Positions 1 to 64,000 of a stretch of 64,000 nt of DNA are shown here, piece after piece; the first letter of the stretch is position 1; the number at the start of each line of letters is the position of its first letter. The translations under genes and the position numbers were made by a program. Source of the DNA: Acidithiobacillus ferrooxidans ATCC 23270. Its GTDB lineage: Bacteria > Pseudomonadota > Gammaproteobacteria > Acidithiobacillales > Acidithiobacillaceae. The stretch covers positions 1-64,000 of the forward strand of contig NC_011761.1 in NCBI RefSeq assembly GCF_000021485.1, read 5' to 3'. A model generated the notes under the pieces. That model was not told where the DNA came from. It ran no database searches and saw only the letters and a list, made by a program, of their open reading frames with translations.

Positions 1-85
1 TAGTTAAAAGAAAAAATATAAATTATTTTTATAAAGAGACGCCATCGATCCCTTTCCAGTCCTGGCATTCTAGGAGCACATCCCG
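1..85. other. AT-rich leader before dnaN
   Basis: The first 40 bases are almost entirely A and T, far poorer in GC than the rest of the window, and no gene is visible. An AGGAG at 72-76 is the ribosome binding site of dnaN. In most proteobacteria this interval separates dnaA from dnaN, so the dnaA end would lie just left of base 1; that is inference. Confidence 0.6.
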
Positions 86-1183
86 ATGAAAATCACCATA
101 GATCGTGAAGATCTTCTCCCCATCCTGGCGAATATGGCCAATATTGCCGACCGGCGCCCGGTACAACCAATTCTGGCCCATGTCCTTATCGAAGCCGCAG
201 GCCAACACTGCCGCTTCGTCGCTACCGATCTGGAAGTCCAGCTTTCCGCCGACCTGGATCACCCGGTAGATGCGCCGGGCACTTGCGCCGTCCCCGCTCG
301 CAAACTCTATGACATCTGTCGGGCGTTACCCGAACACACCCCCATAGAATTTCATAAAGACGGCGAAAAGCTGCTCCTGAAGGCCGCCAAGAGCCGCTTT
401 ACCCTGCACATATTACCCGCCGATCAATTTCCGTACCTCAGTACCCACAGCAGCCTCTGTCAGGGTAACGGCAATGCCAAAACCTTTCGCGAAGCGCTCG
501 CCGTCGTCGCCAACACCATGGCACAGAACGACGCAAGGCTTTTTCTGAACGGCGTCCTCATCGAGGTGGAAGGTCAGGAGCTGCGTCTCGTAGCCACCGA
601 CGGTCATCGTCTGGCCATGATGACCCTGCCTTTTGCCAGCAGCCTGGAAAGCGGAAGCTACCAGGCCATACTGCCGCGCAAAGCCGTCCTCGAACTACTG
701 CGGATTCTCGATGACGGCGACATCGTTCTGGAAATGTCGGATGCCAGCTTTCTGCTCAATGATGGTACACAGCAGTTCGCCTGCAAGCTCATCGACGCCA
801 AATATCCCGATTACCGCCGGGTCATCCCCCAGGGACACCCCCGCTTCGCCATACTGGACCGCCAGGCCTTCAAAAGTGCCTTGCAGCAGAGCGACGTTCT
901 GGTCAGCGACCGTAATCCGACCACCCATCTTCATCTGGAAAACGACCAGATGACCCTGCGCAGCCGCAATGAGGAGCAGGAGGAAGGCGAAATCCAGATT
1001 CCCGTCGAGTATCAGGGTGACACCCTGGATATCGCTTTCAACAGCCGCTATCTGACGGACACGACCCAGATATTCCCCCAGGAAAGTTTGCGGATGCGGG
1101 TCAAGGACAGCGACAGCAGCGCCGTTTTCACCCCGGTAGACAGCAATAATCCCCTGTATATCATCATGCCCGTTCGTCTTTGA
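86..1183 (+). CDS. dnaN: DNA polymerase III beta sliding clamp
   Basis: This is the ring-shaped processivity clamp that tethers DNA polymerase III to the template and serves as docking site for other replication and repair proteins. The 365-residue length fits the family (about 366), the N-terminus is the usual MKITIDREDLL-type start, and the protein ends in IIMPVRL, the conserved C-terminal strand near the peptide-binding pocket. ATG 86 has AGGAG 9 bases upstream. It is followed after one base by recF and then gyrB, the classic origin-proximal order, so the three are probably co-transcribed. Confidence 0.97.
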   Translation: MKITIDREDLLPILANMANIADRRPVQPILAHVLIEAAGQHCRFVATDLEVQLSADLDHPVDAPGTCAVPARKLYDICRALPEHTPIEFHKDGEKLLLKAAKSRFTLHILPADQFPYLSTHSSLCQGNGNAKTFREALAVVANTMAQNDARLFLNGVLIEVEGQELRLVATDGHRLAMMTLPFASSLESGSYQAILPRKAVLELLRILDDGDIVLEMSDASFLLNDGTQQFACKLIDAKYPDYRRVIPQGHPRFAILDRQAFKSALQQSDVLVSDRNPTTHLHLENDQMTLRSRNEEQEEGEIQIPVEYQGDTLDIAFNSRYLTDTTQIFPQESLRMRVKDSDSSAVFTPVDSNNPLYIIMPVRL

Positions 1184-1184
1184 G

Positions 1185-4639
<3,455 letters not shown>

Positions 4640-4801
4640 TCGCGCGGCGGCTTCCTGATCAAAACGCAGTGATATGGGTCAACGGATGATATTTCCTCCG
4701 GCCATCCTGAAAAGATGACAGAATCCCATATTGCCAGCAGAATATGACAGCTTTGTGAATGCAGTCGCAGCGCAGTCGCTGGTATGACTCGGGAGATCCT
4801 G

Positions 4802-7800
4802 GTGCTTAATTTACTAAACTTTGAATATAAAGAACTTTTTACTTCTGAAGGGCTCGCGCGGCTGGATGGGGAATTTCTTCGTGTCCTGGCGGAAAAAGAC
4901 CAGACCCTGGTGGAAGACCTGCAGGTATATCGTGCCGCCGGAGCGCGGCCTGCGGATAAAGCCCAGAGCGAGTTTCTGCTGCGGCTTGCGCCGCACCTGG
5001 AACGATTTGTCGCGCAGCTCTTCCACCTGGGGTCGGAAGTGGCGGCGTTGCAGGCCCGGACCCGCAGTCATGACGTAGTCATGGCGTTCAAAAAGCATTT
5101 CGTGTTGCGCCGCGCGCGCCGTTACCGGGGCGAATTCCCCGAATCCTTTGCCGATCTGGATCAGTGGTTGGACAGCGAAATCCGGCAGCGTGGCTGGCCG
5201 CTGGAAGATCGCGAATGGGCCATTGCCCGGCTGGGTGAAGCATGGCTCGAGGATGAAGCGGCTCATGCCGTGGCCATCGACCGTCTGACCCGGTGGTGTG
5301 CCCGCATCCTGAGTGATCCACAGGCCGCCCTGGCGGTGCAGGGCTGGTCCAGTTTCCGTCTCCCCCAACGAGTGGACCACGAGGCGCTGGTACCCTTGAA
5401 ACGTCGGGAGGATCTCCCCGGTGCACCCTTCGTGGCGCCGGACGGCACCCTGCGGCGCCGCGACAGCTTTCATCTGACCGATCTGCGTATGGACGCCCGC
5501 AGCGTCCAGAATGAAGTCCATTATTGTTTGTACTGCCATGATCACGAAGGTGATTTTTGTTCCAAGGGCTTTCCGGAGAAAAAGGGCGTGCCGGAACTGG
5601 GTCTCAAGGTGGACCCCCTGGGCGTCACCCTGACAGGCTGTCCCCTGGAAGAAAAAATCTCCGAGATGCAGGTACTGAAGCGGGACGGATTCCATATCGC
5701 CGCCCTGGCCATGGCCATGGTGGACAACCCCATGGTCCCCGCCACCGGACACCGCATCTGCAACGACTGTATGAAGGCCTGCGTCTACCAGAAGCAGGAT
5801 CCGGTGAACATCCCGCAGATTGAAACGCGGATCCTCACGGATGTGTTGAATCTGCCCTGGGGCGTGGAACTCTACGATCTGCTGACCCGCTGGAACCCGT
5901 TGCGCGCCGTGCAATACTTGGCGCAGCCCTATAACGGGCGCAAGGTACTGGTGGCGGGCATGGGCCCGGCTGGCTTCACCATGGCCCATCATCTCCTGCA
6001 GGAAGGTTGTGCGGTGGTGGGTATCGATGGCCTGAAAGTCGAACCCCTGCCCCGGCAGTGGCTGGAGCAGCCCATCCGCGACTGGAGCCATCTCCAGGAG
6101 GACCTCGACGAACGCATTCTGCTCGGGTTTGGCGGTGTGGCCGAATATGGCATTACCGTGCGCTGGGACAAGAATTTTCTCAAGTTGATCTACCTGACCC
6201 TGGCGCGGCGCTCGAATTTCCAGATTTTCGGCGGCGTACGGCTGGGCGGGACCATCACCCTCGAAAACGCCTGGGAACTGGGTTTCGATCATGTCTGCAT
6301 CGCTACCGGCGCGGGTCTGCCGCGGGTGGTGCCCATGGGCGAGAGTCTGGCGCGCGGTATGCGTCAGGCCAGCGACTTCCTCATGGCGCTGCAGCTCACC
6401 GGAGCGGGCAAGCGGTCCAGTCTCGCCAATCTGCAGGTACGCCTGCCGGCGGTGGTGATTGGCGGTGGCCTCACGGCGGTGGATACCGCCACCGAGGTAC
6501 AGGCCTATTATGTGCGGCAGGTAGAGAAGGTGCTGGCGCGCTACGAAGCGATGGTGACCCATTCCGGAGAAGAAAAACTCCGCGCCGGACTCTCCGCCGA
6601 GGATGCCGGGATTCTCGACGAGTTCCTGACCCACGGCCGCGCCGTGCGTGCCGAGCGCGAGCGCGCCGCAGCAGGGAACGAATCGCCCAATTTCGTGCCG
6701 CTGATCCAGTCCTGGGGCGGCGTCACCCTGGCATACCGGAAGGGGATGCAGCAGGCACCCGCCTATACCCGCAACCATGAAGAACTCATCAAGGCCATGG
6801 AAGAAGGGATCTATTATGGTGAGGGTCTCGATCCTCTCCGGGCAGAATTAGATAGCTATGGGCATATCGCGCACATGGTCTTCCGCCAAATGCGCGAGGT
6901 GGAAGGGCGCTGGCTGGCCAGCGATCAGGACGTGCGGCTTCCCGCGCGGGCCGTCTTCATTGCCGCCGGCACTGTCCCCAACACCATCTATGAAAGGGAA
7001 TATCCGGGGACTTTCCAACTGGACGGGGACCACTTCCTGACCCATGTGGCCCACGACAACGGGCCGTTGCAAGCGGTGCAGGTGGCCGAGCACTGCAAAG
7101 CCCCCGAGGCCGGTCCCTTTACTTCCTATGGTGATGCGCAGGGACACCGGATCAGTTTTATTGGGGATACCCACCCGGTCTTCCACGGCAGCGTGGTCAA
7201 GGCCATCGCCTCGGCCAAGGCGACGTATCCGCAGGTCATGCAGAGCCTGGGGACGCTGGATACCGCCGTGGATCCCGACGTGCATGGCTTTCAGCAACGG
7301 TTGCAGCATCTGCTGAGCATGCGGGTACTCCGCATGGATCGCAGCAACCCCGCCGTCACCGAGATGTGGGTGGAAGCCCCGCTGGCGGCCCGCAATTTCC
7401 GGCCGGGACAGTTTTTCCGTTTGCAGACCTTCGAGAGTCACAGCCCGATCGTGGACGGTACCCGCCTGCAGATACCGGTGCTGACGGTCAGCGGTGCAGG
7501 GGTGGAAGGCGACGCGGTGCGCCTCATGATCCTGCAGTGGGGCACCGGACCGCGTCTGGTGGGACGTTTGCAGCCGGGCGACCCTCTGATACTCATGGGA
7601 CCGACCGGCGCGCCCACCGACATCCCCAGCGGCAAGACCATACTGGTGGTCGCGGGACGCTGGGGTGCGGCGGTGATGCTGGATATCGGCCCGGCCTTGC
7701 GGGCGGCGGGCAACCGCGTGCTCTATGTGGCGGCATTGGGCAAAGCCAGCGAACTGGATCACCAGGCGGAGCTGGAAGAAGCCGCGGACCAGATCATCTG

Positions 7801-8290
7801 GTGTACGGGCAGCGGCTCGTTGATCGAGACCCACCGCCAGCAGGACCTCAGTGTCGAGGCCTCTGACATGGTCGCCTTGTTGCGGGCCTATGGGGCCGGG
7901 GAGTTGCCGGGGCAAAAGGCCCATGGGATGGAGATCGCCCTGAACAGTGTGGATCGCCTGATGGTCATGGGGTCCACCGGCCTGCTCAAGGCCTTTCAGC
8001 AGGCCCTCCAGGGGGAGCTACAGCCCTATTTCCGGGCCGATCTGGAGGCTACGGCGACGGTGGGCAGTCCCATGCAGTGTATGCTCAAAGGCGTCTGCGC
8101 CCAGTGTCTGCAATGGCAGATCGACCCCGAAACGGGACAGCGCACCAAGGCGGTATTTTCCTGCGCCCAGCAGGATCAGCCCCTGGCCTGGGTGGATCTG
8201 GACAACCTGACCGCCCGCCAGAGTCAGAATCGCTTGCTGGAAAGACTCTCCAGTCAGTGGCTGGATCACCTAACGTTCAGGGGAATATGA
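4802..8290 (+). CDS. Fused GltD-like / PyrK-like flavin Fe-S oxidoreductase
   Basis: A very large (about 1,162 aa) soluble redox protein. Residues 1 to about 235 are a helical domain I do not recognise. Cysteines at about 242, 245, 253, 280, 320, 323 and 327 form Fe-S ligand clusters as in GltD-type proteins. GMGPAG near 386 and VIGGGLTAVD near 551 are the two dinucleotide-binding motifs of a pyridine nucleotide-disulfide oxidoreductase. From about 825 on it looks like PyrK/ferredoxin reductase, with a [2Fe-2S] cysteine set at about 1093, 1099, 1102 and 1121. The arrangement resembles NfnB plus NfnA (or SudA plus SudB) in one chain, but activity and electron partners are unknown. GTG 4802 has GGGAG 6 bases upstream; ATG 4784 is the alternative but has no ribosome site. 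It stands alone between gyrB and the pilus operon. Confidence 0.75.
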   Translation: MLNLLNFEYKELFTSEGLARLDGEFLRVLAEKDQTLVEDLQVYRAAGARPADKAQSEFLLRLAPHLERFVAQLFHLGSEVAALQARTRSHDVVMAFKKHFVLRRARRYRGEFPESFADLDQWLDSEIRQRGWPLEDREWAIARLGEAWLEDEAAHAVAIDRLTRWCARILSDPQAALAVQGWSSFRLPQRVDHEALVPLKRREDLPGAPFVAPDGTLRRRDSFHLTDLRMDARSVQNEVHYCLYCHDHEGDFCSKGFPEKKGVPELGLKVDPLGVTLTGCPLEEKISEMQVLKRDGFHIAALAMAMVDNPMVPATGHRICNDCMKACVYQKQDPVNIPQIETRILTDVLNLPWGVELYDLLTRWNPLRAVQYLAQPYNGRKVLVAGMGPAGFTMAHHLLQEGCAVVGIDGLKVEPLPRQWLEQPIRDWSHLQEDLDERILLGFGGVAEYGITVRWDKNFLKLIYLTLARRSNFQIFGGVRLGGTITLENAWELGFDHVCIATGAGLPRVVPMGESLARGMRQASDFLMALQLTGAGKRSSLANLQVRLPAVVIGGGLTAVDTATEVQAYYVRQVEKVLARYEAMVTHSGEEKLRAGLSAEDAGILDEFLTHGRAVRAERERAAAGNESPNFVPLIQSWGGVTLAYRKGMQQAPAYTRNHEELIKAMEEGIYYGEGLDPLRAELDSYGHIAHMVFRQMREVEGRWLASDQDVRLPARAVFIAAGTVPNTIYEREYPGTFQLDGDHFLTHVAHDNGPLQAVQVAEHCKAPEAGPFTSYGDAQGHRISFIGDTHPVFHGSVVKAIASAKATYPQVMQSLGTLDTAVDPDVHGFQQRLQHLLSMRVLRMDRSNPAVTEMWVEAPLAARNFRPGQFFRLQTFESHSPIVDGTRLQIPVLTVSGAGVEGDAVRLMILQWGTGPRLVGRLQPGDPLILMGPTGAPTDIPSGKTILVVAGRWGAAVMLDIGPALRAAGNRVLYVAALGKASELDHQAELEEAADQIIWCTGSGSLIETHRQQDLSVEASDMVALLRAYGAGELPGQKAHGMEIALNSVDRLMVMGSTGLLKAFQQALQGELQPYFRADLEATATVGSPMQCMLKGVCAQCLQWQIDPETGQRTKAVFSCAQQDQPLAWVDLDNLTARQSQNRLLERLSSQWLDHLTFRGI

Positions 8291-8341
8291 AAAAGACATA
8301 TTATTTACTCGATTTAAATCCAATTATGCTGTGGAATTTGC

Positions 8342-8368
8342 GTTATACTTACACCCAGGTAGTATAAC
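8342..8368. promoter_or_regulatory. Inverted repeat before pilus operon
   Basis: GTTATACT (8342-8349) and AGTATAAC (8361-8368) are a perfect 8-base inverted repeat with an 11-base spacer, ending four bases before the GGGAGG ribosome site of the pilin. The left arm contains TATACT, a good -10-like hexamer, but no convincing -35 lies 17 bases before it. It could be an operator or a 5' leader hairpin. Confidence 0.5.
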
Positions 8369-8384
8369 AAATGGGAGGTGTATC

Positions 8385-8897
8385 GTGAAATTGTTTCGGG
8401 AACAGCACAAAAAATTATTCTTCGGCCTCAGCGTGCTGTCAACGCTGACCCTTGGTCTGTTATCTGGTCAGACCGAGGCCTCTACAGCCACTGCCACGTT
8501 CACGGTTACCGCTACCGTTGCGGCCACTTGCACGATTTCCGCCACCAACCTGGCTTTCGGCACCTATACCGGTGCGGTAACAAACGCCAACTCCACGGTT
8601 ACCGTCACCTGCACCAACACCACACCCTACAATGTTGGTCTTAACGCAGGAACGGCCACTGCTGCAACCGTAAGCACACGGGCAATGACTGGCCCCAGCT
8701 CGGCAACCTTGTCTTACGGACTCTTTCAGGATGCGGCGTACACCACTAACTGGGGCAACACCGTGGGCACAGATACGAAAACCGGAACGGGGAATGGCAG
8801 CGCCCAGGCACTGACCGTTTATGGCCAAATTCCGGCTGGGCAGTATCCTGCACCAGGAACCTATACCGATACCATCACCGCGACGATCACCTACTGA
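8385..8897 (+). CDS. Spore coat U domain pilin subunit (major, predicted)
   Basis: A secreted 170-aa protein with a signal peptide (hydrophobic stretch ending in GQTEA-S) followed by a spore coat U (SCPU) domain: a Thr/Ala/Asn-rich beta-sandwich with two paired cysteines (TCTIS and VTCTN) and the family ending YTDTITATITY. Such proteins are the fibre subunits of archaic chaperone-usher pili of the Csu type. GTG 8385 is chosen because GGGAGG lies 6 bases upstream and the signal peptide starts there; a longer reading frame from 8331 has neither. First gene of a four-gene operon with chaperone, usher and a second SCPU protein; position suggests the major subunit. Confidence 0.85.
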   Translation: MKLFREQHKKLFFGLSVLSTLTLGLLSGQTEASTATATFTVTATVAATCTISATNLAFGTYTGAVTNANSTVTVTCTNTTPYNVGLNAGTATAATVSTRAMTGPSSATLSYGLFQDAAYTTNWGNTVGTDTKTGTGNGSAQALTVYGQIPAGQYPAPGTYTDTITATITY

Positions 8898-8907
8898 AGG
8901 GAGATGT

Positions 8908-9654
8908 ATGATGTGGAGCGGTGCTGCAAATATCCGGCGCCTTATTGTCGGCGTCACGAGTATATTTATTATCTCGTTTGCCGTCGGCATAGCCAGCGCA
9001 GTATCCCTGACCGTGCTGCCGGTCATCATTCAGATGGCGCCCGGGCAGAAGGCAACGACGTTGACGGTCATCAACCACGGTAACCGCGAGATCGCCTTTC
9101 AGGTTCGCACCTTCGCCTGGACACAAGTGTCTGGCCACAACAAATTGACGCCCACCGCCGAATTGCTGGCCAGTCCACCCCTTGGCACCCTTGCGCCAGG
9201 TGGTCGCCAGATTATTCGCATGGTGTTGCGCCGACCCCCACAGGGAAGGGAGGCCAGTTACCGAATCCTGCTGGATGAAATCCCGCCGCCAGCGGCGCCC
9301 GGGATGGTCCGGATCGCACTGCGTATGTCGATCCCGATCTTTGCCGAGCCCCAGACTCGGGTTGCGCCCCATGTGCTATGGCAGGTGGAAAGACGCAACG
9401 GACAGACTTTTCTGGTCGGTATTAATGACGGTACACGCCACGAGACTCTCCGCGACATCAAACTCCAGGCCCCTGGCGGGGGCACGCTGAAAGTCGAGTC
9501 CAATATCAACCCTTATATCTTGGCGGGGGCCACAATGCGCTGGCACATCGTCACACCGTCCTCTCCACTGGCCCCTGGCGCAGTCCTGCAACTAACGGCA
9601 CGCACCAATACCGGGCATATTGACCAGTCGGTCCGGGTTGTTGGCAGTCCATGA
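8908..9654 (+). CDS. Periplasmic pilus chaperone (PapD/CsuC-like)
   Basis: A 248-aa immunoglobulin-like periplasmic chaperone that folds pilin subunits by donating a strand and delivers them to the usher. A signal peptide (FIISFAVGIASAVS) precedes the mature part. The family features are visible: TVINHGNREIAFQVR, LGTLAPGGRQIIRMVLR and YRILLDEIPPP, the conserved region around the subunit-binding arginines. GGGAG ends 4 bases before ATG 8908; ATG 8911 is equally possible. The gene begins 10 bases after the first pilin stop and overlaps the usher. Confidence 0.85.
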   Translation: MMWSGAANIRRLIVGVTSIFIISFAVGIASAVSLTVLPVIIQMAPGQKATTLTVINHGNREIAFQVRTFAWTQVSGHNKLTPTAELLASPPLGTLAPGGRQIIRMVLRRPPQGREASYRILLDEIPPPAAPGMVRIALRMSIPIFAEPQTRVAPHVLWQVERRNGQTFLVGINDGTRHETLRDIKLQAPGGGTLKVESNINPYILAGATMRWHIVTPSSPLAPGAVLQLTARTNTGHIDQSVRVVGSP

Positions 9655-12064
9655 TCAATCGCGCTCCTTCGCGATACGGTTCGCCGCCGCGATCGTCGTC
9701 GCGCTGATCTTGATGGGTGCGGCACAGAGGGCAATAGCTGGCGGTGGTGAGACGCTGCTGCTCTCCGTAGTGGTCAACGGCTACCATACGGGCAAGATTG
9801 GCGAGTTTCGGTTGAACAAAGGCACGTTGCGCGCTCGGCCACAAGAGTTGCATGATCTTGGCTTCAAGGTTCCCAAGTCCATTCCGGTCGGGACGGATGG
9901 CCGCGTCGCCTTGTCCGAACTTCCCGACTTTGCTTGGCATATCGATCAGGCCACGCAGACGCTTTACGTCACGGTGGGCAGCAAACGGCTCTTGCCTCAA
10001 CTCCTGCACACCGAAACAAGCCCTGCCAGCGAGCTTCCGGTGCAAAGCGGCCTTGGGGCGACCCTCGACTACGATGTCACCGGCACTTCGGTCGCAGGCC
10101 AGAAACTGGGTGCCGGGCAATTCAACTTCCGGGCCTTCTCGCCTTGGGGTGTGGCAAGTTCGGGTCTGTTGGCCTATGTCGGCGGCGGCCCTCAGGGCCT
10201 GGGAACAAACGCCGTAATACGCCTGAACAGCACCTATACCTATTCGGATCCGGAAACACTGCGCCGCTATCGCGTCGGGGACTTCATTACCGGTGGTTTG
10301 AGCTGGACCCGTCCGGTCCGCCTGGGTGGCATACAAATCAGCTCAGACTTCTCTATGCGACCTGATCTAATTACCTTCCCATTGCCCGGCGTCAGCGGAA
10401 CCGTCGCCGTTCCCTCGACGGTCAACGTGCTGGTCAACGGCATGCAGGTGCTTTCGAGCCAGGTGCGGCCCGGTCCCTTCGAGATCCCGCAGGTCCCGAT
10501 GATCACTGGTGCCGGAACGGTGGTGACGACGGTGACCAATGCGCTCGGGCAACAGGTCACTACGACCCTGCCGTTCTATGCCAGTGCGAATCTGCTTGCG
10601 CCTGGACTGCAGACCTTCTCGGCCGGGCTTGGATTCGTGCGGCTCAACTGGGGTTTCCTCAGCAACGACTATGGCCCATTGGCCGGATCCATAACCTTTC
10701 GCCGTGGCCTCACGGACGCGCTGACGGTGGAAGCCCATGCCGAAGGTACGCGGGGAGTGGCCATGGCAGGCGGCGGTATCGTGGTGAATATCGACAATCG
10801 TGGCGTACTGAATCTTTCCGCCGCAGGCAGTACATCTCAAGGGCACACCGGTGCGCAGTTCTCCGTCGGGGTCCAGCGCATCGGCCGTGTTTTCAGCGCT
10901 GGCGCCTCGGCGATCTTTGCCGATCCCGACTTTCGCGATATAGCAGCAATGAACGGAGATCCGGTCCCGACGCGCCAGATCAGTGCCAACGTCGGTCTGT
11001 CCCTCGGCCGTTTCGGCTCCTTTGGTATCAGCTATGCCGGTATCGACCGTAATGCCGCATCGATGCCAATCCCGGTATACGCTCCACCCGGAACCGTGGT
11101 GACGGAAGGCGGGGCGCCCGTAAGCGTATATTATTTCCTGCCTGCCGAACACGCTCATATCCTTTCGGCCAGCTATTCGCTGCAGATTGGCCCAGTATCG
11201 TTCTACGCCACGGGCTACCATGATTTCGCCAATAGTGGCGACAGTGGTGTGCAGATGGGAGTGACCATTCCGCTCGGCAGCCGGAGCTCGATCGGGGGTA
11301 GTCTGGCATCCTCTTCGGGAAACGATTCCGCTCAGGTGCAGCTCATGCAGTCCCCGGTCACGATCGGGGACTGGGGCTATCAGGCCTACGCCACCACTGG
11401 CCGGACCAGCCAGGAATTCGGCCAGTTGCAATACAAGTCGCCCTGGGGACTTGTTTCGGCGGGCGCCAGTCGGATCGACCGGCAAACCCTGGTGCAGGGC
11501 GAGGTACGGGGCGCTCTTTCTTTTATGGATGGCGGATTGTTCGCGTCCAACACCATCAACAACAGCTTTGCCATCGTTGATACCGATGGTTTCGGAAATA
11601 TTCGCGTCCTGGACGAGAATCGGTTGGTTGGGCGAACCGACTCGGCTGGACAACTGCTGGTTCCGGACCTGCGCTCTTACCAGGCCAACCATATCGCCAT
11701 CGATCCCAATGATGTGCCGATCAATGCCACTCTACCCTATGCGACTCGCGACGTGCGCCCACCGGACCGGTCCGGTGTTGTCGTGAAGTTCCCCATACGG
11801 GCGAGTTACGGCGCGCTGTTACGTCTAGTGGATCAATCGGGCAAGAATCTTCCGGTCGGTAGCGTCGCCACACTCCAGAAAACCGGTGTCAGTGTCCCGG
11901 TCGGCTACGATGGTGAGGCCTACGTAGTCAACCTGAGCCCCCACAATCGGCTGCTTGTCGAGCGGCCGGATGGGCAACGCTGCATCGTTACCTTTACGTA
12001 TCATCCCATAGCCGGCACGATTCCATCGATTGGCCCCCTAACCTGCCGGAAGGACGGACCATGA
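9620..12064 (+). CDS. Outer membrane usher of archaic chaperone-usher pilus
   Basis: An outer membrane assembly pore of about 814 aa that accepts chaperone-subunit complexes and polymerises the pilus. A signal peptide (VVALILMGAAQRAIA) is followed by an N-terminal chaperone-binding domain, a long beta-barrel rich in alternating hydrophobic residues with a plug segment (STVNVLVNGMQVLS), and C-terminal domains (DLRSYQANHIAIDPNDVPIN). This matches the FimD/CsuD family. TTG 9620 is the furthest in-frame start and overlaps the chaperone gene by 35 bases; TTG 9638 is another option, and no strong ribosome site decides, so the start is uncertain. The stop overlaps the next gene's ATG. Confidence 0.85.
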   Translation: MTSRSGLLAVHDQSRSFAIRFAAAIVVALILMGAAQRAIAGGGETLLLSVVVNGYHTGKIGEFRLNKGTLRARPQELHDLGFKVPKSIPVGTDGRVALSELPDFAWHIDQATQTLYVTVGSKRLLPQLLHTETSPASELPVQSGLGATLDYDVTGTSVAGQKLGAGQFNFRAFSPWGVASSGLLAYVGGGPQGLGTNAVIRLNSTYTYSDPETLRRYRVGDFITGGLSWTRPVRLGGIQISSDFSMRPDLITFPLPGVSGTVAVPSTVNVLVNGMQVLSSQVRPGPFEIPQVPMITGAGTVVTTVTNALGQQVTTTLPFYASANLLAPGLQTFSAGLGFVRLNWGFLSNDYGPLAGSITFRRGLTDALTVEAHAEGTRGVAMAGGGIVVNIDNRGVLNLSAAGSTSQGHTGAQFSVGVQRIGRVFSAGASAIFADPDFRDIAAMNGDPVPTRQISANVGLSLGRFGSFGISYAGIDRNAASMPIPVYAPPGTVVTEGGAPVSVYYFLPAEHAHILSASYSLQIGPVSFYATGYHDFANSGDSGVQMGVTIPLGSRSSIGGSLASSSGNDSAQVQLMQSPVTIGDWGYQAYATTGRTSQEFGQLQYKSPWGLVSAGASRIDRQTLVQGEVRGALSFMDGGLFASNTINNSFAIVDTDGFGNIRVLDENRLVGRTDSAGQLLVPDLRSYQANHIAIDPNDVPINATLPYATRDVRPPDRSGVVVKFPIRASYGALLRLVDQSGKNLPVGSVATLQKTGVSVPVGYDGEAYVVNLSPHNRLLVERPDGQRCIVTFTYHPIAGTIPSIGPLTCRKDGP

Positions 12065-12525
12065 AACGGAAGCTCGCTTTAGCCGCACTGCTGATTTTTG
12101 CGCCGACGGCGGTCGATGCGGCCTGCAGCGTTACCGCCACCGGCGTTGCGTTCGGAACCTATGTGCCGTCCGCCGCCTCGAATTCCACCGGCACAGTGAC
12201 GGTCAGTTGTAGCGCTACCCTTGGGCTGTTGTTCAATTGGACGATCGCGCTCAATGCGGGTGTCAACAGCGGTGGCAGCTTTTCCAACCGACGGATGGCC
12301 TCCGGAAACTCCTATTTATCCTACCAACTCTATACCGATTCCGGGCATACTACGGTATGGGGCGACGGTACAAGCGGCACCGCGACGGTCAGTGGTAATT
12401 GTCTAATTAGTTTCCTGGGCATACCCTGCTCTGGCAGCGCCACCGTCTACGGCCAGATTCCTGCCCTGCAAAATCCAAGCCCCGGCGCCTACACCGACAC
12501 CATTACGGTAACGGTCACGTACTGA
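12061..12525 (+). CDS. Spore coat U domain protein, likely pilus tip
   Basis: A 154-aa secreted protein with a clear signal peptide (LALAALLIFAPTAVDA) and an SCPU domain resembling the first pilin (CSVTATGVAFGTY at the start, YTDTITVTVTY at the end) but with two extra cysteines in the second half. In Csu-like systems the subunit gene after the usher usually encodes the tip adhesin, which is the inferred role. ATG 12061 overlaps the usher stop (ATGA). A CGGCGG/CCGCCG hairpin at 12542-12559 follows but has no T-run, so termination there is doubtful. Confidence 0.8.
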   Translation: MKRKLALAALLIFAPTAVDAACSVTATGVAFGTYVPSAASNSTGTVTVSCSATLGLLFNWTIALNAGVNSGGSFSNRRMASGNSYLSYQLYTDSGHTTVWGDGTSGTATVSGNCLISFLGIPCSGSATVYGQIPALQNPSPGAYTDTITVTVTY

Positions 12526-12550
12526 CTGGTGATCCTAAACTCGGCGGTTA

Positions 12551-12652
12551 TCCCCGCCGTTCCATGCTCACCTTGATGTTTTCCTTGTCCACCGGGATAT
12601 ATTTGGCGATCACCGCCAGGAGTTCTTCCTGCAATGCCGGCAGGAAGTCGGG
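12551..12652 (-). pseudogene. Duplicated fragment of minE
   Basis: About 102 bases match the inside of the intact minE (13499-13600) with only three visible mismatches, in the same orientation. The fragment encodes [20 protein letters not shown] and the following residues to SMERRG, then hits a stop, so both the MinD-binding N-terminus and the last 15 codons are missing. It cannot make a functional MinE. With the real gene it forms a direct repeat flanking the DUF4160/DUF2442 pair. Confidence 0.9.
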
Positions 12653-12683
12653 GCGGTCTATAGTGGACCCCCTCATCCCGTTA

Positions 12684-13118
12684 TTACGGTACGGCCTTCT
12701 TTTCCGTTGATGGCGGACGTCCGCCAAGCCGTCCGTTTTTTCTGGCTGCCTCTGCCTTGGCGGGACTTTTTGATATACCCCCTTTCCGTCCAAGGCTACG
12801 CATCCATGCGGATGCGCCGAGAACCCCCCGCGCCAATGCGGGGACGTACAGATCAGCGTCCAGCCGCGGGAAGCGTAACCCAATGCCATGCCCTTCTATG
12901 ACGATCTCTGCCATGTCTGCGGGGGTGGCATGCTCCATGCCTTGAATCAACGCCGGTGGGATGTGCAGGCCAACGCCGTTGTTCAGCTCGACAACGACTT
13001 TTCCCGTAGGTTGGTCATAGTAGGCGGACACCGCCAGCGGGCCAGCGGCAAGCGTCTCCTGTCCACGCTGATTTGCAGCGTCCCAGTCGCGCTCAAGAAT
13101 TTTGTCTACCTGGTCCAT
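12684..13118 (-). CDS. DUF2442-type small protein
   Basis: A 144-aa soluble protein. The central part ([15 protein letters not shown], then [20 protein letters not shown]) matches the DUF2442 pattern, and the basic Gly/Arg-rich tail ([12 protein letters not shown]) is typical of the longer DUF2442 proteins and may bind nucleic acid. ATG 13118 is chosen because GGAGAGG lies just upstream; a start at 13139 lacks this. It overlaps the preceding DUF4160-like gene by 26 bases. Such pairs are often found together and behave like toxin-antitoxin modules by context, but I know of no proven function. It sits between two copies of minE sequence. Confidence 0.65.
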
Positions 13119-13335
13119 GGTGCCTCTCCAACTTTCCACAGAATAACGTCAATCGGGATATGCATTCTTCCAAAATGTGACGCATCACCGTTCTGGAAAA
13201 GCCGATATTCTCCCGTAGCTCCGGTGGCCCATCCGGGCAATGCAATATCAATACAGCTCTACAATCTCCTTGTACCACGTGCACATGAAAGGCATCACCC
13301 CCATAATTTTCACCAAGGACGCTTTTTGTTCTCAT
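13093..13335 (-). CDS. DUF4160-like small protein
   Basis: An 80-aa protein. The stretch FHVHVVQGDCRAVL followed by a short helical C-terminus (FSRTVMRHILEECISRL) looks like DUF4160, whose members start with a similar H-x-H and Gly-Asp pattern. The N-terminus is shorter than usual for the family, so it may be truncated. It is translated into the DUF2442 gene by overlap. The two genes are the only content of the segment bounded by the minE repeat; function unknown. Confidence 0.5.
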   Translation of the reverse strand: MRTKSVLGENYGGDAFHVHVVQGDCRAVLILHCPDGPPELRENIGFSRTVMRHILEECISRLTLFCGKLERHHGPGRQNS

Positions 13336-13450
13336 CGTGCCCTATTGGTTCTGGCTTATCGTCAGCAAGTCATCGCATTGACTTACGGGGTTACCACGTC
13401 GGTTTCGGGCCACCGACCTCTTGCTTATAGTTTTTGAGTGGCTGCCGTGC

Positions 13451-13702
13451 TCAGTGCTGATCCGGGAAAAGAACGTTCAATTCCAGCACTTCAAAATCTC
13501 CCCGCCGTTCCATGCTCACCTTGATGTTTTCCTTGTCCACGGGAATGTATTTGGCGATCACCGCCAGGAGTTCTTCCTGCAATGCCGGCAGGAAGTCGGG
13601 ACCGTCGGCATCCCGCTCGTGGGCGAGGATCAGTTTCAGACGATCCTTCGCGACATTGGCGCTCTTTTTGCGGGAACCGAGGAAGTAATCAAGAAAGGAC
13701 AT
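13451..13702 (-). CDS. minE: Cell division topological specificity factor MinE
   Basis: MinE (83 aa) drives pole-to-pole oscillation of MinCD by stimulating the MinD ATPase, leaving midcell free for FtsZ. The N-terminal membrane-targeting helix MSFLDYFLGSRKKSANVAKD and the MinD-contact segment DRLKLILAHER are intact, followed by the dimerisation domain. It starts one base after the minD stop, so the two are co-translated. A longer frame from 13816 runs back into minD and is not used. Residues from PDFLPALQ to SMERRG are repeated in the fragment at 12551-12652. Confidence 0.96.
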   Translation of the reverse strand: MSFLDYFLGSRKKSANVAKDRLKLILAHERDADGPDFLPALQEELLAVIAKYIPVDKENIKVSMERRGDFEVLELNVLFPDQH

Positions 13703-13703
13703 G

Positions 13704-14513
13704 TCAGCCTCCAAAGAGTCGTTTGAAGAACCCCACCTTGACCGGCTGAATAAAGCGCAGGGGGCGCTCTTCACCGAGGAAGCGGGCGACGACGTCCTTA
13801 TAGGCCTCTGCCACATCGCTGTTTTCCATGTGAATGGCGGGTATGCCCTGATTGGAGGCCTGGAGGATCACTTCGGATTCGGGGATCACGCCCAGCAGGG
13901 GGGTGCGCAGCAGCTCCTTCACGTCGCCCAGAGAAAGCATTTCCCCATCCTCGACGCGCTTGGGGGAGTAACGGGTGAGGAGGAGATGCTCCTTCACCGG
14001 TTCCTCCCCCTGTTCCGCCCGCCGCGAGCGGGCGGCGAGAATGCCGAGAATACGGTCGGAATCGCGGACGGAGGAGACTTCCGGATTGGTGACCACAATG
14101 GCTTCGTCGGCATGGTAGAGCGCCATGAGCGCACCCGACTCGATCCCCGCCGGTGAATCGCAAACGATATAGTCGAAATCCTTGCGCAGTTCATCCATGA
14201 CCGCCGTTACCCCTTCGGTGGTCAGGGCATCTTTGTCGCGGGTTTGGGACGTGGGCAGCACGTAGAGGTTCTCACAGCGCTTATCCTTGATGAGCGCCTG
14301 CTGCAATTTGGCCTCGCCCTGGATGACATTGATGAGGTCGTACACGACCCGTCGCTCGCAACCCATGATCAGATCGAGGTTGCGCAGACCCACGTCGAAG
14401 TCGATGACGACGGTACGATAGCCACGCAGGGCGAGGCCGCTGGCAAAGGCGGCGCTGGTGGTGGTTTTGCCGACCCCACCCTTTCCGGAAGTGATGACAA
14501 TGATTTTGGCCAC
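13704..14513 (-). CDS. minD: Septum site-determining ATPase MinD
   Basis: MinD (269 aa) is a ParA-like membrane ATPase that recruits MinC to the cell poles. The deviant Walker A GKGGVGKTT is at residues 10-18, switch DFDVGLRNLDLIMG follows, and the C-terminal FFKRLFGG is the amphipathic membrane-targeting helix. Length is typical. It lies 18 bases after minC and one base before minE, so minCDE form one minus-strand unit continuing from the fdxA/topA/smg/dprA genes. Confidence 0.97.
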   Translation of the reverse strand: MAKIIVITSGKGGVGKTTTSAAFASGLALRGYRTVVIDFDVGLRNLDLIMGCERRVVYDLINVIQGEAKLQQALIKDKRCENLYVLPTSQTRDKDALTTEGVTAVMDELRKDFDYIVCDSPAGIESGALMALYHADEAIVVTNPEVSSVRDSDRILGILAARSRRAEQGEEPVKEHLLLTRYSPKRVEDGEMLSLGDVKELLRTPLLGVIPESEVILQASNQGIPAIHMENSDVAEAYKDVVARFLGEERPLRFIQPVKVGFFKRLFGG

Positions 14514-14531
14514 GGTTCTTTTCTCCAGGAT

Positions 14532-15263
14532 TTATATGTTTAAAGCCGTAATATGCAATTGCTCGTCGCGGCTGTAAATCTGTGCCGCTTTGCCCCAGAG
14601 GGGATAGCCAGGTTCCAGCGTCCGGTAGAGACCCGCGACAGAAACCAGTTCCGCCTCCAGGCTCATGCAAAAAATTCGCGCTGTCTCCTGCCCGTTGACA
14701 CCGGCAAGGGCGCGGCCACGTAAGGGGCCGTATACGTGGATGTTGCCGTCGGCCATGATCTCGGCGCCGGCGTTGACGGCGGCAAGACAGACGAGATCGC
14801 CACCGCGGGCGTAGCTGCGTTGGCCACCGCGTATGGGGTGATCCATAATCAGACCGCCCGGATTTGCGGGGACGGGTTGCGCTGGCGGCGGCGTCTCCGG
14901 TTGCAGGGCGGCGTTACGCTCCTGGCCCCGCAAAACGGGAAGGTGCAGCGCTTGCGCCAGAGCCTGGTGGCCGGGCGCGGCATTACGCAAACCGACCGGG
15001 AACCAGTTGGCGGCGCGCAATACCTCCAGGATTTCGGGCAAAGCCAAAGGCGCTTCTTCGGGTATGGCACTCAGATCCAGGACCACCGGTGCATGGCGAT
15101 GGAAATCGGCGGCCGCTGGGTGGCGACGATGCTCTTCGGCGATGCGTTGGGCGAGCTGCTGTGGATTATTGCTTTCCAGATGGAGGATGGAGAGGGTGAA
15201 AACGCCCCCTGACACGCGTAGGGGTGCGCTGGATTCCGTGCCGGGGGAGCGGGGGTTAGCCAT
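14532..15263 (-). CDS. minC: Septum site-determining protein MinC
   Basis: MinC (243 aa) is the FtsZ polymerisation inhibitor of the Min system. The N-terminal FtsZ-binding domain runs to about residue 105, a Pro-rich linker (PETPPPAQPVP) follows, and the C-terminal beta-helix contains IRGGQRSYARGGDLV and GNIHVYGPLRGRALAG, the MinD-binding signature. The ATG lies inside one end of a perfect 18-base parS-type palindrome (15262-15279), so a bound ParB would cover its ribosome-binding region. fdxA ends 30 bases upstream on the same strand. Confidence 0.95.
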   Translation of the reverse strand: MANPRSPGTESSAPLRVSGGVFTLSILHLESNNPQQLAQRIAEEHRRHPAAADFHRHAPVVLDLSAIPEEAPLALPEILEVLRAANWFPVGLRNAAPGHQALAQALHLPVLRGQERNAALQPETPPPAQPVPANPGGLIMDHPIRGGQRSYARGGDLVCLAAVNAGAEIMADGNIHVYGPLRGRALAGVNGQETARIFCMSLEAELVSVAGLYRTLEPGYPLWGKAAQIYSRDEQLHITALNI

Positions 15264-15279
15264 GTTTCACGTGAAACAT
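15262..15279. promoter_or_regulatory. parS centromere site (ParB binding)
   Basis: ATGTTTCACGTGAAACAT is a perfect palindrome containing the 16-base sequence TGTTTCACGTGAAACA, identical to the near-universal bacterial chromosomal parS consensus. ParB nucleates here for origin segregation. The distance of about 15 kb from dnaN fits the usual clustering of parS near the origin. It lies between fdxA and minC and includes the minC start codon. Confidence 0.93.
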
Positions 15280-15293
15280 CGGCGCGCATCGCT

Positions 15294-15620
15294 TCATGAG
15301 CGTCGCAGCAAAGGGCGCTTGTCGCCCTTGCCATTCCAGGTTTCCGCATCCGGCAAAGCCGCTTTTTTACGGAGGATGACCGGCCAGTCTCGGGCAAGCT
15401 CCGCGTTGATGGCGGTAAAGTCGCGCTGATCGGGCGGTACCTCGTCGTCTGCGAAGATCGCGTCGGCCGGGCACTCGGGCACGCAGGCAGCGCAGTCTAT
15501 ACACTCAACGGGATCGATGACGAGAAAGTTCGGCCCTTCGTGGAAGCACTCCACCGGGCAGACCTCCGCGCAATCGGTATATTTACACTGGATACAGTTT
15601 TCGGTAACGACGTAGGTCAT
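15294..15620 (-). CDS. fdxA: 7Fe-8S ferredoxin FdxA
   Basis: A 108-aa low-potential ferredoxin with one [3Fe-4S] and one [4Fe-4S] cluster, an electron carrier in the cytoplasm. The N-terminal cysteine pattern [18 protein letters not shown] and the second set [12 protein letters not shown] are the standard Azotobacter-type FdxA ligands, with the usual C-terminal extension. The start codon overlaps the topA stop by 4 bases and minC follows, placing it inside the topA-min unit. Confidence 0.93.
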
Positions 15621-18172
15621 GAATCGCTGGCACCTTTCGCGGCGCGTTTACGGGATGGGGAGGTCTTGCCTTCGCCGGCTGACGGGCCCCTGGCTTTGGA
15701 AGCGGCGGGTTTTTTTGCCGCGGCGCTCGTCGTTTTGGCTTTCGCGGTTTTTTGGGCGGCAACCGCCGTGGCTTCCGTGGCCGGTTTTTTGGCCGTTTTC
15801 GCTGTGGTTTTGCGGGCGGGAGCAGCCTTCTTGGCCGGGGGCGCGCGCTTTTCGCGGGGCGGCGGCGGGCTGTATCCGGGCAGCAGGGCGGCGATTTCCG
15901 CGTCGCTGGCGTTTGCCGGGAAGTGGAAAGCACATTCGCTCTGCGGGCAGGCAAGCTGCTCTCCCAGCCGCTTGCCGCTTTTCTCGATCATGATGGGCCA
16001 GCCGCAACGCGGACAGGGCCGTGCCACCGGTGGTCCCCAGACGGCGTAAGTGCATTTGGGGTAGGTATTGCAGGAATAAAAAACCTTGCCGTAGCGGCTG
16101 CGTTTTTCGACCAGTTCGCCCTCACCGCACTGGGGACAGGTGACGCCCGATGACTTGGGCTGGGTCAGTGGTTCGATATGTTTACATTCCGGATAGCCGC
16201 TGCAGGAGATGAAACGCCCATAACGCCCGGTTTTGTACACCAACGGCTTGCCACAATCGGGACAATCGCGGCCTACGGGTTCGGCGGGTTCGCGCGGCCC
16301 GTCTACCGGACGGGTATAGTTGCATTCGGGATAACCGGAACAGGCCACGAAACGCCCATGGCGCCCGAGGCGCAGGAATAAGGGCTTGCCACATTGGGGG
16401 CAGGCTTCCTCCAGCGCCTCACTGGTCGCTTCGGCGCGGCTGACGTTGGCTTTTTCGTCGAGCAGCGCGCGGAAGGGGCTCCAGAACGCACTGAGGACGG
16501 GTTGCCATTGCTTTTCGCCGCGGGAGACGGCGTCCAGTTCATCTTCCATGCTGGCGGTGAAGCCGTAGTCCACATATCGTTCAAAGTGGTTGATCAGGAA
16601 CCGGCCGACTACCCGGCCGAGGTCGGTAGGATGGAATCGGCGCTGCTCGACGGCGACGTATTCGCGGTTCTGCAGAGTCTGAATGATGCTGGCGTAGGTG
16701 GATGGTCGGCCGATACCGTGGGCTTCCAGGGTTTTGACCAGGGTGGCGTCGCTGTAACGAGGAGGGGGCTCGGTAAAGTGCTGTTCGGGATCGATGCCGA
16801 GCACCAGAGGTTCATCGCCGACATCGAGGGGCGGCAGGATGCGGTTGCTCTCATCCTCGTCGCCGTCGTCCTTGCCTTCCTGATAGACGGCCATGAAGCC
16901 GGGAAAGGTCACCGTGGAGCCGTTGGCGCGCAGGGTCCAGTGTGTCCCGGCATCCATATCCACGGCGACGAGATCGAGGCGGGCCGGCGCCATCTGGCAG
17001 GCAATGCTGCGCTTCCAGACCAGATCGTACAGGCGCCAGAGATCGCGTTCCAGCACCCCCTGGAGGGATTCCGGGGTGCGCGCGATGTCCGTAGGACGGA
17101 TGGCTTCGTGCGCTTCCTGGGCGTTCTTGGTTTTGGTCTTGTAGCGGCGCGGCGTCTCGGGGACAAATTCGCTGCCGTAGTAGCCATCGATAAAAGTACG
17201 GATCGAGGCAATGGCCTCCTCGGCGAGATTGACGGCATCGGTACGCATATAACTGATGAGGCCCACGGTCTCGTTGCCGATATTGATGCCTTCATAAAGC
17301 TGTTGGGCAACGCGCATGGTCCGGCTGGCGTTGAAGCCGAGCTTGCGCGACGCTTCCTGCTGCAGAGTGGAGGTGGTGAAGGGCGCGGCCGGCTGGCGTT
17401 GCCGGCTTTTGCGCTCCACTTCCCGGACCCGCAGTGCCTGGCGACCGAGGTCGTCTTCCATGCCGCTACGAATGGCCTGGGCCTGGTCACCGTCGGCGAT
17501 GTCGAACTGTTCGAGCTTTTTATTCTGCCAGTGGGTCAGGCGGCCGGTGAACGCGCTGCCCGCGTGTTGCAGGCGGCTGGCGATGGTCCAGTATTCGCGG
17601 CTGACGAAGGCCTCGATTTCGTTTTCGCGCTCACAGATCAGGCGCAGGGCGGCACTTTGTACCCGTCCCGCGGAGAGCCCCGGACGCACCTTGCGCCAGA
17701 GCAGCGGTGACAGGTTGAAGCCCACCAGATAATCGAGGGCGCGGCGCGCCTGCTGGGCGTTGACCAGATCCATGGCGATTTCGCGGGGATGGGCAATGGC
17801 CTCCTGCACGGCTTTTTTGGTGATTTCATGAAAGACCACGCGTTGCGTCGGCTTGTCGCCGAGCAGCTGGCGTTCGCGCAAGAGCTCCACCAGGTGCCAG
17901 GAGATGGCCTCGCCTTCGCGATCCGGATCGGTGGCGAGCCATAGTTTATCGGCACCGCGCAGGGCCTTGGCGATGGCGTCCACATGGCGCTCGTTGCGCT
18001 CGATGGGGGTGTAGCGCATGGCGAAATCATGCTCCGTATCCACGGCGCCCTCTTTGGGCTGCAGATCACGGACATGGCCGTAGGACGCAAGGACCTGAAA
18101 ATCGTCCCCCAGATATTTCTGGATGGTCTTGGCTTTTGCCGGTGATTCTACGATAACGAGCTGGTGTGCCAT
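15617..18172 (-). CDS. topA: DNA topoisomerase I
   Basis: Type IA topoisomerase (851 aa) that relaxes negative supercoils. The Toprim domain opens with [17 protein letters not shown] and contains [12 protein letters not shown]; the catalytic tyrosine is near residue 308 in [12 protein letters not shown]. Four C-terminal zinc-ribbon repeats (such as [13 protein letters not shown] and [13 protein letters not shown]) follow. The last roughly 80 residues are a Lys/Ala/Pro-rich histone-H1-like tail, probably disordered and DNA binding. It is flanked by smg and fdxA on the same strand. Confidence 0.96.
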
Positions 18173-18175
18173 GGG

Positions 18176-18616
18176 TCAGTGGAGAATCCGTGCGCCGTCA
18201 TTGCCCAGCAGGGCATCGACCCAGAAGGCCTCGGGACCGGGGTCGTTGGCCATCACCATGAAGGTCACCCAGTCGAGGGTTTCGAGATCGGTGTCGTCCA
18301 GTTCCAGGGCGAGCAGGCGATCGATAATGCGTTCACGCATGGCGCCGTTGATGACACCAAGCCGCTCCCAGTCGTGTAACTGCCCGCGGGCGGCCACCGA
18401 AAGACTTTGCTGTTCGTAGGGATGGTAGGCGCGCAGAGAGCGGGGGCTGGTCGCCTCTTGCTCCTCTACCGCAAAGCCTTCCATCCAGTCGAGGGCACGC
18501 TGAATATCGCCGTCGGCAAAACCGACAGCACGCAAATGCTCTTCAACCATGTCGTCGTTGTCGTCTTCGTCGAGATGGTCGAGCAAATAACTGATGATAT
18601 CTATGACGTCTTCCAT
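18176..18616 (-). CDS. smg: Smg family protein (DUF494)
   Basis: A 146-aa protein of the DUF494/Smg family, of unknown molecular function, almost always found between dprA and topA in proteobacteria. The start MEDVIDIISYLLDHL with the acidic stretch after it and the segment ALDWMEG are family features. It lies 9 bases after dprA and 3 bases before topA, so it is co-transcribed with both. Confidence 0.9.
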   Translation of the reverse strand: MEDVIDIISYLLDHLDEDDNDDMVEEHLRAVGFADGDIQRALDWMEGFAVEEQEATSPRSLRAYHPYEQQSLSVAARGQLHDWERLGVINGAMRERIIDRLLALELDDTDLETLDWVTFMVMANDPGPEAFWVDALLGNDGARILH

Positions 18617-18625
18617 ACCTTGGCC

Positions 18626-19723
18626 TTAGGAAACAGGTGGGAGGCGACAGAAACGGCCGCCGGGACAGGCCGCGAGGTAACCTTGTAATTCCATGTCCAA
18701 GAGGATGGCCGAAAGCTCGGTCAGCGTCAATCCGCAGCGGTTGGCGATCTGTTCCGGGGCGAGGGGGTCGAAATCCATGGCGGCCCAGACTCTGGCCTGG
18801 GCCGGATCTTCCGGCTGCCAGTCTGCTGCGGGTGCCATCGCCTGAGCGTTCCGCAACACGGCGTACAGGGGACCGAGTTCGCTGAGCACGTCCTCGGCAC
18901 TCTCGACCAGTTTGGCGCCGTCGCGGATGAGGCGGTGCGGGCCGCGCGACAGCGGCGAGTGGATGGAGCCGGGGATGGCAAAAACTTCGCGGCCCTGGTC
19001 CATCGCCAGACGGGCGGTGATCAGTGAGCCGCTGCCCTCAGCGGCCTCGACCACCAGTACACCCAGGCTGAGGCCGCTGATGATGCGGTTGCGGCGGGGG
19101 AAGAGGCCACTGCGCGGGCCGGTATCGGGGGGCTGTTCGCTGAGGATGAGACCCTGTCCGGCAATCTGGCGGGCAAGCTGCAGGTGGCTGCGCGGGTAGA
19201 TGAGATCGGCGCCGGTCCCGAGCACGGCGACGGTGCCGCTGTTCAGCGCGCCGCGATGGGCGGCGGCATCGATGCCGAGGGCCAGACCGCTGCTGATGAT
19301 CAGGCCCGCCTCGCCCAGATTTCTGGCGAAGGCTTCGGCCGTCGCGACACCGCTCGCGGTGGGGCTGCGGCTGCCGACGATCGCCAGCATGGCCTGGTTC
19401 AGGCAGGCGCGCTGTCCGCGTAAATAGAGCAGCAGGGGCGGGTCGGAGATATGGCGTAGCAACGGCGGGTAGTCGCTGTCCGTCCAGCGACAGAGGTCGG
19501 TATCGGGACTTTCCAGCCAGCGCCGGTCTGCGGGCGTGAGAACGTCCTCGGGCGCCTTCTGCAGAGCGGCGATTTGCGCCGCCTGCAAACCAAGGCCCTG
19601 CAGGGCGCCGGCACCGGTTTGAAAACAGCGATCCACCGCACCGAAGCGCTCCAGAAGGGCACGTTGGCGGATCGGGCCGAGGCCGGCGATCCGACCGAGG
19701 GCGAGCCAGGCCCGGTCGGTCAC
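18626..19723 (-). CDS. dprA: DNA processing protein DprA
   Basis: DprA (365 aa) binds incoming single-stranded DNA and loads RecA during natural transformation. The Rossmann-like core shows AIVGSRSPTASG, SSGLALGIDAAAHRGAL and LSEQPPDTGP, and the FPRRNRIISGLS motif is the family signature. An N-terminal helix-hairpin-helix-like part and a C-terminal winged-helix (about 300-365) complete it. ATG overlaps the stop of the upstream LysM gene (ATGA). Its presence suggests DNA uptake is possible, but no other competence gene is seen here. Confidence 0.95.
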   Translation of the reverse strand: MTDRAWLALGRIAGLGPIRQRALLERFGAVDRCFQTGAGALQGLGLQAAQIAALQKAPEDVLTPADRRWLESPDTDLCRWTDSDYPPLLRHISDPPLLLYLRGQRACLNQAMLAIVGSRSPTASGVATAEAFARNLGEAGLIISSGLALGIDAAAHRGALNSGTVAVLGTGADLIYPRSHLQLARQIAGQGLILSEQPPDTGPRSGLFPRRNRIISGLSLGVLVVEAAEGSGSLITARLAMDQGREVFAIPGSIHSPLSRGPHRLIRDGAKLVESAEDVLSELGPLYAVLRNAQAMAPAADWQPEDPAQARVWAAMDFDPLAPEQIANRCGLTLTELSAILLDMELQGYLAACPGGRFCRLPPVS

Positions 19724-20769
19724 CCGTTCCCTGCGGAGCTGTCGCTGGCCGTTACGGGACTCGGACTGGCCAGATGGTCACCTACCTGGATGCCACGCGT
19801 CGCCGTGGTAATCACCGCGTAGGAGACGGTGGGAAAGACCCGGAACAGCATCACACTGCCCACCTTCTGGGGTGGCAGGGCGAAGGTTTTGCCGGTCACG
19901 GCATTTTTCGTCGTTTCCGCGGCTCTTTCAATCTGTAGTACGTTGCCGTCGCGTAGACCGTCTTCCCGGCCCTGGTCCACGATAACCACCTGACCCACCA
20001 TGATTTCGGGATAATCACTCATCTTGGCGATGATGTGAGCCTTCACCGGGTGGGAGGGGGCGCTGGGGAAGTAGTGGGGTACAACGCTCTTCGTGGCGGG
20101 TATCAGCCGGTCGCCCAGCGAGATTTCCTTCAGGGCGTTGGTGATTTCCATGGCGGCGTGGGCGCCATTGCGACGCACGACGGCGCTGCCCAGATCGCGG
20201 AGTGCATAACCGACGGCATTTTTGCGGCCGGGACGATAGAGCTCCGGCCCGAGGGCGACAATCTGGTAATGGGCACCAACGGGCGCATGTGCCAGACCGG
20301 AGGCATAGAGTTTGTCGCCGACCGCGTAGACGATATGCTCACTGGCGCTGGCGGCAAGATAAGGCAGTTGGTCGTAAGCCTTCTTGCTGGCGATGACACC
20401 GGGGTTGCCGAGAAAAGGCATGACCTCGCCGCGTGCGACCGTGGGCAGGGGCTCCGCGGTCATTTGAGGATGCAGCGCGATCACACGGAGTTCCGGCTGG
20501 CCGCCCGGCCCGCGGGTGATCACGACGCGGTCGCCCGGATAGATCAGGTTGGGGTTTTTGATGTAGGTATTCCGGTGCCATAGCCGCGGCCATTCCCAAG
20601 GGTTTTTGAGAAAATGTGCGGCAATACCCCAGAGGGTATCTCCACGTTTGACGGTGTAGCTGTGCGCAGTGCGCAACAGTGTGCCGGACGGCGCCGCCTG
20701 CGCCATTACCGGGGCCATGGCGCAGAGGCCGAGACAAAATAGGGTGTTGCGCCAGATGTTCTTCTGCAT
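19720..20769 (-). CDS. LysM-domain secreted protein
   Basis: A 349-aa exported protein with a signal peptide ([15 protein letters not shown]) and one LysM domain at about residues 37-86 ([17 protein letters not shown]), a peptidoglycan-binding module. The rest is a conserved domain without a name that I recall, found in LysM proteins encoded next to dprA in many beta- and gammaproteobacteria. ATG 20769 is used because GGAG lies upstream and the signal peptide starts there; an in-frame extension to 20928 would run over the def start. First gene of the long minus-strand unit and divergent from def. Confidence 0.85.
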
Positions 20770-20851
20770 GAATGATCTCCGCCGGACTTCCGCAGGGCAT
20801 AGTATTAGTTCAAGATACGATTTTTGCCGGATTGCAATAATTGGTGACGAA

Positions 20852-21355
20852 ATGCCCCTTTTGAAGATACTGGAGATTCCTGACGCACGCCTCAAGGACG
20901 TGGCTCGACCCATAGCCAGGGTGGACAAACAGATTCAGCAGCTTGCCGACGATATGGCGGAGACCATGTATGATGCCCCGGGTATCGGTCTCGCCGCGCC
21001 ACAGGTGGCCGCTGGCCACCGGCTGATTGTCGTGGATGTTTCGGAAAATCGCAACGATCTGCTGACCCTGCTGAATCCGGAAATCATCGCGCGCACCGGT
21101 GAGGAGGAGATGAAGGAGGGTTGTCTGTCGGTGCCAGGGGTGCTGGAAACGGTGCGCCGCGCCGAAAAGGTGACGGTACGCGCCACCACGGTACAGGGCA
21201 AAACCGTTGAATTGGAGGCCGACGGTCTGCTGGCGGTTTGCCTGCAGCACGAGATCGACCATCTCGACGGCACGCTTTTTATCGACCATCTGTCCCGCCT
21301 CAAGCAAAGTCTGATTCGCCGTAAGGCGGAAAAAAGGGTGCGGCTCGGTGACTGA
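20852..21355 (+). CDS. def: Peptide deformylase
   Basis: A 167-aa metalloenzyme that removes the formyl group from nascent N-terminal methionine. All three motifs are present: [13 protein letters not shown] (metal-binding Cys) and QHEIDHLDG (two metal-binding His and the catalytic Glu). ATG 20852 is chosen by alignment with the family start [11 protein letters not shown]; upstream in-frame sequence belongs to the LysM leader region. It overlaps fmt by 8 bases, the usual def-fmt pairing. Confidence 0.97.
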
Positions 21356-22289
21356 AAAACAGCGCATTGTTTTTGCCGGGACACCGGAGTTTGCACGCAT
21401 CACCCTCGCCGAACTGCGGCAAGGTCCGGAAGCCGTCGTCGGAGTGTTTACACAGCCGGATCGCCCGGCGGGCCGAGGGCGGACGTTGCAAGCCAGCCCG
21501 GTCAAGCAGGAGGCTCTGGCCGCAGGCATTCCTGTTTTTCAGCCGGAATCCTGTAAAACGGGCGAGGCCCTGGAATTGCTCCGGAGCCTGGCGCCGGATC
21601 TGCTGATCGTCGTGGCCTACGGTCAGATTCTTCCTCAAGCGATACTGGCCTTGCCGACGCGCGGCGCCATCAACGTGCATGCCAGCCTTCTGCCGGCCTG
21701 GCGCGGCGCGGCGCCTATCGCCCGGGCCATCGCGGCGGGCGACAAAGAAAGCGGTGTCGCCATCATGCAGATGGAGGCCGGGCTCGACTCCGGCCCGGTG
21801 CTATGGGAGGAGCGCCTGCCCATCGCAGCTGACGACACGGCGGCCAGCCTGCACGACCGTTTGGCACGGTTGGGTGGCAAGGCTTTGCGTCACGTCCTGG
21901 ACGATCTCTGGGCGGAGCGGCTCAAACCCGTACCTCAGGACCCCGCGCTGGTGACCTATGCCCACAAGCTGAAGAAGGAGGAGGCCCTGCTCGACTGGCG
22001 GCTTCCTGCAGCGACGCTGGAGCGTCTGGTGCGGGCGTTCAATCCCAGTCCGGTCGCCCATACGCTTTTTCGCGACAAGGGCCTGCGGGTCTGGCAGGCG
22101 CGGGTGCTGGGCGCCGGAGGTGATCAGGCGCCCGGCAGCATCAGCGCCGTGGAAAAGGACGGGGTGGTGGTGACCTGTGGTGAGGATCGATTGCAGTTGC
22201 TGGCGGTTCAGCCTGCAGGTAAGGGAGTGCTCAGTGGCAGTGACTTCGCCCGCGGTTATCGCCCACAGGTCGGTGAAGTACTGGGATGA
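21348..22289 (+). CDS. fmt: Methionyl-tRNA formyltransferase
   Basis: A 313-aa enzyme that formylates initiator Met-tRNA using 10-formyltetrahydrofolate. The N-terminal formyltransferase domain shows FAGTPEFA, the active-site region [17 protein letters not shown] and the Asp in [12 protein letters not shown]; the C-terminal OB-like domain binds tRNA. GTG 21348 is the start, in the overlap with def. The stop overlaps the start of rsmB, so def-fmt-rsmB are translationally coupled. Confidence 0.97.
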
Positions 22290-23590
22290 AGGAAATGCGA
22301 ACAGGCATTGAACGGGCAAAAAGCACATCGGGTGGGGCCGTGCGCAAGGCCGCCATTACCGTATTGCGCGGTGTGGATAGCGGACAGACGGTGGATGCCG
22401 CGCTGCTGCCGGTTTCGTTGACCGGTACGGATCGGGCGACCTTGCAATGGTTGGTTCTGGGTACGCTGCGCGAATTTCTGTCCGTACAGGCCCTTTCCGC
22501 AAAATTGTTGCGCAAGCCGTGGCGCGAGGAGGATGCCGATCTCGGCTTTCTGCTCAGTCTGGCCCTTTTCGAGTTACGCCACGGCCAACGACCCGCCTTT
22601 GCAGTGGTCAATGACTGGGTGGAGATGACAGAGGCCGTCAAAAAACCGTGGGCGCGCGGCCTGATGAATGCCGTCCTGCGCCGTTATCTGCGAGAGCGTG
22701 AGGTTTTGGATACAGCGCTGGTCGATCGCGATCTCGGGCATCCGGCCTGGTTGGCGGCGCGCTTGCGCGCGGCCTATCCGCAGGACTGGCCGGCCATTGC
22801 CGCAGCCAATAACAGCGCGCCGCCCCTCTGGCTGCGGGTGAATACGCAGCGGGTGGACCCCGGTGCATATCGGCGGTTGCTGGCGGAACAGGGCCGTGAG
22901 GCCGAGGGCGTGACGTGGAGTGCGGCGGCCTTGTGCCTGCCCGCCAGTGTGCCGGTAGCGACCCTGCCGGGCTGGGATGCCGGCTGGGTGGCGGTGCAGG
23001 ACGGCGCGGCACAACTGGCGGCCCACATTCTCGCGCCCCGGGAGGGGGAGCGAATTCTGGATGCCTGTGCGGCACCCGGCGGCAAAACGGCGCACCTGTG
23101 GGCATTGGGGGCTACGCGCCTGGATGCCCTGGACCGCTCCGCGGAACGCCTGAACCGGGTGCGTGAAACTCTGGAAAGACAAGGAGGCGAGGTGCATTTG
23201 CAGGCGGCCGATGCGGCGGAAACCGCCACTTGGTGGAATGGTGAGACCTATGACGCCATTCTCCTGGATGCACCCTGTACCGGCACCGGGGTCATTCGCC
23301 GCCATCCCGATATTCGTCTGCGCCGCCAACCGGAAGATGTGGCCGAAGCGGTGGCGCAACAGGCGCGTCTGCTGGAAGGGTTGTGGCCTTGTCTGCGCCC
23401 CGGCGGTCGGTTGCTCTATGCCACCTGCTCGGTATTGCCCGAGGAGAACGAAGAACAGATCGCCGCCTTTGTTCAGCGGCATTCCGATGCGCGCCGCATG
23501 GCGCATCCGCTGACCGGGCAACGCCTGCCCGGCCAGGAAGATATGGATGGTTTTTACTATGCCTTGCTGGAGAAGGACGCATGCGCCTGA
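22286..23590 (+). CDS. rsmB: 16S rRNA m5C967 methyltransferase RsmB
   Basis: A 434-aa SAM-dependent RNA cytosine-C5 methyltransferase (Sun/Fmu). An N-terminal NusB-like RNA-binding domain covers about residues 1-150. The SAM site is DACAAPGGKTAHL, and the two catalytic cysteines are in DAPCTGTGVIRRHPD and YATCSVLPEEN. The first ATG (22286) overlaps the fmt stop. The end overlaps the next gene by 10 bases. Confidence 0.95.
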   Translation: MKEMRTGIERAKSTSGGAVRKAAITVLRGVDSGQTVDAALLPVSLTGTDRATLQWLVLGTLREFLSVQALSAKLLRKPWREEDADLGFLLSLALFELRHGQRPAFAVVNDWVEMTEAVKKPWARGLMNAVLRRYLREREVLDTALVDRDLGHPAWLAARLRAAYPQDWPAIAAANNSAPPLWLRVNTQRVDPGAYRRLLAEQGREAEGVTWSAAALCLPASVPVATLPGWDAGWVAVQDGAAQLAAHILAPREGERILDACAAPGGKTAHLWALGATRLDALDRSAERLNRVRETLERQGGEVHLQAADAAETATWWNGETYDAILLDAPCTGTGVIRRHPDIRLRRQPEDVAEAVAQQARLLEGLWPCLRPGGRLLYATCSVLPEENEEQIAAFVQRHSDARRMAHPLTGQRLPGQEDMDGFYYALLEKDACA

Positions 23591-24180
23591 GCAGCGCGTT
23601 GGGCTTGTCGGTCGGCAGAAGCAGGCAGCGGCTGTTGGTCGTCATACTGCTCGGGCTGGGCGGTATTTTTTGCGCAACCGGGGCGGCAGTGGCTGGTCCG
23701 GCGTTTCACGTGGAACGTGTGCGGGTAATCCCCCATGCGAATGCTGTTGAAATCGATGCCAGCGTGCAGTTGGGCAAGGAAGCGCTCCTGCAGCAGGTGC
23801 TCGACCAGGGGCAGACGCTGACTTGGGTTGTGGAGGCGGAGTGGCGGGAACCCGAGCCCTTCTCCTTCATTCCCGGTATCGGCGTTCATGCACGCCGGGA
23901 ACAGCGCTGGCACATCCGTTATTATCCTTTGACAAACCAATATGCCATTGAGGATCAGCAGGGCGTGCTCACCTTGTACGCGCAGTGGAGTGAGGTCGTC
24001 ACGGCGCTGAGCCGGGTGCGGAACTTCGTGCTCCCGCTGGCTCACGGCGCCGCGCGGGGTGAGGTGGCGTTGCGGGTGTATGTCGATAGTCAGGCCTTAC
24101 CTTTGCCGTTGCGTTTGCGATCTTTGCTGGACCACTGGAAACTGGAGTCCCCATGGACCGTCGTACCCCTTCCCCGTTGA
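23581..24180 (+). CDS. DUF4390 secreted protein
   Basis: A 199-aa protein with an N-terminal signal or anchor segment (LLVVILLGLGGIFCATGAAVA) and a DUF4390 domain, recognised by its place between rsmB and an ntrY-type kinase and by features such as RRWHIRYYPLTNQYAI-like sequence. Function is unknown; it may act in the envelope as a partner of the kinase. ATG 23581 is chosen as it starts the signal peptide; it overlaps rsmB by 10 bases and the kinase gene by 28 bases. A second parS-like site lies inside it (23702-23717). Confidence 0.8.
   Translation: MRLSSALGLSVGRSRQRLLVVILLGLGGIFCATGAAVAGPAFHVERVRVIPHANAVEIDASVQLGKEALLQQVLDQGQTLTWVVEAEWREPEPFSFIPGIGVHARREQRWHIRYYPLTNQYAIEDQQGVLTLYAQWSEVVTALSRVRNFVLPLAHGAARGEVALRVYVDSQALPLPLRLRSLLDHWKLESPWTVVPLPR
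23702..23717. promoter_or_regulatory. Second parS-like site
   Basis: CGTTTCACGTGGAACG keeps the core GTTNCACGTGNAAC of parS; only the two outermost bases and one arm symmetry differ from the perfect site at 15.26 kb. It is inside the DUF4390 coding sequence just after the signal peptide. Degenerate parS sites within genes near the origin are common. Confidence 0.6.
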
Positions 24181-26363
24181 AAAACTGGTTGCGTGCCCTG
24201 AGCACCGGAACCACAGGGGAGCAGCTGCGGGTGGGACCGCGCTGGGACGCCGTTCTGCTCCTGCTCGCCATTGTGGCCTTTTTGGGGATCAACTTTTTCA
24301 CCAGCGCCGGGGGGCCGCTGAGCCATTATTTCGTGCCCATGCTGGTGATTTCGGCGGGGATCGTCCTCTTTCTGCTCTCCCTGGTACTGATCTCGGTGGT
24401 GGCGCTGCTGTTGCGACTGCGGCGAGGCGAGGTGGGCAGTCAACTGGCTACCCGCCTGGTGGTCATCATCACTCTGCTCAGTTTTTTGCCGGCAGCCGTC
24501 GTTTTCGGTTTTTCCTGGCAGTATCTGAATCGGGGCGTGGACTCGTGGTTCAGCAGCGCTGTGCAGAGTGCGCTGGATCAGGCCCTGAATGTGGCCAAGG
24601 CGGGCGTGGATCGCTACCGCAATTCCACGTTGCTGGCGGCGGAAAGCATTGCCCAGGCGCTGGTGGGGGAGTCGGACAGCAGCGCCGTAATCACCGTGAT
24701 TGCCCTGCGCGATCAGTATCGCCTGAGCAGCGTAACCCTTTTCTCCAGCGACAACCGGATCATCGCCACCAGCAGTGATAACCTCAGTCTGGCCCCGCGT
24801 GTGCCGCGCCGGGAAATTCTCGCCATGGAAGAGGGCCATCCGACCGCCACCATCGAGCCGGAACCCAAGGGCGGCCTGCTGGTAAAGGTGCTGATCCCGG
24901 TGCTGAGCCCACACCTGGGGGAAAGCAACCGCATGCTTTATGTGGAGCAACCCATCCCCGAGCAACTGACTCGGGCCGCAGAGGCGGTGCAGGTGGCATA
25001 TACCCGGTATCACCAGTTGATGCTGATGCGCGAACCGATGAAAACGGCCTTTCAGCTCAGCCTGGCGGTGGCCTTGCTGCTGGCTGTGCTGTCGGCGGTG
25101 TGGATGGGTTTGCATCTGGCGCGACGACTGACCGCGCCCATCGCGCGTCTGGCGGCGGGAACCCAGGCGGTGGCACGTGGGGAGTTCATTCCCTTGCAGA
25201 CAGTGGCGAGTCACGACGAGCTGGGCGTCCTGATACATTCGTTCAACAATATGACCCGACAACTGGCGCGGGCCAAGCAGCAGGCGGCGGCGGCCCAGGA
25301 GCAGGCGGAGCAGCGGCGGTTGTATCTGGAGACCGTGCTCGGCCAGATTTCCAGCGGCATCCTGACCTTCGATGGCGAAAATCGTTTGGCCGAAGTCAAC
25401 GCTGCGGCGACCCATATCCTTCAGGAGGATCTGCTCAGAGGCAGCGCCCTGGAAGGCCTGCATGACGGCACCGCGCTGGAACCCCTGTGGAAACTGGTGG
25501 CGGATTGGGTGGAACATCCTCGTAACGGGATGCAGAAAGAGTTGCAGATCGAGCGCTCCGACGGGCCGCAGACCATTATCGTGCATGGCGCGCATTTTGC
25601 GGATGACGCCGGTAGTCGGGGTTTCGTCCTGGTTTTCGATGACATCAGTACGCTGGTCGCCGCCCAACGCAGCGCCGCCTGGAGTGAAGTGGCGCGGCGT
25701 CTGGCCCACGAGATCAAGAACCCGCTCACCCCCATTCAGCTCTCCGCCGAGCGGCTGCGGCGCAAATATCTGGAACGCCTTGGCGACGAGGGGGAGACCC
25801 TGGATCGTGCCACCCGCACCATCATCCATCAGGTGGACGCCCTCAAGGTGATGGTGGATGCCTTCTCGGAGTACGCCCGGCAGCCGCAACTGGAGTTGCG
25901 CCCGCTCGATCTCAACACGCTGATTCTGGACGTGCTCGACCTGTATCGTGGGCAAGAGAGCGGAGTGGAGATTCGGGCGGAGCTGGGTGCGGGCCTGCCC
26001 CCCCTGCGGGCCGATGTGCATCGCCTGCGCCAAATCCTCAATAATCTTCTGCGCAATGCCCTTGACGCCTTACAGGGTGGCGTAGAATCCACTGATGGTA
26101 AGCATATTCTGATTCGCACCCGTTTGACGGACGCCGGCCCCACAAAGATGCTAGAGTTGAGTGTGTTGGATGACGGGCCCGGCTTCCCGGTCGAGTTGCT
26201 GGCGCGGGTTTTTGAGCCCTACGTCAGCACCAAGGTGAAGGGTTCCGGGCTGGGTCTCGCCATCGTCCGGCGTATCGTTGAGGAGCACGGCGGGCAGATT
26301 ATCGCCGATAATCAGGGTTTGCAGGGCGGTGCGCGTATCGTTATTGATTTTCCGTTAGGTTGA
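24153..26363 (+). CDS. NtrY-type sensor histidine kinase
   Basis: A 736-aa membrane kinase. Hydrophobic segments near residues 32-50, 58-85 and 100-120 and another near 300-320 bracket a periplasmic sensor region; a HAMP (about 320-375) and a PAS domain (about 395-500) follow. The phospho-acceptor is the His in RLAHEIKNPLTPIQLSAERL, and the ATPase domain shows NNLLRNALDAL and DDGPGFP with GSGLGLAIVRRI. Domain order matches NtrY. ATG 24153 overlaps the DUF4390 gene. It is paired with the NtrX-type regulator 21 bases downstream. The signal is unknown; NtrYX systems are linked to nitrogen or envelope/redox control elsewhere. Confidence 0.9.
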   Translation: MDRRTPSPLKNWLRALSTGTTGEQLRVGPRWDAVLLLLAIVAFLGINFFTSAGGPLSHYFVPMLVISAGIVLFLLSLVLISVVALLLRLRRGEVGSQLATRLVVIITLLSFLPAAVVFGFSWQYLNRGVDSWFSSAVQSALDQALNVAKAGVDRYRNSTLLAAESIAQALVGESDSSAVITVIALRDQYRLSSVTLFSSDNRIIATSSDNLSLAPRVPRREILAMEEGHPTATIEPEPKGGLLVKVLIPVLSPHLGESNRMLYVEQPIPEQLTRAAEAVQVAYTRYHQLMLMREPMKTAFQLSLAVALLLAVLSAVWMGLHLARRLTAPIARLAAGTQAVARGEFIPLQTVASHDELGVLIHSFNNMTRQLARAKQQAAAAQEQAEQRRLYLETVLGQISSGILTFDGENRLAEVNAAATHILQEDLLRGSALEGLHDGTALEPLWKLVADWVEHPRNGMQKELQIERSDGPQTIIVHGAHFADDAGSRGFVLVFDDISTLVAAQRSAAWSEVARRLAHEIKNPLTPIQLSAERLRRKYLERLGDEGETLDRATRTIIHQVDALKVMVDAFSEYARQPQLELRPLDLNTLILDVLDLYRGQESGVEIRAELGAGLPPLRADVHRLRQILNNLLRNALDALQGGVESTDGKHILIRTRLTDAGPTKMLELSVLDDGPGFPVELLARVFEPYVSTKVKGSGLGLAIVRRIVEEHGGQIIADNQGLQGGARIVIDFPLG

Positions 26364-26384
26364 GACAGGTGTTCAGGAGGCGGC

Positions 26385-27791
26385 ATGGAAGATGCACGAT
26401 TGAATATTCTGGTGGTAGATGACGAACCCGATATCTGCGCGACCCTGGCAGAAATTCTGGAGGACGAAGGCTACGGCGTGCATACCGCCGGTAGTGCGGA
26501 AGCGGCCGAAGTGCTGTTGCGCGAGCAGATGGTGGACCTCGTACTCCTCGATATCTGGATGCCGGGTGAGGATGGCGTCAGCCTCTTGCGACGCTGGGCC
26601 GAAACGGGTCTGGCGCAGCCGGTGGTGATGATGTCCGGGCACGCCACCATCGAAACGGCGGTGCAGGCGACCAAGCTGGGCGCCTATGACTTCATCGAAA
26701 AGCCACTGTCGTTGGACAAGACCCTGCTTACCGTCACCCATGCCCTGGAATCCAGCCGCTTGCAGCGCGAGAACCGGGATCTGCGTGCGCAGGCGGGTTG
26801 GGTGGAGCGACCGAGCGGTGACAGTCCGGCCATCCGCCAGTTCCGCGAACAGTTGCAGCGGGTGGCGGCGGTGGATTCCTGGGCCTTGCTGCTGGGCGAG
26901 CCGGGCAGCGGCAAGGAAGTGGCCGCGCGTTATCTGCACCGACGAAGCCGGCGGGCACAGGGGCCTTTCGTGGATCTGCGTGCCGCCGCCATCGCCCGCC
27001 CCAATGTGGCGGTCGAACTGTTCGGCAGCGAGGAGCATGGCAAGCTGACCCGCGGGCGTCTGGAAGTCGCCCATGGCGGCACGCTCTTCATCGACGAAAT
27101 TGCCGATATGGATCTGGAAACTCAGGCGCGCCTGTTCTCGGCACTGCAGGAGCGGCGCATCATCCGGGTGGGCGGGACGACGCCCGTGCCCGTGGATGTG
27201 CGCGTTATCGCCGGGAGTGCGCAGGATCTGGCGCACGCGGTGCAGAGCGGGCAATTTCGCAGCGATCTCTACTACCGTCTCAGCGCCCTGCCCCTGAAGG
27301 TGCCGCCGCTGTCGGCGCGGAGTGTGGATATTCCGGTGCTCATAGAAGAGTTCGTACGCTTTTATGGCGCTCGCGATGGTCTGGCGCCGCGCCGTTTTGC
27401 CCCGGAAACCCTGGAGGTGCTGCGGCATTATCCATGGCCGGGCAATATCCGGGAATTGCAGAACCTGGTGGAACGCCTGCTGATTCTGGCGGAAGGCCCG
27501 GAGATCAGCGCGGAAGAGGTGGAGGGCGCCCTGGGACTGGATAATCGTCTCGTCCTCGCCAACAGCAATTTCGACGGGGAAGATTTCGGCGGTACCCTGA
27601 AGCGCGCGCGGGAGCGCTTCGAGCGCGCCTTCCTGGAGTACCATCTGGCGCGTAACGAGTGGAATATCGCGCGGACGGCGGAAGTGGTAGGGCTGGAGCG
27701 CACACATCTCTATCGCAAGCTGAAGAACCTGAGTATCGCCCTGAAGGGCGAGCGGCGGGCGGGCGAGGATGGGGATGAGGGGGAGGGGTGA
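26385..27791 (+). CDS. NtrX-type response regulator
   Basis: A 468-aa regulator: receiver domain at about 1-120 (phospho-acceptor Asp in LVLLDIWMPGEDG), AAA+ domain at about 140-370 (Walker A GEPGSGKE, Walker B GGTLFIDEIADMD) and a Fis-type helix-turn-helix at the end (NIARTAEVVGLERTHLYRKL). The GAFTGA loop needed to contact sigma54 is absent: ELFGSEEHGKLTRG runs straight to the Walker B strand. NtrX proteins commonly lack this loop, so it probably acts by DNA binding rather than as a sigma54 activator. Ends in a short acidic tail overlapping the antitoxin remnant. Confidence 0.9.
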   Translation: MEDARLNILVVDDEPDICATLAEILEDEGYGVHTAGSAEAAEVLLREQMVDLVLLDIWMPGEDGVSLLRRWAETGLAQPVVMMSGHATIETAVQATKLGAYDFIEKPLSLDKTLLTVTHALESSRLQRENRDLRAQAGWVERPSGDSPAIRQFREQLQRVAAVDSWALLLGEPGSGKEVAARYLHRRSRRAQGPFVDLRAAAIARPNVAVELFGSEEHGKLTRGRLEVAHGGTLFIDEIADMDLETQARLFSALQERRIIRVGGTTPVPVDVRVIAGSAQDLAHAVQSGQFRSDLYYRLSALPLKVPPLSARSVDIPVLIEEFVRFYGARDGLAPRRFAPETLEVLRHYPWPGNIRELQNLVERLLILAEGPEISAEEVEGALGLDNRLVLANSNFDGEDFGGTLKRARERFERAFLEYHLARNEWNIARTAEVVGLERTHLYRKLKNLSIALKGERRAGEDGDEGEG

Positions 27792-27985
27792 TCAGTAAGC
27801 GCGGTAAACCGCTTGTCAAAACGGTGCCTATCACCGATGAAACGCGGAATAGTATGTTTGGATATATGAAAGGTAGCGTCACCATTCACGGAGATATTGT
27901 AGCCCCATCGGGCGAAGTCTGGTCTGCGGAAAGTGGTGATGAAGACCATTTCTATGCAGGCTTGCGACCCCGCGAGAACGATTAA
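27788..27985 (+). pseudogene. Remnant of a Phd/YefM-like antitoxin
   Basis: The frame encodes 65 residues starting ISKRGKPLVKTVPI, which is where the middle of a Phd/YefM antitoxin normally lies (after the usual roughly 30-residue DNA-binding N-terminus), and ends with a plausible antitoxin tail including FGYMKG. The N-terminal DNA-binding part is missing and the sequence starts exactly at the ntrX stop (GTGA). No PIN or RelE toxin follows. It looks like a 5'-truncated relic joined to ntrX, although translation from the overlapping GTG is formally possible. Confidence 0.6.
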
Positions 27986-28276
27986 ACAACCTTTCTATCG
28001 CCATGATCCTCTGCGCCTGGAAACGCTGGCCGCCATACTGGACGCTGTGCCCGCGCATCGTGGCATCCGTCGTGAGGTGCTGTTGGATTTGCTGTTTGAG
28101 AGATGACGGGGCTGATCATGGTAGCCACCGAATATCCGGCCGAACACATGTGTGCAGTCCATCCAATCCAAAATCTACGGCATCTTGCAAGACCGAGGAC
28201 GTTCATACATGGAACACGCATGGTATGCGCTGGATTCGGAGTGCTACTGGTACAACGGAAACATGAGGATTTACTA
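27986..28276. other. Gap with decayed sequence
   Basis: No convincing gene. A 55-codon frame at 27939-28106 (starting MKTISMQACDP and ending REVLLDLLFER) overlaps the antitoxin relic and may be part of the same decayed module; I do not recognise it. The rest, to the TTG start of the kinase at 28277, shows no clear promoter. GAGGA at 28265-28269 is the kinase ribosome site. Confidence 0.4.
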
Positions 28277-29713
28277 TTGACAGCACATATCAGTCAGTCC
28301 GTTGCTCTTAATTTCTGGCGCCGTCTGAGCGTGCGTTCCAAAAGTATAATCTTTGTGCTCATGCTCATCGCCGGCATCTATGGGACGATCGTGCTGTTTC
28401 TCTACACCGCTGTCGAACGAAATATGGAGAAACAGATTCATAGCAAGGTTCTCCATCTCAGCCGAGGACTTGCCCGCGATGCCGCTGATCCTTTATTATC
28501 AGAAAACAGCAACACGCTGATTAAACTGGTTGAACAGGTCGAGAACAACCCGCTTATCCGCCACGCAATCATAACAGATCAGCAAGGTCTGACTGTCGCA
28601 AGCACACAGTCAACGGCGATCGGTCGGCAAGGCCTCGTGCCGACAAACCTCGAGCGCGAGGAATTTACGGCTCCTATCCGTGCTGGATCGCATATCCTCG
28701 GCTACGTCAGTCTGCGGGCCAATAACGATGTCATCCAAAGCATAGTGGATACCCGAATGGACCTTGCGATCCGGCGTCTTTCCTTTCTTGGCATGATCAC
28801 GGCTTTCATTGGTCTCATCGGTGCTTCTCTAATCAGCAACACGTTTACTCGCCCCATTCGTCGTCTCTCGCAGAAAATGGCGGATGTGGAGTCGCGGCTC
28901 CATGTGGACGGTTTCCCGCAGTATTCTCCCATTCCGGGGGATGGCGACGAGATAACCCGCCTGGAGGAAGGTTTCAAGAGGCTGGAACAGCGGTTGCAGC
29001 AATACCTGGTGGAACTCGACCAGTTACACCGGAGACAACAGGCGATGCAATGCATGGCGACGATTGGAGAGATGTCAGCCCAGGTGGCGCACGAGATCCG
29101 CAACGCGCTTTCCTCCTTACGTGGTGCGGCGCGATACCTGGTCCGCTACGAGCAGCCGGTGAACCGGCAAGAATTTATAAATATCATAGAAGAAGAGGTT
29201 CAGCGACTGTATGATATGACCCAGGGATTTCTCGATTTCGGGCGTCCTTATCATATAAAGCTCACAGAAGTGCCCGCGCTGGACTTGTTCTTCCGCAGCA
29301 GCAAAAGGCACGCGACGGATCTGGAGGCCAAACAAATCACTCTTACTATAAATTGCCCTCCGTCTCTGCAGGTCGTCGCCGATCCGCAGTTGTTTGAACA
29401 GGCTATCAGCAACTTGTTGCTCAACGCTGTCGAAGCCTTGCCGAACCACGGTGGCTGCATTACGTTATACGGTCGGCGCGAAGAAAACGGGCAGTTTGTG
29501 GCCGGGGTCGTGGACAATGGCCCAGGGGTGCCGCCGGAGCGGGCCAACGACATTTTCAAGCCTTACGTGACGGGGAAGGCAAAGGGTGGCGGCCTTGGTC
29601 TGGCGGTGGTCACGAAAATCATGATGGTCCACGACGGCCGAGTGGAATTGCGCCATCGGGAAGTCGGAGCCGAGTTCGCGCTTTGTTTGCCTCCGCAGGG
29701 TTTCGGCCAGTGA
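28277..29713 (+). CDS. Sensor histidine kinase upstream of tetH
   Basis: A membrane kinase of about 478 aa. Two transmembrane segments (about residues 20-40, IIFVLMLIAGIYGTIV, and about 165-185, ITAFIGLIGASLI) flank a periplasmic sensor domain, followed by HAMP. The His is in AQVAHEIRNALSSLRG; the ATPase domain has NLLLNAVEAL, DNGPGVPP and GGGLGLAVVTKI. TTG 28277 is preferred because GAGGA lies 7 bases upstream and it leads directly into the first membrane segment; an in-frame ATG at 28103 would add 58 unlikely residues. It overlaps the sigma54 activator by 4 bases and resembles the TspS kinases of acidithiobacilli; a periplasmic sulfur-compound signal is inferred. Confidence 0.88.
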   Translation: MTAHISQSVALNFWRRLSVRSKSIIFVLMLIAGIYGTIVLFLYTAVERNMEKQIHSKVLHLSRGLARDAADPLLSENSNTLIKLVEQVENNPLIRHAIITDQQGLTVASTQSTAIGRQGLVPTNLEREEFTAPIRAGSHILGYVSLRANNDVIQSIVDTRMDLAIRRLSFLGMITAFIGLIGASLISNTFTRPIRRLSQKMADVESRLHVDGFPQYSPIPGDGDEITRLEEGFKRLEQRLQQYLVELDQLHRRQQAMQCMATIGEMSAQVAHEIRNALSSLRGAARYLVRYEQPVNRQEFINIIEEEVQRLYDMTQGFLDFGRPYHIKLTEVPALDLFFRSSKRHATDLEAKQITLTINCPPSLQVVADPQLFEQAISNLLLNAVEALPNHGGCITLYGRREENGQFVAGVVDNGPGVPPERANDIFKPYVTGKAKGGGLGLAVVTKIMMVHDGRVELRHREVGAEFALCLPPQGFGQ

Positions 29714-31122
29714 TCCACACATCAACATTTCAGGGTATCGAAAAAACCATCGGCATGCGATCCCAGAAAATCCTCATCGTCGAGGACGAAAAAAATCTGC
29801 GTAGCGTACTCGCAGCCACCCTGGAGGCTGAAGGCTTCTCGACTGCACAAACAGAAAGTGCGGAGGACGCCCTGGCCATCATGGCCAGGGAACTCCCCGT
29901 CCTGGTCCTTACAGACCAGCGCCTGCCAGGGATGAGCGGTACCGAACTGCTGGCACGCATCAAGGAGCGCTGGCCCAGAACACCTGTGCTGATTGCCACG
30001 GCCTACGGTGAAATCGAACAGGCTGTGCAAGCTATCAAGGCCGGGGCGGAGCATTACCTGACCAAGCCGGTGGATGAAGGGGAGCTCGTCGCCATCATTC
30101 GCCAGGCGTTGAGTTGCCGGGGTCACACCAACCCGCCACGCAGCCAGGACTTGCCGCGCCACGGCATTATCGGGGAGAGTCCAGGCACACTCGAAATTCT
30201 GGAGATGATAAATCTCGTCGCGCCCGCCCCTTCCAATGTTCTTATTACCGGAGAGTCAGGAACCGGCAAAGAGATGGTTGCCAGGGGGTTGCATGTGGCG
30301 TCCCCCCGTGCCCATGCGCCTTTTCTTGCATTCAACTGTGGTGCCATTCCCCTGGATCTGGTGGAAAGCGAAATTTTTGGTCACGAGAAAGGCGCCTTCA
30401 CCGGTGCGGTGCGGTCTCAGGCAGGGAAATTGGAAATGGCGGGCTCCGGAACCCTCTTTCTGGACGAAGTGGGTGACATGCCCCTGGCTATGCAGGTCAA
30501 GTTGTTACGCACCTTGCAGGAGCGGGAATATACCCGCCTCGGCGGGAACCAACCCCTGCGTCTCGCGGCTCGTATCATCGCTGCAACCCATGTGGACCTC
30601 GCCAAGGCGGTGGAGGCAGGCAGTTTTCGGGAAGACCTGTATTATCGGTTGAATGTCATCCCGTTGCACATCCCGCCGCTGCGGGAGCGGCGGGAGGATG
30701 TCGCGCCCCTCGTCCATCATTTTTTGCGGCGTGTGTGCACAGAGTTGGGGCGGCCTGAAGTAGACATAGCGACTGCGGCGTTAGCTGCCATGGAGGCCTA
30801 TTCGTGGCCCGGCAACATTCGCCAGCTCGAGAATATCGTCGAGCGTTTGGTGGTGCTGAATCGGGGGGGCACCATACTTGCCGCCGATCTCCCGAACGAG
30901 ATGCGTACCACGGAAACAGAGAGAATACGCCCCTTTGGGGGGGCTTATGATCTCCACGCCGTAGAGCGCGAGGCAGTCGTGTCGGCCCTGAACAAGGCGC
31001 AATCCAACAAGAGTCAGGCCGCACTGTTGCTTGGTATCAGCCGTAAGCAACTGCACACCCGCATGAAAAATCTCGGACTGATCGTCGACCGTGAAGATGT
31101 GCCGGGCGGCGAGAAGCTATAA
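29710..31122 (+). CDS. Sigma54-dependent response regulator (NtrC family)
   Basis: A 470-aa activator. Receiver domain with phospho-acceptor Asp in LVLTDQRLPGMSG; AAA+ domain with Walker A GESGTGKE, an intact GAFTGA loop (GHEKGAFTGAV) and Walker B GTLFLDEVGDMP; Fis-type DNA-binding end (SQAALLLGISRKQLHTRM). So unlike the NtrX protein nearby it can activate sigma54 RNA polymerase. GTG 29710 overlaps the kinase stop; ATG 29755, directly before the receiver, is the alternative. The next gene on this strand is tetH, preceded by a sigma54 promoter and a palindrome, making tetH its most likely target. Confidence 0.92.
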   Translation: MIHTSTFQGIEKTIGMRSQKILIVEDEKNLRSVLAATLEAEGFSTAQTESAEDALAIMARELPVLVLTDQRLPGMSGTELLARIKERWPRTPVLIATAYGEIEQAVQAIKAGAEHYLTKPVDEGELVAIIRQALSCRGHTNPPRSQDLPRHGIIGESPGTLEILEMINLVAPAPSNVLITGESGTGKEMVARGLHVASPRAHAPFLAFNCGAIPLDLVESEIFGHEKGAFTGAVRSQAGKLEMAGSGTLFLDEVGDMPLAMQVKLLRTLQEREYTRLGGNQPLRLAARIIAATHVDLAKAVEAGSFREDLYYRLNVIPLHIPPLRERREDVAPLVHHFLRRVCTELGRPEVDIATAALAAMEAYSWPGNIRQLENIVERLVVLNRGGTILAADLPNEMRTTETERIRPFGGAYDLHAVEREAVVSALNKAQSNKSQAALLLGISRKQLHTRMKNLGLIVDREDVPGGEKL

Positions 31123-31153
31123 TTTCGAGCGAGGCGCCAGTCTGGCCCCTTAC

Positions 31154-31166
31154 TTGGCAAGGCCAA
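31154..31166. promoter_or_regulatory. TTGGC-AAG-GCCAA inverted repeat
   Basis: A perfect 5-base inverted repeat with a 3-base spacer, about 175 bases before the predicted tetH transcription start. The related hexamer TGGCCC also occurs at 31143, 31190 and 31230. It may be an accessory activator site; short repeats of this size can also arise by chance. Confidence 0.35.
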
Positions 31167-31189
31167 ATGAGATCGAAATACGCGCTCGT

Positions 31190-31205
31190 TGGCCCTTTTG
31201 GGACA
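31190..31205. promoter_or_regulatory. Candidate upstream activator site for tetH
   Basis: TGGCCC-TTTT-GGGACA is a near-perfect inverted repeat (one mismatch between arms) centred about 138 bases before the predicted tetH start, the normal distance for a sigma54 activator. From memory, the activator site reported for the TspR regulator of A. caldus is TGTCCC-N4-GGGACA, which differs from this only at one arm base and the spacer; this recollection should be checked. Confidence 0.6.
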
Positions 31206-31309
31206 ACTTCACGGCCGACCTGTGCCGTTTGGCCCTTCCCCACTCCTTCCAGATAACCCACGTTGTAAGAATAACAAAATAAAACAGCATCCTGTAATCA
31301 TTATGCGGC

Positions 31310-31325
31310 TGGCACAATACATGCA
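31310..31325 (+). promoter_or_regulatory. Sigma54 promoter of tetH
   Basis: TGGCAC (31310-31315), five bases, then ATGCA (31321-31325) fits the sigma54 consensus TGGCAC-N5-TTGCA with one mismatch and the required ten bases between the invariant GG and GC. Transcription would begin near 31336, giving a leader of about 210 bases before the tetH ATG. The adjacent NtrC-type activator supports it. Confidence 0.75.
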
Positions 31326-31544
31326 TAAAACATCTCGTGCTGCCGCGGGATTCTCATTTTCATTTACTCATTGAATATCATAAGCGGGATGCAGCCATAA
31401 ATATAACGCTGGTTGTGTTATTGGGAGCGAGCATTTAATTCTGTTGATATCGTTTATGGGAATAACAAAAGTGGAGACGCAGCTGAAAAAGCGAAGCTGA
31501 TGACAGAGTACGTTATACCTCACCAAATGGATTGGAGACTTGAT

Positions 31545-33044
31545 ATGCCAAGTATTGTACGTAACCATGGTCCACATAACAAAATTCTTTTATCGGCATT
31601 ATTGCTGGCCCTCTTCGGCTGGGTGCCGTTGGCGTCCGCCGCTGTTGCTGTTCCAATGGATTCAACCGGGCCCTATCGAACGGTATCCCATCCGGAAAAC
31701 GCACCATCTGGCGTGGATGCCGGTGTCGGCCCATCCGAATGGACACACGCATACGCCAATCCCGCCCACAATGCTGCATTTCCGGTCCCTGACGACGCGC
31801 CGGAATGGATAAGGAACGGCGTATCATGGTTGTTTCCGGAAGCCCGTGCATGGCCTCTGGCAAACCCGCCGTTCGGGAGTAAGACCTATGGGGCCGCAGA
31901 AGCTTCCGTAACACAAACCCAGTTCTATGGAAACGCACTGGGGCCATCGGTGGTCGACGGTGTGGTCTATGCGGAAAGCGATGATATGTTTGCATATGCG
32001 GTTAACGCAAAAACCGGGAAACTCATCTGGCGCGCGAGTCCTGTCGGAAATAATTTGATGGGCAACCCGTTGGTCATTGGAAATACAGTATATCTATCCG
32101 CCGGCAGTGTAGCCTTCAACTTCGCCAACGTCTTGCGATATGCCCACAATCCATCGGCCTCAGCGCGAGGCCTGAATGTGAGTTTCAACGGCATTTATGC
32201 CCTTAACCGCAGCAACGGCAAGCTTCTTTGGTACTTCGCGACGCCTGGCGAAACCATGGCGACACCGGCCTATGACAATAACACCTTGTTTATTGCCGAT
32301 GGCGCGGGAAATGCGTTTGGGATTAATGCCACGACTGGCAAGCAGGTCTGGAAAACCCATGTGGGGGGCATGGACAACATGTCCAGTGTGACAGCGTATC
32401 GGCACAATATCTATTTTGCTATGGCTATCAAGCCATATCTTTATTGTCTGAATGAATCCAACGGGCATATCGTATGGAAAGGGACGATACCGGGTGCCAG
32501 TAATACTGGTATTGGCGACGTATCTCCGGCGGCGGCCGATGGTGTTGTCGTACTCGATGCGACAACGAAACCGCAAGCCAATAAAAAGGCCATGTTCAGC
32601 AACGTCATTCGCGCATTTGATGCCAAGACCGGCGCGGTTCTGTGGACCAGAAACATGGGTAGCGGAGGAAAAATACCCGCGTTTAAAGGGGGCGTTCCCA
32701 TGATCCACAACAACATCGTATATGTGGGCAATCCCGTCGCGTCAACATACCAGGCGTATGAACTTAAAACGGGCAAGCTGCTCTGGACATGGCATGTCCC
32801 AACCAAAGTTGCAGCAGGCGCGGGGCGTTCGGCTCCAACCTATTACAAAGGATTGCTGTACATAACTACCGGGCAGTACATATTTGTTGTGAATCCCGCC
32901 ACCGGAAAGGAACTTCACCAACATCATATCGGTGGTCAGTTCGGGATCGAAAGCCCCGTAATAGTGGGGGGCACCGTCTACCTGACCAACTCCTGGGACT
33001 GGATCATGGCGATTCCGCTAAAAACGATAAGCCATGGCAGTTAG
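31545..33044 (+). CDS. tetH: Tetrathionate hydrolase
   Basis: TetH hydrolyses tetrathionate to sulfate, thiosulfate and sulfur at the acidic cell surface. The 499-aa length from ATG 31545 equals that of the characterised A. ferrooxidans enzyme. A signal peptide (LLSALLLALFGWVPLASA) is followed by a PQQ-type beta-propeller with repeated strand motifs such as AKTGKLIW, RSNGKLLW, ATTGKQVW, AKTGAVLW and LKTGKLLW. GGAG at 31534-31537 sets the start; the frame extends back to 31413 without support. Base composition is AT-richer than the flanking housekeeping genes. Preceded by a kinase/sigma54 activator pair and followed by a porin gene. Confidence 0.95.
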   Translation: MPSIVRNHGPHNKILLSALLLALFGWVPLASAAVAVPMDSTGPYRTVSHPENAPSGVDAGVGPSEWTHAYANPAHNAAFPVPDDAPEWIRNGVSWLFPEARAWPLANPPFGSKTYGAAEASVTQTQFYGNALGPSVVDGVVYAESDDMFAYAVNAKTGKLIWRASPVGNNLMGNPLVIGNTVYLSAGSVAFNFANVLRYAHNPSASARGLNVSFNGIYALNRSNGKLLWYFATPGETMATPAYDNNTLFIADGAGNAFGINATTGKQVWKTHVGGMDNMSSVTAYRHNIYFAMAIKPYLYCLNESNGHIVWKGTIPGASNTGIGDVSPAAADGVVVLDATTKPQANKKAMFSNVIRAFDAKTGAVLWTRNMGSGGKIPAFKGGVPMIHNNIVYVGNPVASTYQAYELKTGKLLWTWHVPTKVAAGAGRSAPTYYKGLLYITTGQYIFVVNPATGKELHQHHIGGQFGIESPVIVGGTVYLTNSWDWIMAIPLKTISHGS

Positions 33045-33052
33045 GTTTTCCA

Positions 33053-33081
33053 ACGTGTTATCGGCCGGACCGATAACACGT
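33053..33081. repeat. 12-base perfect stem between tetH and porin
   Basis: ACGTGTTATCGG and CCGATAACACGT form a perfect 12-base stem with a 5-base loop, starting 9 bases after the tetH stop. No T-run follows, so it is less like a terminator than like an mRNA-stabilising or attenuating hairpin that would lower porin expression relative to tetH. Confidence 0.7.
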
Positions 33082-33160
33082 AACCAGCCAGCCATCTGCC
33101 TCGTTAGCTTTCTGGTCAACGAAACCAGCACGCCCGGGGCGATGTCTGAAGGAGATAGAT

Positions 33161-34519
33161 ATGGGGAAGAGGAAACAACCAAAAAAATATGCAATATATG
33201 CCGTTGCCGTTGCCGTTCTGGCTGCGGGTTCAATAGATTCTGCCGCTGCTGCAAATTGGTTCAAGCTGGAAGGTATCTCTCCAGTACAAGCACCGCTGTT
33301 AAACTTCAGCGGGTTCTTTATTCCGCTTTACAAATACATGAATGGCACAGCGGCAGAAAATGGCCAGACTCCGAGGTTTAACCTGGTGGCACCTCAAGAC
33401 ACATCCAGCAAGTCATTTAATATTCTCTTTGCGCATATCATGCTGCGAGGAAATATCAATAAGCATATTTCATATATGTTGGCCGGCGAGTTCGGGAACA
33501 ATCAGTTCACTCATGTTGGCGGCAACTATACACCACAGCTTATGGACGCCCATGCTACATTTAGTTATGTCCCTGGCGCCCGCTTTGAAGTAGGTATCAT
33601 CCGCGCACCAGGTCCGGAAGAGGATATGCAGGGATACCCGAACTTTGCGTTTGGGTTCAATTATAGTACCGTCGTACAACAACTGATGTTGCAGCCGTTT
33701 TATTCAACAAATACCAATTATGGGTCAGGGCCATACGAAAGTTATTCTGTTCCCGGTAAAAACATAATGGGAAACAACGCATTCAGATATCCTGGTGCGG
33801 AAGTAATGGACTGGTTCCGTGCGGGAAATATGGAGTACGCCTATGGCGTGATGGTCGGCAACTTTGGACCTCTGGTGGCGACCAACACCTCGAGCGGAGC
33901 GCTCGTCGCAGCGCGCCTGCAGGCGTCTTACATTTTAAAAGGGTTTGGGCCAATTCATGGACCATTTCGCAGTGACGTGACGGGATTCCTCTGGTATCAG
34001 CATGCGAACCCCATTTTTAATGGACAATCCTACTCCATGACACGGGATGGACTTGGTCTGACGTATACGCAGGGATATATGCACCGTTGGGGAAGATGGC
34101 TCAAGTTTGAATATATCCGTGGCTCCGGAATGATCGATGCCCCCGCGGTGTTTAATGCCTACGCAGGAGCCGCACCCACGCTTACGGACGCCCAGGTTTA
34201 CCCTGGAAGCCAGAATACGGCTAAAGGATATTATGTTTCCGGCGGATTTTTTGTCACCAACCGTTTAGAGTTCGATCTGCGCTATGACTTCTATGATCGA
34301 TTACCCAATGTTGCGACGCAGGAGAGAATATTCAAAACCTGGGCGATCGGTGGCCAGTACCATATTACCAAGTCCACCAGAATAATGGTTGATTATTTCG
34401 TTAGAAGTGTGAAAATACCTGATCTGTCCGGTATTCCGCCAGCACAAAGAGTATTACCACAAAGTGTTGCGGATGCCGCTGACAACGAGTTTGCGGTTAC
34501 CGCGTTTATTGCATTCTGA
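33161..34519 (+). CDS. Outer membrane porin linked to tetH
   Basis: A 452-aa exported beta-barrel protein. A signal peptide (YAVAVAVLAAGSIDSAAA) precedes a mature part with many alternating hydrophobic/aromatic strands, and the last residues are AVTAFIAF, ending in the C-terminal Phe used by the barrel assembly machinery. It resembles OprO/OprP-like phosphate-selective porins in overall character, but the substrate is unknown; the tetH context suggests an oxyanion of sulfur. GGAG lies 7 bases before ATG 33161. Base composition matches tetH. Confidence 0.75.
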   Translation: MGKRKQPKKYAIYAVAVAVLAAGSIDSAAAANWFKLEGISPVQAPLLNFSGFFIPLYKYMNGTAAENGQTPRFNLVAPQDTSSKSFNILFAHIMLRGNINKHISYMLAGEFGNNQFTHVGGNYTPQLMDAHATFSYVPGARFEVGIIRAPGPEEDMQGYPNFAFGFNYSTVVQQLMLQPFYSTNTNYGSGPYESYSVPGKNIMGNNAFRYPGAEVMDWFRAGNMEYAYGVMVGNFGPLVATNTSSGALVAARLQASYILKGFGPIHGPFRSDVTGFLWYQHANPIFNGQSYSMTRDGLGLTYTQGYMHRWGRWLKFEYIRGSGMIDAPAVFNAYAGAAPTLTDAQVYPGSQNTAKGYYVSGGFFVTNRLEFDLRYDFYDRLPNVATQERIFKTWAIGGQYHITKSTRIMVDYFVRSVKIPDLSGIPPAQRVLPQSVADAADNEFAVTAFIAF

Positions 34520-34590
34520 ATAGCCGTGCGCTTTGCTACCATTAAGAAACCGTATTGCCGGCTCATTTCGCCTTTACGCTAGTTCCTGCG

Positions 34591-35946
34591 TTATTTCCCG
34601 ATGCAAAAGCGCGAAAAAATCTCGCCGAGAATGTCTTCCACGTCCATGTGGCCGGTGATGCCGGCCAACGCTGCCGCGGCTTCACGCAGGGACTGGGCGA
34701 CCAGTTCCGGGGCATCTCCCAGGCGGAGCGTGTCACCTGCGATGCCGAGCCGGTGCGCACAGCTTTCCAGGGCTTCGACATGGCGACGGCGCGCGCTGAA
34801 GGGGCAACTGTCGCCCTGCACCCCCAGTGCTTCAATCAGGCTGCAGTGTAATGTATCGAGACCTGCGCCGGTTTGGGCGGAGAGTGTTATGGCTTCCTCA
34901 CCCGTCGGGGTGGCGGGTGGTGCGGAAACCAGATCCATTTTGTTCCAGATGATGCGGCGCGGTCCTTCCGGTAGGTCGCGCAGGATGACTTCGTCCTCCG
35001 ATTGCCATCCCGTGCTCGCATCAGCCACCAGCAGGATCAGTTGTGCGCTGTGCAATATGTTGCGGGCGCGGGCGACGCCCTCCGCCTCCACGGCGTCCGT
35101 CGCCTCGCGCAGTCCCGCGGTGTCGACGAGTTCCACCGGCAGTCCGCCGAGGATGATCTCCTCTCGGAGCAGGTCGCGGGTGGTGCCGGGGATGGCGGTG
35201 ACAATGGCTGACTCGCGCCGGGCGAGGGCGTTCATCAGGCTGGACTTGCCGACGTTGGGTCGTCCGGCGAGCACCACGCGACCGCCGCGGGCGAGTCGGG
35301 CGCCTTGCTGTGCCTGCTTGAGCAGATGGGCGACCTGAGCATCCAGCCGTACCAGGCTGTCGCTGATGGCCTGCGCATGGGCATCGCCAAGGTCTTCTTC
35401 ACTGAAGTCCAGTCCGGCTTCGGCGAGAGCGAGAAGGCGCAGGAGCTGGCCGTGAATGTCATCGACGGCTTGTGAAAAGGCGCCCTCCAGACTCGCTGCC
35501 GCGGCTCGTGCCTGAGCATCGCTGCGGGCGTGGATGAGGTCGGCCACCGCTTCGGCCTGGGCAAGATCAAGCCGGCCATTGAGAAAGGCCCGTTCGCTGA
35601 ACTCCCCGGCACGCGCCGCCCGTGCGCCAAGGGCGATAGCCTCGGTGAGCAGGCTGGCGAGGGCCAGCGGGCTGCCATGGCCCTGCAATTCCACGACGGT
35701 TTCGCCGGTGTAGCTGTTCGGGGCTGGAAAATAGAGGACAATGCCGTGATCGATCAGGCTGCCGTCGCGGGCGTAAAAGCGGCGAAAATGAGCATGACGG
35801 GGTGTCAGCGGTTTGGCGGACCGCCGGCCGCAGAGCGCCGTCGCGATGGACGGCGCCTGTGGTCCGGAGAAGCGCAAAATGCCGACACCGCCTTCTCCCG
35901 GCGGCGTGGCAATCGCCACGATAGTGTCTCCCTGCTGATAATCCAT
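34591..35946 (-). CDS. mnmE: tRNA modification GTPase MnmE
   Basis: MnmE (451 aa) works with MnmG to add the aminomethyl or carboxymethylaminomethyl group to U34 of certain tRNAs. The N-terminal folate-binding domain starts DTIVAIATPPGEGGVGILR, the inserted G domain has GRPNVGKSSL, GTTRD and NKMD, and the protein ends in the catalytic FCIGK. It is the last gene of the minus-strand rpmH-rnpA-yidD-yidC-mnmE series and converges with the porin gene. Confidence 0.96.
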   Translation of the reverse strand: MDYQQGDTIVAIATPPGEGGVGILRFSGPQAPSIATALCGRRSAKPLTPRHAHFRRFYARDGSLIDHGIVLYFPAPNSYTGETVVELQGHGSPLALASLLTEAIALGARAARAGEFSERAFLNGRLDLAQAEAVADLIHARSDAQARAAAASLEGAFSQAVDDIHGQLLRLLALAEAGLDFSEEDLGDAHAQAISDSLVRLDAQVAHLLKQAQQGARLARGGRVVLAGRPNVGKSSLMNALARRESAIVTAIPGTTRDLLREEIILGGLPVELVDTAGLREATDAVEAEGVARARNILHSAQLILLVADASTGWQSEDEVILRDLPEGPRRIIWNKMDLVSAPPATPTGEEAITLSAQTGAGLDTLHCSLIEALGVQGDSCPFSARRRHVEALESCAHRLGIAGDTLRLGDAPELVAQSLREAAAALAGITGHMDVEDILGEIFSRFCIGK

Positions 35947-35983
35947 GCCCTTAACTCAGCGCGGACAAATCCTCACCGGCACC

Positions 35984-37570
35984 CTAGTCCTTGGCCTTCA
36001 TGATATGACGGGTGATCAGGTACTGCTGGCCGATGGAAACCACGTTGTTGGTCAGCCAGTAGAGCACTAGGCCTGCGGGGAAGAAGGAGAAGAACACGGC
36101 GAAGACCACCGGCAGCGCGGACATGATGCGCTTCTGCATGGGGTCTACCGGCGCGGGATTGAGGCGCTGCTGGAAGAACATGGATATGCCCATGAGCAGG
36201 GGCAGGATGAAGTAAGGGTCGGGTATGGCCAGATCATGAATCCAGAGGATGAAGGGCGCCTGCCGCAGGGAGACGCTCTCCACCAGTACCCAGTACAGGG
36301 CGATAAAGAAGGGCATCTGCAGTATGATGGGCAGACAGCCTGCCATGGGGTTGACCTTCTCGCTGCGATACAACTCCATCATGGCCGCGCCCAGCTTCTG
36401 GCGATCGTCGCCGACTTCCTGCTTCAGTTTCTCCAGCTTGGGCTGGAGCTTCCGCATGTTGGCCATGGAACGGTAGCTGATGGCCGAGGGGTAGAAGAAG
36501 ATGGACTTGACCACTATGACGAGCAGGATGATCGCCAGCCCCCAGTTGCCGACCAGCCCGTGGAACCAGGTCAGGACTACATGCATGGGCTCGGCGATGA
36601 TGGCGAACCAGCCGTAGTCCACGGTCTGTTCCAGGCCGCGCCCCATGGCGGCCAGCGTTTGTTGCCGCTTCGGCCCAAGGAAGAGCTGTTGGGTGATGGT
36701 GGTGCTCTGACCCGGCGCCAGGGTGGGCAGCGGGGTGCTCACCCCGGCAACATAATTGGTACCCGAAGGACGCGCATAAACCTGAACTTGCGCATGAGCA
36801 GAGGGCAGGATGGCGGTGAGAAAGTAATGGTCCATCATCCCCGCCCAGCCGGGGCCGGATTTCAGTACCGGATGGTCGTGGATATCGCTGAAACTCACCT
36901 CGCTGAAGTTGCCCTGGTGCATGAGCACCGCGCCAGTGAAAATCGACATGAACATGTGCGTTTCGGTGCGGTCGTTACGCAGGATCTGATCGAAATAGCT
37001 GCCGTTCCACGGCGCGGACCCGCTATTGGTGATGGTGACGTGTTCTTCCGCCACATAGCTGTCGGGTTGGAATGTCCAGGTTTTTTCTACGGTCAGGGGG
37101 CCGGCCTTGCCGGTGAGGACGATGGGCTGGCCTGCGGTCGTCTGGCCGGCGGGGGCGGCAAACCGGGCGGTCAGGGTCTGCCCGTCGCTGCTGACGAAGC
37201 CGCTCTGTTGTATGGTGAGCCTGGCCGGTGCTCCGTCGAGGAGAGGATAAGGGGCGGTATCGTCCACCGCCTGTGGGTAGTGGCGCAGGCCCAGGTTTTG
37301 AATATCTCCGCCGTTCAGGCTGATCCGACCGGTGAACACCTGCGTCTGGAAAGATACCGCGGCCCCGGTCGCCGGTGGGAGACCGCCGGCGCTAGCCGGC
37401 ACTACATCCACCGGCGCCGGCGAGGTGGCCGTAGCGCCGGGCGCCGTCACACTCCGGCTGACAGCAGGTCCGGCTGCAGGTTTCGGCGCATTCTGCTCCT
37501 GCCAGGCCTGAAACAGCAGAAAGACGACTACGGCAAGTGCAACGGCGAGGATGGTCTTCTGATTATCCAT
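35984..37570 (-). CDS. yidC: Membrane protein insertase YidC
   Basis: YidC (528 aa) inserts proteins into the inner membrane alone or with SecYEG. A first membrane segment (ILAVALAVVVFLLFQAWQ) is followed by a linker rich in Pro/Ala/Thr and the large periplasmic beta domain (about 65-330), then the conserved five-helix core including FFYPSAISYRSMANMRKLQP and NPMAGCLPIILQMPFFIALY. Length and layout are those of Gram-negative YidC. It follows yidD by 15 bases. Confidence 0.97.
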   Translation of the reverse strand: MDNQKTILAVALAVVVFLLFQAWQEQNAPKPAAGPAVSRSVTAPGATATSPAPVDVVPASAGGLPPATGAAVSFQTQVFTGRISLNGGDIQNLGLRHYPQAVDDTAPYPLLDGAPARLTIQQSGFVSSDGQTLTARFAAPAGQTTAGQPIVLTGKAGPLTVEKTWTFQPDSYVAEEHVTITNSGSAPWNGSYFDQILRNDRTETHMFMSIFTGAVLMHQGNFSEVSFSDIHDHPVLKSGPGWAGMMDHYFLTAILPSAHAQVQVYARPSGTNYVAGVSTPLPTLAPGQSTTITQQLFLGPKRQQTLAAMGRGLEQTVDYGWFAIIAEPMHVVLTWFHGLVGNWGLAIILLVIVVKSIFFYPSAISYRSMANMRKLQPKLEKLKQEVGDDRQKLGAAMMELYRSEKVNPMAGCLPIILQMPFFIALYWVLVESVSLRQAPFILWIHDLAIPDPYFILPLLMGISMFFQQRLNPAPVDPMQKRIMSALPVVFAVFFSFFPAGLVLYWLTNNVVSIGQQYLITRHIMKAKD

Positions 37571-37585
37571 GGGGCCCCAGGGCTT

Positions 37586-37801
37586 TTAAGGAACGGGATC
37601 GACACCACCGGGGTGCCAGGGATGGCAGCGGCTGATGCGTTTGATGCCTAGCCAGGAACCTTTGGCGATGCCGTAGCGTTCGATGGCCTGACAGGTATAT
37701 TCGGAGCAGGTCGGAAAAAAGCGGCAGTTGTGTCCGAGCATGGGGCTGATGATGTACTGGTAGCCGCGCACCACGACCACTGCCGCGCGCCGCACACTCA
37801 T
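37586..37801 (-). CDS. yidD: Membrane insertion efficiency factor YidD
   Basis: A 71-aa small protein that assists YidC-dependent insertion. It carries the family features [20 protein letters not shown] and the Cys/His-rich [11 protein letters not shown]. Its ATG overlaps the stop of rnpA (ATGA), consistent with the invariable rnpA-yidD-yidC order. Confidence 0.95.
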
Positions 37802-38148
37802 GTTCTCTCCAGGGTTTGCTGAAGGTAGGCACCCATGGCCCGCATGCTGAGTTGCCGGGCGCTCGGCCGCGCCACGACCAGCACGTCGCGCCCCCGTGTG
37901 CGCACCGACTGCTGCCGGAAGGCTTCGCGCAGGCGCCGCTTGATGCGGTTGCGGACCACGGCATTGCCCACCTTGCGACTCACCGCCAGACCCAGCCTGG
38001 GATGTGGCAGCTCATTACGCAGGGCGTAGATCACCAATTCCGGAAAAACCTTCTTGCGCCCCTGCTTGAGGGTGCGCTGGATAGCCACCTTCTGGCGGAG
38101 ACGATCCTCGCGGGTAAAACGATGAGGATGCGCCAGCGCCGGGTTCAT
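37798..38148 (-). CDS. rnpA: Ribonuclease P protein component
   Basis: The 116-aa protein subunit that helps the RNase P RNA process tRNA 5' ends. The RNA-binding RNR motif is in [19 protein letters not shown], and [10 protein letters not shown] is also typical. ATG 38148 is selected from the family start and because a longer frame to 38232 runs through rpmH. The gene lies 4 bases after rpmH, the usual pairing. Confidence 0.95.
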
Positions 38149-38152
38149 CGGC

Positions 38153-38287
38153 TTACGGACAAAGGCGCTGACGGCCCTTGGCACGACGGCGCTTGAGCAC
38201 GAGGCGGCCGGATTTGGTGGCCATGCGGGCACGGAAACCGTGGGTCCGCTTACGGTGAACGACGCTGGGCTGAAAAGTACGCTTCAT
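38153..38287 (-). CDS. rpmH: Large ribosomal subunit protein bL34
   Basis: A 44-residue basic protein beginning [20 protein letters not shown], matching L34 along its whole length and ending in QRLCP. It is the first gene of the rpmH-rnpA-yidD-yidC-mnmE series. A strong sigma70 promoter lies 36 bases upstream of the start codon. In many bacteria rpmH sits next to dnaA, but here it is 38 kb from dnaN. Confidence 0.97.
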
Positions 38288-38322
38288 GAGACACTTCCTG
38301 CGGGTAATTCTTAAGGGCTGAG

Positions 38323-38351
38323 AAGATAAGGAGATGCTGCGTGAAAGTCAA
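38323..38351 (-). promoter_or_regulatory. Sigma70 promoter of rpmH operon
   Basis: Reading the minus strand, TTGACT (38351-38346), a 17-base spacer and TATCTT (38328-38323) form a near-consensus sigma70 promoter located between ettA and rpmH. It would drive the highly expressed rpmH-rnpA genes and those after them. Confidence 0.8.
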
Positions 38352-38357
38352 GGCGCC

Positions 38358-40025
<1,668 letters not shown>

Positions 40026-40122
40026 GCCGTGTTCCATCCAGAGAGTGGGTTCAGACCGCCGGAGGGCGGAGTCGGCCTAGTGTAGCGCAAATCAGGGCTC
40101 GATGTGGACTATGCAGCCGGTC

Positions 40123-41025
40123 TCAGGGCTGGGCCTGCAGCGCATATCGCTGCTGCACCATGGTTACAAAAGTTCGCGCTGCCGGATTTCCGTCCTCCTG
40201 TCGTCCGCGCCAGGCGAGACTTACCTCACTGTCTCCCAGGACATCCGCCAGCGGTCGGAAGACGATTCCCGGACGTTGAATTTCCGCAAAGGCCGAGAAC
40301 AGGAAACCCAGTCCGAGGCCCGCCAAGACCGCGCTGAACACGGCATTGGAATCGGCGAGTTCCATCAGGATATGTGGCTTCAGGGCATGGATGTGGCATT
40401 GGGCAAGGATGCGGTCATAGGACGCTGGTGCCACCTCGCGGCGCAGGAGAATCAACGACTCATGGTGCAGGCGATGGAGGGCTATGGCGCTCTCTGCGGC
40501 GAAGGGATGATCCTCCGGGAGCACCAGCATCAGCGCCTCCCGTTGCAGCAGATGCTGGTGGATATCCGGCAGGATGCCGATATCGCGGATGAAGCCGATA
40601 TCGATCTGGTCATCGCGCAGGGCCTGCAACTGCGCATCGCTGCTCATCTCCCGCAACTCCAGATGCACCTGCGAAAAGTGCTGACGAAAACCGCGCAACA
40701 GCCCAGGCAGAAGGGCGATGGCGGTGGAGGCAAGAAAGCCGATCCGCAGGGTGCCGGCCTGCCCGTTTTGCAGATCGCCGAGCAGAGCCTCCGTGCGCCG
40801 CGCCTGCGCCAGCAATTGTCGGGCTTCGGGCAGGAGCACCCGACCGGCGGCCGTGAGGGAGACTTCCCGCTGGTTGCGCAAAAAAAGCGGCAGACCGATC
40901 TCCTCTTCCAGAGCGCGGATGCTGCGGCTCAGGGAGGGCTGGGCGAGATGCAGGCGAGTCGCCGCCCGATGAAAGTTCAGGGCCTCGGCGAGCACGACAA
41001 AATGGCGCAGATGACGCAGGTCCAC
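40123..41025 (-). CDS. LysR-family transcriptional regulator
   Basis: A 300-aa regulator with an N-terminal winged helix-turn-helix (FHRAATRLHLAQPSLSRSIR, about residues 18-37) and a type 2 periplasmic-binding-like effector domain starting at GTLRIGFLAS. GTG 41025 places the helix-turn-helix at the usual distance from the N-terminus; a longer frame to 41160 runs toward the efflux gene without a ribosome site. It lies just downstream of, and on the same strand as, a tripartite efflux system and probably controls it; the ligand is unknown. Confidence 0.88.
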   Translation of the reverse strand: MDLRHLRHFVVLAEALNFHRAATRLHLAQPSLSRSIRALEEEIGLPLFLRNQREVSLTAAGRVLLPEARQLLAQARRTEALLGDLQNGQAGTLRIGFLASTAIALLPGLLRGFRQHFSQVHLELREMSSDAQLQALRDDQIDIGFIRDIGILPDIHQHLLQREALMLVLPEDHPFAAESAIALHRLHHESLILLRREVAPASYDRILAQCHIHALKPHILMELADSNAVFSAVLAGLGLGFLFSAFAEIQRPGIVFRPLADVLGDSEVSLAWRGRQEDGNPAARTFVTMVQQRYALQAQP

Positions 41026-41086
41026 TCCGGTATTACTCCTGGATTCGGGACTGGGAGTGTAGCCCAGGGCCGGCGCGGGCGGCCAG

Positions 41087-42199
41087 TCAGGGAGCCGGGC
41101 GCGAAGCGGCTGCGGAACGCAGGAACCAGTCCGGTACCGGCCGCCGTATCCACGGGCCATGCAGCGCGATCCGGGCCGTCATGGTCAGACCGGGACGCAG
41201 CGGGTGCCGGGTCAAGTCCTTCGGATCGACGGCGATGCGCACCGGTACCCGCTGGGTGAACTTGATCCAGTTGCCGCTGGCATTCTCCGGCGGCAGCACC
41301 GCGAAGACGGCGCCGGAGCCCCCTCCCAGTCCCACCACCCAGCCGTGATAGGTAACGCCGTTACCATAAAGATCAGAATGCAGTGTCACCGCCGCGCCGG
41401 GGCGCACTCCCGCCAGACGGGTTTCCTTGATGTTGGCAGTGACCCATATCTGCTGCAATGGCACCACCGTGAACAGGCGCTGGCCCGCGCTCACCCACTG
41501 TCCGGGCTGCACCGCCTGCTGCGCGACGATACCGGTGACCGGGGCGCGGATGATGCGTCGTGTCCAGTTCAGGCGGGCCAGGGCCAGGGCCTGCGTCGCC
41601 GCACGTACGGCGGGATTGCCCGCCGGACCGGCGGCCCCGAGCTGCGCGATGAGGGCGGCGCTATGCGCCGATTCGGCGCCGATTTCGGCTTGCAGGCGCC
41701 GCACCGCGTCGGCCGCCGTGATGGCGTCCATATCCTCGCTCGCACCGGCGCTGGCCGACGCCCGTAGGCGCCAGGCTTTCTGCTGCGCACTGTTCAGGCT
41801 GGCCCGCAGGGCGGCCTCCTTGCTGCGACTGGCCTGAATTTCGTGGACCAGCGCCAGCGCATTTTGCCGGGCCTGCGCCAGTTGTGCTTCCGCCTGTTGC
41901 AGCTTGCGACCGGCACGTTCGCCGCGGAGTATCACCAGAGGGGAGCCTGCCTCCACCCGCATGGTGTCGTAGGCGGGGATCGCGGCGACGGTTCCGGTCG
42001 TGCGCGCATCCACCGCGTAAAGGTTGCCCTCGACATAGGCATCGTCTACCTCCAGTCGCCTTTGTCCGATCAGCAGCCACCAGAGGCCGTAGACCAGCAG
42101 ACCGAGCAGGACGACGGCGGCCAGTATCCAGAGGTTGCGCCGCCTCTGGTCCGCCCCGGCCTTGCTCGCGTTGTCAGGGGTGCTGTCGGGACTGATCAT
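41087..42199 (-). CDS. Membrane fusion protein of efflux pump (EmrA-like)
   Basis: A 370-aa periplasmic adaptor anchored by one N-terminal membrane helix (LWILAAVVLLGLLVYGLWWLL). The biotinyl-lipoyl-like part (VDDAYVEGNLYAVDARTTGTV), a coiled-coil hairpin (about 100-200) and the beta-barrel region (APVTGIVAQQAVQPGQWV) are those of HlyD/EmrA proteins. ATG 42199 starts just before the anchor and overlaps the outer membrane gene by 26 bases. It would bridge the DHA2 transporter and the OprM-like channel encoded upstream in the same operon. Confidence 0.9.
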   Translation of the reverse strand: MISPDSTPDNASKAGADQRRRNLWILAAVVLLGLLVYGLWWLLIGQRRLEVDDAYVEGNLYAVDARTTGTVAAIPAYDTMRVEAGSPLVILRGERAGRKLQQAEAQLAQARQNALALVHEIQASRSKEAALRASLNSAQQKAWRLRASASAGASEDMDAITAADAVRRLQAEIGAESAHSAALIAQLGAAGPAGNPAVRAATQALALARLNWTRRIIRAPVTGIVAQQAVQPGQWVSAGQRLFTVVPLQQIWVTANIKETRLAGVRPGAAVTLHSDLYGNGVTYHGWVVGLGGGSGAVFAVLPPENASGNWIKFTQRVPVRIAVDPKDLTRHPLRPGLTMTARIALHGPWIRRPVPDWFLRSAAASRPAP

Positions 42200-43628
42200 A
42201 GCCGCCTCCCAATGCGGTTTCCAACTGGGCCCAGGCCTGTAGTGCCGCATAATGGGCAAGGCGCTGGGTCATTTGCTGATGGATGAGGGCGATCTGCCGC
42301 TGCAGCAGCGCCGCGCGGTCACTGAGGCCCAACGCCTGGGCGGTGGCGGTCAGCTTTTCCTGCTCCCGAGTGGCGCCGGTACCGACCACCTCGGCTTGCC
42401 AAACCTGCCGGCCGTGCTGGTATCCCGACAGTGCCGTCAGTACCTGCCGGACCGATTGCAGGATGCTTTCCTGGTAAACGGCCACCGCCTTGGCCTGCTG
42501 CGCCTCGGCGCCGCGGAAGCGGCCGGTCAGGGCGCCGCTGGTGAAAATCGGTAACCGCAAGGCGGGTCCAAAACTGTAGGCAAAGCTCGCCGGGTTCAGA
42601 AGCGTGGCGAGGTGGGCGCTGTTCATGTCCAGCAAGGCCGAGAAGGAAATATCCGGATAAAAAGCGGCGCGGGCGGCTTTGGTCTGCTGGACGCTGGCCC
42701 GCGCCAGCGCGCGAGCCGCCTGCACGTCGGGGCGGTGGGCAAGGAGGTCCAGACTCAGGTGTGGGGGCAGGGTGGGGATTACTGCAGACGCGGGCGCCAC
42801 CGGCCGTGGCGGGAGGGCGTCCGGTGCAATCGCCGCGAGCTCTGCCACGGCGAAGCGTGCGGCAGCCGCCCGTTGCTGCCAGCGGGCCAGGCGGGCGGTA
42901 TTCTGCTGGATCTGCAAAGACAGACTGGCAATGGATAAGTCGGTTCCGAGGCCGAGATACCGCCGGGTTCGTATCAACGCTTGCCGCTGTTGGTAGAGGT
43001 GCTGTAAACGCCGGGTGCTGGCGAGCTGCTGTTCGGCTTCCGCCCAGCGCAGATAGGCATTGACGACGGCGGCGGCGAGCAGGCGGCGGGTGTCCGCCAG
43101 CCGCGCTTCGGCGGCGCGTTGTTCACCCAGCGCCGCCTTGAGGCGGTCCGCATATTTGCCCCAGAAATCGAGCGCCTGCGTAAAACCGAGGCCGATATCG
43201 CCGCTGTCATAGAGTTTGTTGCCCAGACCGAGCGCCCCCAGCGGGCTGTTGCCGCTGAACTGCAAAGGCGTGATGGCCGCCTGCCCGGAAAGCTGCGGAC
43301 CGAGGGCCGCCGCCCGCCAGGTGCTGACCGATGCCGCCCACTGGACCGTATCGACGGCCTCCGCCAAACGCGGATTGGCCGGGCTCAGGGCACGGGTCAT
43401 GACTTGATCGAGTCCGGCGCTGGCCAGTCCCGTCCACCAGTCCTGTTGCGGCCACGCGCCGGTGGGCAATGCCTGGGCGCCGTCCATCCGTTGCACGCTC
43501 ATCGCCCAGGCCGGCGCCTTGACATCCGCGGGGTTCGGGGCACGGATGGTCGGCGCGCAGCCGCCGAGGGCCACGACGCCGAGGGCCGCGCATGCGGCGA
43601 TCCAGCGTTTACGGTGCACGTTCCACAT
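42174..43628 (-). CDS. Outer membrane efflux lipoprotein (OprM/NodT family)
   Basis: A 484-aa TolC-type channel. The N-terminal signal ends in a lipobox (VVALGGC), so the protein is a lipoprotein. Repeated alpha-helical/outer-membrane-efflux domains follow (for example HRPDVQAARALARASVQQTK and the end of the barrel near ALGGGYD). ATG 43628 starts the lipoprotein signal and overlaps the upstream transporter gene by 20 bases. It forms the exit duct of the EmrAB-like pump. Confidence 0.9.
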   Translation of the reverse strand: MWNVHRKRWIAACAALGVVALGGCAPTIRAPNPADVKAPAWAMSVQRMDGAQALPTGAWPQQDWWTGLASAGLDQVMTRALSPANPRLAEAVDTVQWAASVSTWRAAALGPQLSGQAAITPLQFSGNSPLGALGLGNKLYDSGDIGLGFTQALDFWGKYADRLKAALGEQRAAEARLADTRRLLAAAVVNAYLRWAEAEQQLASTRRLQHLYQQRQALIRTRRYLGLGTDLSIASLSLQIQQNTARLARWQQRAAAARFAVAELAAIAPDALPPRPVAPASAVIPTLPPHLSLDLLAHRPDVQAARALARASVQQTKAARAAFYPDISFSALLDMNSAHLATLLNPASFAYSFGPALRLPIFTSGALTGRFRGAEAQQAKAVAVYQESILQSVRQVLTALSGYQHGRQVWQAEVVGTGATREQEKLTATAQALGLSDRAALLQRQIALIHQQMTQRLAHYAALQAWAQLETALGGGYDQSRQHP

Positions 43629-45264
43629 CCTCCCGCCGACTCGGCTCCGCGTCAAAACCGGCGCTTTCCATGATCTGCTGCTCGATGGTGACCCGCCGAA
43701 CCTGCCCTGCCCTGCGGCGATATGGCCCTTTGGTGAGCCATACGAGGGCAAGCACAACCAGCGCCATCCAGCCCCAGAGCCAGAGCATGGATTGCATGGA
43801 TAGTGCGGCACTCTGGGTGGTCAGGTGCTGGATGGACAGGGCCCGCGCTGCGGAGCCCCTTACGGGCCAGTGCTCCAGCATGCTTTGCAGGGGCAAAGTG
43901 GGGGATTGCCAGGTCAGATGCGCCCTGAAGGTGTCGCCATGACGCATCCACAGCGCCGAGAAAGCGCTGGACAGATAAGCGCCGCCGAGAATCCGCACGA
44001 AGTTCTGCAAGGTGGCCGCCGCGGGCAGGCGGCTCTGGGGCAGCCGTGAAAACATGATCAAGCTCAGGGGTACCAGATAAAACCCGATGGCGACGCCTTC
44101 GATCAAATGGCTGAGAAGCAGGCTGCGCAGATTGCTGTGCAGGTTGAGCCGAGTGGTGAATCCATAAATGGCGACGAATCCAAAGCAGATGGTTGCCAGC
44201 CAGCGCGGATTCACCCGGTGCGAGATGGGTCCCATCACCGCGATCAGTGGCACGCCGCCGAGGGCCATGGGCAGCAACACCACGCCCGCCCAGAAAGCGG
44301 AATAGTTGGCATGACTGATGAGGGCCGAGACAAAAAGACTGTTCCCGCCCAGCAGCAGTCCCCACCCGAAAACCAGCGCCGGCAGCGCCAGCACGTAATT
44401 CCGTCGCCGCAGGAGGCGGAGGTCCAGGCAGGGGTGCGGTTGATCCCTTTCCCAGAGGAAGAAGGCCACGAGGAGCACGGCGCCCAGCGCGGTCAGCCAG
44501 CGGATGGCGGGGGCATCCCACCAGTTCCAGTCCTCGCCGCGGTTGAGCACGATCTGGAAGGTGGCGCTCCATGCGGCGAGCAGCACCAGCCCGATCCAGT
44601 CGAAGGGTTGGCGCAGGTGTTCCTCGGGATTGTCGCGCAACAGGGCGGAGACCATGCCCAGCGCCAGTAAACCCACGGGAAAGGTCAACACCGCCGCGGC
44701 CCGCCAGTCCCAGGTATAGGCGATCCAGCCCGCCAGCGAGGGCCCGGCAAGCAAGGGCAGCACCAGATTGACGATGCTGAGATCGGCAGCCGTCTTTTGC
44801 CAGCGCAACGGCGCATAGCGGATCAGCAGTCGCCGGGTCAGGGGCGTCAGAAAACCCGCCGCCATGCCCTGCACAAACCTGCCGCCCAAAAATAAGCCGA
44901 AATGGTCGCTGAAGACATCGGGCAGGGTGGCCACCATCAGCAGGGTGAGGGAGATCTGAAACATCCGCAGTTCACCGAAACGCTGGTAGAGCCAGGTCGC
45001 GGGTACCACCGCGAGCGCCCAGGCCAGCAGGTAAAAAGTCAGCGACCAGATCGCGTGGTCGAGGCTGGTGCTGTAGGCGCCAGCGATGTACGGCAGCATC
45101 GGGATGGACCAGGCGAGGCTCCACGAAGCCAGCAGCAGGCCGCTGCTCAGGCCCAGCAACAGCAGCACGCTATCTACCCTGGTAAATGTGGGGTCAGCGA
45201 CGGCGTCTGGAGAAACAGGGCGAACGGCCAAGCAGATACCCGGAGCGGCGAAGATACGATGCAT
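43609..45264 (-). CDS. DHA2-family MFS drug transporter (EmrB-like)
   Basis: A membrane protein of about 551 aa with some 14 hydrophobic segments, the count expected for the DHA2 drug:H+ antiporter family. Conserved pieces include a motif A-like loop (YQRFGELRMFQ) and GGRFVQGMAAGFLTPL. ATG 45264 is used; TTG 45291 is possible, and neither has a strong ribosome site. It is the first gene of an efflux operon with an OprM-like channel and an EmrA-like adaptor, likely exporting organic toxins or acids. The substrate cannot be told from sequence. Confidence 0.85.
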   Translation of the reverse strand: MHRIFAAPGICLAVRPVSPDAVADPTFTRVDSVLLLLGLSSGLLLASWSLAWSIPMLPYIAGAYSTSLDHAIWSLTFYLLAWALAVVPATWLYQRFGELRMFQISLTLLMVATLPDVFSDHFGLFLGGRFVQGMAAGFLTPLTRRLLIRYAPLRWQKTAADLSIVNLVLPLLAGPSLAGWIAYTWDWRAAAVLTFPVGLLALGMVSALLRDNPEEHLRQPFDWIGLVLLAAWSATFQIVLNRGEDWNWWDAPAIRWLTALGAVLLVAFFLWERDQPHPCLDLRLLRRRNYVLALPALVFGWGLLLGGNSLFVSALISHANYSAFWAGVVLLPMALGGVPLIAVMGPISHRVNPRWLATICFGFVAIYGFTTRLNLHSNLRSLLLSHLIEGVAIGFYLVPLSLIMFSRLPQSRLPAAATLQNFVRILGGAYLSSAFSALWMRHGDTFRAHLTWQSPTLPLQSMLEHWPVRGSAARALSIQHLTTQSAALSMQSMLWLWGWMALVVLALVWLTKGPYRRRAGQVRRVTIEQQIMESAGFDAEPSRREDVERAP

Positions 45265-45735
45265 CTTAGAGGACTGCCGTGCCCGGGGCAAAATGCGTTT
45301 TCAGAGCGGGAGTGATGGCTTTTGCACATCACCGGGAAGGCGCGAGGCGGCGAAGGCCGCTGTCCGCCGAATTTCGCGCCAGAGCGGCCTCGAAACCGTG
45401 ACGTGGCTGTTGCGGAATTCATATCGATGAGAACAGTGGATGATAACGCGGAGCCAAATAGCCGCAGCACAGCTAATAGACATGCATTATGTACATATAA
45501 GGATGATGAATGAATAAGTTTTATTATGATCCTGTCGTTGTCTGGATATGAATAAGTGACGTAATTTCAGTCGTTAACGCGAGATTTATGGTTTTTTCCG
45601 CTGGTCACATCGATAACGTGTCATAGATCAAAGGCCAACTATCTCATTAAATATAAAAATTACTTATAGAATTGGCAAAAATCGTAATTTTCAATTGACT
45701 GCAAAGTGTTTTATGTTTCGAGGCCGCTACAACAG
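45265..45735. other. Divergent intergenic region efflux / sulfur cluster
   Basis: About 470 bases between two divergent genes. The right half (about 45420-45735) is strongly AT-rich, as expected for a promoter and regulator region in front of the sulfur cluster. I see no open frame of note, no sigma54 signature with correct GG-N10-GC spacing, and no sigma70 pair with good spacing. The TTGACT at about 45695 has no -10 at the right distance. Confidence 0.5.
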
Positions 45736-46944
45736 ATGGGTAATCAATGCATGGCTAGGTTTTTATCAGCAGTTCCTAATGGTGATTTGCGCGAAGTGGT
45801 GCGCCACTTTACACCAAACTGGTTTGCCGCGAACATGGGGACAGGTATCCTGGCCCTGATGCTCGCCGATTTCCCATACCATTTCTCCGGTCAGCTCGTG
45901 GTTGCGCGAGGGCTCTGGTCGATCAACGTCTTTTTTTTCGGCCTTTTCACGGTATTGTTTCTGGGGCGCGCCATTTTTTATCCGGCCGCCTTTCGTCGGC
46001 TCTTTGAACACCCCGTGCAGTCCCTGTTCATCGGGGCCATTCCCATGGGATTTGCCACGATCGTCAACGGCATCTTCCTGCTGTGGCCGCTAACGCCCGA
46101 AACCACCCTCGTTGCCCACTATCTCTGGTGGGTAGACGTGGTCCTCTCGCTTTTTTCCGTGCTGGCAGTCCCTTATTATATGTTTACGACCCAGCACCAT
46201 GCCATGGACCGCATGACCGCGGCATGGCTGCTGCCGGTGGTTCCGCCGGAGGTGGCGGCGGCAAGCGGCGGGATGCTGGCGGGGCATCTGAGCACGGGCG
46301 CGGCCGGCTGGGTGATTTATACCAGTTACGTGCTTTGGGCCATTTCCGTGCCCCTGGCCTTTGCCATACTGACGATCCTCTTCCTCCGTCTGACCCTGCA
46401 CAAAATGCCGCACATCGACATGGCCGTATCCGCCTGGCTGCCTCTCGGTCCCCTGGGCACCGGTTCACTGGCAATGCTGGTGCTGGGTCCCTCTGATCAG
46501 TATGCCTTTGCTAACAGTTCCATGGCGGCAGTGGGTGCGTTGGGAGAGCCCGTTGGTATCATCACGGGCCTCGTATTGTGGGGTTTCGGGTTGTGGTGGA
46601 TGGCGATTGCCATATTTTTCACCTTGCGCTATCTGAATGAGGGCCTACCCTTCAACATGGGCTGGTGGGGTTTCACCTTCCCTCTGGGCGTCTTTACGGC
46701 GTCCACCTATGCCCTGGCGAGGGAAACGAGGTTCGTAGTGTTCGATCATATCGGTGCCGCTTTTACCATTCTCCTGGCCTTTTTCTGGGTGGTGGTGACC
46801 TGGCGGACCTTTGGCGGCATGTGGGTCGGGCGCCTGTTCCGCGACCCCTCCCTTTCGGAAGAAACCGCCATGTTGATCGACAGCAAAGAAGATGTGCAGC
46901 GACTGATTACAAAAGAGGATGTGATCAAGGATCTTAGGAGTTGA
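45736..46944 (+). CDS. TDT-family transporter (SLAC1/TehA/Ssu1-like)
   Basis: An inner membrane protein of about 402 aa with roughly ten hydrophobic helices. FTPNWFAANMGTGILAL at the start and the helices near FGLWWMAIAIFFTLRYL match the tellurite-resistance/dicarboxylate transporter family. That family includes the yeast sulfite exporter Ssu1; next to thiosulfate oxidation genes, export of sulfite or a related anion is a reasonable guess, not a demonstration. ATG 45736 or 45751 could be the start; a GTG at 45706 is also in frame. It is the first gene of the plus-strand sulfur cluster and 39 bases before the Tat protein. Confidence 0.75.
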   Translation: MGNQCMARFLSAVPNGDLREVVRHFTPNWFAANMGTGILALMLADFPYHFSGQLVVARGLWSINVFFFGLFTVLFLGRAIFYPAAFRRLFEHPVQSLFIGAIPMGFATIVNGIFLLWPLTPETTLVAHYLWWVDVVLSLFSVLAVPYYMFTTQHHAMDRMTAAWLLPVVPPEVAAASGGMLAGHLSTGAAGWVIYTSYVLWAISVPLAFAILTILFLRLTLHKMPHIDMAVSAWLPLGPLGTGSLAMLVLGPSDQYAFANSSMAAVGALGEPVGIITGLVLWGFGLWWMAIAIFFTLRYLNEGLPFNMGWWGFTFPLGVFTASTYALARETRFVVFDHIGAAFTILLAFFWVVVTWRTFGGMWVGRLFRDPSLSEETAMLIDSKEDVQRLITKEDVIKDLRS

Positions 46945-46983
46945 GTGGTGTTCTAGTTGGATCAACTTGAAAGGAGAATGGAC

Positions 46984-47796
46984 ATGAGCAACGAATCAAA
47001 TCTGTTGAGCCGCAGAGAAGCAATGAAGCGTACGGTGCTGGGCGCGGGGGCGGTCGCCGTGGGTGCCCTGGGGGCCAATGCCTCCGCCATGGCCGCCGGC
47101 ATGAGCGGAAACCCCGCCAACCTGTTGCCCACCGGTGCCGGCACGCTGCAGGAATTGAGTAACCGGCTGGCCAAAGCGCCGCGGCGGCGCGATTTCAAAA
47201 CCGTTCCCATGATGTTGACCAGCCCGGACCAATGGGACAGCGAAGCATTGGATGAGATACTGCACTACGCCGGCGGTCCCAAGCAGGTATGGGACAATAC
47301 CGCGCTGACCAGCCCGTGGCTGAACCTGATGCGCAACAGCATGAATGTGCAGATCTGGTCGTTCAAGCATCCGGACTTCCTCGCCCTGTCGGCCACCCAT
47401 GGTTCCGCGCATTTTGCCCTGTACGACAACTACATCTGGAACAAGTATCTCGCCACCGCCACCAAAGGTAAATGGAAGGCGAACGCCTGGTTGAAACAGC
47501 CCCCGGCGTCGGCGACCAATCCGGCCGATTTTGAGGATCCCGAAGGCGTTTTCTCCCCCCACGACAACAGCATCATCGTGCTGCAGCGCCGTGGTGCCGT
47601 ATTCCTGGCCTGCCACAACGAGGTGTGGGAGCTCACCATGGGTTTACATTCCAAGGGCATCAACCCGGATCATCTGAGCCATGAAGAAATGGCTGCGGAA
47701 TTCACCAACCACTTGATTCCCGGCGTAGTGCTCACCCCGGGTATTGTCGGTACCTTACCGGAGTTGCAGTTGGCGGGCTATCAGTACGCCAAATAA
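46984..47796 (+). CDS. Tat-exported protein of unknown function, copy 1
   Basis: A 270-aa protein with a twin-arginine signal (LLSRREAMKRTVLGAGAVAVG) cleaved after ASAMA, so it is exported folded and may carry a cofactor. The mature part is Trp/His-rich with conserved blocks RRRDFKTVPMML, YAGGPKQVWDNT, ATHGSAHFALYDNYIWNKY and NHLIPGVVLTPGIVGTLPEL. I recognise no known catalytic motif. ATG 46984 has AAGGAG 7 bases upstream. A paralogue of identical length is at 53965-54777, in both cases next to the same solute-binding protein and DoxDA, implying a role in periplasmic thiosulfate metabolism. Confidence 0.85.
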   Translation: MSNESNLLSRREAMKRTVLGAGAVAVGALGANASAMAAGMSGNPANLLPTGAGTLQELSNRLAKAPRRRDFKTVPMMLTSPDQWDSEALDEILHYAGGPKQVWDNTALTSPWLNLMRNSMNVQIWSFKHPDFLALSATHGSAHFALYDNYIWNKYLATATKGKWKANAWLKQPPASATNPADFEDPEGVFSPHDNSIIVLQRRGAVFLACHNEVWELTMGLHSKGINPDHLSHEEMAAEFTNHLIPGVVLTPGIVGTLPELQLAGYQYAK

Positions 47797-47820
47797 CTGT
47801 CCATAAATGAGGGTAATGAG

Positions 47821-48831
47821 ATGAAAAAAAGTAAAACGCTGCAAGTCGCTACCGTAGCTGCAGTCGCATCCTTGCTGTTCTGCGGAGTAGCCGCCCAGGC
47901 CGCGGATATGGGATGGAACGGAAAAGCCGAGGCTCCCCGTTATCAGGAGCAGGTGTTTCCGCCCTGGCAACATGGTGAAAACAATCCCGCGATCCATCAG
48001 GGCCTGGAGTTCACGGTCCCCGAAGTCGATGATCTGGCGGACTTCCACGGCTCCATAGACAATCCGCAACTCACGATTTTTGTGGGCGGCAATTACTACT
48101 TCGCCATGGCTCCGCTGGTAAAAGCCTTTGAAAAGGAATACCCGGCTCTCCGGGGGAAGATCTACTACGAGACGTTGCCGCCCGGCATCCTGATCAAGCA
48201 GATGAAGCAGGGTGGCACCATCACCATCGGCAACATGACGTGGACCGTCAAGCCCGATGTCTATGCTGCCGGGCTGAAGAAAGTGAACGCCTTCATCAAG
48301 GAAGGTTTGTTGCAGGGTCCTGCGGTGCCTTATGTCACCAATGATCTGACCATCATGATCCCGAAAGGCAACCCCGCCCACATTACCGGACTCCAGGATC
48401 TGGGCAAGCCCGGTGTGCGTTTATCCATGCCCAATCCCGCCTGGGAAGGCGTCGCCAGACAGATCAAAATGTCTCTGACCAAGGCTGGCGGCCCTGCGCT
48501 GGAGAAAATGGTGTACGACACCAAAGTCAAGAACGGGGAAACGATCCTCACCCATATCCATCATCGTCAGACGCCGCTCTTCCTGATGCAGGGCCTCGCT
48601 GACGCGGGGGTAACGTGGAAATCGGAAGCGATCTTCCAGGAACAGGCGGGGCACCCCATTGCCAACGTCCCGATCCCCGCGAAGGACAACACCACGGCGA
48701 TCTATGCTTCCGCCGTAGTCAAGGGCGCGGCGCATCCCAAGTGGGCTAAGGACTGGGTGAATTTTTTGAAGTCACCCACCGCCTTGCAGATCTTTGAGCA
48801 CTACGGTTTCAAGCCGTACACGGGCAAATAA
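47821..48831 (+). CDS. Orphan periplasmic solute-binding protein, copy 1
   Basis: A 336-aa type 2 (ModA/sulfate-binding-like) periplasmic protein with a signal peptide (VAAVASLLFCGVAAQAA). Typical blocks are LTIFVGGNYYFAMAPLVKAF, VPYVTNDLTIMIPKGNP and NFLKSPTALQIFEHYGF. No ABC permease or ATPase is encoded nearby, so it probably delivers or buffers a sulfur oxyanion for periplasmic enzymes or a non-ABC carrier rather than feeding an importer; this is inference. It follows the Tat gene by 24 bases and is separated from doxDA by a strong terminator-like hairpin. Confidence 0.85.
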   Translation: MKKSKTLQVATVAAVASLLFCGVAAQAADMGWNGKAEAPRYQEQVFPPWQHGENNPAIHQGLEFTVPEVDDLADFHGSIDNPQLTIFVGGNYYFAMAPLVKAFEKEYPALRGKIYYETLPPGILIKQMKQGGTITIGNMTWTVKPDVYAAGLKKVNAFIKEGLLQGPAVPYVTNDLTIMIPKGNPAHITGLQDLGKPGVRLSMPNPAWEGVARQIKMSLTKAGGPALEKMVYDTKVKNGETILTHIHHRQTPLFLMQGLADAGVTWKSEAIFQEQAGHPIANVPIPAKDNTTAIYASAVVKGAAHPKWAKDWVNFLKSPTALQIFEHYGFKPYTGK

Positions 48832-48833
48832 GT

Positions 48834-48861
48834 AAAAAGGGAGGGAATTCCCTCCCTTTTT
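48834..48861 (+). terminator. Terminator-like hairpin between SBP and doxDA
   Basis: AAAAAGGGAGGGAA and TTCCCTCCCTTTTT are a perfect 28-base palindrome starting three bases after the solute-binding gene stop and ending in five T. It is a textbook intrinsic terminator; partial read-through would give more Tat/solute-binding protein mRNA than DoxDA mRNA. The palindrome could act on both strands. Confidence 0.85.
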
Positions 48862-48883
48862 CAGTCAGAACAGGAGAAACTTC

Positions 48884-49966
48884 ATGGCAACGACCATGTC
48901 AAATACCACCCCGCAGGACACGCCGGATCGCAGTTGGCGTTTCGCCGCCATCGCCCTTCTTGCCGTACGCTTCGTCCAGGGATGGATCTACTGGGGCGGC
49001 GGGACCCGGCGTTTTATCTACGGCCCGCAAAAGCTGGACGTACATGGCCACTGGATGGCCTACAAATTTCAGACGGCAATGCCCGGAGCCATACTGGGCA
49101 CGGATCATCTGGTCGCTTTTTTATTGCATCATTTCACCCTGCTCTATGCTGGGGTGATCATTTTCAGCGCCGTTGAAATGATCGCAGGCTTTATGCTGAT
49201 TGTCGGCTTGTATACCCGCCTCGCGGCGGTGGCCACCCTCGGTTTGTCCTTCGTGCTGATGCTGCTGTTTGGTTGGCAGGGCGCCACCTGCATCGATGAA
49301 TGGACCATGGCTGCGTCCAACTTTGCCATGGGCATCACGCTGTTTCTTGCGGGAAGCGGCGCGTATTCCGTGGACAACTGGCTCCTGTCGCGGAAACCGA
49401 CGCTGGCCCAAAATGGTCTGTTCCGCTGGCTGGGGGGTGCCCTGCCTTTGCCTTTGAGCGATGGCGCCTTCAAGAAGCTCGCGTTGACATTGTTCTGGAT
49501 TGCCGTGGCCTTTATCGTCGCCACTTACAGTTATTACCGCGGTTCGGTGTTCACGCCTTTTCACGGTGGCCCAGTGAGTCCGGCGAAGCATCACTGGAAG
49601 CTGGACGGAGCCACGCTGCAGAAGGGCGGTGGTGTGACATTCCACGCCTATGTGGATTCCGGAGTGGCCGCAGAGCCGTCCAATGTGCTCGAGGCGGCGC
49701 TGATCGATACCAGCACCGGGAAGCCGGTGGAGAAGTGGGCCAGTTCGACCCTCTCCACGTTGCCAAAAAGCGCCTTTTCCAACGATTTTGCCTACCAGCA
49801 GATTCACACCGGGAAGTTCGGCATTACCGGACCTGTCGGTGCGCAGGCCACCGTACGCCTGCCGTCAACGATGCCAAGCGGGGTCACCATCGGTCAGGGC
49901 TCTTACGTTCTCGAGCTGACCTCCGTAAACGGCCATGTATGGAAAGCGCCAGTGCAGCATCCATGA
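48884..49966 (+). CDS. doxDA: Thiosulfate:quinone oxidoreductase DoxDA, copy 1
   Basis: A 360-aa fusion of the two TQO subunits. The N-terminal DoxD part (about 1-170) has four membrane helices and the conserved RFVQGWIYWGGGTRRFIYG and GWQGATCIDEWTMAASNFAM, with a single conserved Cys. A further helix (FWIAVAFIVATYSYY) leads to the DoxA-like periplasmic domain (about 230-360). The enzyme oxidises thiosulfate to tetrathionate and reduces quinone. GGAG precedes ATG 48884 (MATTMSN). Copy 2 at 51795-52877 has exactly the same length and nearly identical N-terminal half. Confidence 0.93.
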   Translation: MATTMSNTTPQDTPDRSWRFAAIALLAVRFVQGWIYWGGGTRRFIYGPQKLDVHGHWMAYKFQTAMPGAILGTDHLVAFLLHHFTLLYAGVIIFSAVEMIAGFMLIVGLYTRLAAVATLGLSFVLMLLFGWQGATCIDEWTMAASNFAMGITLFLAGSGAYSVDNWLLSRKPTLAQNGLFRWLGGALPLPLSDGAFKKLALTLFWIAVAFIVATYSYYRGSVFTPFHGGPVSPAKHHWKLDGATLQKGGGVTFHAYVDSGVAAEPSNVLEAALIDTSTGKPVEKWASSTLSTLPKSAFSNDFAYQQIHTGKFGITGPVGAQATVRLPSTMPSGVTIGQGSYVLELTSVNGHVWKAPVQHP

Positions 49967-50063
49967 GCACCATCTAGTCAGGTCAGGCAGTTGCCAGCCT
50001 CAAATTGTGGCATGGGCGTCGGTTCATCCATGCCATTTTCCGGAAATTCAACAGGAGAATAAA

Positions 50064-50711
50064 ATGTTCAAGCGCCTAGCAAACGCCGCAATTCCATTTG
50101 CCTTGGTCGGTATGTTATTCGGGCTGTCGGTATCGGTGGCCTCCGCCGACGACAGTGGTAACCAAGCCGCACAACAAGTGTTGAATGCACGCATGGAGAA
50201 ATTCTTTGCGGATCAGAAACCCTTTCCCTACGGCACCTATCAGTATACGGACCGCAGCTTGTTATTGGCGATCAGCAAGGATCCCAGCAAATATGCGTTG
50301 ATCGATATCCGGACGCCAACCTATCACGATTTTTTCTGCGGAGTGCATTCCAACAAGCATGTCTGCACCGGACGGGGCTGGCAACGTATTTACGGCTATG
50401 CACAGGGCCATGTGCCAGGTGCTCAGAATATCCCGTATCTGAACCTTCCTGCGGCCATCAAGAGCGACAGCATTCCCAAAAACAAGACCGTTATCCTCAT
50501 GTGTCCGACAGGCCAGCTATCCAACCAGACGGCCGGAGTATTGCGCATGCTCGGTTATGACGCCTACGCCTTGCGTGGCGGGGTCAATGGCTGGAAAAAA
50601 GCAGGGTACCCCATTGTCATCGGTAAAGAGCCGGGCACCATGGCGCAGGCGTGTCATCCCTGGCAGACGTGCTGGCGGCAGTTCCAGTATGACAACCCGC
50701 AGGCGCATTGA
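50064..50711 (+). CDS. Periplasmic rhodanese
   Basis: A 215-aa exported sulfurtransferase. A signal peptide (FALVGMLFGLSVSVASA) precedes a single rhodanese domain with YALIDIRTPTYHDF and the active-site Cys in ILMCPTGQLSNQTAG. Extra Cys residues (FFCGVHSNKHVC and ACHPWQTC) may form disulfides. It may transfer sulfane sulfur from thiosulfate or from products of TetH/DoxDA in the periplasm. ATG 50064 is chosen because AGGAG lies upstream and it starts the signal peptide; the frame extends back into doxDA without reason. Confidence 0.88.
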   Translation: MFKRLANAAIPFALVGMLFGLSVSVASADDSGNQAAQQVLNARMEKFFADQKPFPYGTYQYTDRSLLLAISKDPSKYALIDIRTPTYHDFFCGVHSNKHVCTGRGWQRIYGYAQGHVPGAQNIPYLNLPAAIKSDSIPKNKTVILMCPTGQLSNQTAGVLRMLGYDAYALRGGVNGWKKAGYPIVIGKEPGTMAQACHPWQTCWRQFQYDNPQAH

Positions 50712-50718
50712 CGGGTTT

Positions 50719-50751
50719 GGAAACAGGTTTCCGGGGGCCGTGCGTGCCCCC
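50719..50751. repeat. Two adjacent hairpins between rhodanese genes
   Basis: GGAAAC-AG-GTTTCC (50719-50732) is followed directly by GGGGGC-loop-GCCCCC (50733-50751). Neither is followed by a T-run. They could form a processing or stability element between the two rhodanese genes. Confidence 0.45.
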
Positions 50752-50771
50752 GCCGGTGTGAGTCAGGTCTT

Positions 50772-51173
50772 ATGTCCCACCTAATCAAAGAAGCAACCTG
50801 TCAGCAGGCGCTTGCGGCGCTGGGCGATCGCGATTCCGTCGTCATTGACGTGCGATGCCAGGAGGAATATGCGTTATACGGGCAAATCGCGGGGGCGCAC
50901 CTCATCCCGTGGAAGCTGATTCGTGATGACGCACTGGTGGATAATCAGCATTTTCACCGCGAAGTGAAAAACGCCGTGAGCAACTGCAAGGGGGGCTTGG
51001 GCGGTTTCAAGCTATACTTCATCTGCGGTAGCGGAAACCGTTCCTGTGATGCTGCGGAATGCGCCCTGGACATGCTGGGAGACGATGGTTACGAGGTTTA
51101 TAACGTCGTCGGCGGTATAGATGAGTGGGTCTGCAGTGGCCTGCCGACATCGCCTGCTGCCCTCTCGGCGTAG
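50772..51173 (+). CDS. Cytoplasmic rhodanese-like protein
   Basis: A 133-aa single-domain rhodanese without a signal peptide. The domain contains DSVVIDVRCQEEYALYGQIA and the active-site Cys in YFICGSGNRSCDAAE, which is the catalytic loop, followed by VVGGIDEWVCSG. It is the last gene of the plus-strand sulfur operon and ends 30 bases before the convergent thioredoxin gene. Its likely role is handling sulfane sulfur in the cytoplasm; the acceptor is unknown. Confidence 0.85.
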   Translation: MSHLIKEATCQQALAALGDRDSVVIDVRCQEEYALYGQIAGAHLIPWKLIRDDALVDNQHFHREVKNAVSNCKGGLGGFKLYFICGSGNRSCDAAECALDMLGDDGYEVYNVVGGIDEWVCSGLPTSPAALSA

Positions 51174-51203
51174 GCTGGCAAAACCCGTATTTCGTCCTTT
51201 CCC

Positions 51204-51722
51204 TCACTTCTGCTGTAATGCCCGCAGAATCTCGTCCATCGGCTCCTCCCCGGAAACGACGCCCTGGTATTTGTCGATCACCCGCCCTTCCCTGTCGATG
51301 ATTACCTGTGTGGGTGTAACCATGATTCCGCCCACTGCACGGGTGAGGGTGCCATTTTGATCCACAGATAAAGGATAAGTCACGTGGGCCATGGCTGCGG
51401 CGGCGAGGCTTCTGGACCTGGACGATCCCGGCGTGGCGATGCCTACCACCACCAGACCCTGCGCGCGGTAGGTCTGATAAAGTCGTTCCAGATCGGGCAG
51501 TTCCTGGATACAGGGCGGGCAATCGGGAGACCAGAAATTCAATACCACGACCTTGCCGCGCAGCGCCGTTACATCCAAGGTTTTGCCATTCACCAGCGGA
51601 ATGGTTGCCGTTGCCACATCGGACTTATGAAGCATGGGCTTGATAAGGCTGATCCACAGCAGGAATGCGCCGATCATCGCGATGATGGCCACTTTGGCCA
51701 TAGGCCAAACCGTTTTTGACAT
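51204..51722 (-). CDS. TlpA-like membrane-anchored thioredoxin
   Basis: A 172-aa protein with an N-terminal membrane anchor (VAIIAMIGAFLLWISLI) and a periplasmic thioredoxin fold of TlpA/ResA type. The active site is SPDCPPCIQELPDL (CPPC), and GGIMVTPTQVIIDREGRVID is the conserved cis-Pro region. It could reduce periplasmic disulfides or sulfane-sulfur adducts formed during thiosulfate oxidation. It is the last gene of the minus-strand sulfur operon, after doxDA copy 2, and faces the rhodanese genes. Confidence 0.9.
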   Translation of the reverse strand: MSKTVWPMAKVAIIAMIGAFLLWISLIKPMLHKSDVATATIPLVNGKTLDVTALRGKVVVLNFWSPDCPPCIQELPDLERLYQTYRAQGLVVVGIATPGSSRSRSLAAAAMAHVTYPLSVDQNGTLTRAVGGIMVTPTQVIIDREGRVIDKYQGVVSGEEPMDEILRALQQK

Positions 51723-51746
51723 GATGGTATGTTATCCCCCAAAAGT

Positions 51747-51774
51747 AGCCCCCACTGTACGCCGCGCGGGGGCT
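51747..51774 (-). terminator. Hairpin between doxDA copy 2 and tlpA-like gene
   Basis: AGCCCCC and GGGGGCT form a 7-base GC-rich stem with a 14-base loop in the gap between the two genes; on the minus strand it is followed by ACTTTT. It could be a weak terminator lowering expression of the thioredoxin gene. Confidence 0.45.
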
Positions 51775-51794
51775 GTCCGGATAGCCGGGAGATG

Positions 51795-52877
51795 TCAGCG
51801 TTGCAGGGGTATGGTCCAGACGCTGCCATTTACCGAATTCAGCTTGAGCGTATAAGTACCTGCCGGCAGCTTCAGATCGCTCGCCGCTGGGGGCAGGATA
51901 ATGGTAGCCTTGGAACCCACCGGGCCGGTGATCCCGTATTTACCGATATGAATTTTTTGATAATCATAGTCGTTTTTCAAGGCCGTTTTGGGCAAGGCGG
52001 CAAGCTTGGCGCTATCCCACTCCTCGACCACACTGCCATTCCGGGGGTCGACAAGTGTGACATGCAGCACGTTGGATGGTGCTTCGGGGGTGCCCGCGTC
52101 CACATAGGCATGGAAGGTCACCGTGCCGTCCCCTTGCAGGCGGCCGTTAGAGAGGGACCAATGATGTTTGGAGGGGCTCACGGGGCCGCCATGGAAAGGG
52201 GTGACCACCGAGCCGCGATAGTAGCTGTAGGTACCGACGATGAAAGCGACGGCGATCCAGAACAGCACCAGCGCGAATTTCTTGTAGGCCTGATCGCTCA
52301 GGGGCAACGGCAAACTGCCGCCCATCCAGCGAAACCACCCTTTTTGGGCCAGGCCGGGCTTTTTCGCGAGGAGCCAGTTGTCCAGGGAATAAGCGCCTCC
52401 GCCCACCAGCAGGAGGGTCACGCCCATGGCGAAATTGGATGCGGCCATGGTCCATTCGTCTATGCAGGTAGCCCCCTGCCAACCGAACAGGAGCATCAGC
52501 ACGAAGGACAAGCCGATGGTGGTCAGGGCGGCGATGCGCGTCAGCAGGCCGGTGATGAGCATGAAGCCCGCAAATAGCTCCACCAGGCTGAAGACGATGA
52601 CCCCGACATAGAGCAGAACGAAATGCTGCAGCAGGAAGGAGACGAGATGCTCCGTGCCCAGCAGGGCACCCGGCATGGCCGTCTGAAACTTATAGGCCAT
52701 CCAGTGCCCGCCACCCCACGCATCCAGCTTTTGCGGGCCGTAGATGAACCGTCTGGTGCCGCCGCCCCAGTAAATCCAACCCTGCACAAAACGCACGGCG
52801 AGCAGCCCTATCGCCGCCAGGCGCCATCCTCTGTCCACTGAAAATGTACTGCCGTTTACGCTCGTTGCACTACCCAT
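51795..52877 (-). CDS. doxDA: Thiosulfate:quinone oxidoreductase DoxDA, copy 2
   Basis: The second fused DoxDA, also 360 aa from ATG 52877 (MGSATSVNG), which has AGGAG 8 bases upstream. The DoxD half shares RFVQGWIYWGGGTRRFIYG and GWQGATCIDEWTMAASNFAM without change, plus a two-residue length change at the LDAWGGGHW segment. The DoxA-like half is clearly more diverged from copy 1. Such duplication may give isoenzymes for different thiosulfate levels or conditions; this is inference. It follows the second solute-binding protein and precedes the thioredoxin gene. Confidence 0.93.
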   Translation of the reverse strand: MGSATSVNGSTFSVDRGWRLAAIGLLAVRFVQGWIYWGGGTRRFIYGPQKLDAWGGGHWMAYKFQTAMPGALLGTEHLVSFLLQHFVLLYVGVIVFSLVELFAGFMLITGLLTRIAALTTIGLSFVLMLLFGWQGATCIDEWTMAASNFAMGVTLLLVGGGAYSLDNWLLAKKPGLAQKGWFRWMGGSLPLPLSDQAYKKFALVLFWIAVAFIVGTYSYYRGSVVTPFHGGPVSPSKHHWSLSNGRLQGDGTVTFHAYVDAGTPEAPSNVLHVTLVDPRNGSVVEEWDSAKLAALPKTALKNDYDYQKIHIGKYGITGPVGSKATIILPPAASDLKLPAGTYTLKLNSVNGSVWTIPLQR

Positions 52878-52897
52878 GATCTTTCTCCTGATGATCC

Positions 52898-52914
52898 GGG
52901 GGGCCATGCCCCCC
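52898..52914 (-). repeat. Strong hairpin between SBP and doxDA copy 2
   Basis: GGGGGGC-CAT-GCCCCCC is a perfect 7-base GC stem with a 3-base loop, placed between solute-binding protein and DoxDA in exactly the position of the terminator-like palindrome of copy 1, although the two sequences are unrelated. No T-run follows. Confidence 0.6.
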
Positions 52915-52929
52915 TAATGCGCGCGTGGA

Positions 52930-53943
52930 TCACTTCCCCTGGGTATACGGCTGAAAGCCATACTCTTCGAAGATGTGCAGGGCCGTTGGCGACTTGAGGA
53001 AGTTTACCCACGCCTCTGCCCATTTGGGGTGAGGCGCATCCTTGACTGCAGCAGCCGCATAGATGGCCTTGGTATTGAATTGGGCCGGAATCGCGACGTT
53101 GCCGATGGGATTGCCGATCTTTTCCTGGAAGATGGCTTCGGATTTCCAGGTTACTCCGGCAACGGCCCTTCCCTGCATCAGGAACATGGGACTCTGGCGG
53201 TGGTGAATTTCCGTCAGAATGGTTTCGCCGTTCTTTACCTTGGTGTCATACACCGCGGTGGCCAGTGCCGGTCCACCCGCCTTCGTGAGGCTCATCTTGA
53301 TTTGCCGGGCGATGCCCTCCCATGCGGGATTGGGCATGACCAGCCGCATTCCGGGTTTGCCCAGATCCTGGAGTCCGCTGATGTGGGCCGGGTTGCCCTT
53401 GGGAACCATGATGGTGAGGTCGTTGGTGACATAAGGCACCGCCGGCCCCTTTAGCAGACCGTGCTGAACGTAATAGTCCACTTTCTGCAACCCGGCGGCG
53501 TATACGTCGGGCTTGACCGTCCAGGTCATGTTCCCCACCGTGATGGTATTGCCATGCTCCATCTGCCGGATCAGCAAGCCCGGCGGAATGGTCTCGTAAT
53601 AGATTCTGCCTTTGATCTCCGGGTGCTCCTTCTCAAACGCGGCCACCAGCGGTGCCATGGCAAAAAAGTAGTTACCCCCCACGAAGATGCTCAGTTTCGG
53701 GTTGTCGATGCTACCGTGAAAATCCGGCAGGTTGTCGACTTCTGGGATGGTAAAATCCAGACCTTTGGAGGTCGCTGGATTGTTGGCGCCATTTTGCCAG
53801 GGAGGAAATACCTGACTCTTCGTGCCATGGAACTCGCCCGGGGCACCCCAGCCGTTGTCCGCCGCCACGGCGCAGGTACCAAAAACCATCAGGGAGGCGG
53901 CTGCCAGCAGTGGGGCCAGCCGTAGTGTGCTGCTTTTCGTCAT
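52930..53943 (-). CDS. Orphan periplasmic solute-binding protein, copy 2
   Basis: A 337-aa paralogue of the protein at 47821-48831. A signal peptide (LLAAASLMVFGTCAVAA) is followed by the same blocks: LSIFVGGNYFFAMAPLVAAF, VPYVTNDLTIMVPKGNP and NFLKSPTALHIFEEYGF. As in copy 1, no ABC transporter components are nearby. It lies 21 bases after the Tat gene and 52 bases before doxDA copy 2, so the order Tat - binding protein - DoxDA is kept exactly. Confidence 0.85.
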   Translation of the reverse strand: MTKSSTLRLAPLLAAASLMVFGTCAVAADNGWGAPGEFHGTKSQVFPPWQNGANNPATSKGLDFTIPEVDNLPDFHGSIDNPKLSIFVGGNYFFAMAPLVAAFEKEHPEIKGRIYYETIPPGLLIRQMEHGNTITVGNMTWTVKPDVYAAGLQKVDYYVQHGLLKGPAVPYVTNDLTIMVPKGNPAHISGLQDLGKPGMRLVMPNPAWEGIARQIKMSLTKAGGPALATAVYDTKVKNGETILTEIHHRQSPMFLMQGRAVAGVTWKSEAIFQEKIGNPIGNVAIPAQFNTKAIYAAAAVKDAPHPKWAEAWVNFLKSPTALHIFEEYGFQPYTQGK

Positions 53944-53964
53944 CCTATCGCTCCTCTTGATCTA

Positions 53965-54777
53965 CTATTTTGCGTATTGAAAGCCGGCCAACTGCAGTTC
54001 CGGCAACGTACCTACCACCCCCGGCGTCAGGATGACACCGGGAATGAGATGGTTGGTAAACTCGGCCGCCATCTGTTCATGGCTGAGGCCATCGGGATTG
54101 ATGCCCTTCTTGAGTACGCCTTCGGTGATTTCCCAGATGCCGTTGTGACAGCCCAGGAAAACGGCACCGCGACGCTGCAATACCGTGACACTGTTGTCCC
54201 CCGGAGAGAACACTCCTTCGGGATTCTCAAAGTTGGCGGGGTCGGCCGCCGCCGCCGGCGGTTCTTTGATCCATTCATTGTCTTTCCATTTTCCGCCGGT
54301 CATCTGCGCCAGATATTTGTTCCAGATGAAATCGTCGTACAGCGCCCAGTGGGCGCTGCCATGGGTGGCCGATACACAGAGGAAATCCGGATGCCTGAAC
54401 GACCAGACCTGCACATTCATGCTGTTGCGCATCAAGTTCAGCCACGGACTGGAAACATCGGTATTATCCCAGACCTGTTTGGGGCCACCGGCGTAATGGA
54501 TGATCTCCCTCAGCGCCGCATCATCCCATTCGTCGGGTTTGGTGAGGATCATGGGAACCGTTTTGAAGTCGCGCCGCCGCGGCGTTTTGGCCAGGCGTTC
54601 GCCGAGTTCCTTCAGACTCCTGGCGCCAGTCGGCAACAAGTTGCCGGGATTCCCGCTCAGGCCGGCCGCCACGGCGCTCGTCTGGGTACCCACGGCACCC
54701 ACAGCCAGGGCTCCGGCACCCCACAATGCATGTTTCATGGCGTCGCGACGGCTCAGCAGATTTTGCTCGTTACTCAT
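53965..54777 (-). CDS. Tat-exported protein of unknown function, copy 2
   Basis: A 270-aa paralogue of the protein at 46984-47796. The twin-arginine signal LLSRRDAMKHALWGAGALAVG is intact, with cleavage probably after SAVA. Conserved blocks RRRDFKTVPMIL, YAGGPKQVWDNT, ATHGSAHWALYDDFIWNKY and NHLIPGVILTPGVVGTLPEL are shared. ATG 54777 is chosen by alignment with copy 1 and the AGGAG upstream; a longer frame to 54870 is not supported. Function unknown. Confidence 0.85.
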   Translation of the reverse strand: MSNEQNLLSRRDAMKHALWGAGALAVGAVGTQTSAVAAGLSGNPGNLLPTGARSLKELGERLAKTPRRRDFKTVPMILTKPDEWDDAALREIIHYAGGPKQVWDNTDVSSPWLNLMRNSMNVQVWSFRHPDFLCVSATHGSAHWALYDDFIWNKYLAQMTGGKWKDNEWIKEPPAAAADPANFENPEGVFSPGDNSVTVLQRRGAVFLGCHNGIWEITEGVLKKGINPDGLSHEQMAAEFTNHLIPGVILTPGVVGTLPELQLAGFQYAK

Positions 54778-54811
54778 GGTTCTCTCCTTTTGGTGTGCCA
54801 AACTATACGGT

Positions 54812-55282
54812 CTACTGTTTTTGCGCCGCATGAAGGGCGTCCAGAACGGATTCGTCGGTTTTCTGGCCAACCGCCCGCGCCGCGGTGTTATCCGTCAGCA
54901 ATGCGCCACGCTGGAGATAGTAGGCGGTGGTTTTGCCGTTTATCTGGACCAGCGACAGGGTGAGCGGACAGAGACTCGTGGCGGCGGGGTCGGTGCGCAG
55001 GTAGCCGACAATGGAGCTGGACTGGCATACGACCAACAGCCGCTCGGCCTGGATGTCCGGAGGAATCCGGGCGGCAAGCTGGGGGTTGCCCTTGTGAATG
55101 CGGGGGAGCACGTTCAGATCGTCCACGATCTTGAAGTGGCGCTCCGTCAGTTGCCGGCTGATTTTGACGGCGGCAATATCCGCAGGCATGGCAAAAGAGG
55201 TGCTGATGATGGCTGGCGCGGCGCTGGCCGTATCCATGGCCAGGCAGGCAAGAGCAGAGAGAAGAAACCGTTTTTTCCACAT
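54812..55282 (-). CDS. Secreted DUF302-like protein
   Basis: A 156-aa protein with a signal peptide (LLSALACLAMDTASA). The mature part has the feel of a DUF302 domain (ERLLVVCQSSSIVGYLRTDP, CPLTLSLVQINGKTTAYYLQ), a fold found in several periplasmic proteins of sulfur and metal metabolism, but the match is by impression only. Two cysteines in the mature part may pair. It lies 34 bases before the second Tat gene and is probably in the same transcript. Confidence 0.6.
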   Translation of the reverse strand: MWKKRFLLSALACLAMDTASAAPAIISTSFAMPADIAAVKISRQLTERHFKIVDDLNVLPRIHKGNPQLAARIPPDIQAERLLVVCQSSSIVGYLRTDPAATSLCPLTLSLVQINGKTTAYYLQRGALLTDNTAARAVGQKTDESVLDALHAAQKQ

Positions 55283-55328
55283 GAATTTAGAGTCTCCGGA
55301 AATGGGTAAAACATCGGTTGGGAAAAGG

Positions 55329-56111
55329 TCACTGGAACTTGTGCATCACCCCGATATACGCGCGAGAGTCATCCACCTCCTGTGGCGAAAGGGCTTTCGT
55401 GTGGCTGACATAGTCTACGCCGGACAAGATATCCCAGCCCCGCACGATGCCGTAATGGCCATGCACACCCAGTGTCAGATACGATCCGTTCCGCCAGGAG
55501 TACCGGTACCTGGAAATGGGCGCAAGTTCCAGGCCGCTCTGGACGGCAAGGGCACCGGTGCCGTAACGCGGAAAGGCCAGGTGCAGCGGCCGCCTGGACA
55601 TATAGGGGTTGCGGTTCACACCGGCTATGGGATGGGGCCTGCCGGGATGGTGACGCAGGAGGGCGACGGCTCTGTGCCCCGGCCTCAGACGGATGCGGAG
55701 GGCACGTTTGGCCCGCCGGTGAGCGGGTTTCCGGGGCGCTGATTTTCTGGCGAGGAATCGTTGCTTCTGTGGCGCGCGGGTCCAATCCGCCAGCGGGTTT
55801 TCAGGGCATCCCGGAAAAATGCATAACCCGCCGGATAGCGGTGACACCTGGCCGGCGCCGACGGCGGGCGGTACCGCCGCAGACGTTCCTGCATTCCCCG
55901 CGACGCTGGGCGCGGGTCCGCCGCCCGGTCGCTGGGTGCTGTCGGCCTTCAGGCCCGCGTCGGCGCCGGCCGGTCCTATGGAGGTAAACATCGCCACGCC
56001 GCAGAGTGCGAATAACCGGAGGGCGAAATCATCACCCCCCGTCCGCCGGCGTTTCCGTTCTTCGGAAACCCGTTTCCTACCGCGCAGGAAGAAGACGGTT
56101 CGCCGTATCAT
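55329..56111 (-). CDS. Hypothetical secreted protein
   Basis: A 260-aa protein I do not recognise. The first 30 residues are very basic, then a hydrophobic segment (LFALCGVAMFTSIGPAGADA) may be the signal peptide, so the true start could be later than 56111. A Pro/Gly/Ala-rich low-complexity stretch and an Arg/Pro-rich stretch follow. The last 80 residues have alternating hydrophobic/aromatic character and end in IGVMHKFQ, as in small outer membrane beta-barrels. It lies between the YeeE gene and the DUF302-like gene on the same strand, 3 bases after the YeeE stop. Confidence 0.6.
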   Translation of the reverse strand: MIRRTVFFLRGRKRVSEERKRRRTGGDDFALRLFALCGVAMFTSIGPAGADAGLKADSTQRPGGGPAPSVAGNAGTSAAVPPAVGAGQVSPLSGGLCIFPGCPENPLADWTRAPQKQRFLARKSAPRKPAHRRAKRALRIRLRPGHRAVALLRHHPGRPHPIAGVNRNPYMSRRPLHLAFPRYGTGALAVQSGLELAPISRYRYSWRNGSYLTLGVHGHYGIVRGWDILSGVDYVSHTKALSPQEVDDSRAYIGVMHKFQ

Positions 56112-56114
56112 CGC

Positions 56115-57173
56115 TCAACGGGCTTCCATCTCGTTGACCTCGACGATCCGGGGTGAGGGCGGGATAGGCACTGCCTGGCGTATCCGATAAAAATAATGAC
56201 CGGTTGTCAGGAATGCCGCGAATACGACCACGGCGAACACCAGGCTGCTGATCGCCAGTTGCATTCCCCCGGAAATCACGTGGCCAGAGGTGCATCCGCC
56301 CGCCATGCGCGCCCCGAAGAGGAGCAGGAAGCCGCCGACGAACGCCCAGAAAAAACGTTTGGCCGGCTTGGGACCGTGATACCGCACCCACAACTCGGGC
56401 ACGCTGGAGATGCGAAAGCTGCGGTGCAGCAGGGCAAACACCAGCCCGGCCAGAAACGCCCCGGTGAGAAACCATAATTCCCATGCGCCTGGCGCCGCGA
56501 TGGCGGCCTGGTAGGATTCCGCGCCCAGTTCGGTAATGGTCATGGCCGCATAAGGAAAGGCCGTGGATGCGCCCATGGGGTGACCGGCGACAAAGGGCAG
56601 GGTGAGTACGCAGTTGAGCAACGCCAGACCCACGGCGGCGTGCAGCCAGCGCCAGTCATGATGCTGCAATTTCTGTAAATACAAGGCGATTCCCATGAAC
56701 AGGATCGCCACGGCACTGGTGACGCTCCAGAACAGGATGTCATCGGGCAACAGGCTGCGGACAGACAGGGCGCCCAGGTTCGGGCCGAGAAGGGGATTTA
56801 GGGAGGGGTAGACCACGGCAAAAACCAGGGCGCCGCACAAACCGCCGATGATGCCGACCAGGGCATCGAGATTGCCCTGGCCCAGGGATATGGCGACGGT
56901 GCCCGGACAATAGCCGAGCACGGCCATGCCCACGCCGAAGAGCAGTCCGCCCACGACCACGCCGACGAGGATCAGGGGCTTGACGTGGTAGTCCGCCCAT
57001 CCCAGGAGGATCTCGGACTGCAACAAAAGCATCCCCAGGCCGACAGTGAAGGCCATGGTTTTGGCGACGGCGAGATTTTGCAGCACCGCCATGCCCGCTA
57101 TGGTGTTAAATCGGTTCAGGCGCGCATATTGCAGAATCGCCCCGAACATGAAACCCCAAACGATGGTCTCCAT
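56115..57173 (-). CDS. YeeE/YedE-family sulfur transporter
   Basis: A 352-aa inner membrane protein with about nine to ten hydrophobic segments. The two conserved cysteine motifs of the family are visible, GYCPGTVAISLGQGNLDALVG and GGCTSGHVISGG. Related YeeE (TsuA) proteins take up thiosulfate. ATG 57173 (METIVWG) is preferred to the in-frame ATG 57185, since GGAG lies upstream of the former. First gene of the minus-strand sulfur operon, consistent with bringing thiosulfate or sulfane sulfur into the cytoplasm. Confidence 0.88.
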   Translation of the reverse strand: METIVWGFMFGAILQYARLNRFNTIAGMAVLQNLAVAKTMAFTVGLGMLLLQSEILLGWADYHVKPLILVGVVVGGLLFGVGMAVLGYCPGTVAISLGQGNLDALVGIIGGLCGALVFAVVYPSLNPLLGPNLGALSVRSLLPDDILFWSVTSAVAILFMGIALYLQKLQHHDWRWLHAAVGLALLNCVLTLPFVAGHPMGASTAFPYAAMTITELGAESYQAAIAAPGAWELWFLTGAFLAGLVFALLHRSFRISSVPELWVRYHGPKPAKRFFWAFVGGFLLLFGARMAGGCTSGHVISGGMQLAISSLVFAVVVFAAFLTTGHYFYRIRQAVPIPPSPRIVEVNEMEAR

Positions 57174-57309
57174 ACGCTCCTCCATCTTGTAACAGGCATA
57201 GGGGGAAACCCCACCTTGCCACTTTCTTTATATCAATCAAAATAACCTATTGTTCAGCGCTGGCAAATATAATTAATCTATGGGCTGATCAGCGACTATA
57301 GGGCGCCGC

Positions 57310-57966
57310 TCAGGACATGCGGATGTGTACCAGACCCGGAAACAAGGCGGCCAGACCGTTGGCGATGAAGGTCACCGCAATGGCGGCGAGCACCAGCCCG
57401 AAGATACGGGTAGAGATGTTGATGCCCGTCACCCCCAGCCGGCGAGACAGGGGCTCCGCCAGGCGCAGGGCCGCATAGGCCACTCCGGCGATTACCAGGA
57501 TGTCGATGATCAGCAGGCCGCTGGCCAGCCACGACGCATTTTTGTGATGGGCAATGATTACGGTGACCATGGTGCCGGGACCCGCGAGCAGCGGGATGGC
57601 GAGAGGGACTACGGCGACGGCCTCTTTCTGCATGCCCTCGGCGGCTTCCTCCGGGGTGTGGCGATAGCGACTGGACTTGGCCTGCAACATATTGAAGGCC
57701 AGCAGCATGAGTACCATGCCGCCCGCCACCTGAAAGGCGGCGATGCTGATCCCGAAGAATTGCAGGATATATTCCCCCAGGAACGCCGACGTGAGCAGCA
57801 CCACGGCGACGGCGCGCGATGCCAGCTTCGCCGTGGCGAGTCGTTGTTGTGGGTCTTCGTCGCTGGTCAGGGCAATGAAAATGGGGATGGCGCCGACGGG
57901 ATTGAGGATCGCGAGCAGGGCGATGAGCGTTTGCAATGCGCTGTGCAGTTCAGCGGCCACAGGCAT
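57310..57966 (-). CDS. MarC-family membrane protein
   Basis: A 218-aa inner membrane protein with six predicted helices of the MarC/UPF0056 family. ALLAILNPVGAIPIFIAL near the start and IPLLAGPGTMVTVIIAH in the middle are the family signatures. Transport function is unproven in the family. ATG 57966 has GGGAG 8 bases upstream; ATG 57972 is too close to it. The frame continues to 58428 but that part overlaps the opposite-strand FmdB gene and is not coding. Confidence 0.85.
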   Translation of the reverse strand: MPVAAELHSALQTLIALLAILNPVGAIPIFIALTSDEDPQQRLATAKLASRAVAVVLLTSAFLGEYILQFFGISIAAFQVAGGMVLMLLAFNMLQAKSSRYRHTPEEAAEGMQKEAVAVVPLAIPLLAGPGTMVTVIIAHHKNASWLASGLLIIDILVIAGVAYAALRLAEPLSRRLGVTGINISTRIFGLVLAAIAVTFIANGLAALFPGLVHIRMS

Positions 57967-58077
57967 CTGCATCGCTCCCGTGTCGCCTGTGCTGGCACAA
58001 GGCCCTTGAAAATTGCGGCGTGAGGTCGTATTTAATAGGCATCTTTTAAAGCAACAACCCAATACGGAGTCGATACA

Positions 58078-58335
58078 ATGCCAACTTACGAGTATGTATG
58101 CAAGGATTGCGGGCACCACTTGAGCGTCGAGCAGCGCATGAGTGATCCCCGCCTGACCGACTGCCCTCATTGCGGAAAGCCGGGGCTGGAGCGGCAACTG
58201 AGCGCAGGGGGCTTCGCCCTGAAGGGCTCCGGCTGGTACCAGACCGATTTCAAGGGTGGCAGCAAGGCCGGCGAGAGCAAGCCGGAAGCAGCCGCTGTGC
58301 CTTCCTGTCCCGCCGGGGGTTGTGCCTGTCATTGA
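58078..58335 (+). CDS. FmdB-family zinc ribbon protein
   Basis: An 85-aa protein with the FmdB N-terminal zinc ribbon: MPTYEYVCKDCGHHL, then DCPHCGKPGLERQLS, giving two CxxC pairs, and the family FALKGSGWYQTDF. The C-terminus is Ala/Gly/Cys-rich (CPAGGCACH). Regulatory role is only presumed for this family. It precedes aspS, the usual neighbour in many proteobacteria. Confidence 0.9.
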   Translation: MPTYEYVCKDCGHHLSVEQRMSDPRLTDCPHCGKPGLERQLSAGGFALKGSGWYQTDFKGGSKAGESKPEAAAVPSCPAGGCACH

Positions 58336-58367
58336 CGCGGCGCGCGCCGCAAGGCTAGATTGTGCGC

Positions 58368-58396
58368 GGGCCTCCCGGTCGGGTGGCCCTTTTCTT
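58368..58396 (+). terminator. Intrinsic terminator after fmdB
   Basis: GGGCC-T-CCC and GGG-T-GGCCC form a GC-rich stem with one internal mismatch and a GGTC loop, followed by TTTTCTT. It lies between fmdB and aspS. A TTGACG/TAGATT pair with an 18-base spacer at 58332-58361 just before it could be the aspS promoter, in which case the hairpin would act as an attenuator. Confidence 0.65.
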
Positions 58397-58418
58397 GTTG
58401 ACTCATACGGGACGCAGC

Positions 58419-60209
58419 ATGCGGACACACTATTGTAACGGCATTCACGAAGGCCTGATCGGCCAGACGGTCACCCTCTGCGGCTGGGCGCAACGGCGTC
58501 GCGACCACGGTGGCGTCATTTTCATAGACCTGCGGGACCGCGAAGGTCTGGTGCAGATCGTCGCCGATCCGGACCAGGTCGACGCCTTCGCGGCCGCCAA
58601 CGAATGCCGCAGCGAGTTTGTGCTGCAGGTCGAGGGTGTTCTCCGTGCCCGTCCCGCGGGTACCGAGAATCCCCACATGCCCAGTGGCAAGGTCGAGCTG
58701 GCCGCAGCGCGCATCCGTATTCTCAACCGATCCGAGCCGGTCCCCTTCCCCCTGGATGAGGAAGACATCGCCGAGAACCTCCGGCTCAAGTACCGCTATC
58801 TCGACCTGCGCCGTCCGGAAATGCTCCATCGTCTGCGCCTGCGCCATCAGGTCACCCGCTTCGTGCGCGGCTATCTGGACAATGCCGGCTTTATCGACGT
58901 GGAAACCCCCGTCCTTACCCGCTCCACCCCCGAAGGCGCCCGTGACTATCTGGTGCCGTCGCGCACCCAGCCGGGACACTTTTTCGCGCTGCCCCAGAGC
59001 CCGCAGCTCTTCAAGCAGCTTCTGATGGTGGCGGGACTGGACCGCTATTACCAGATCACCAAGTGCTTCCGCGACGAAGACTTGCGAGCCGATCGTCAGC
59101 CGGAATTCACCCAGATCGATATCGAGGCCTCGTTTGTCGATGAAGAGGCCGTCATGGGGACTGCCGAGCCCATGATTCGCGGGCTGTTTGCCGAGGTGTT
59201 GGGCGTGCAGTTGCCCGATCCCTTCCCGCGGATGACCTACCGGGACGCCATGCACCGCTTCGGCGTCGATCGCCCCGATCTACGCAATCCGCTGGAACTG
59301 ACAGAGCTCACCGATCTCATGCGCGCGGTGGACTTCAAAGTGTTCCGCGAAGCCGCCGAACGTCCGCATGGGCGGGTGGCCTGCCTGCGGGTGCCCGGTG
59401 GCGCCCAGCTCAGCCGGGCGCAGATCGATGCCTATACCCAGTTCACCGCCATCTACGGGGCCAGGGGCCTGGCCTGGATCAAGGTGAATGCCCTGGATCA
59501 GGGTAACGAAGGCCTGCAATCCCCCATCGTCAAGTTCCTGCCGGAAATGGTCCTGAGCGAAATCCTCCGGCGCAGCGGCGCAGCGGCGGGCGACATCCTC
59601 TTTTTCGGCGCGGATACCGCCAAAATCGTCAACGAGGCTCTCGGCAACCTGCGTAACCGTGTCGCCGCTGATCTGGGTTTGCTGGAGGGCGAATGGTGCC
59701 CGGTCTGGATCACCGACTTCCCCATGTTCGACTATGACGACAAGGAGGATCGCTGGACTTCCACCCATCATCCTTTTACCGCGCCGCAGACGGAACACCT
59801 GGAAACCCTCGGTCAGGATCCCGGCAATGCCTTGGCGCGGGCCTACGATCTGGTGCTCAATGGCAACGAGATCGGCGGCGGCAGCATCCGCATCCATCAG
59901 GAGGCGGTACAGGAAAAGGTCTTCGCCGCCCTCGGTATCGGGGCGGAAGAAGCCCGGGACAAATTCGGCTTCCTGCTCGATGCCCTGCATTATGGGGCGC
60001 CACCCCACGGTGGTCTGGCTTTCGGGCTGGATCGACTGGTGATGCTCCTGTGCGGCGCCGAGACCATTCGTGACGTGATCGCCTTTCCCAAGACGCAAAA
60101 GGCCGGTTGCCTGCTCACCGAAGCCCCCGGTACGGTCGCCGACAAGCAGCTTCAGGAACTCGGCATCCGCCTGCGCCCCGGTGTCGGGGGTGGCGTTCCC
60201 AATCCCTGA
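58419..60209 (+). CDS. aspS: Aspartyl-tRNA synthetase
   Basis: A 596-aa class II synthetase: N-terminal OB-fold anticodon domain ([20 protein letters not shown]), catalytic motif 2 ([19 protein letters not shown]), the bacterial GAD insertion domain and motif 3 ([16 protein letters not shown]). ATG 58419 begins [16 protein letters not shown] as in the family. The His in RRRDHGG and the Gly of RPAGTENP are the residues associated with non-discriminating enzymes (E. coli has Leu and Asn), so it may charge both tRNA-Asp and tRNA-Asn, with GatCAB completing Asn-tRNA; that is inference. Confidence 0.95.
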
Positions 60210-60294
60210 AAGGCGGGCGCTTGACGGCTGGCGGACGGCTTCGTAACGTGAACGGATATTTTTGCACGCGCAATGGCGCCTGAGAGGGTCGGTT

Positions 60295-61392
60295 ATGGGT
60301 GTGGAAACGGTGAGGATTCAGGGGCTGCGGAGCAGTGACGCGGCGGAATTGGATGCGCGAATCCGGCGGGCCAAGGCTGCGCTGGGCAAGCGTGCGGTCA
60401 TTCTCGGCCACCACTATCAGCGCGAAGAAGTCTATCGCCACGCCGACTTTCATGGCGACTCCTTGCAACTCTCCCGTGCTGCCGCCGAGCAGGAGGCCGA
60501 GTTCATCGTCTTCTGCGGCGTTCATTTCATGGCCGAAGTGGCCGATATCCTCAGCCGCCCGGAACAGGCGAGCATCCTGCCGGACCTCAATGCTGGCTGC
60601 TCCATGGCCGATATGGCCGACATGCCCCAGGTGCAGCGTGCCTGGGAGGAGCTGGCGACGGTGATCGATGTGGAGCAGGAGGTGACACCGGTCACTTACG
60701 TGAACTCTTCGGCCGCGCTCAAGGCCTTCTGCGGTGTCCACGGCGGTACCGTCTGCACCTCCTCCAATGCCCGCAAGGTGCTCGACTGGGCCTTCGGGCA
60801 ACGCCCCAAGGCCCTGTTTTTCCCGGATCAGCATCTGGGACGCTGGACCGGGTACCAACTGGGCATTCCCCTGCGCGACATGCCGGTCTGGGACCCCAGC
60901 CTGCCGCTGGGCGGCCTCACGCCGGAAGAAATCCGTCGTGCCAGAATCCTGCTCTGGAAGGGGCATTGCTCGGTCCACCAGATGTTTCAGCCGGCCCACA
61001 TCGAACGCTGGCGCCGCGAGCATCCCCAGGGGCAGGTGATCGCCCATCCGGAGGCGTCTTTTGAAGTCTGCCAGATGTCCGATGCCGTCGGTTCCACGGA
61101 TTTCATCCTGCGCACGGTCAAGGCCTCGCCACCCGGCAGTGCGTGGCTGGTGGGCACGGAAATCAATCTGGTCACCCGCCTGGCCAGCGAGGTGCGCGCC
61201 GAAGACAAGACCGTGGAGTTCATGTCGCCCATGGTCTGCATGTGCTCCACCATGTTCCGCATCGACCCGGAACAACTGGCGTGCTCGCTGGAGAGTCTCC
61301 TCGCGGGCCAGGTGGTCAACCGCATCCAGGTGGACCCGGAGACCGCAGCGCAAGCCCGGCTGGCGCTGGAGCGCATGCTGGCGGTTTCCTGA
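60295..61392 (+). CDS. nadA: Quinolinate synthase
   Basis: A 365-aa [4Fe-4S] enzyme that condenses iminoaspartate with dihydroxyacetone phosphate in NAD synthesis. AVILGHHYQREEVYRHADFHGDS and IVFCGVHFMAEVADIL are signature segments; cluster-ligand Cys residues are in FCGVHF, LLWKGHCSVHQ and MVCMCSTMFR. ATG 60295 (MGVETV) is used because the AGAGGGTCGG sequence just before it can act as ribosome site. It precedes the acyltransferase gene by 8 bases. Confidence 0.94.
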   Translation: MGVETVRIQGLRSSDAAELDARIRRAKAALGKRAVILGHHYQREEVYRHADFHGDSLQLSRAAAEQEAEFIVFCGVHFMAEVADILSRPEQASILPDLNAGCSMADMADMPQVQRAWEELATVIDVEQEVTPVTYVNSSAALKAFCGVHGGTVCTSSNARKVLDWAFGQRPKALFFPDQHLGRWTGYQLGIPLRDMPVWDPSLPLGGLTPEEIRRARILLWKGHCSVHQMFQPAHIERWRREHPQGQVIAHPEASFEVCQMSDAVGSTDFILRTVKASPPGSAWLVGTEINLVTRLASEVRAEDKTVEFMSPMVCMCSTMFRIDPEQLACSLESLLAGQVVNRIQVDPETAAQARLALERMLAVS

Positions 61393-61400
61393 CGAACCCC

Positions 61401-62012
61401 ATGGGGCAACCGTCTGCGGTGGCCGACCAGGCAACGGAATGGTCCTTTACCCAGCGTGGCCTACATGCCCTGCTTTATGGCTACACCCGCTTTTATCAGG
61501 GAGGCCGCTGGGAGCGCAGCAGCGTTCCCGAGACCGGACCGGCCATCCTCGCCTGCAACCATGTTTCCGTGCTCGACCCTTTATTCCTGGTGGCCAGCAA
61601 TCAGCGGATCATTTCCTTTCTGGTCGCGCAGGAATATTACGACAAGGCCTGGGTGCGCCGCCTACTGGAGCAGACCTACAGCATCCCCGTACGCCGCGAC
61701 CGTCGTGACGTGGCCGCCCTCCTGCAGGCGCGACGGATGCTGGAAGACGGACGGGTGCTGGGCATATTTCCCGAGGGCGGGATCAACCGCGAGGAAACCC
61801 AGAAAGGCCTTGCCTGGCTGGTGCGGGAAAGCGCCGCGCCGGTGGTGCCCGCCCATATCAGTGGCGCGCGACAAGGCCGCTCGGACTTCAGCACCTGGGT
61901 ACACCGCCAGCGGCCTTTGCTGCGTTATGGGGTGCCTCTGCATTTTCATCCGGATGCTCACGCCGATGAGGTGCTCGGCGCCACCATGAGCGCCATCGCC
62001 ACGCTCGCATGA
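61401..62012 (+). CDS. 1-acyl-sn-glycerol-3-phosphate acyltransferase-like protein
   Basis: A 203-aa PlsC-family acyltransferase. The catalytic H-x4-D motif is in CNHVSVLDPLF, the substrate motif FPEGGINREE follows near residue 125, and VVPAHISGAR is the fourth block. Members esterify lysophospholipids or other acceptors; the substrate here is unproven. ATG 61401 is the start; the frame continues upstream through nadA in another phase and is not used. Confidence 0.88.
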   Translation: MGQPSAVADQATEWSFTQRGLHALLYGYTRFYQGGRWERSSVPETGPAILACNHVSVLDPLFLVASNQRIISFLVAQEYYDKAWVRRLLEQTYSIPVRRDRRDVAALLQARRMLEDGRVLGIFPEGGINREETQKGLAWLVRESAAPVVPAHISGARQGRSDFSTWVHRQRPLLRYGVPLHFHPDAHADEVLGATMSAIATLA

Positions 62013-62091
62013 CGGCATCCCCGCCTTTGCGGTACCATGAGCGATATTTACTTTTGGCAGAATAGTCCAGTGATAGAACAGGGAGTGCGTC

Positions 62092-62844
62092 ATGTCCGGG
62101 CATAGTAAGTGGTCCACCATCAAGTTCAAGAAGGCGCTGAAGGACGCCAAGCGTGGCAAGATTTTCACCCGCCTCATCCGCGAAATCACGGTGGCGGCGC
62201 GGGCGGGCGGCGGTGATCCGGCCAGCAACTCCCGCTTGCGTCTTGCCCTGGACAAGGCCTACGGGGCCAACATGACCAAAGACACCATCGAGCGGGCGAT
62301 CAAGCGCGGCACCGGCGAACTGGAAGGCGTGGACTATGAAGAAGTCACCTATGAGGGCTATGGCCCCGGCGGTGTCGCGATCCTGATCGAGACCATGACC
62401 GACAACAAGGTGCGGACCGTCGCCGAAGTGCGCCACATATTTTCCAAGCGCGGCGGCAATATGGGTACCGCAGGCTCGGTGGCCTATCAGTTCAAAAAGC
62501 TTGGTCTGATTGTTTTCCCGGCGGATGCCGATGAAGACCGGATTCTCGAAGCGGCCCTGGAAGCGGGTGCGGAAGATGTCGTCAACGAAGGCGAGCGGAT
62601 CGCCGTTTATACGGCTCCATCGGATCTGCACAGCGTGGTTCTGGCCCTGGAAGCGGCGGGGCTCAAGCCGGAAGAAAGTGAAATGACGATGATCCCGGAG
62701 AATACGATCGAGGTCAGCGGTGAGGAGGCGGAAAAACTGCTGCGGCTCATCGATTTCCTCGAAGAAAACGATGACGTGCAGAACGTCTATGCCAACTACG
62801 ACATCAGTGACGAAGAAATGGCCCGCCTGGAAGCGACATCCTGA
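62092..62844 (+). CDS. yebC: YebC/PmpR-family regulator
   Basis: A 250-aa protein of the TACO1/YebC family. The start [20 protein letters not shown] and [20 protein letters not shown] are highly conserved. Members act as transcription regulators and, in some bacteria, help translation of proline-rich stretches. GGGAG lies 9 bases before ATG 62092. It precedes ruvC and ruvA, the typical order. Confidence 0.96.
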
Positions 62845-62926
62845 ACCTGCGGCGGAATTCCCGGCGAGCGTGGCGGCCGTGGCGCTGAACGGAGGGGCAA
62901 CGCCTGCCTTCCTGCCCCAGGCTGCG

Positions 62927-63427
62927 GTGCGGATCATCGGTATCGACCCGGGTTCTTTGCGCACCGGCTACGGCATTATCGAGTCCGACGCGGCCGGAGA
63001 ACTCCGGCATGTGGCCCACGGCTGCCTGAATGTGTCCGGACAGCCGTTTCTGGAGCGCATCGGCGCCATCTACCGTGAACTGAAACAGATCATCGGCACG
63101 TATCATCCCGAGGAAGCCGCCATCGAACAGGTGTTCATGGCGCGCAATGCGGATTCCGCCCTCAAGCTGGGGCAGGCGCGCGGCGCCGCCCTCGTCGCCT
63201 TGTTGGAAGCCGGGTTGCCCGTAGAGGAATACACGGCGCTGCAGATCAAAAAAGCCGCCGTCGGCGGTGGCCACGCAGCCAAGGAACAGGTGCAGAGCAT
63301 GGTCCGCTGGCTCCTCAAACTCAGCGAAAACCCGCAGGCGGACGCGGCGGATGCGCTGGCCTGCGCCATTTGTCATGCCCACCATGGCCGCACCCGGCAG
63401 CGCTGGCAGCCTGCGGTCAGCCGCTGA
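62927..63427 (+). CDS. ruvC: Holliday junction resolvase RuvC
   Basis: A 166-aa endonuclease that cuts Holliday junctions. The active-site Asp/Glu residues appear in IIGIDPGSLRTGYGII, AIEQVFMARNADSA and near the end DAADALACAICH. The start is uncertain: GTG 62927 gives a product beginning as other RuvC proteins do, but ribosome site strength is poor; GTG 62879 or 62870 would add up to 19 residues. It lies between yebC and ruvA. Confidence 0.9.
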   Translation: MRIIGIDPGSLRTGYGIIESDAAGELRHVAHGCLNVSGQPFLERIGAIYRELKQIIGTYHPEEAAIEQVFMARNADSALKLGQARGAALVALLEAGLPVEEYTALQIKKAAVGGGHAAKEQVQSMVRWLLKLSENPQADAADALACAICHAHHGRTRQRWQPAVSR

Positions 63428-63455
63428 ACCCGTTACGACCAGAGGGCCCTCCGTC

Positions 63456-64000
63456 ATGATCACCTCCCTTACCGGCACCATCCTGCAGCGGCGTCCGCCC
63501 TGGCTCTGGCTCGATGTGCAGGGCGTCGGCTATGAACTGGAGATGCCCCTGTCCGGTTTTTACCAGATGCCCGCCGAAGGCGCGGCGCTGACCGTCCACA
63601 CCCACCTCACGATCCGCGAAGACGCGCATCTGCTCTATGGTTTCATGACCGTGGCGGAACGCGACATGTTTCGGCTGCTGATCCGGGTGAACGGCATCGG
63701 CGGCAAGGTGGCGCTGGCGTGTCTGTCCGGTTTGCCCGCCGAGCGGCTCAGTCAGGCCGTGGCCGAGGGCAACACGGCGCAGCTCACCGCCATCCCTGGA
63801 ATCGGCCCGAAAACCGCCGAGCGGCTGGTGGTGGAACTGCGCGACAAGATGGGCGGCATCGCGCCGGGGCCGATGGGGCGCGGCGGTGCCGGTGATCCCC
63901 GTCAGGAAGCCATTGCAGCGCTGCTGACTTTAGGTTATAAGCCTGCGCAGGCGAGCCAGGCGATAGCCGGTCTGGCGGACGGACTGGGTCTGGAAGACCT
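63456..64000 (+). CDS. ruvA: Holliday junction helicase subunit RuvA (partial)
   Basis: ATG 63456 opens a frame that runs off the window after about 181 codons. The N-terminal OB-fold (MITSLTGTILQRRPPWLWLD, GVGYELEMPLSG) and two helix-hairpin-helix motifs (VNGIGGKVALACLSGL and IPGIGPKTAERLVVEL) are those of RuvA, followed by an Gly-rich linker and the start of domain III (IAALLTLGYKPAQASQAIA). It recognises Holliday junctions for RuvB. ruvB should follow outside. Confidence 0.95.
   Translation, partial: MITSLTGTILQRRPPWLWLDVQGVGYELEMPLSGFYQMPAEGAALTVHTHLTIREDAHLLYGFMTVAERDMFRLLIRVNGIGGKVALACLSGLPAERLSQAVAEGNTAQLTAIPGIGPKTAERLVVELRDKMGGIAPGPMGRGGAGDPRQEAIAALLTLGYKPAQASQAIAGLADGLGLED

Follow-up and report, generated by a model that had tools for sequence, protein, structure and literature searches.

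What is known of how bacteria coordinate origin segregation with division-site choice comes for the most part from protein contacts, those of MipZ, of Noc and between Par and Min proteins. As regards the latter, the accessible part of a P. aeruginosa study reports two-hybrid contacts of ParB with MinE and of ParA with MinC (PMC9927451), and an excerpted review table lists contacts between Par and Min proteins in Deinococcus as well. MipZ and the Par-Min contacts link the ParB-bound origin with FtsZ placement by protein, whereas the link in Acidithiobacillus described here consists of DNA position alone, the ParB partition site (parS) overlapping the start codon of minC. This site resembles the origin-proximal parS of B. 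subtilis, Caulobacter and P. aeruginosa in that it is the same 16-base palindrome, lies near the presumed origin and accompanies a chromosomal parAB; it differs from them in overlapping the minC start codon in all 28 Acidithiobacillaceae genomes with a minC match and, in the genome of the window, in being present as one strong copy. Like parS3 and parS4 of P. aeruginosa, which lie upstream of PA0011 and PA0013, it is intergenic and next to a gene start. The P. aeruginosa sites lie with promoters (both points from the available portion of PMC5521831), while at the Acidithiobacillus site a weak scan found none and the downstream operon is minCDE. A chromosomal parS near an operon is also found in S. 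pneumoniae, where it is tied to the expression of comCDE. The distance between the two is 5 kb in the pneumococcus (extract of PMC7022226), whereas the Acidithiobacillus parS touches the start codon. The preliminary description of the locus knew of no such arrangement, and a literature search, made mostly in open papers, turned up no title that places a parS at minC, absence from print being unproven. A search combining Acidithiobacillus, parS and ParB yielded a single paper, whose subject was trees of ribosomal proteins.

The window, that is, the whole stretch of DNA analyzed, comprises 64,000 nucleotides. A motif scan of it locates the 16-base palindrome TGTTTCACGTGAAACA at 15263 to 15278, with no strand assigned, showing 0 mismatches to the parS consensus. 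The claim that the core is identical to the chromosomal consensus is therefore borne out at 16 of 16 positions. The same description stated that the 18-base palindrome ATGTTTCACGTGAAACAT (15262 to 15279, equally strandless) includes the ATG of minC. The overlap is real, since the 18-mer has the A and the T in common with the start codon, but containment is not, as the G of the ATG falls outside; the 16-mer shares the A alone, at base 15263. When up to three mismatches are allowed, the window contains 2 parS matches against 0.08 expected from shuffles. Moreover, the genome, a single contig of 2,982,397 bases (2.98 Mb), has no match with at most two mismatches other than 15263-15278, the chance expectation for one given 16-mer in ~3 Mb being roughly 0.0007 under uniform composition. 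CACGTG cores are present in other binding sites, which would be the ground for reading the palindrome as a product of chance or as the site of another regulator. Against it stand the 16/16 match, where 0.08 would be expected even at three mismatches or fewer, the family-wide conservation and the presence of a parS-type ParB in the same genomes, and the probability left to that reading is close to nil.

The chromosomal ParB exceeds the TIGR00180 cut-off, and a ParB match is found in 28 of the 29 family genomes, the exception (G020) being 71% complete. Residues R173 and G201, which are reported to be absolutely conserved among ParB orthologues, with Q and R in their place in Noc (accessible text of PMC7383237), occur in all 28 family ParBs, 22 recognized by motif search and 6 by eye. 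The 22 motif-matched proteins have Q at position 179 and R at 184, and a reading of the alignment indicates that two contact positions are unlike the Caulobacter protein, with K171 replaced by R and Q162 by H. A Noc-binding site (NBS) was considered for the palindrome and rejected: the ParBs carry R173 with G201 (28/28) instead of Q173 with R201, and the Noc model scores 211 bits with a cut-off of 315. The genome of the window thus encodes a ParB with parS-type specificity residues. The start-codon overlap conserved throughout the family, the perfect match and the parS-type ParB together support the identity of the site, which is almost certainly a real chromosomal parS at the minC start. A further gene for a ParB-like protein (PF02195; G000:C1:1489320-1489706, locus L033) lies in mid-chromosome in the genome of the window, adjoined by an ORF that looks ParA-like by eye; this gene, at 1,489,320, probably belongs to a mobile element.

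Conservation was followed in 57 genomes searched for minC, with matches in 43 of them, 28 of the 29 in the family and 15 outside; the family genome with no match (G027) is 69% complete. A parS-like site with 0 to 2 mismatches, its last base being the A of the minC ATG, is present in 28 of the 28 family genomes with minC, and the check proposed earlier, the conservation of the palindrome at minC in other acidithiobacilli, was thus run and passed. The site is perfect in the 17 genomes of the genus of the window (g1; 17/17), has one mismatch in both g2 and both g3 genomes (2/2 each), and has one or two in the seven g4 genomes (7/7). Identity of MinC to the protein of the window goes down to 47% (13 of the 28 MinC sequences aligned), and mean information is 1.87 bits in the 16 parS columns versus 0.42 in the 15 columns that precede them. 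We read the overlap as a centromere that appears to have been kept at one gene boundary through the whole family.

Outside the family, no 16-mer with fewer than four mismatches to parS is found in the stretch around the minC match of the 15 genomes (0/15), nor between -400 and +60 of the match in 74 named loci (0/74) among the best 80 of 433 relatives. As a positive comparison, the latter scan, among the same best 80 of 433, detects the site in 6 of 6 family loci, which are the same as G005, G011, G013, G020, G023 and G028 and are not independent cases. Stretches located ~50 bases ahead of the minC match in L072 and L093 (four mismatches) and in L088 (five) were examined as parS relics and discarded, as they have no CACGTG core; the three are near-identical and were counted as one non-parS case. 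A stretch of L154 (four mismatches, at -180) was rejected as a relic on the same ground, the absence of the core. In G030, a genome of the same taxonomic order, the sole site having at most two mismatches sits inside a gene that looks recF-like by eye.

On the minus strand of the window the order is dprA, smg, topA, fdxA, parS, minC, minD and minE. MinC, MinD, FdxA, TopA and DprA score above curated NCBIfam cut-offs, and the gene in the dprA-topA interval is presumably smg. All gene coordinates in this paragraph are on the minus strand. The gene of the septum site-determining protein MinC spans 14532 to 15263 (TIGR01222, 185 bits, cut-off 95), with its ATG at 15263-15262-15261, and is followed by minD at 13704 to 14513 (TIGR01968, 353 bits, cut-off 213) and by minE at 13451 to 13708, which was named by eye and whose start is inferred, the listed ORF being longer. 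Directly upstream of parS lies the ferredoxin gene fdxA (15294 to 15620; NF045490, 158 bits, cut-off 135), which has a 4-nt overlap with topA (15617 to 18172; TIGR01051). The minC ATG at 15263-15261 is well supported. A start further upstream is blocked, because parS carries a TGA at -6 in frame with minC in 28 of 28 family genomes; no alternative in-frame ATG, GTG or TTG precedes the conserved FT[LF] motif in 14 of the 28, and for the window genome a start at codon 17 (GTG) is formally possible. The gap between fdxA and minC is 30 nt in the window genome, with parS intergenic, beside the minC start. The distance that separates the minC ATG from the stop of fdxA is 29-30 nt in 19 of the 28 genomes, 17-23 nt in seven, and -4 (an overlap) in two. 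At minC, parS is intergenic in 26 of the 28, and in L022 and L023, where it has two mismatches, it is placed inside the end of the fdxA frame.

The gene dnaN starts at position 86, and an ORF read by eye as dnaA ends ~200 bases before the end of the contig. This dnaA-dnaN junction leads us to presume oriC there, with parS at a distance of 15.3 kb. The parB gene (2,893,017) lies ~89 kb off, across the presumed origin, adjoined by parA, rsmG and mnmG as identified by eye. Between one and six sites with no more than two mismatches are found per family genome (29 genomes), and in six of the 29 (G000, G002, G007, G010, G020 and G023) the minC site is the only one. A second, weak parS-like site of the window (23702 to 23717, no strand assigned) has three mismatches and lies inside a DUF4390 gene; its equivalent in G004, likewise in the DUF4390 gene, has two, and in the 11 genomes in which both are seen on one contig the distance between this second site and the minC site is 7.7-8.5 kb. 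In G004 and G021 a third site is seen at the mnmG 3′ end, its counterpart in the window genome (L080:420) having three mismatches.

Taking together that (i) the parS is perfect, (ii) it is the single strong copy, (iii) it is origin-proximal, (iv) parAB is present in the genome, and (v) the ParB is of the parS type, we propose that the site is probably the principal origin-proximal chromosomal parS, kept for segregation and with its minC-side end pinned by the start codon. One parS is sufficient in P. aeruginosa, as stated in the available parts of PMC4368675 and PMC7022226. In this model, the minC parS would serve as the loading point of ParB-CTP clamps, from which they would spread to adjacent genes, and the parS region would be the first to be moved by ParA. 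The family ancestor would have acquired the site at the fdxA-minC boundary, whether it arose at this place or was brought to it, and segregation would have kept it since, no site being better and some genomes having no other strong one. On the minC side the site's terminal base doubles as the A of the ATG, so that this end could not drift. G019 (g4) behaves as expected if the start codon pins that end: another site of this genome, GGTTTCACGTGAAACC, has G/C outer pairs, and the minC site retains A on the ATG side. Three facts speak against the principal-parS assignment. parAB is ~89 kb distant, beyond the presumed origin; the minC-side half-site is invariant, a weak hint (p ~0.06) of a second constraint on that side; and in two g4 genomes, G025 and G028, the minC site has two mismatches versus one at another site in the genome, so that there it may not be the principal parS.

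If the site is the principal parS, its conservation at minC is explained without regulation, because segregation alone suffices where the site is the best or the only one. A direct effect on minC would then be secondary and modest, ParB-dense DNA hindering RNA polymerase that comes from fdxA or topA and lowering the output of minCDE. ParB would be more likely to hinder such read-through than to cover a promoter, because topA, fdxA and minC are co-directional, with a gap of 30 nt, and no promoter was found: a simple scan for sigma70-like promoters gave none at 15150-16000 with 0.1 expected, which is weak evidence. ParB repression of minC is as such plausible. That ParB at parS represses minCDE in such a way that Min levels track ParB loading, origin number or the replication cycle, and that this regulation has been selected, is in our estimate unlikely. 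For ParB control of the min operon speaks that the position at minC is fixed in the whole family and that the site is intergenic in 26 of 28 genomes while two other sites inspected lie inside genes. A comparable distinction is made in P. aeruginosa, where, in the portion of PMC5521831 available, ParB represses genes beside the intergenic parS3 and parS4 and not beside the intragenic parS1 and parS2; likewise the pneumococcal parS affects comCDE (extract of PMC7022226). However, the promoter scan of the minC region, weak as it is, was negative and parS is inside a gene run, and in L022 and L023 (2/28) the degenerate site lies within the fdxA frame end. Moreover, the same extract of PMC7022226 records that in B. 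subtilis the genes adjacent to parS are unchanged on loss of Spo0J, and that in V. cholerae just three genes changed in the region covered by ParB. The regulatory link between parS and minCDE is an attractive hypothesis, not a result.

The start codon pins one base of the site, and its neighbours on the same side are also constant: all 28 genomes have the same bases from -8 to +2. This invariance would be accounted for if the minC-side half-site (GTGAAAC before the ATG) were used a second time at the RNA level, as the ribosome-entry stretch, with the TGA fixing the start, and the best anti-Shine-Dalgarno pairing in the window genome is indeed a GUGA inside parS (-4.0 kcal/mol). Such a value is weak, however, and three of 14 other genes of the window do no better, two frames (a tentative def and glpE) having been left out of this set as their coordinates did not fall on start codons. 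The local fold is unremarkable (z -1.10), little of the RNA hairpin survives in L019, L020, L022 and L023, and the asymmetry between half-sites is based on about four changes. With the outer pair set aside, there are 0 changes in the minC-side half and ~4 in the other (T-11 in g2, T-13 in L022 and in L023, A-9 in L029), and the p of 0.06 assumes that changes are independent and equally likely in either half. We regard this double use as improbable. A combined reading, in which the centromere would double as a control element of minCDE, ParB loading, which would vary with replication of the origin, throttling the synthesis of the FtsZ inhibitor, and the minC-side half-site would also serve the translation start, seems to us a little less remote and still very doubtful. 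The RNA hairpin as the main conserved element was rejected, given that the stem is nearly lost in the four loci named, where the DNA site persists, and given the same z.

A main parS that overlaps the beginning of a division-inhibitor operon in the whole family offers a candidate link at the DNA level. If that link were true, duplication of the origin would directly re-set division inhibition without a MipZ-like protein. Even without regulation, the principal parS would provide a clean example of a centromere fixed at a gene boundary, one of its sides being pinned by a start codon.

Several minor features accompany the locus. In seven loci (L012-L018), parS ends a frame of five codons, ATG AAA TGT TTC ACG TGA, which stops three bases before the minC ATG, and in the window palindrome the other ATG opens a short frame that overlaps the minC start. 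A direct repeat of 108 nt (12551-12658 and 13499-13606, 95% identical) is found in the minE region, the 3′ part of minE having a second, truncated copy ~0.95 kb downstream. Between the copies lie a DUF2442 gene and another small ORF, which would fit the insertion of a small module after minE. The segment 8331-12525, which follows immediately downstream of the minE region, looks by eye like a chaperone-usher pilus cluster with spore-coat-U-like subunits. Further along the window, 46957-49966 (plus strand) and 51795-54870 (minus strand) are facing copies of a three-gene cluster, with the genes in the same order and the proteins similar by eye.
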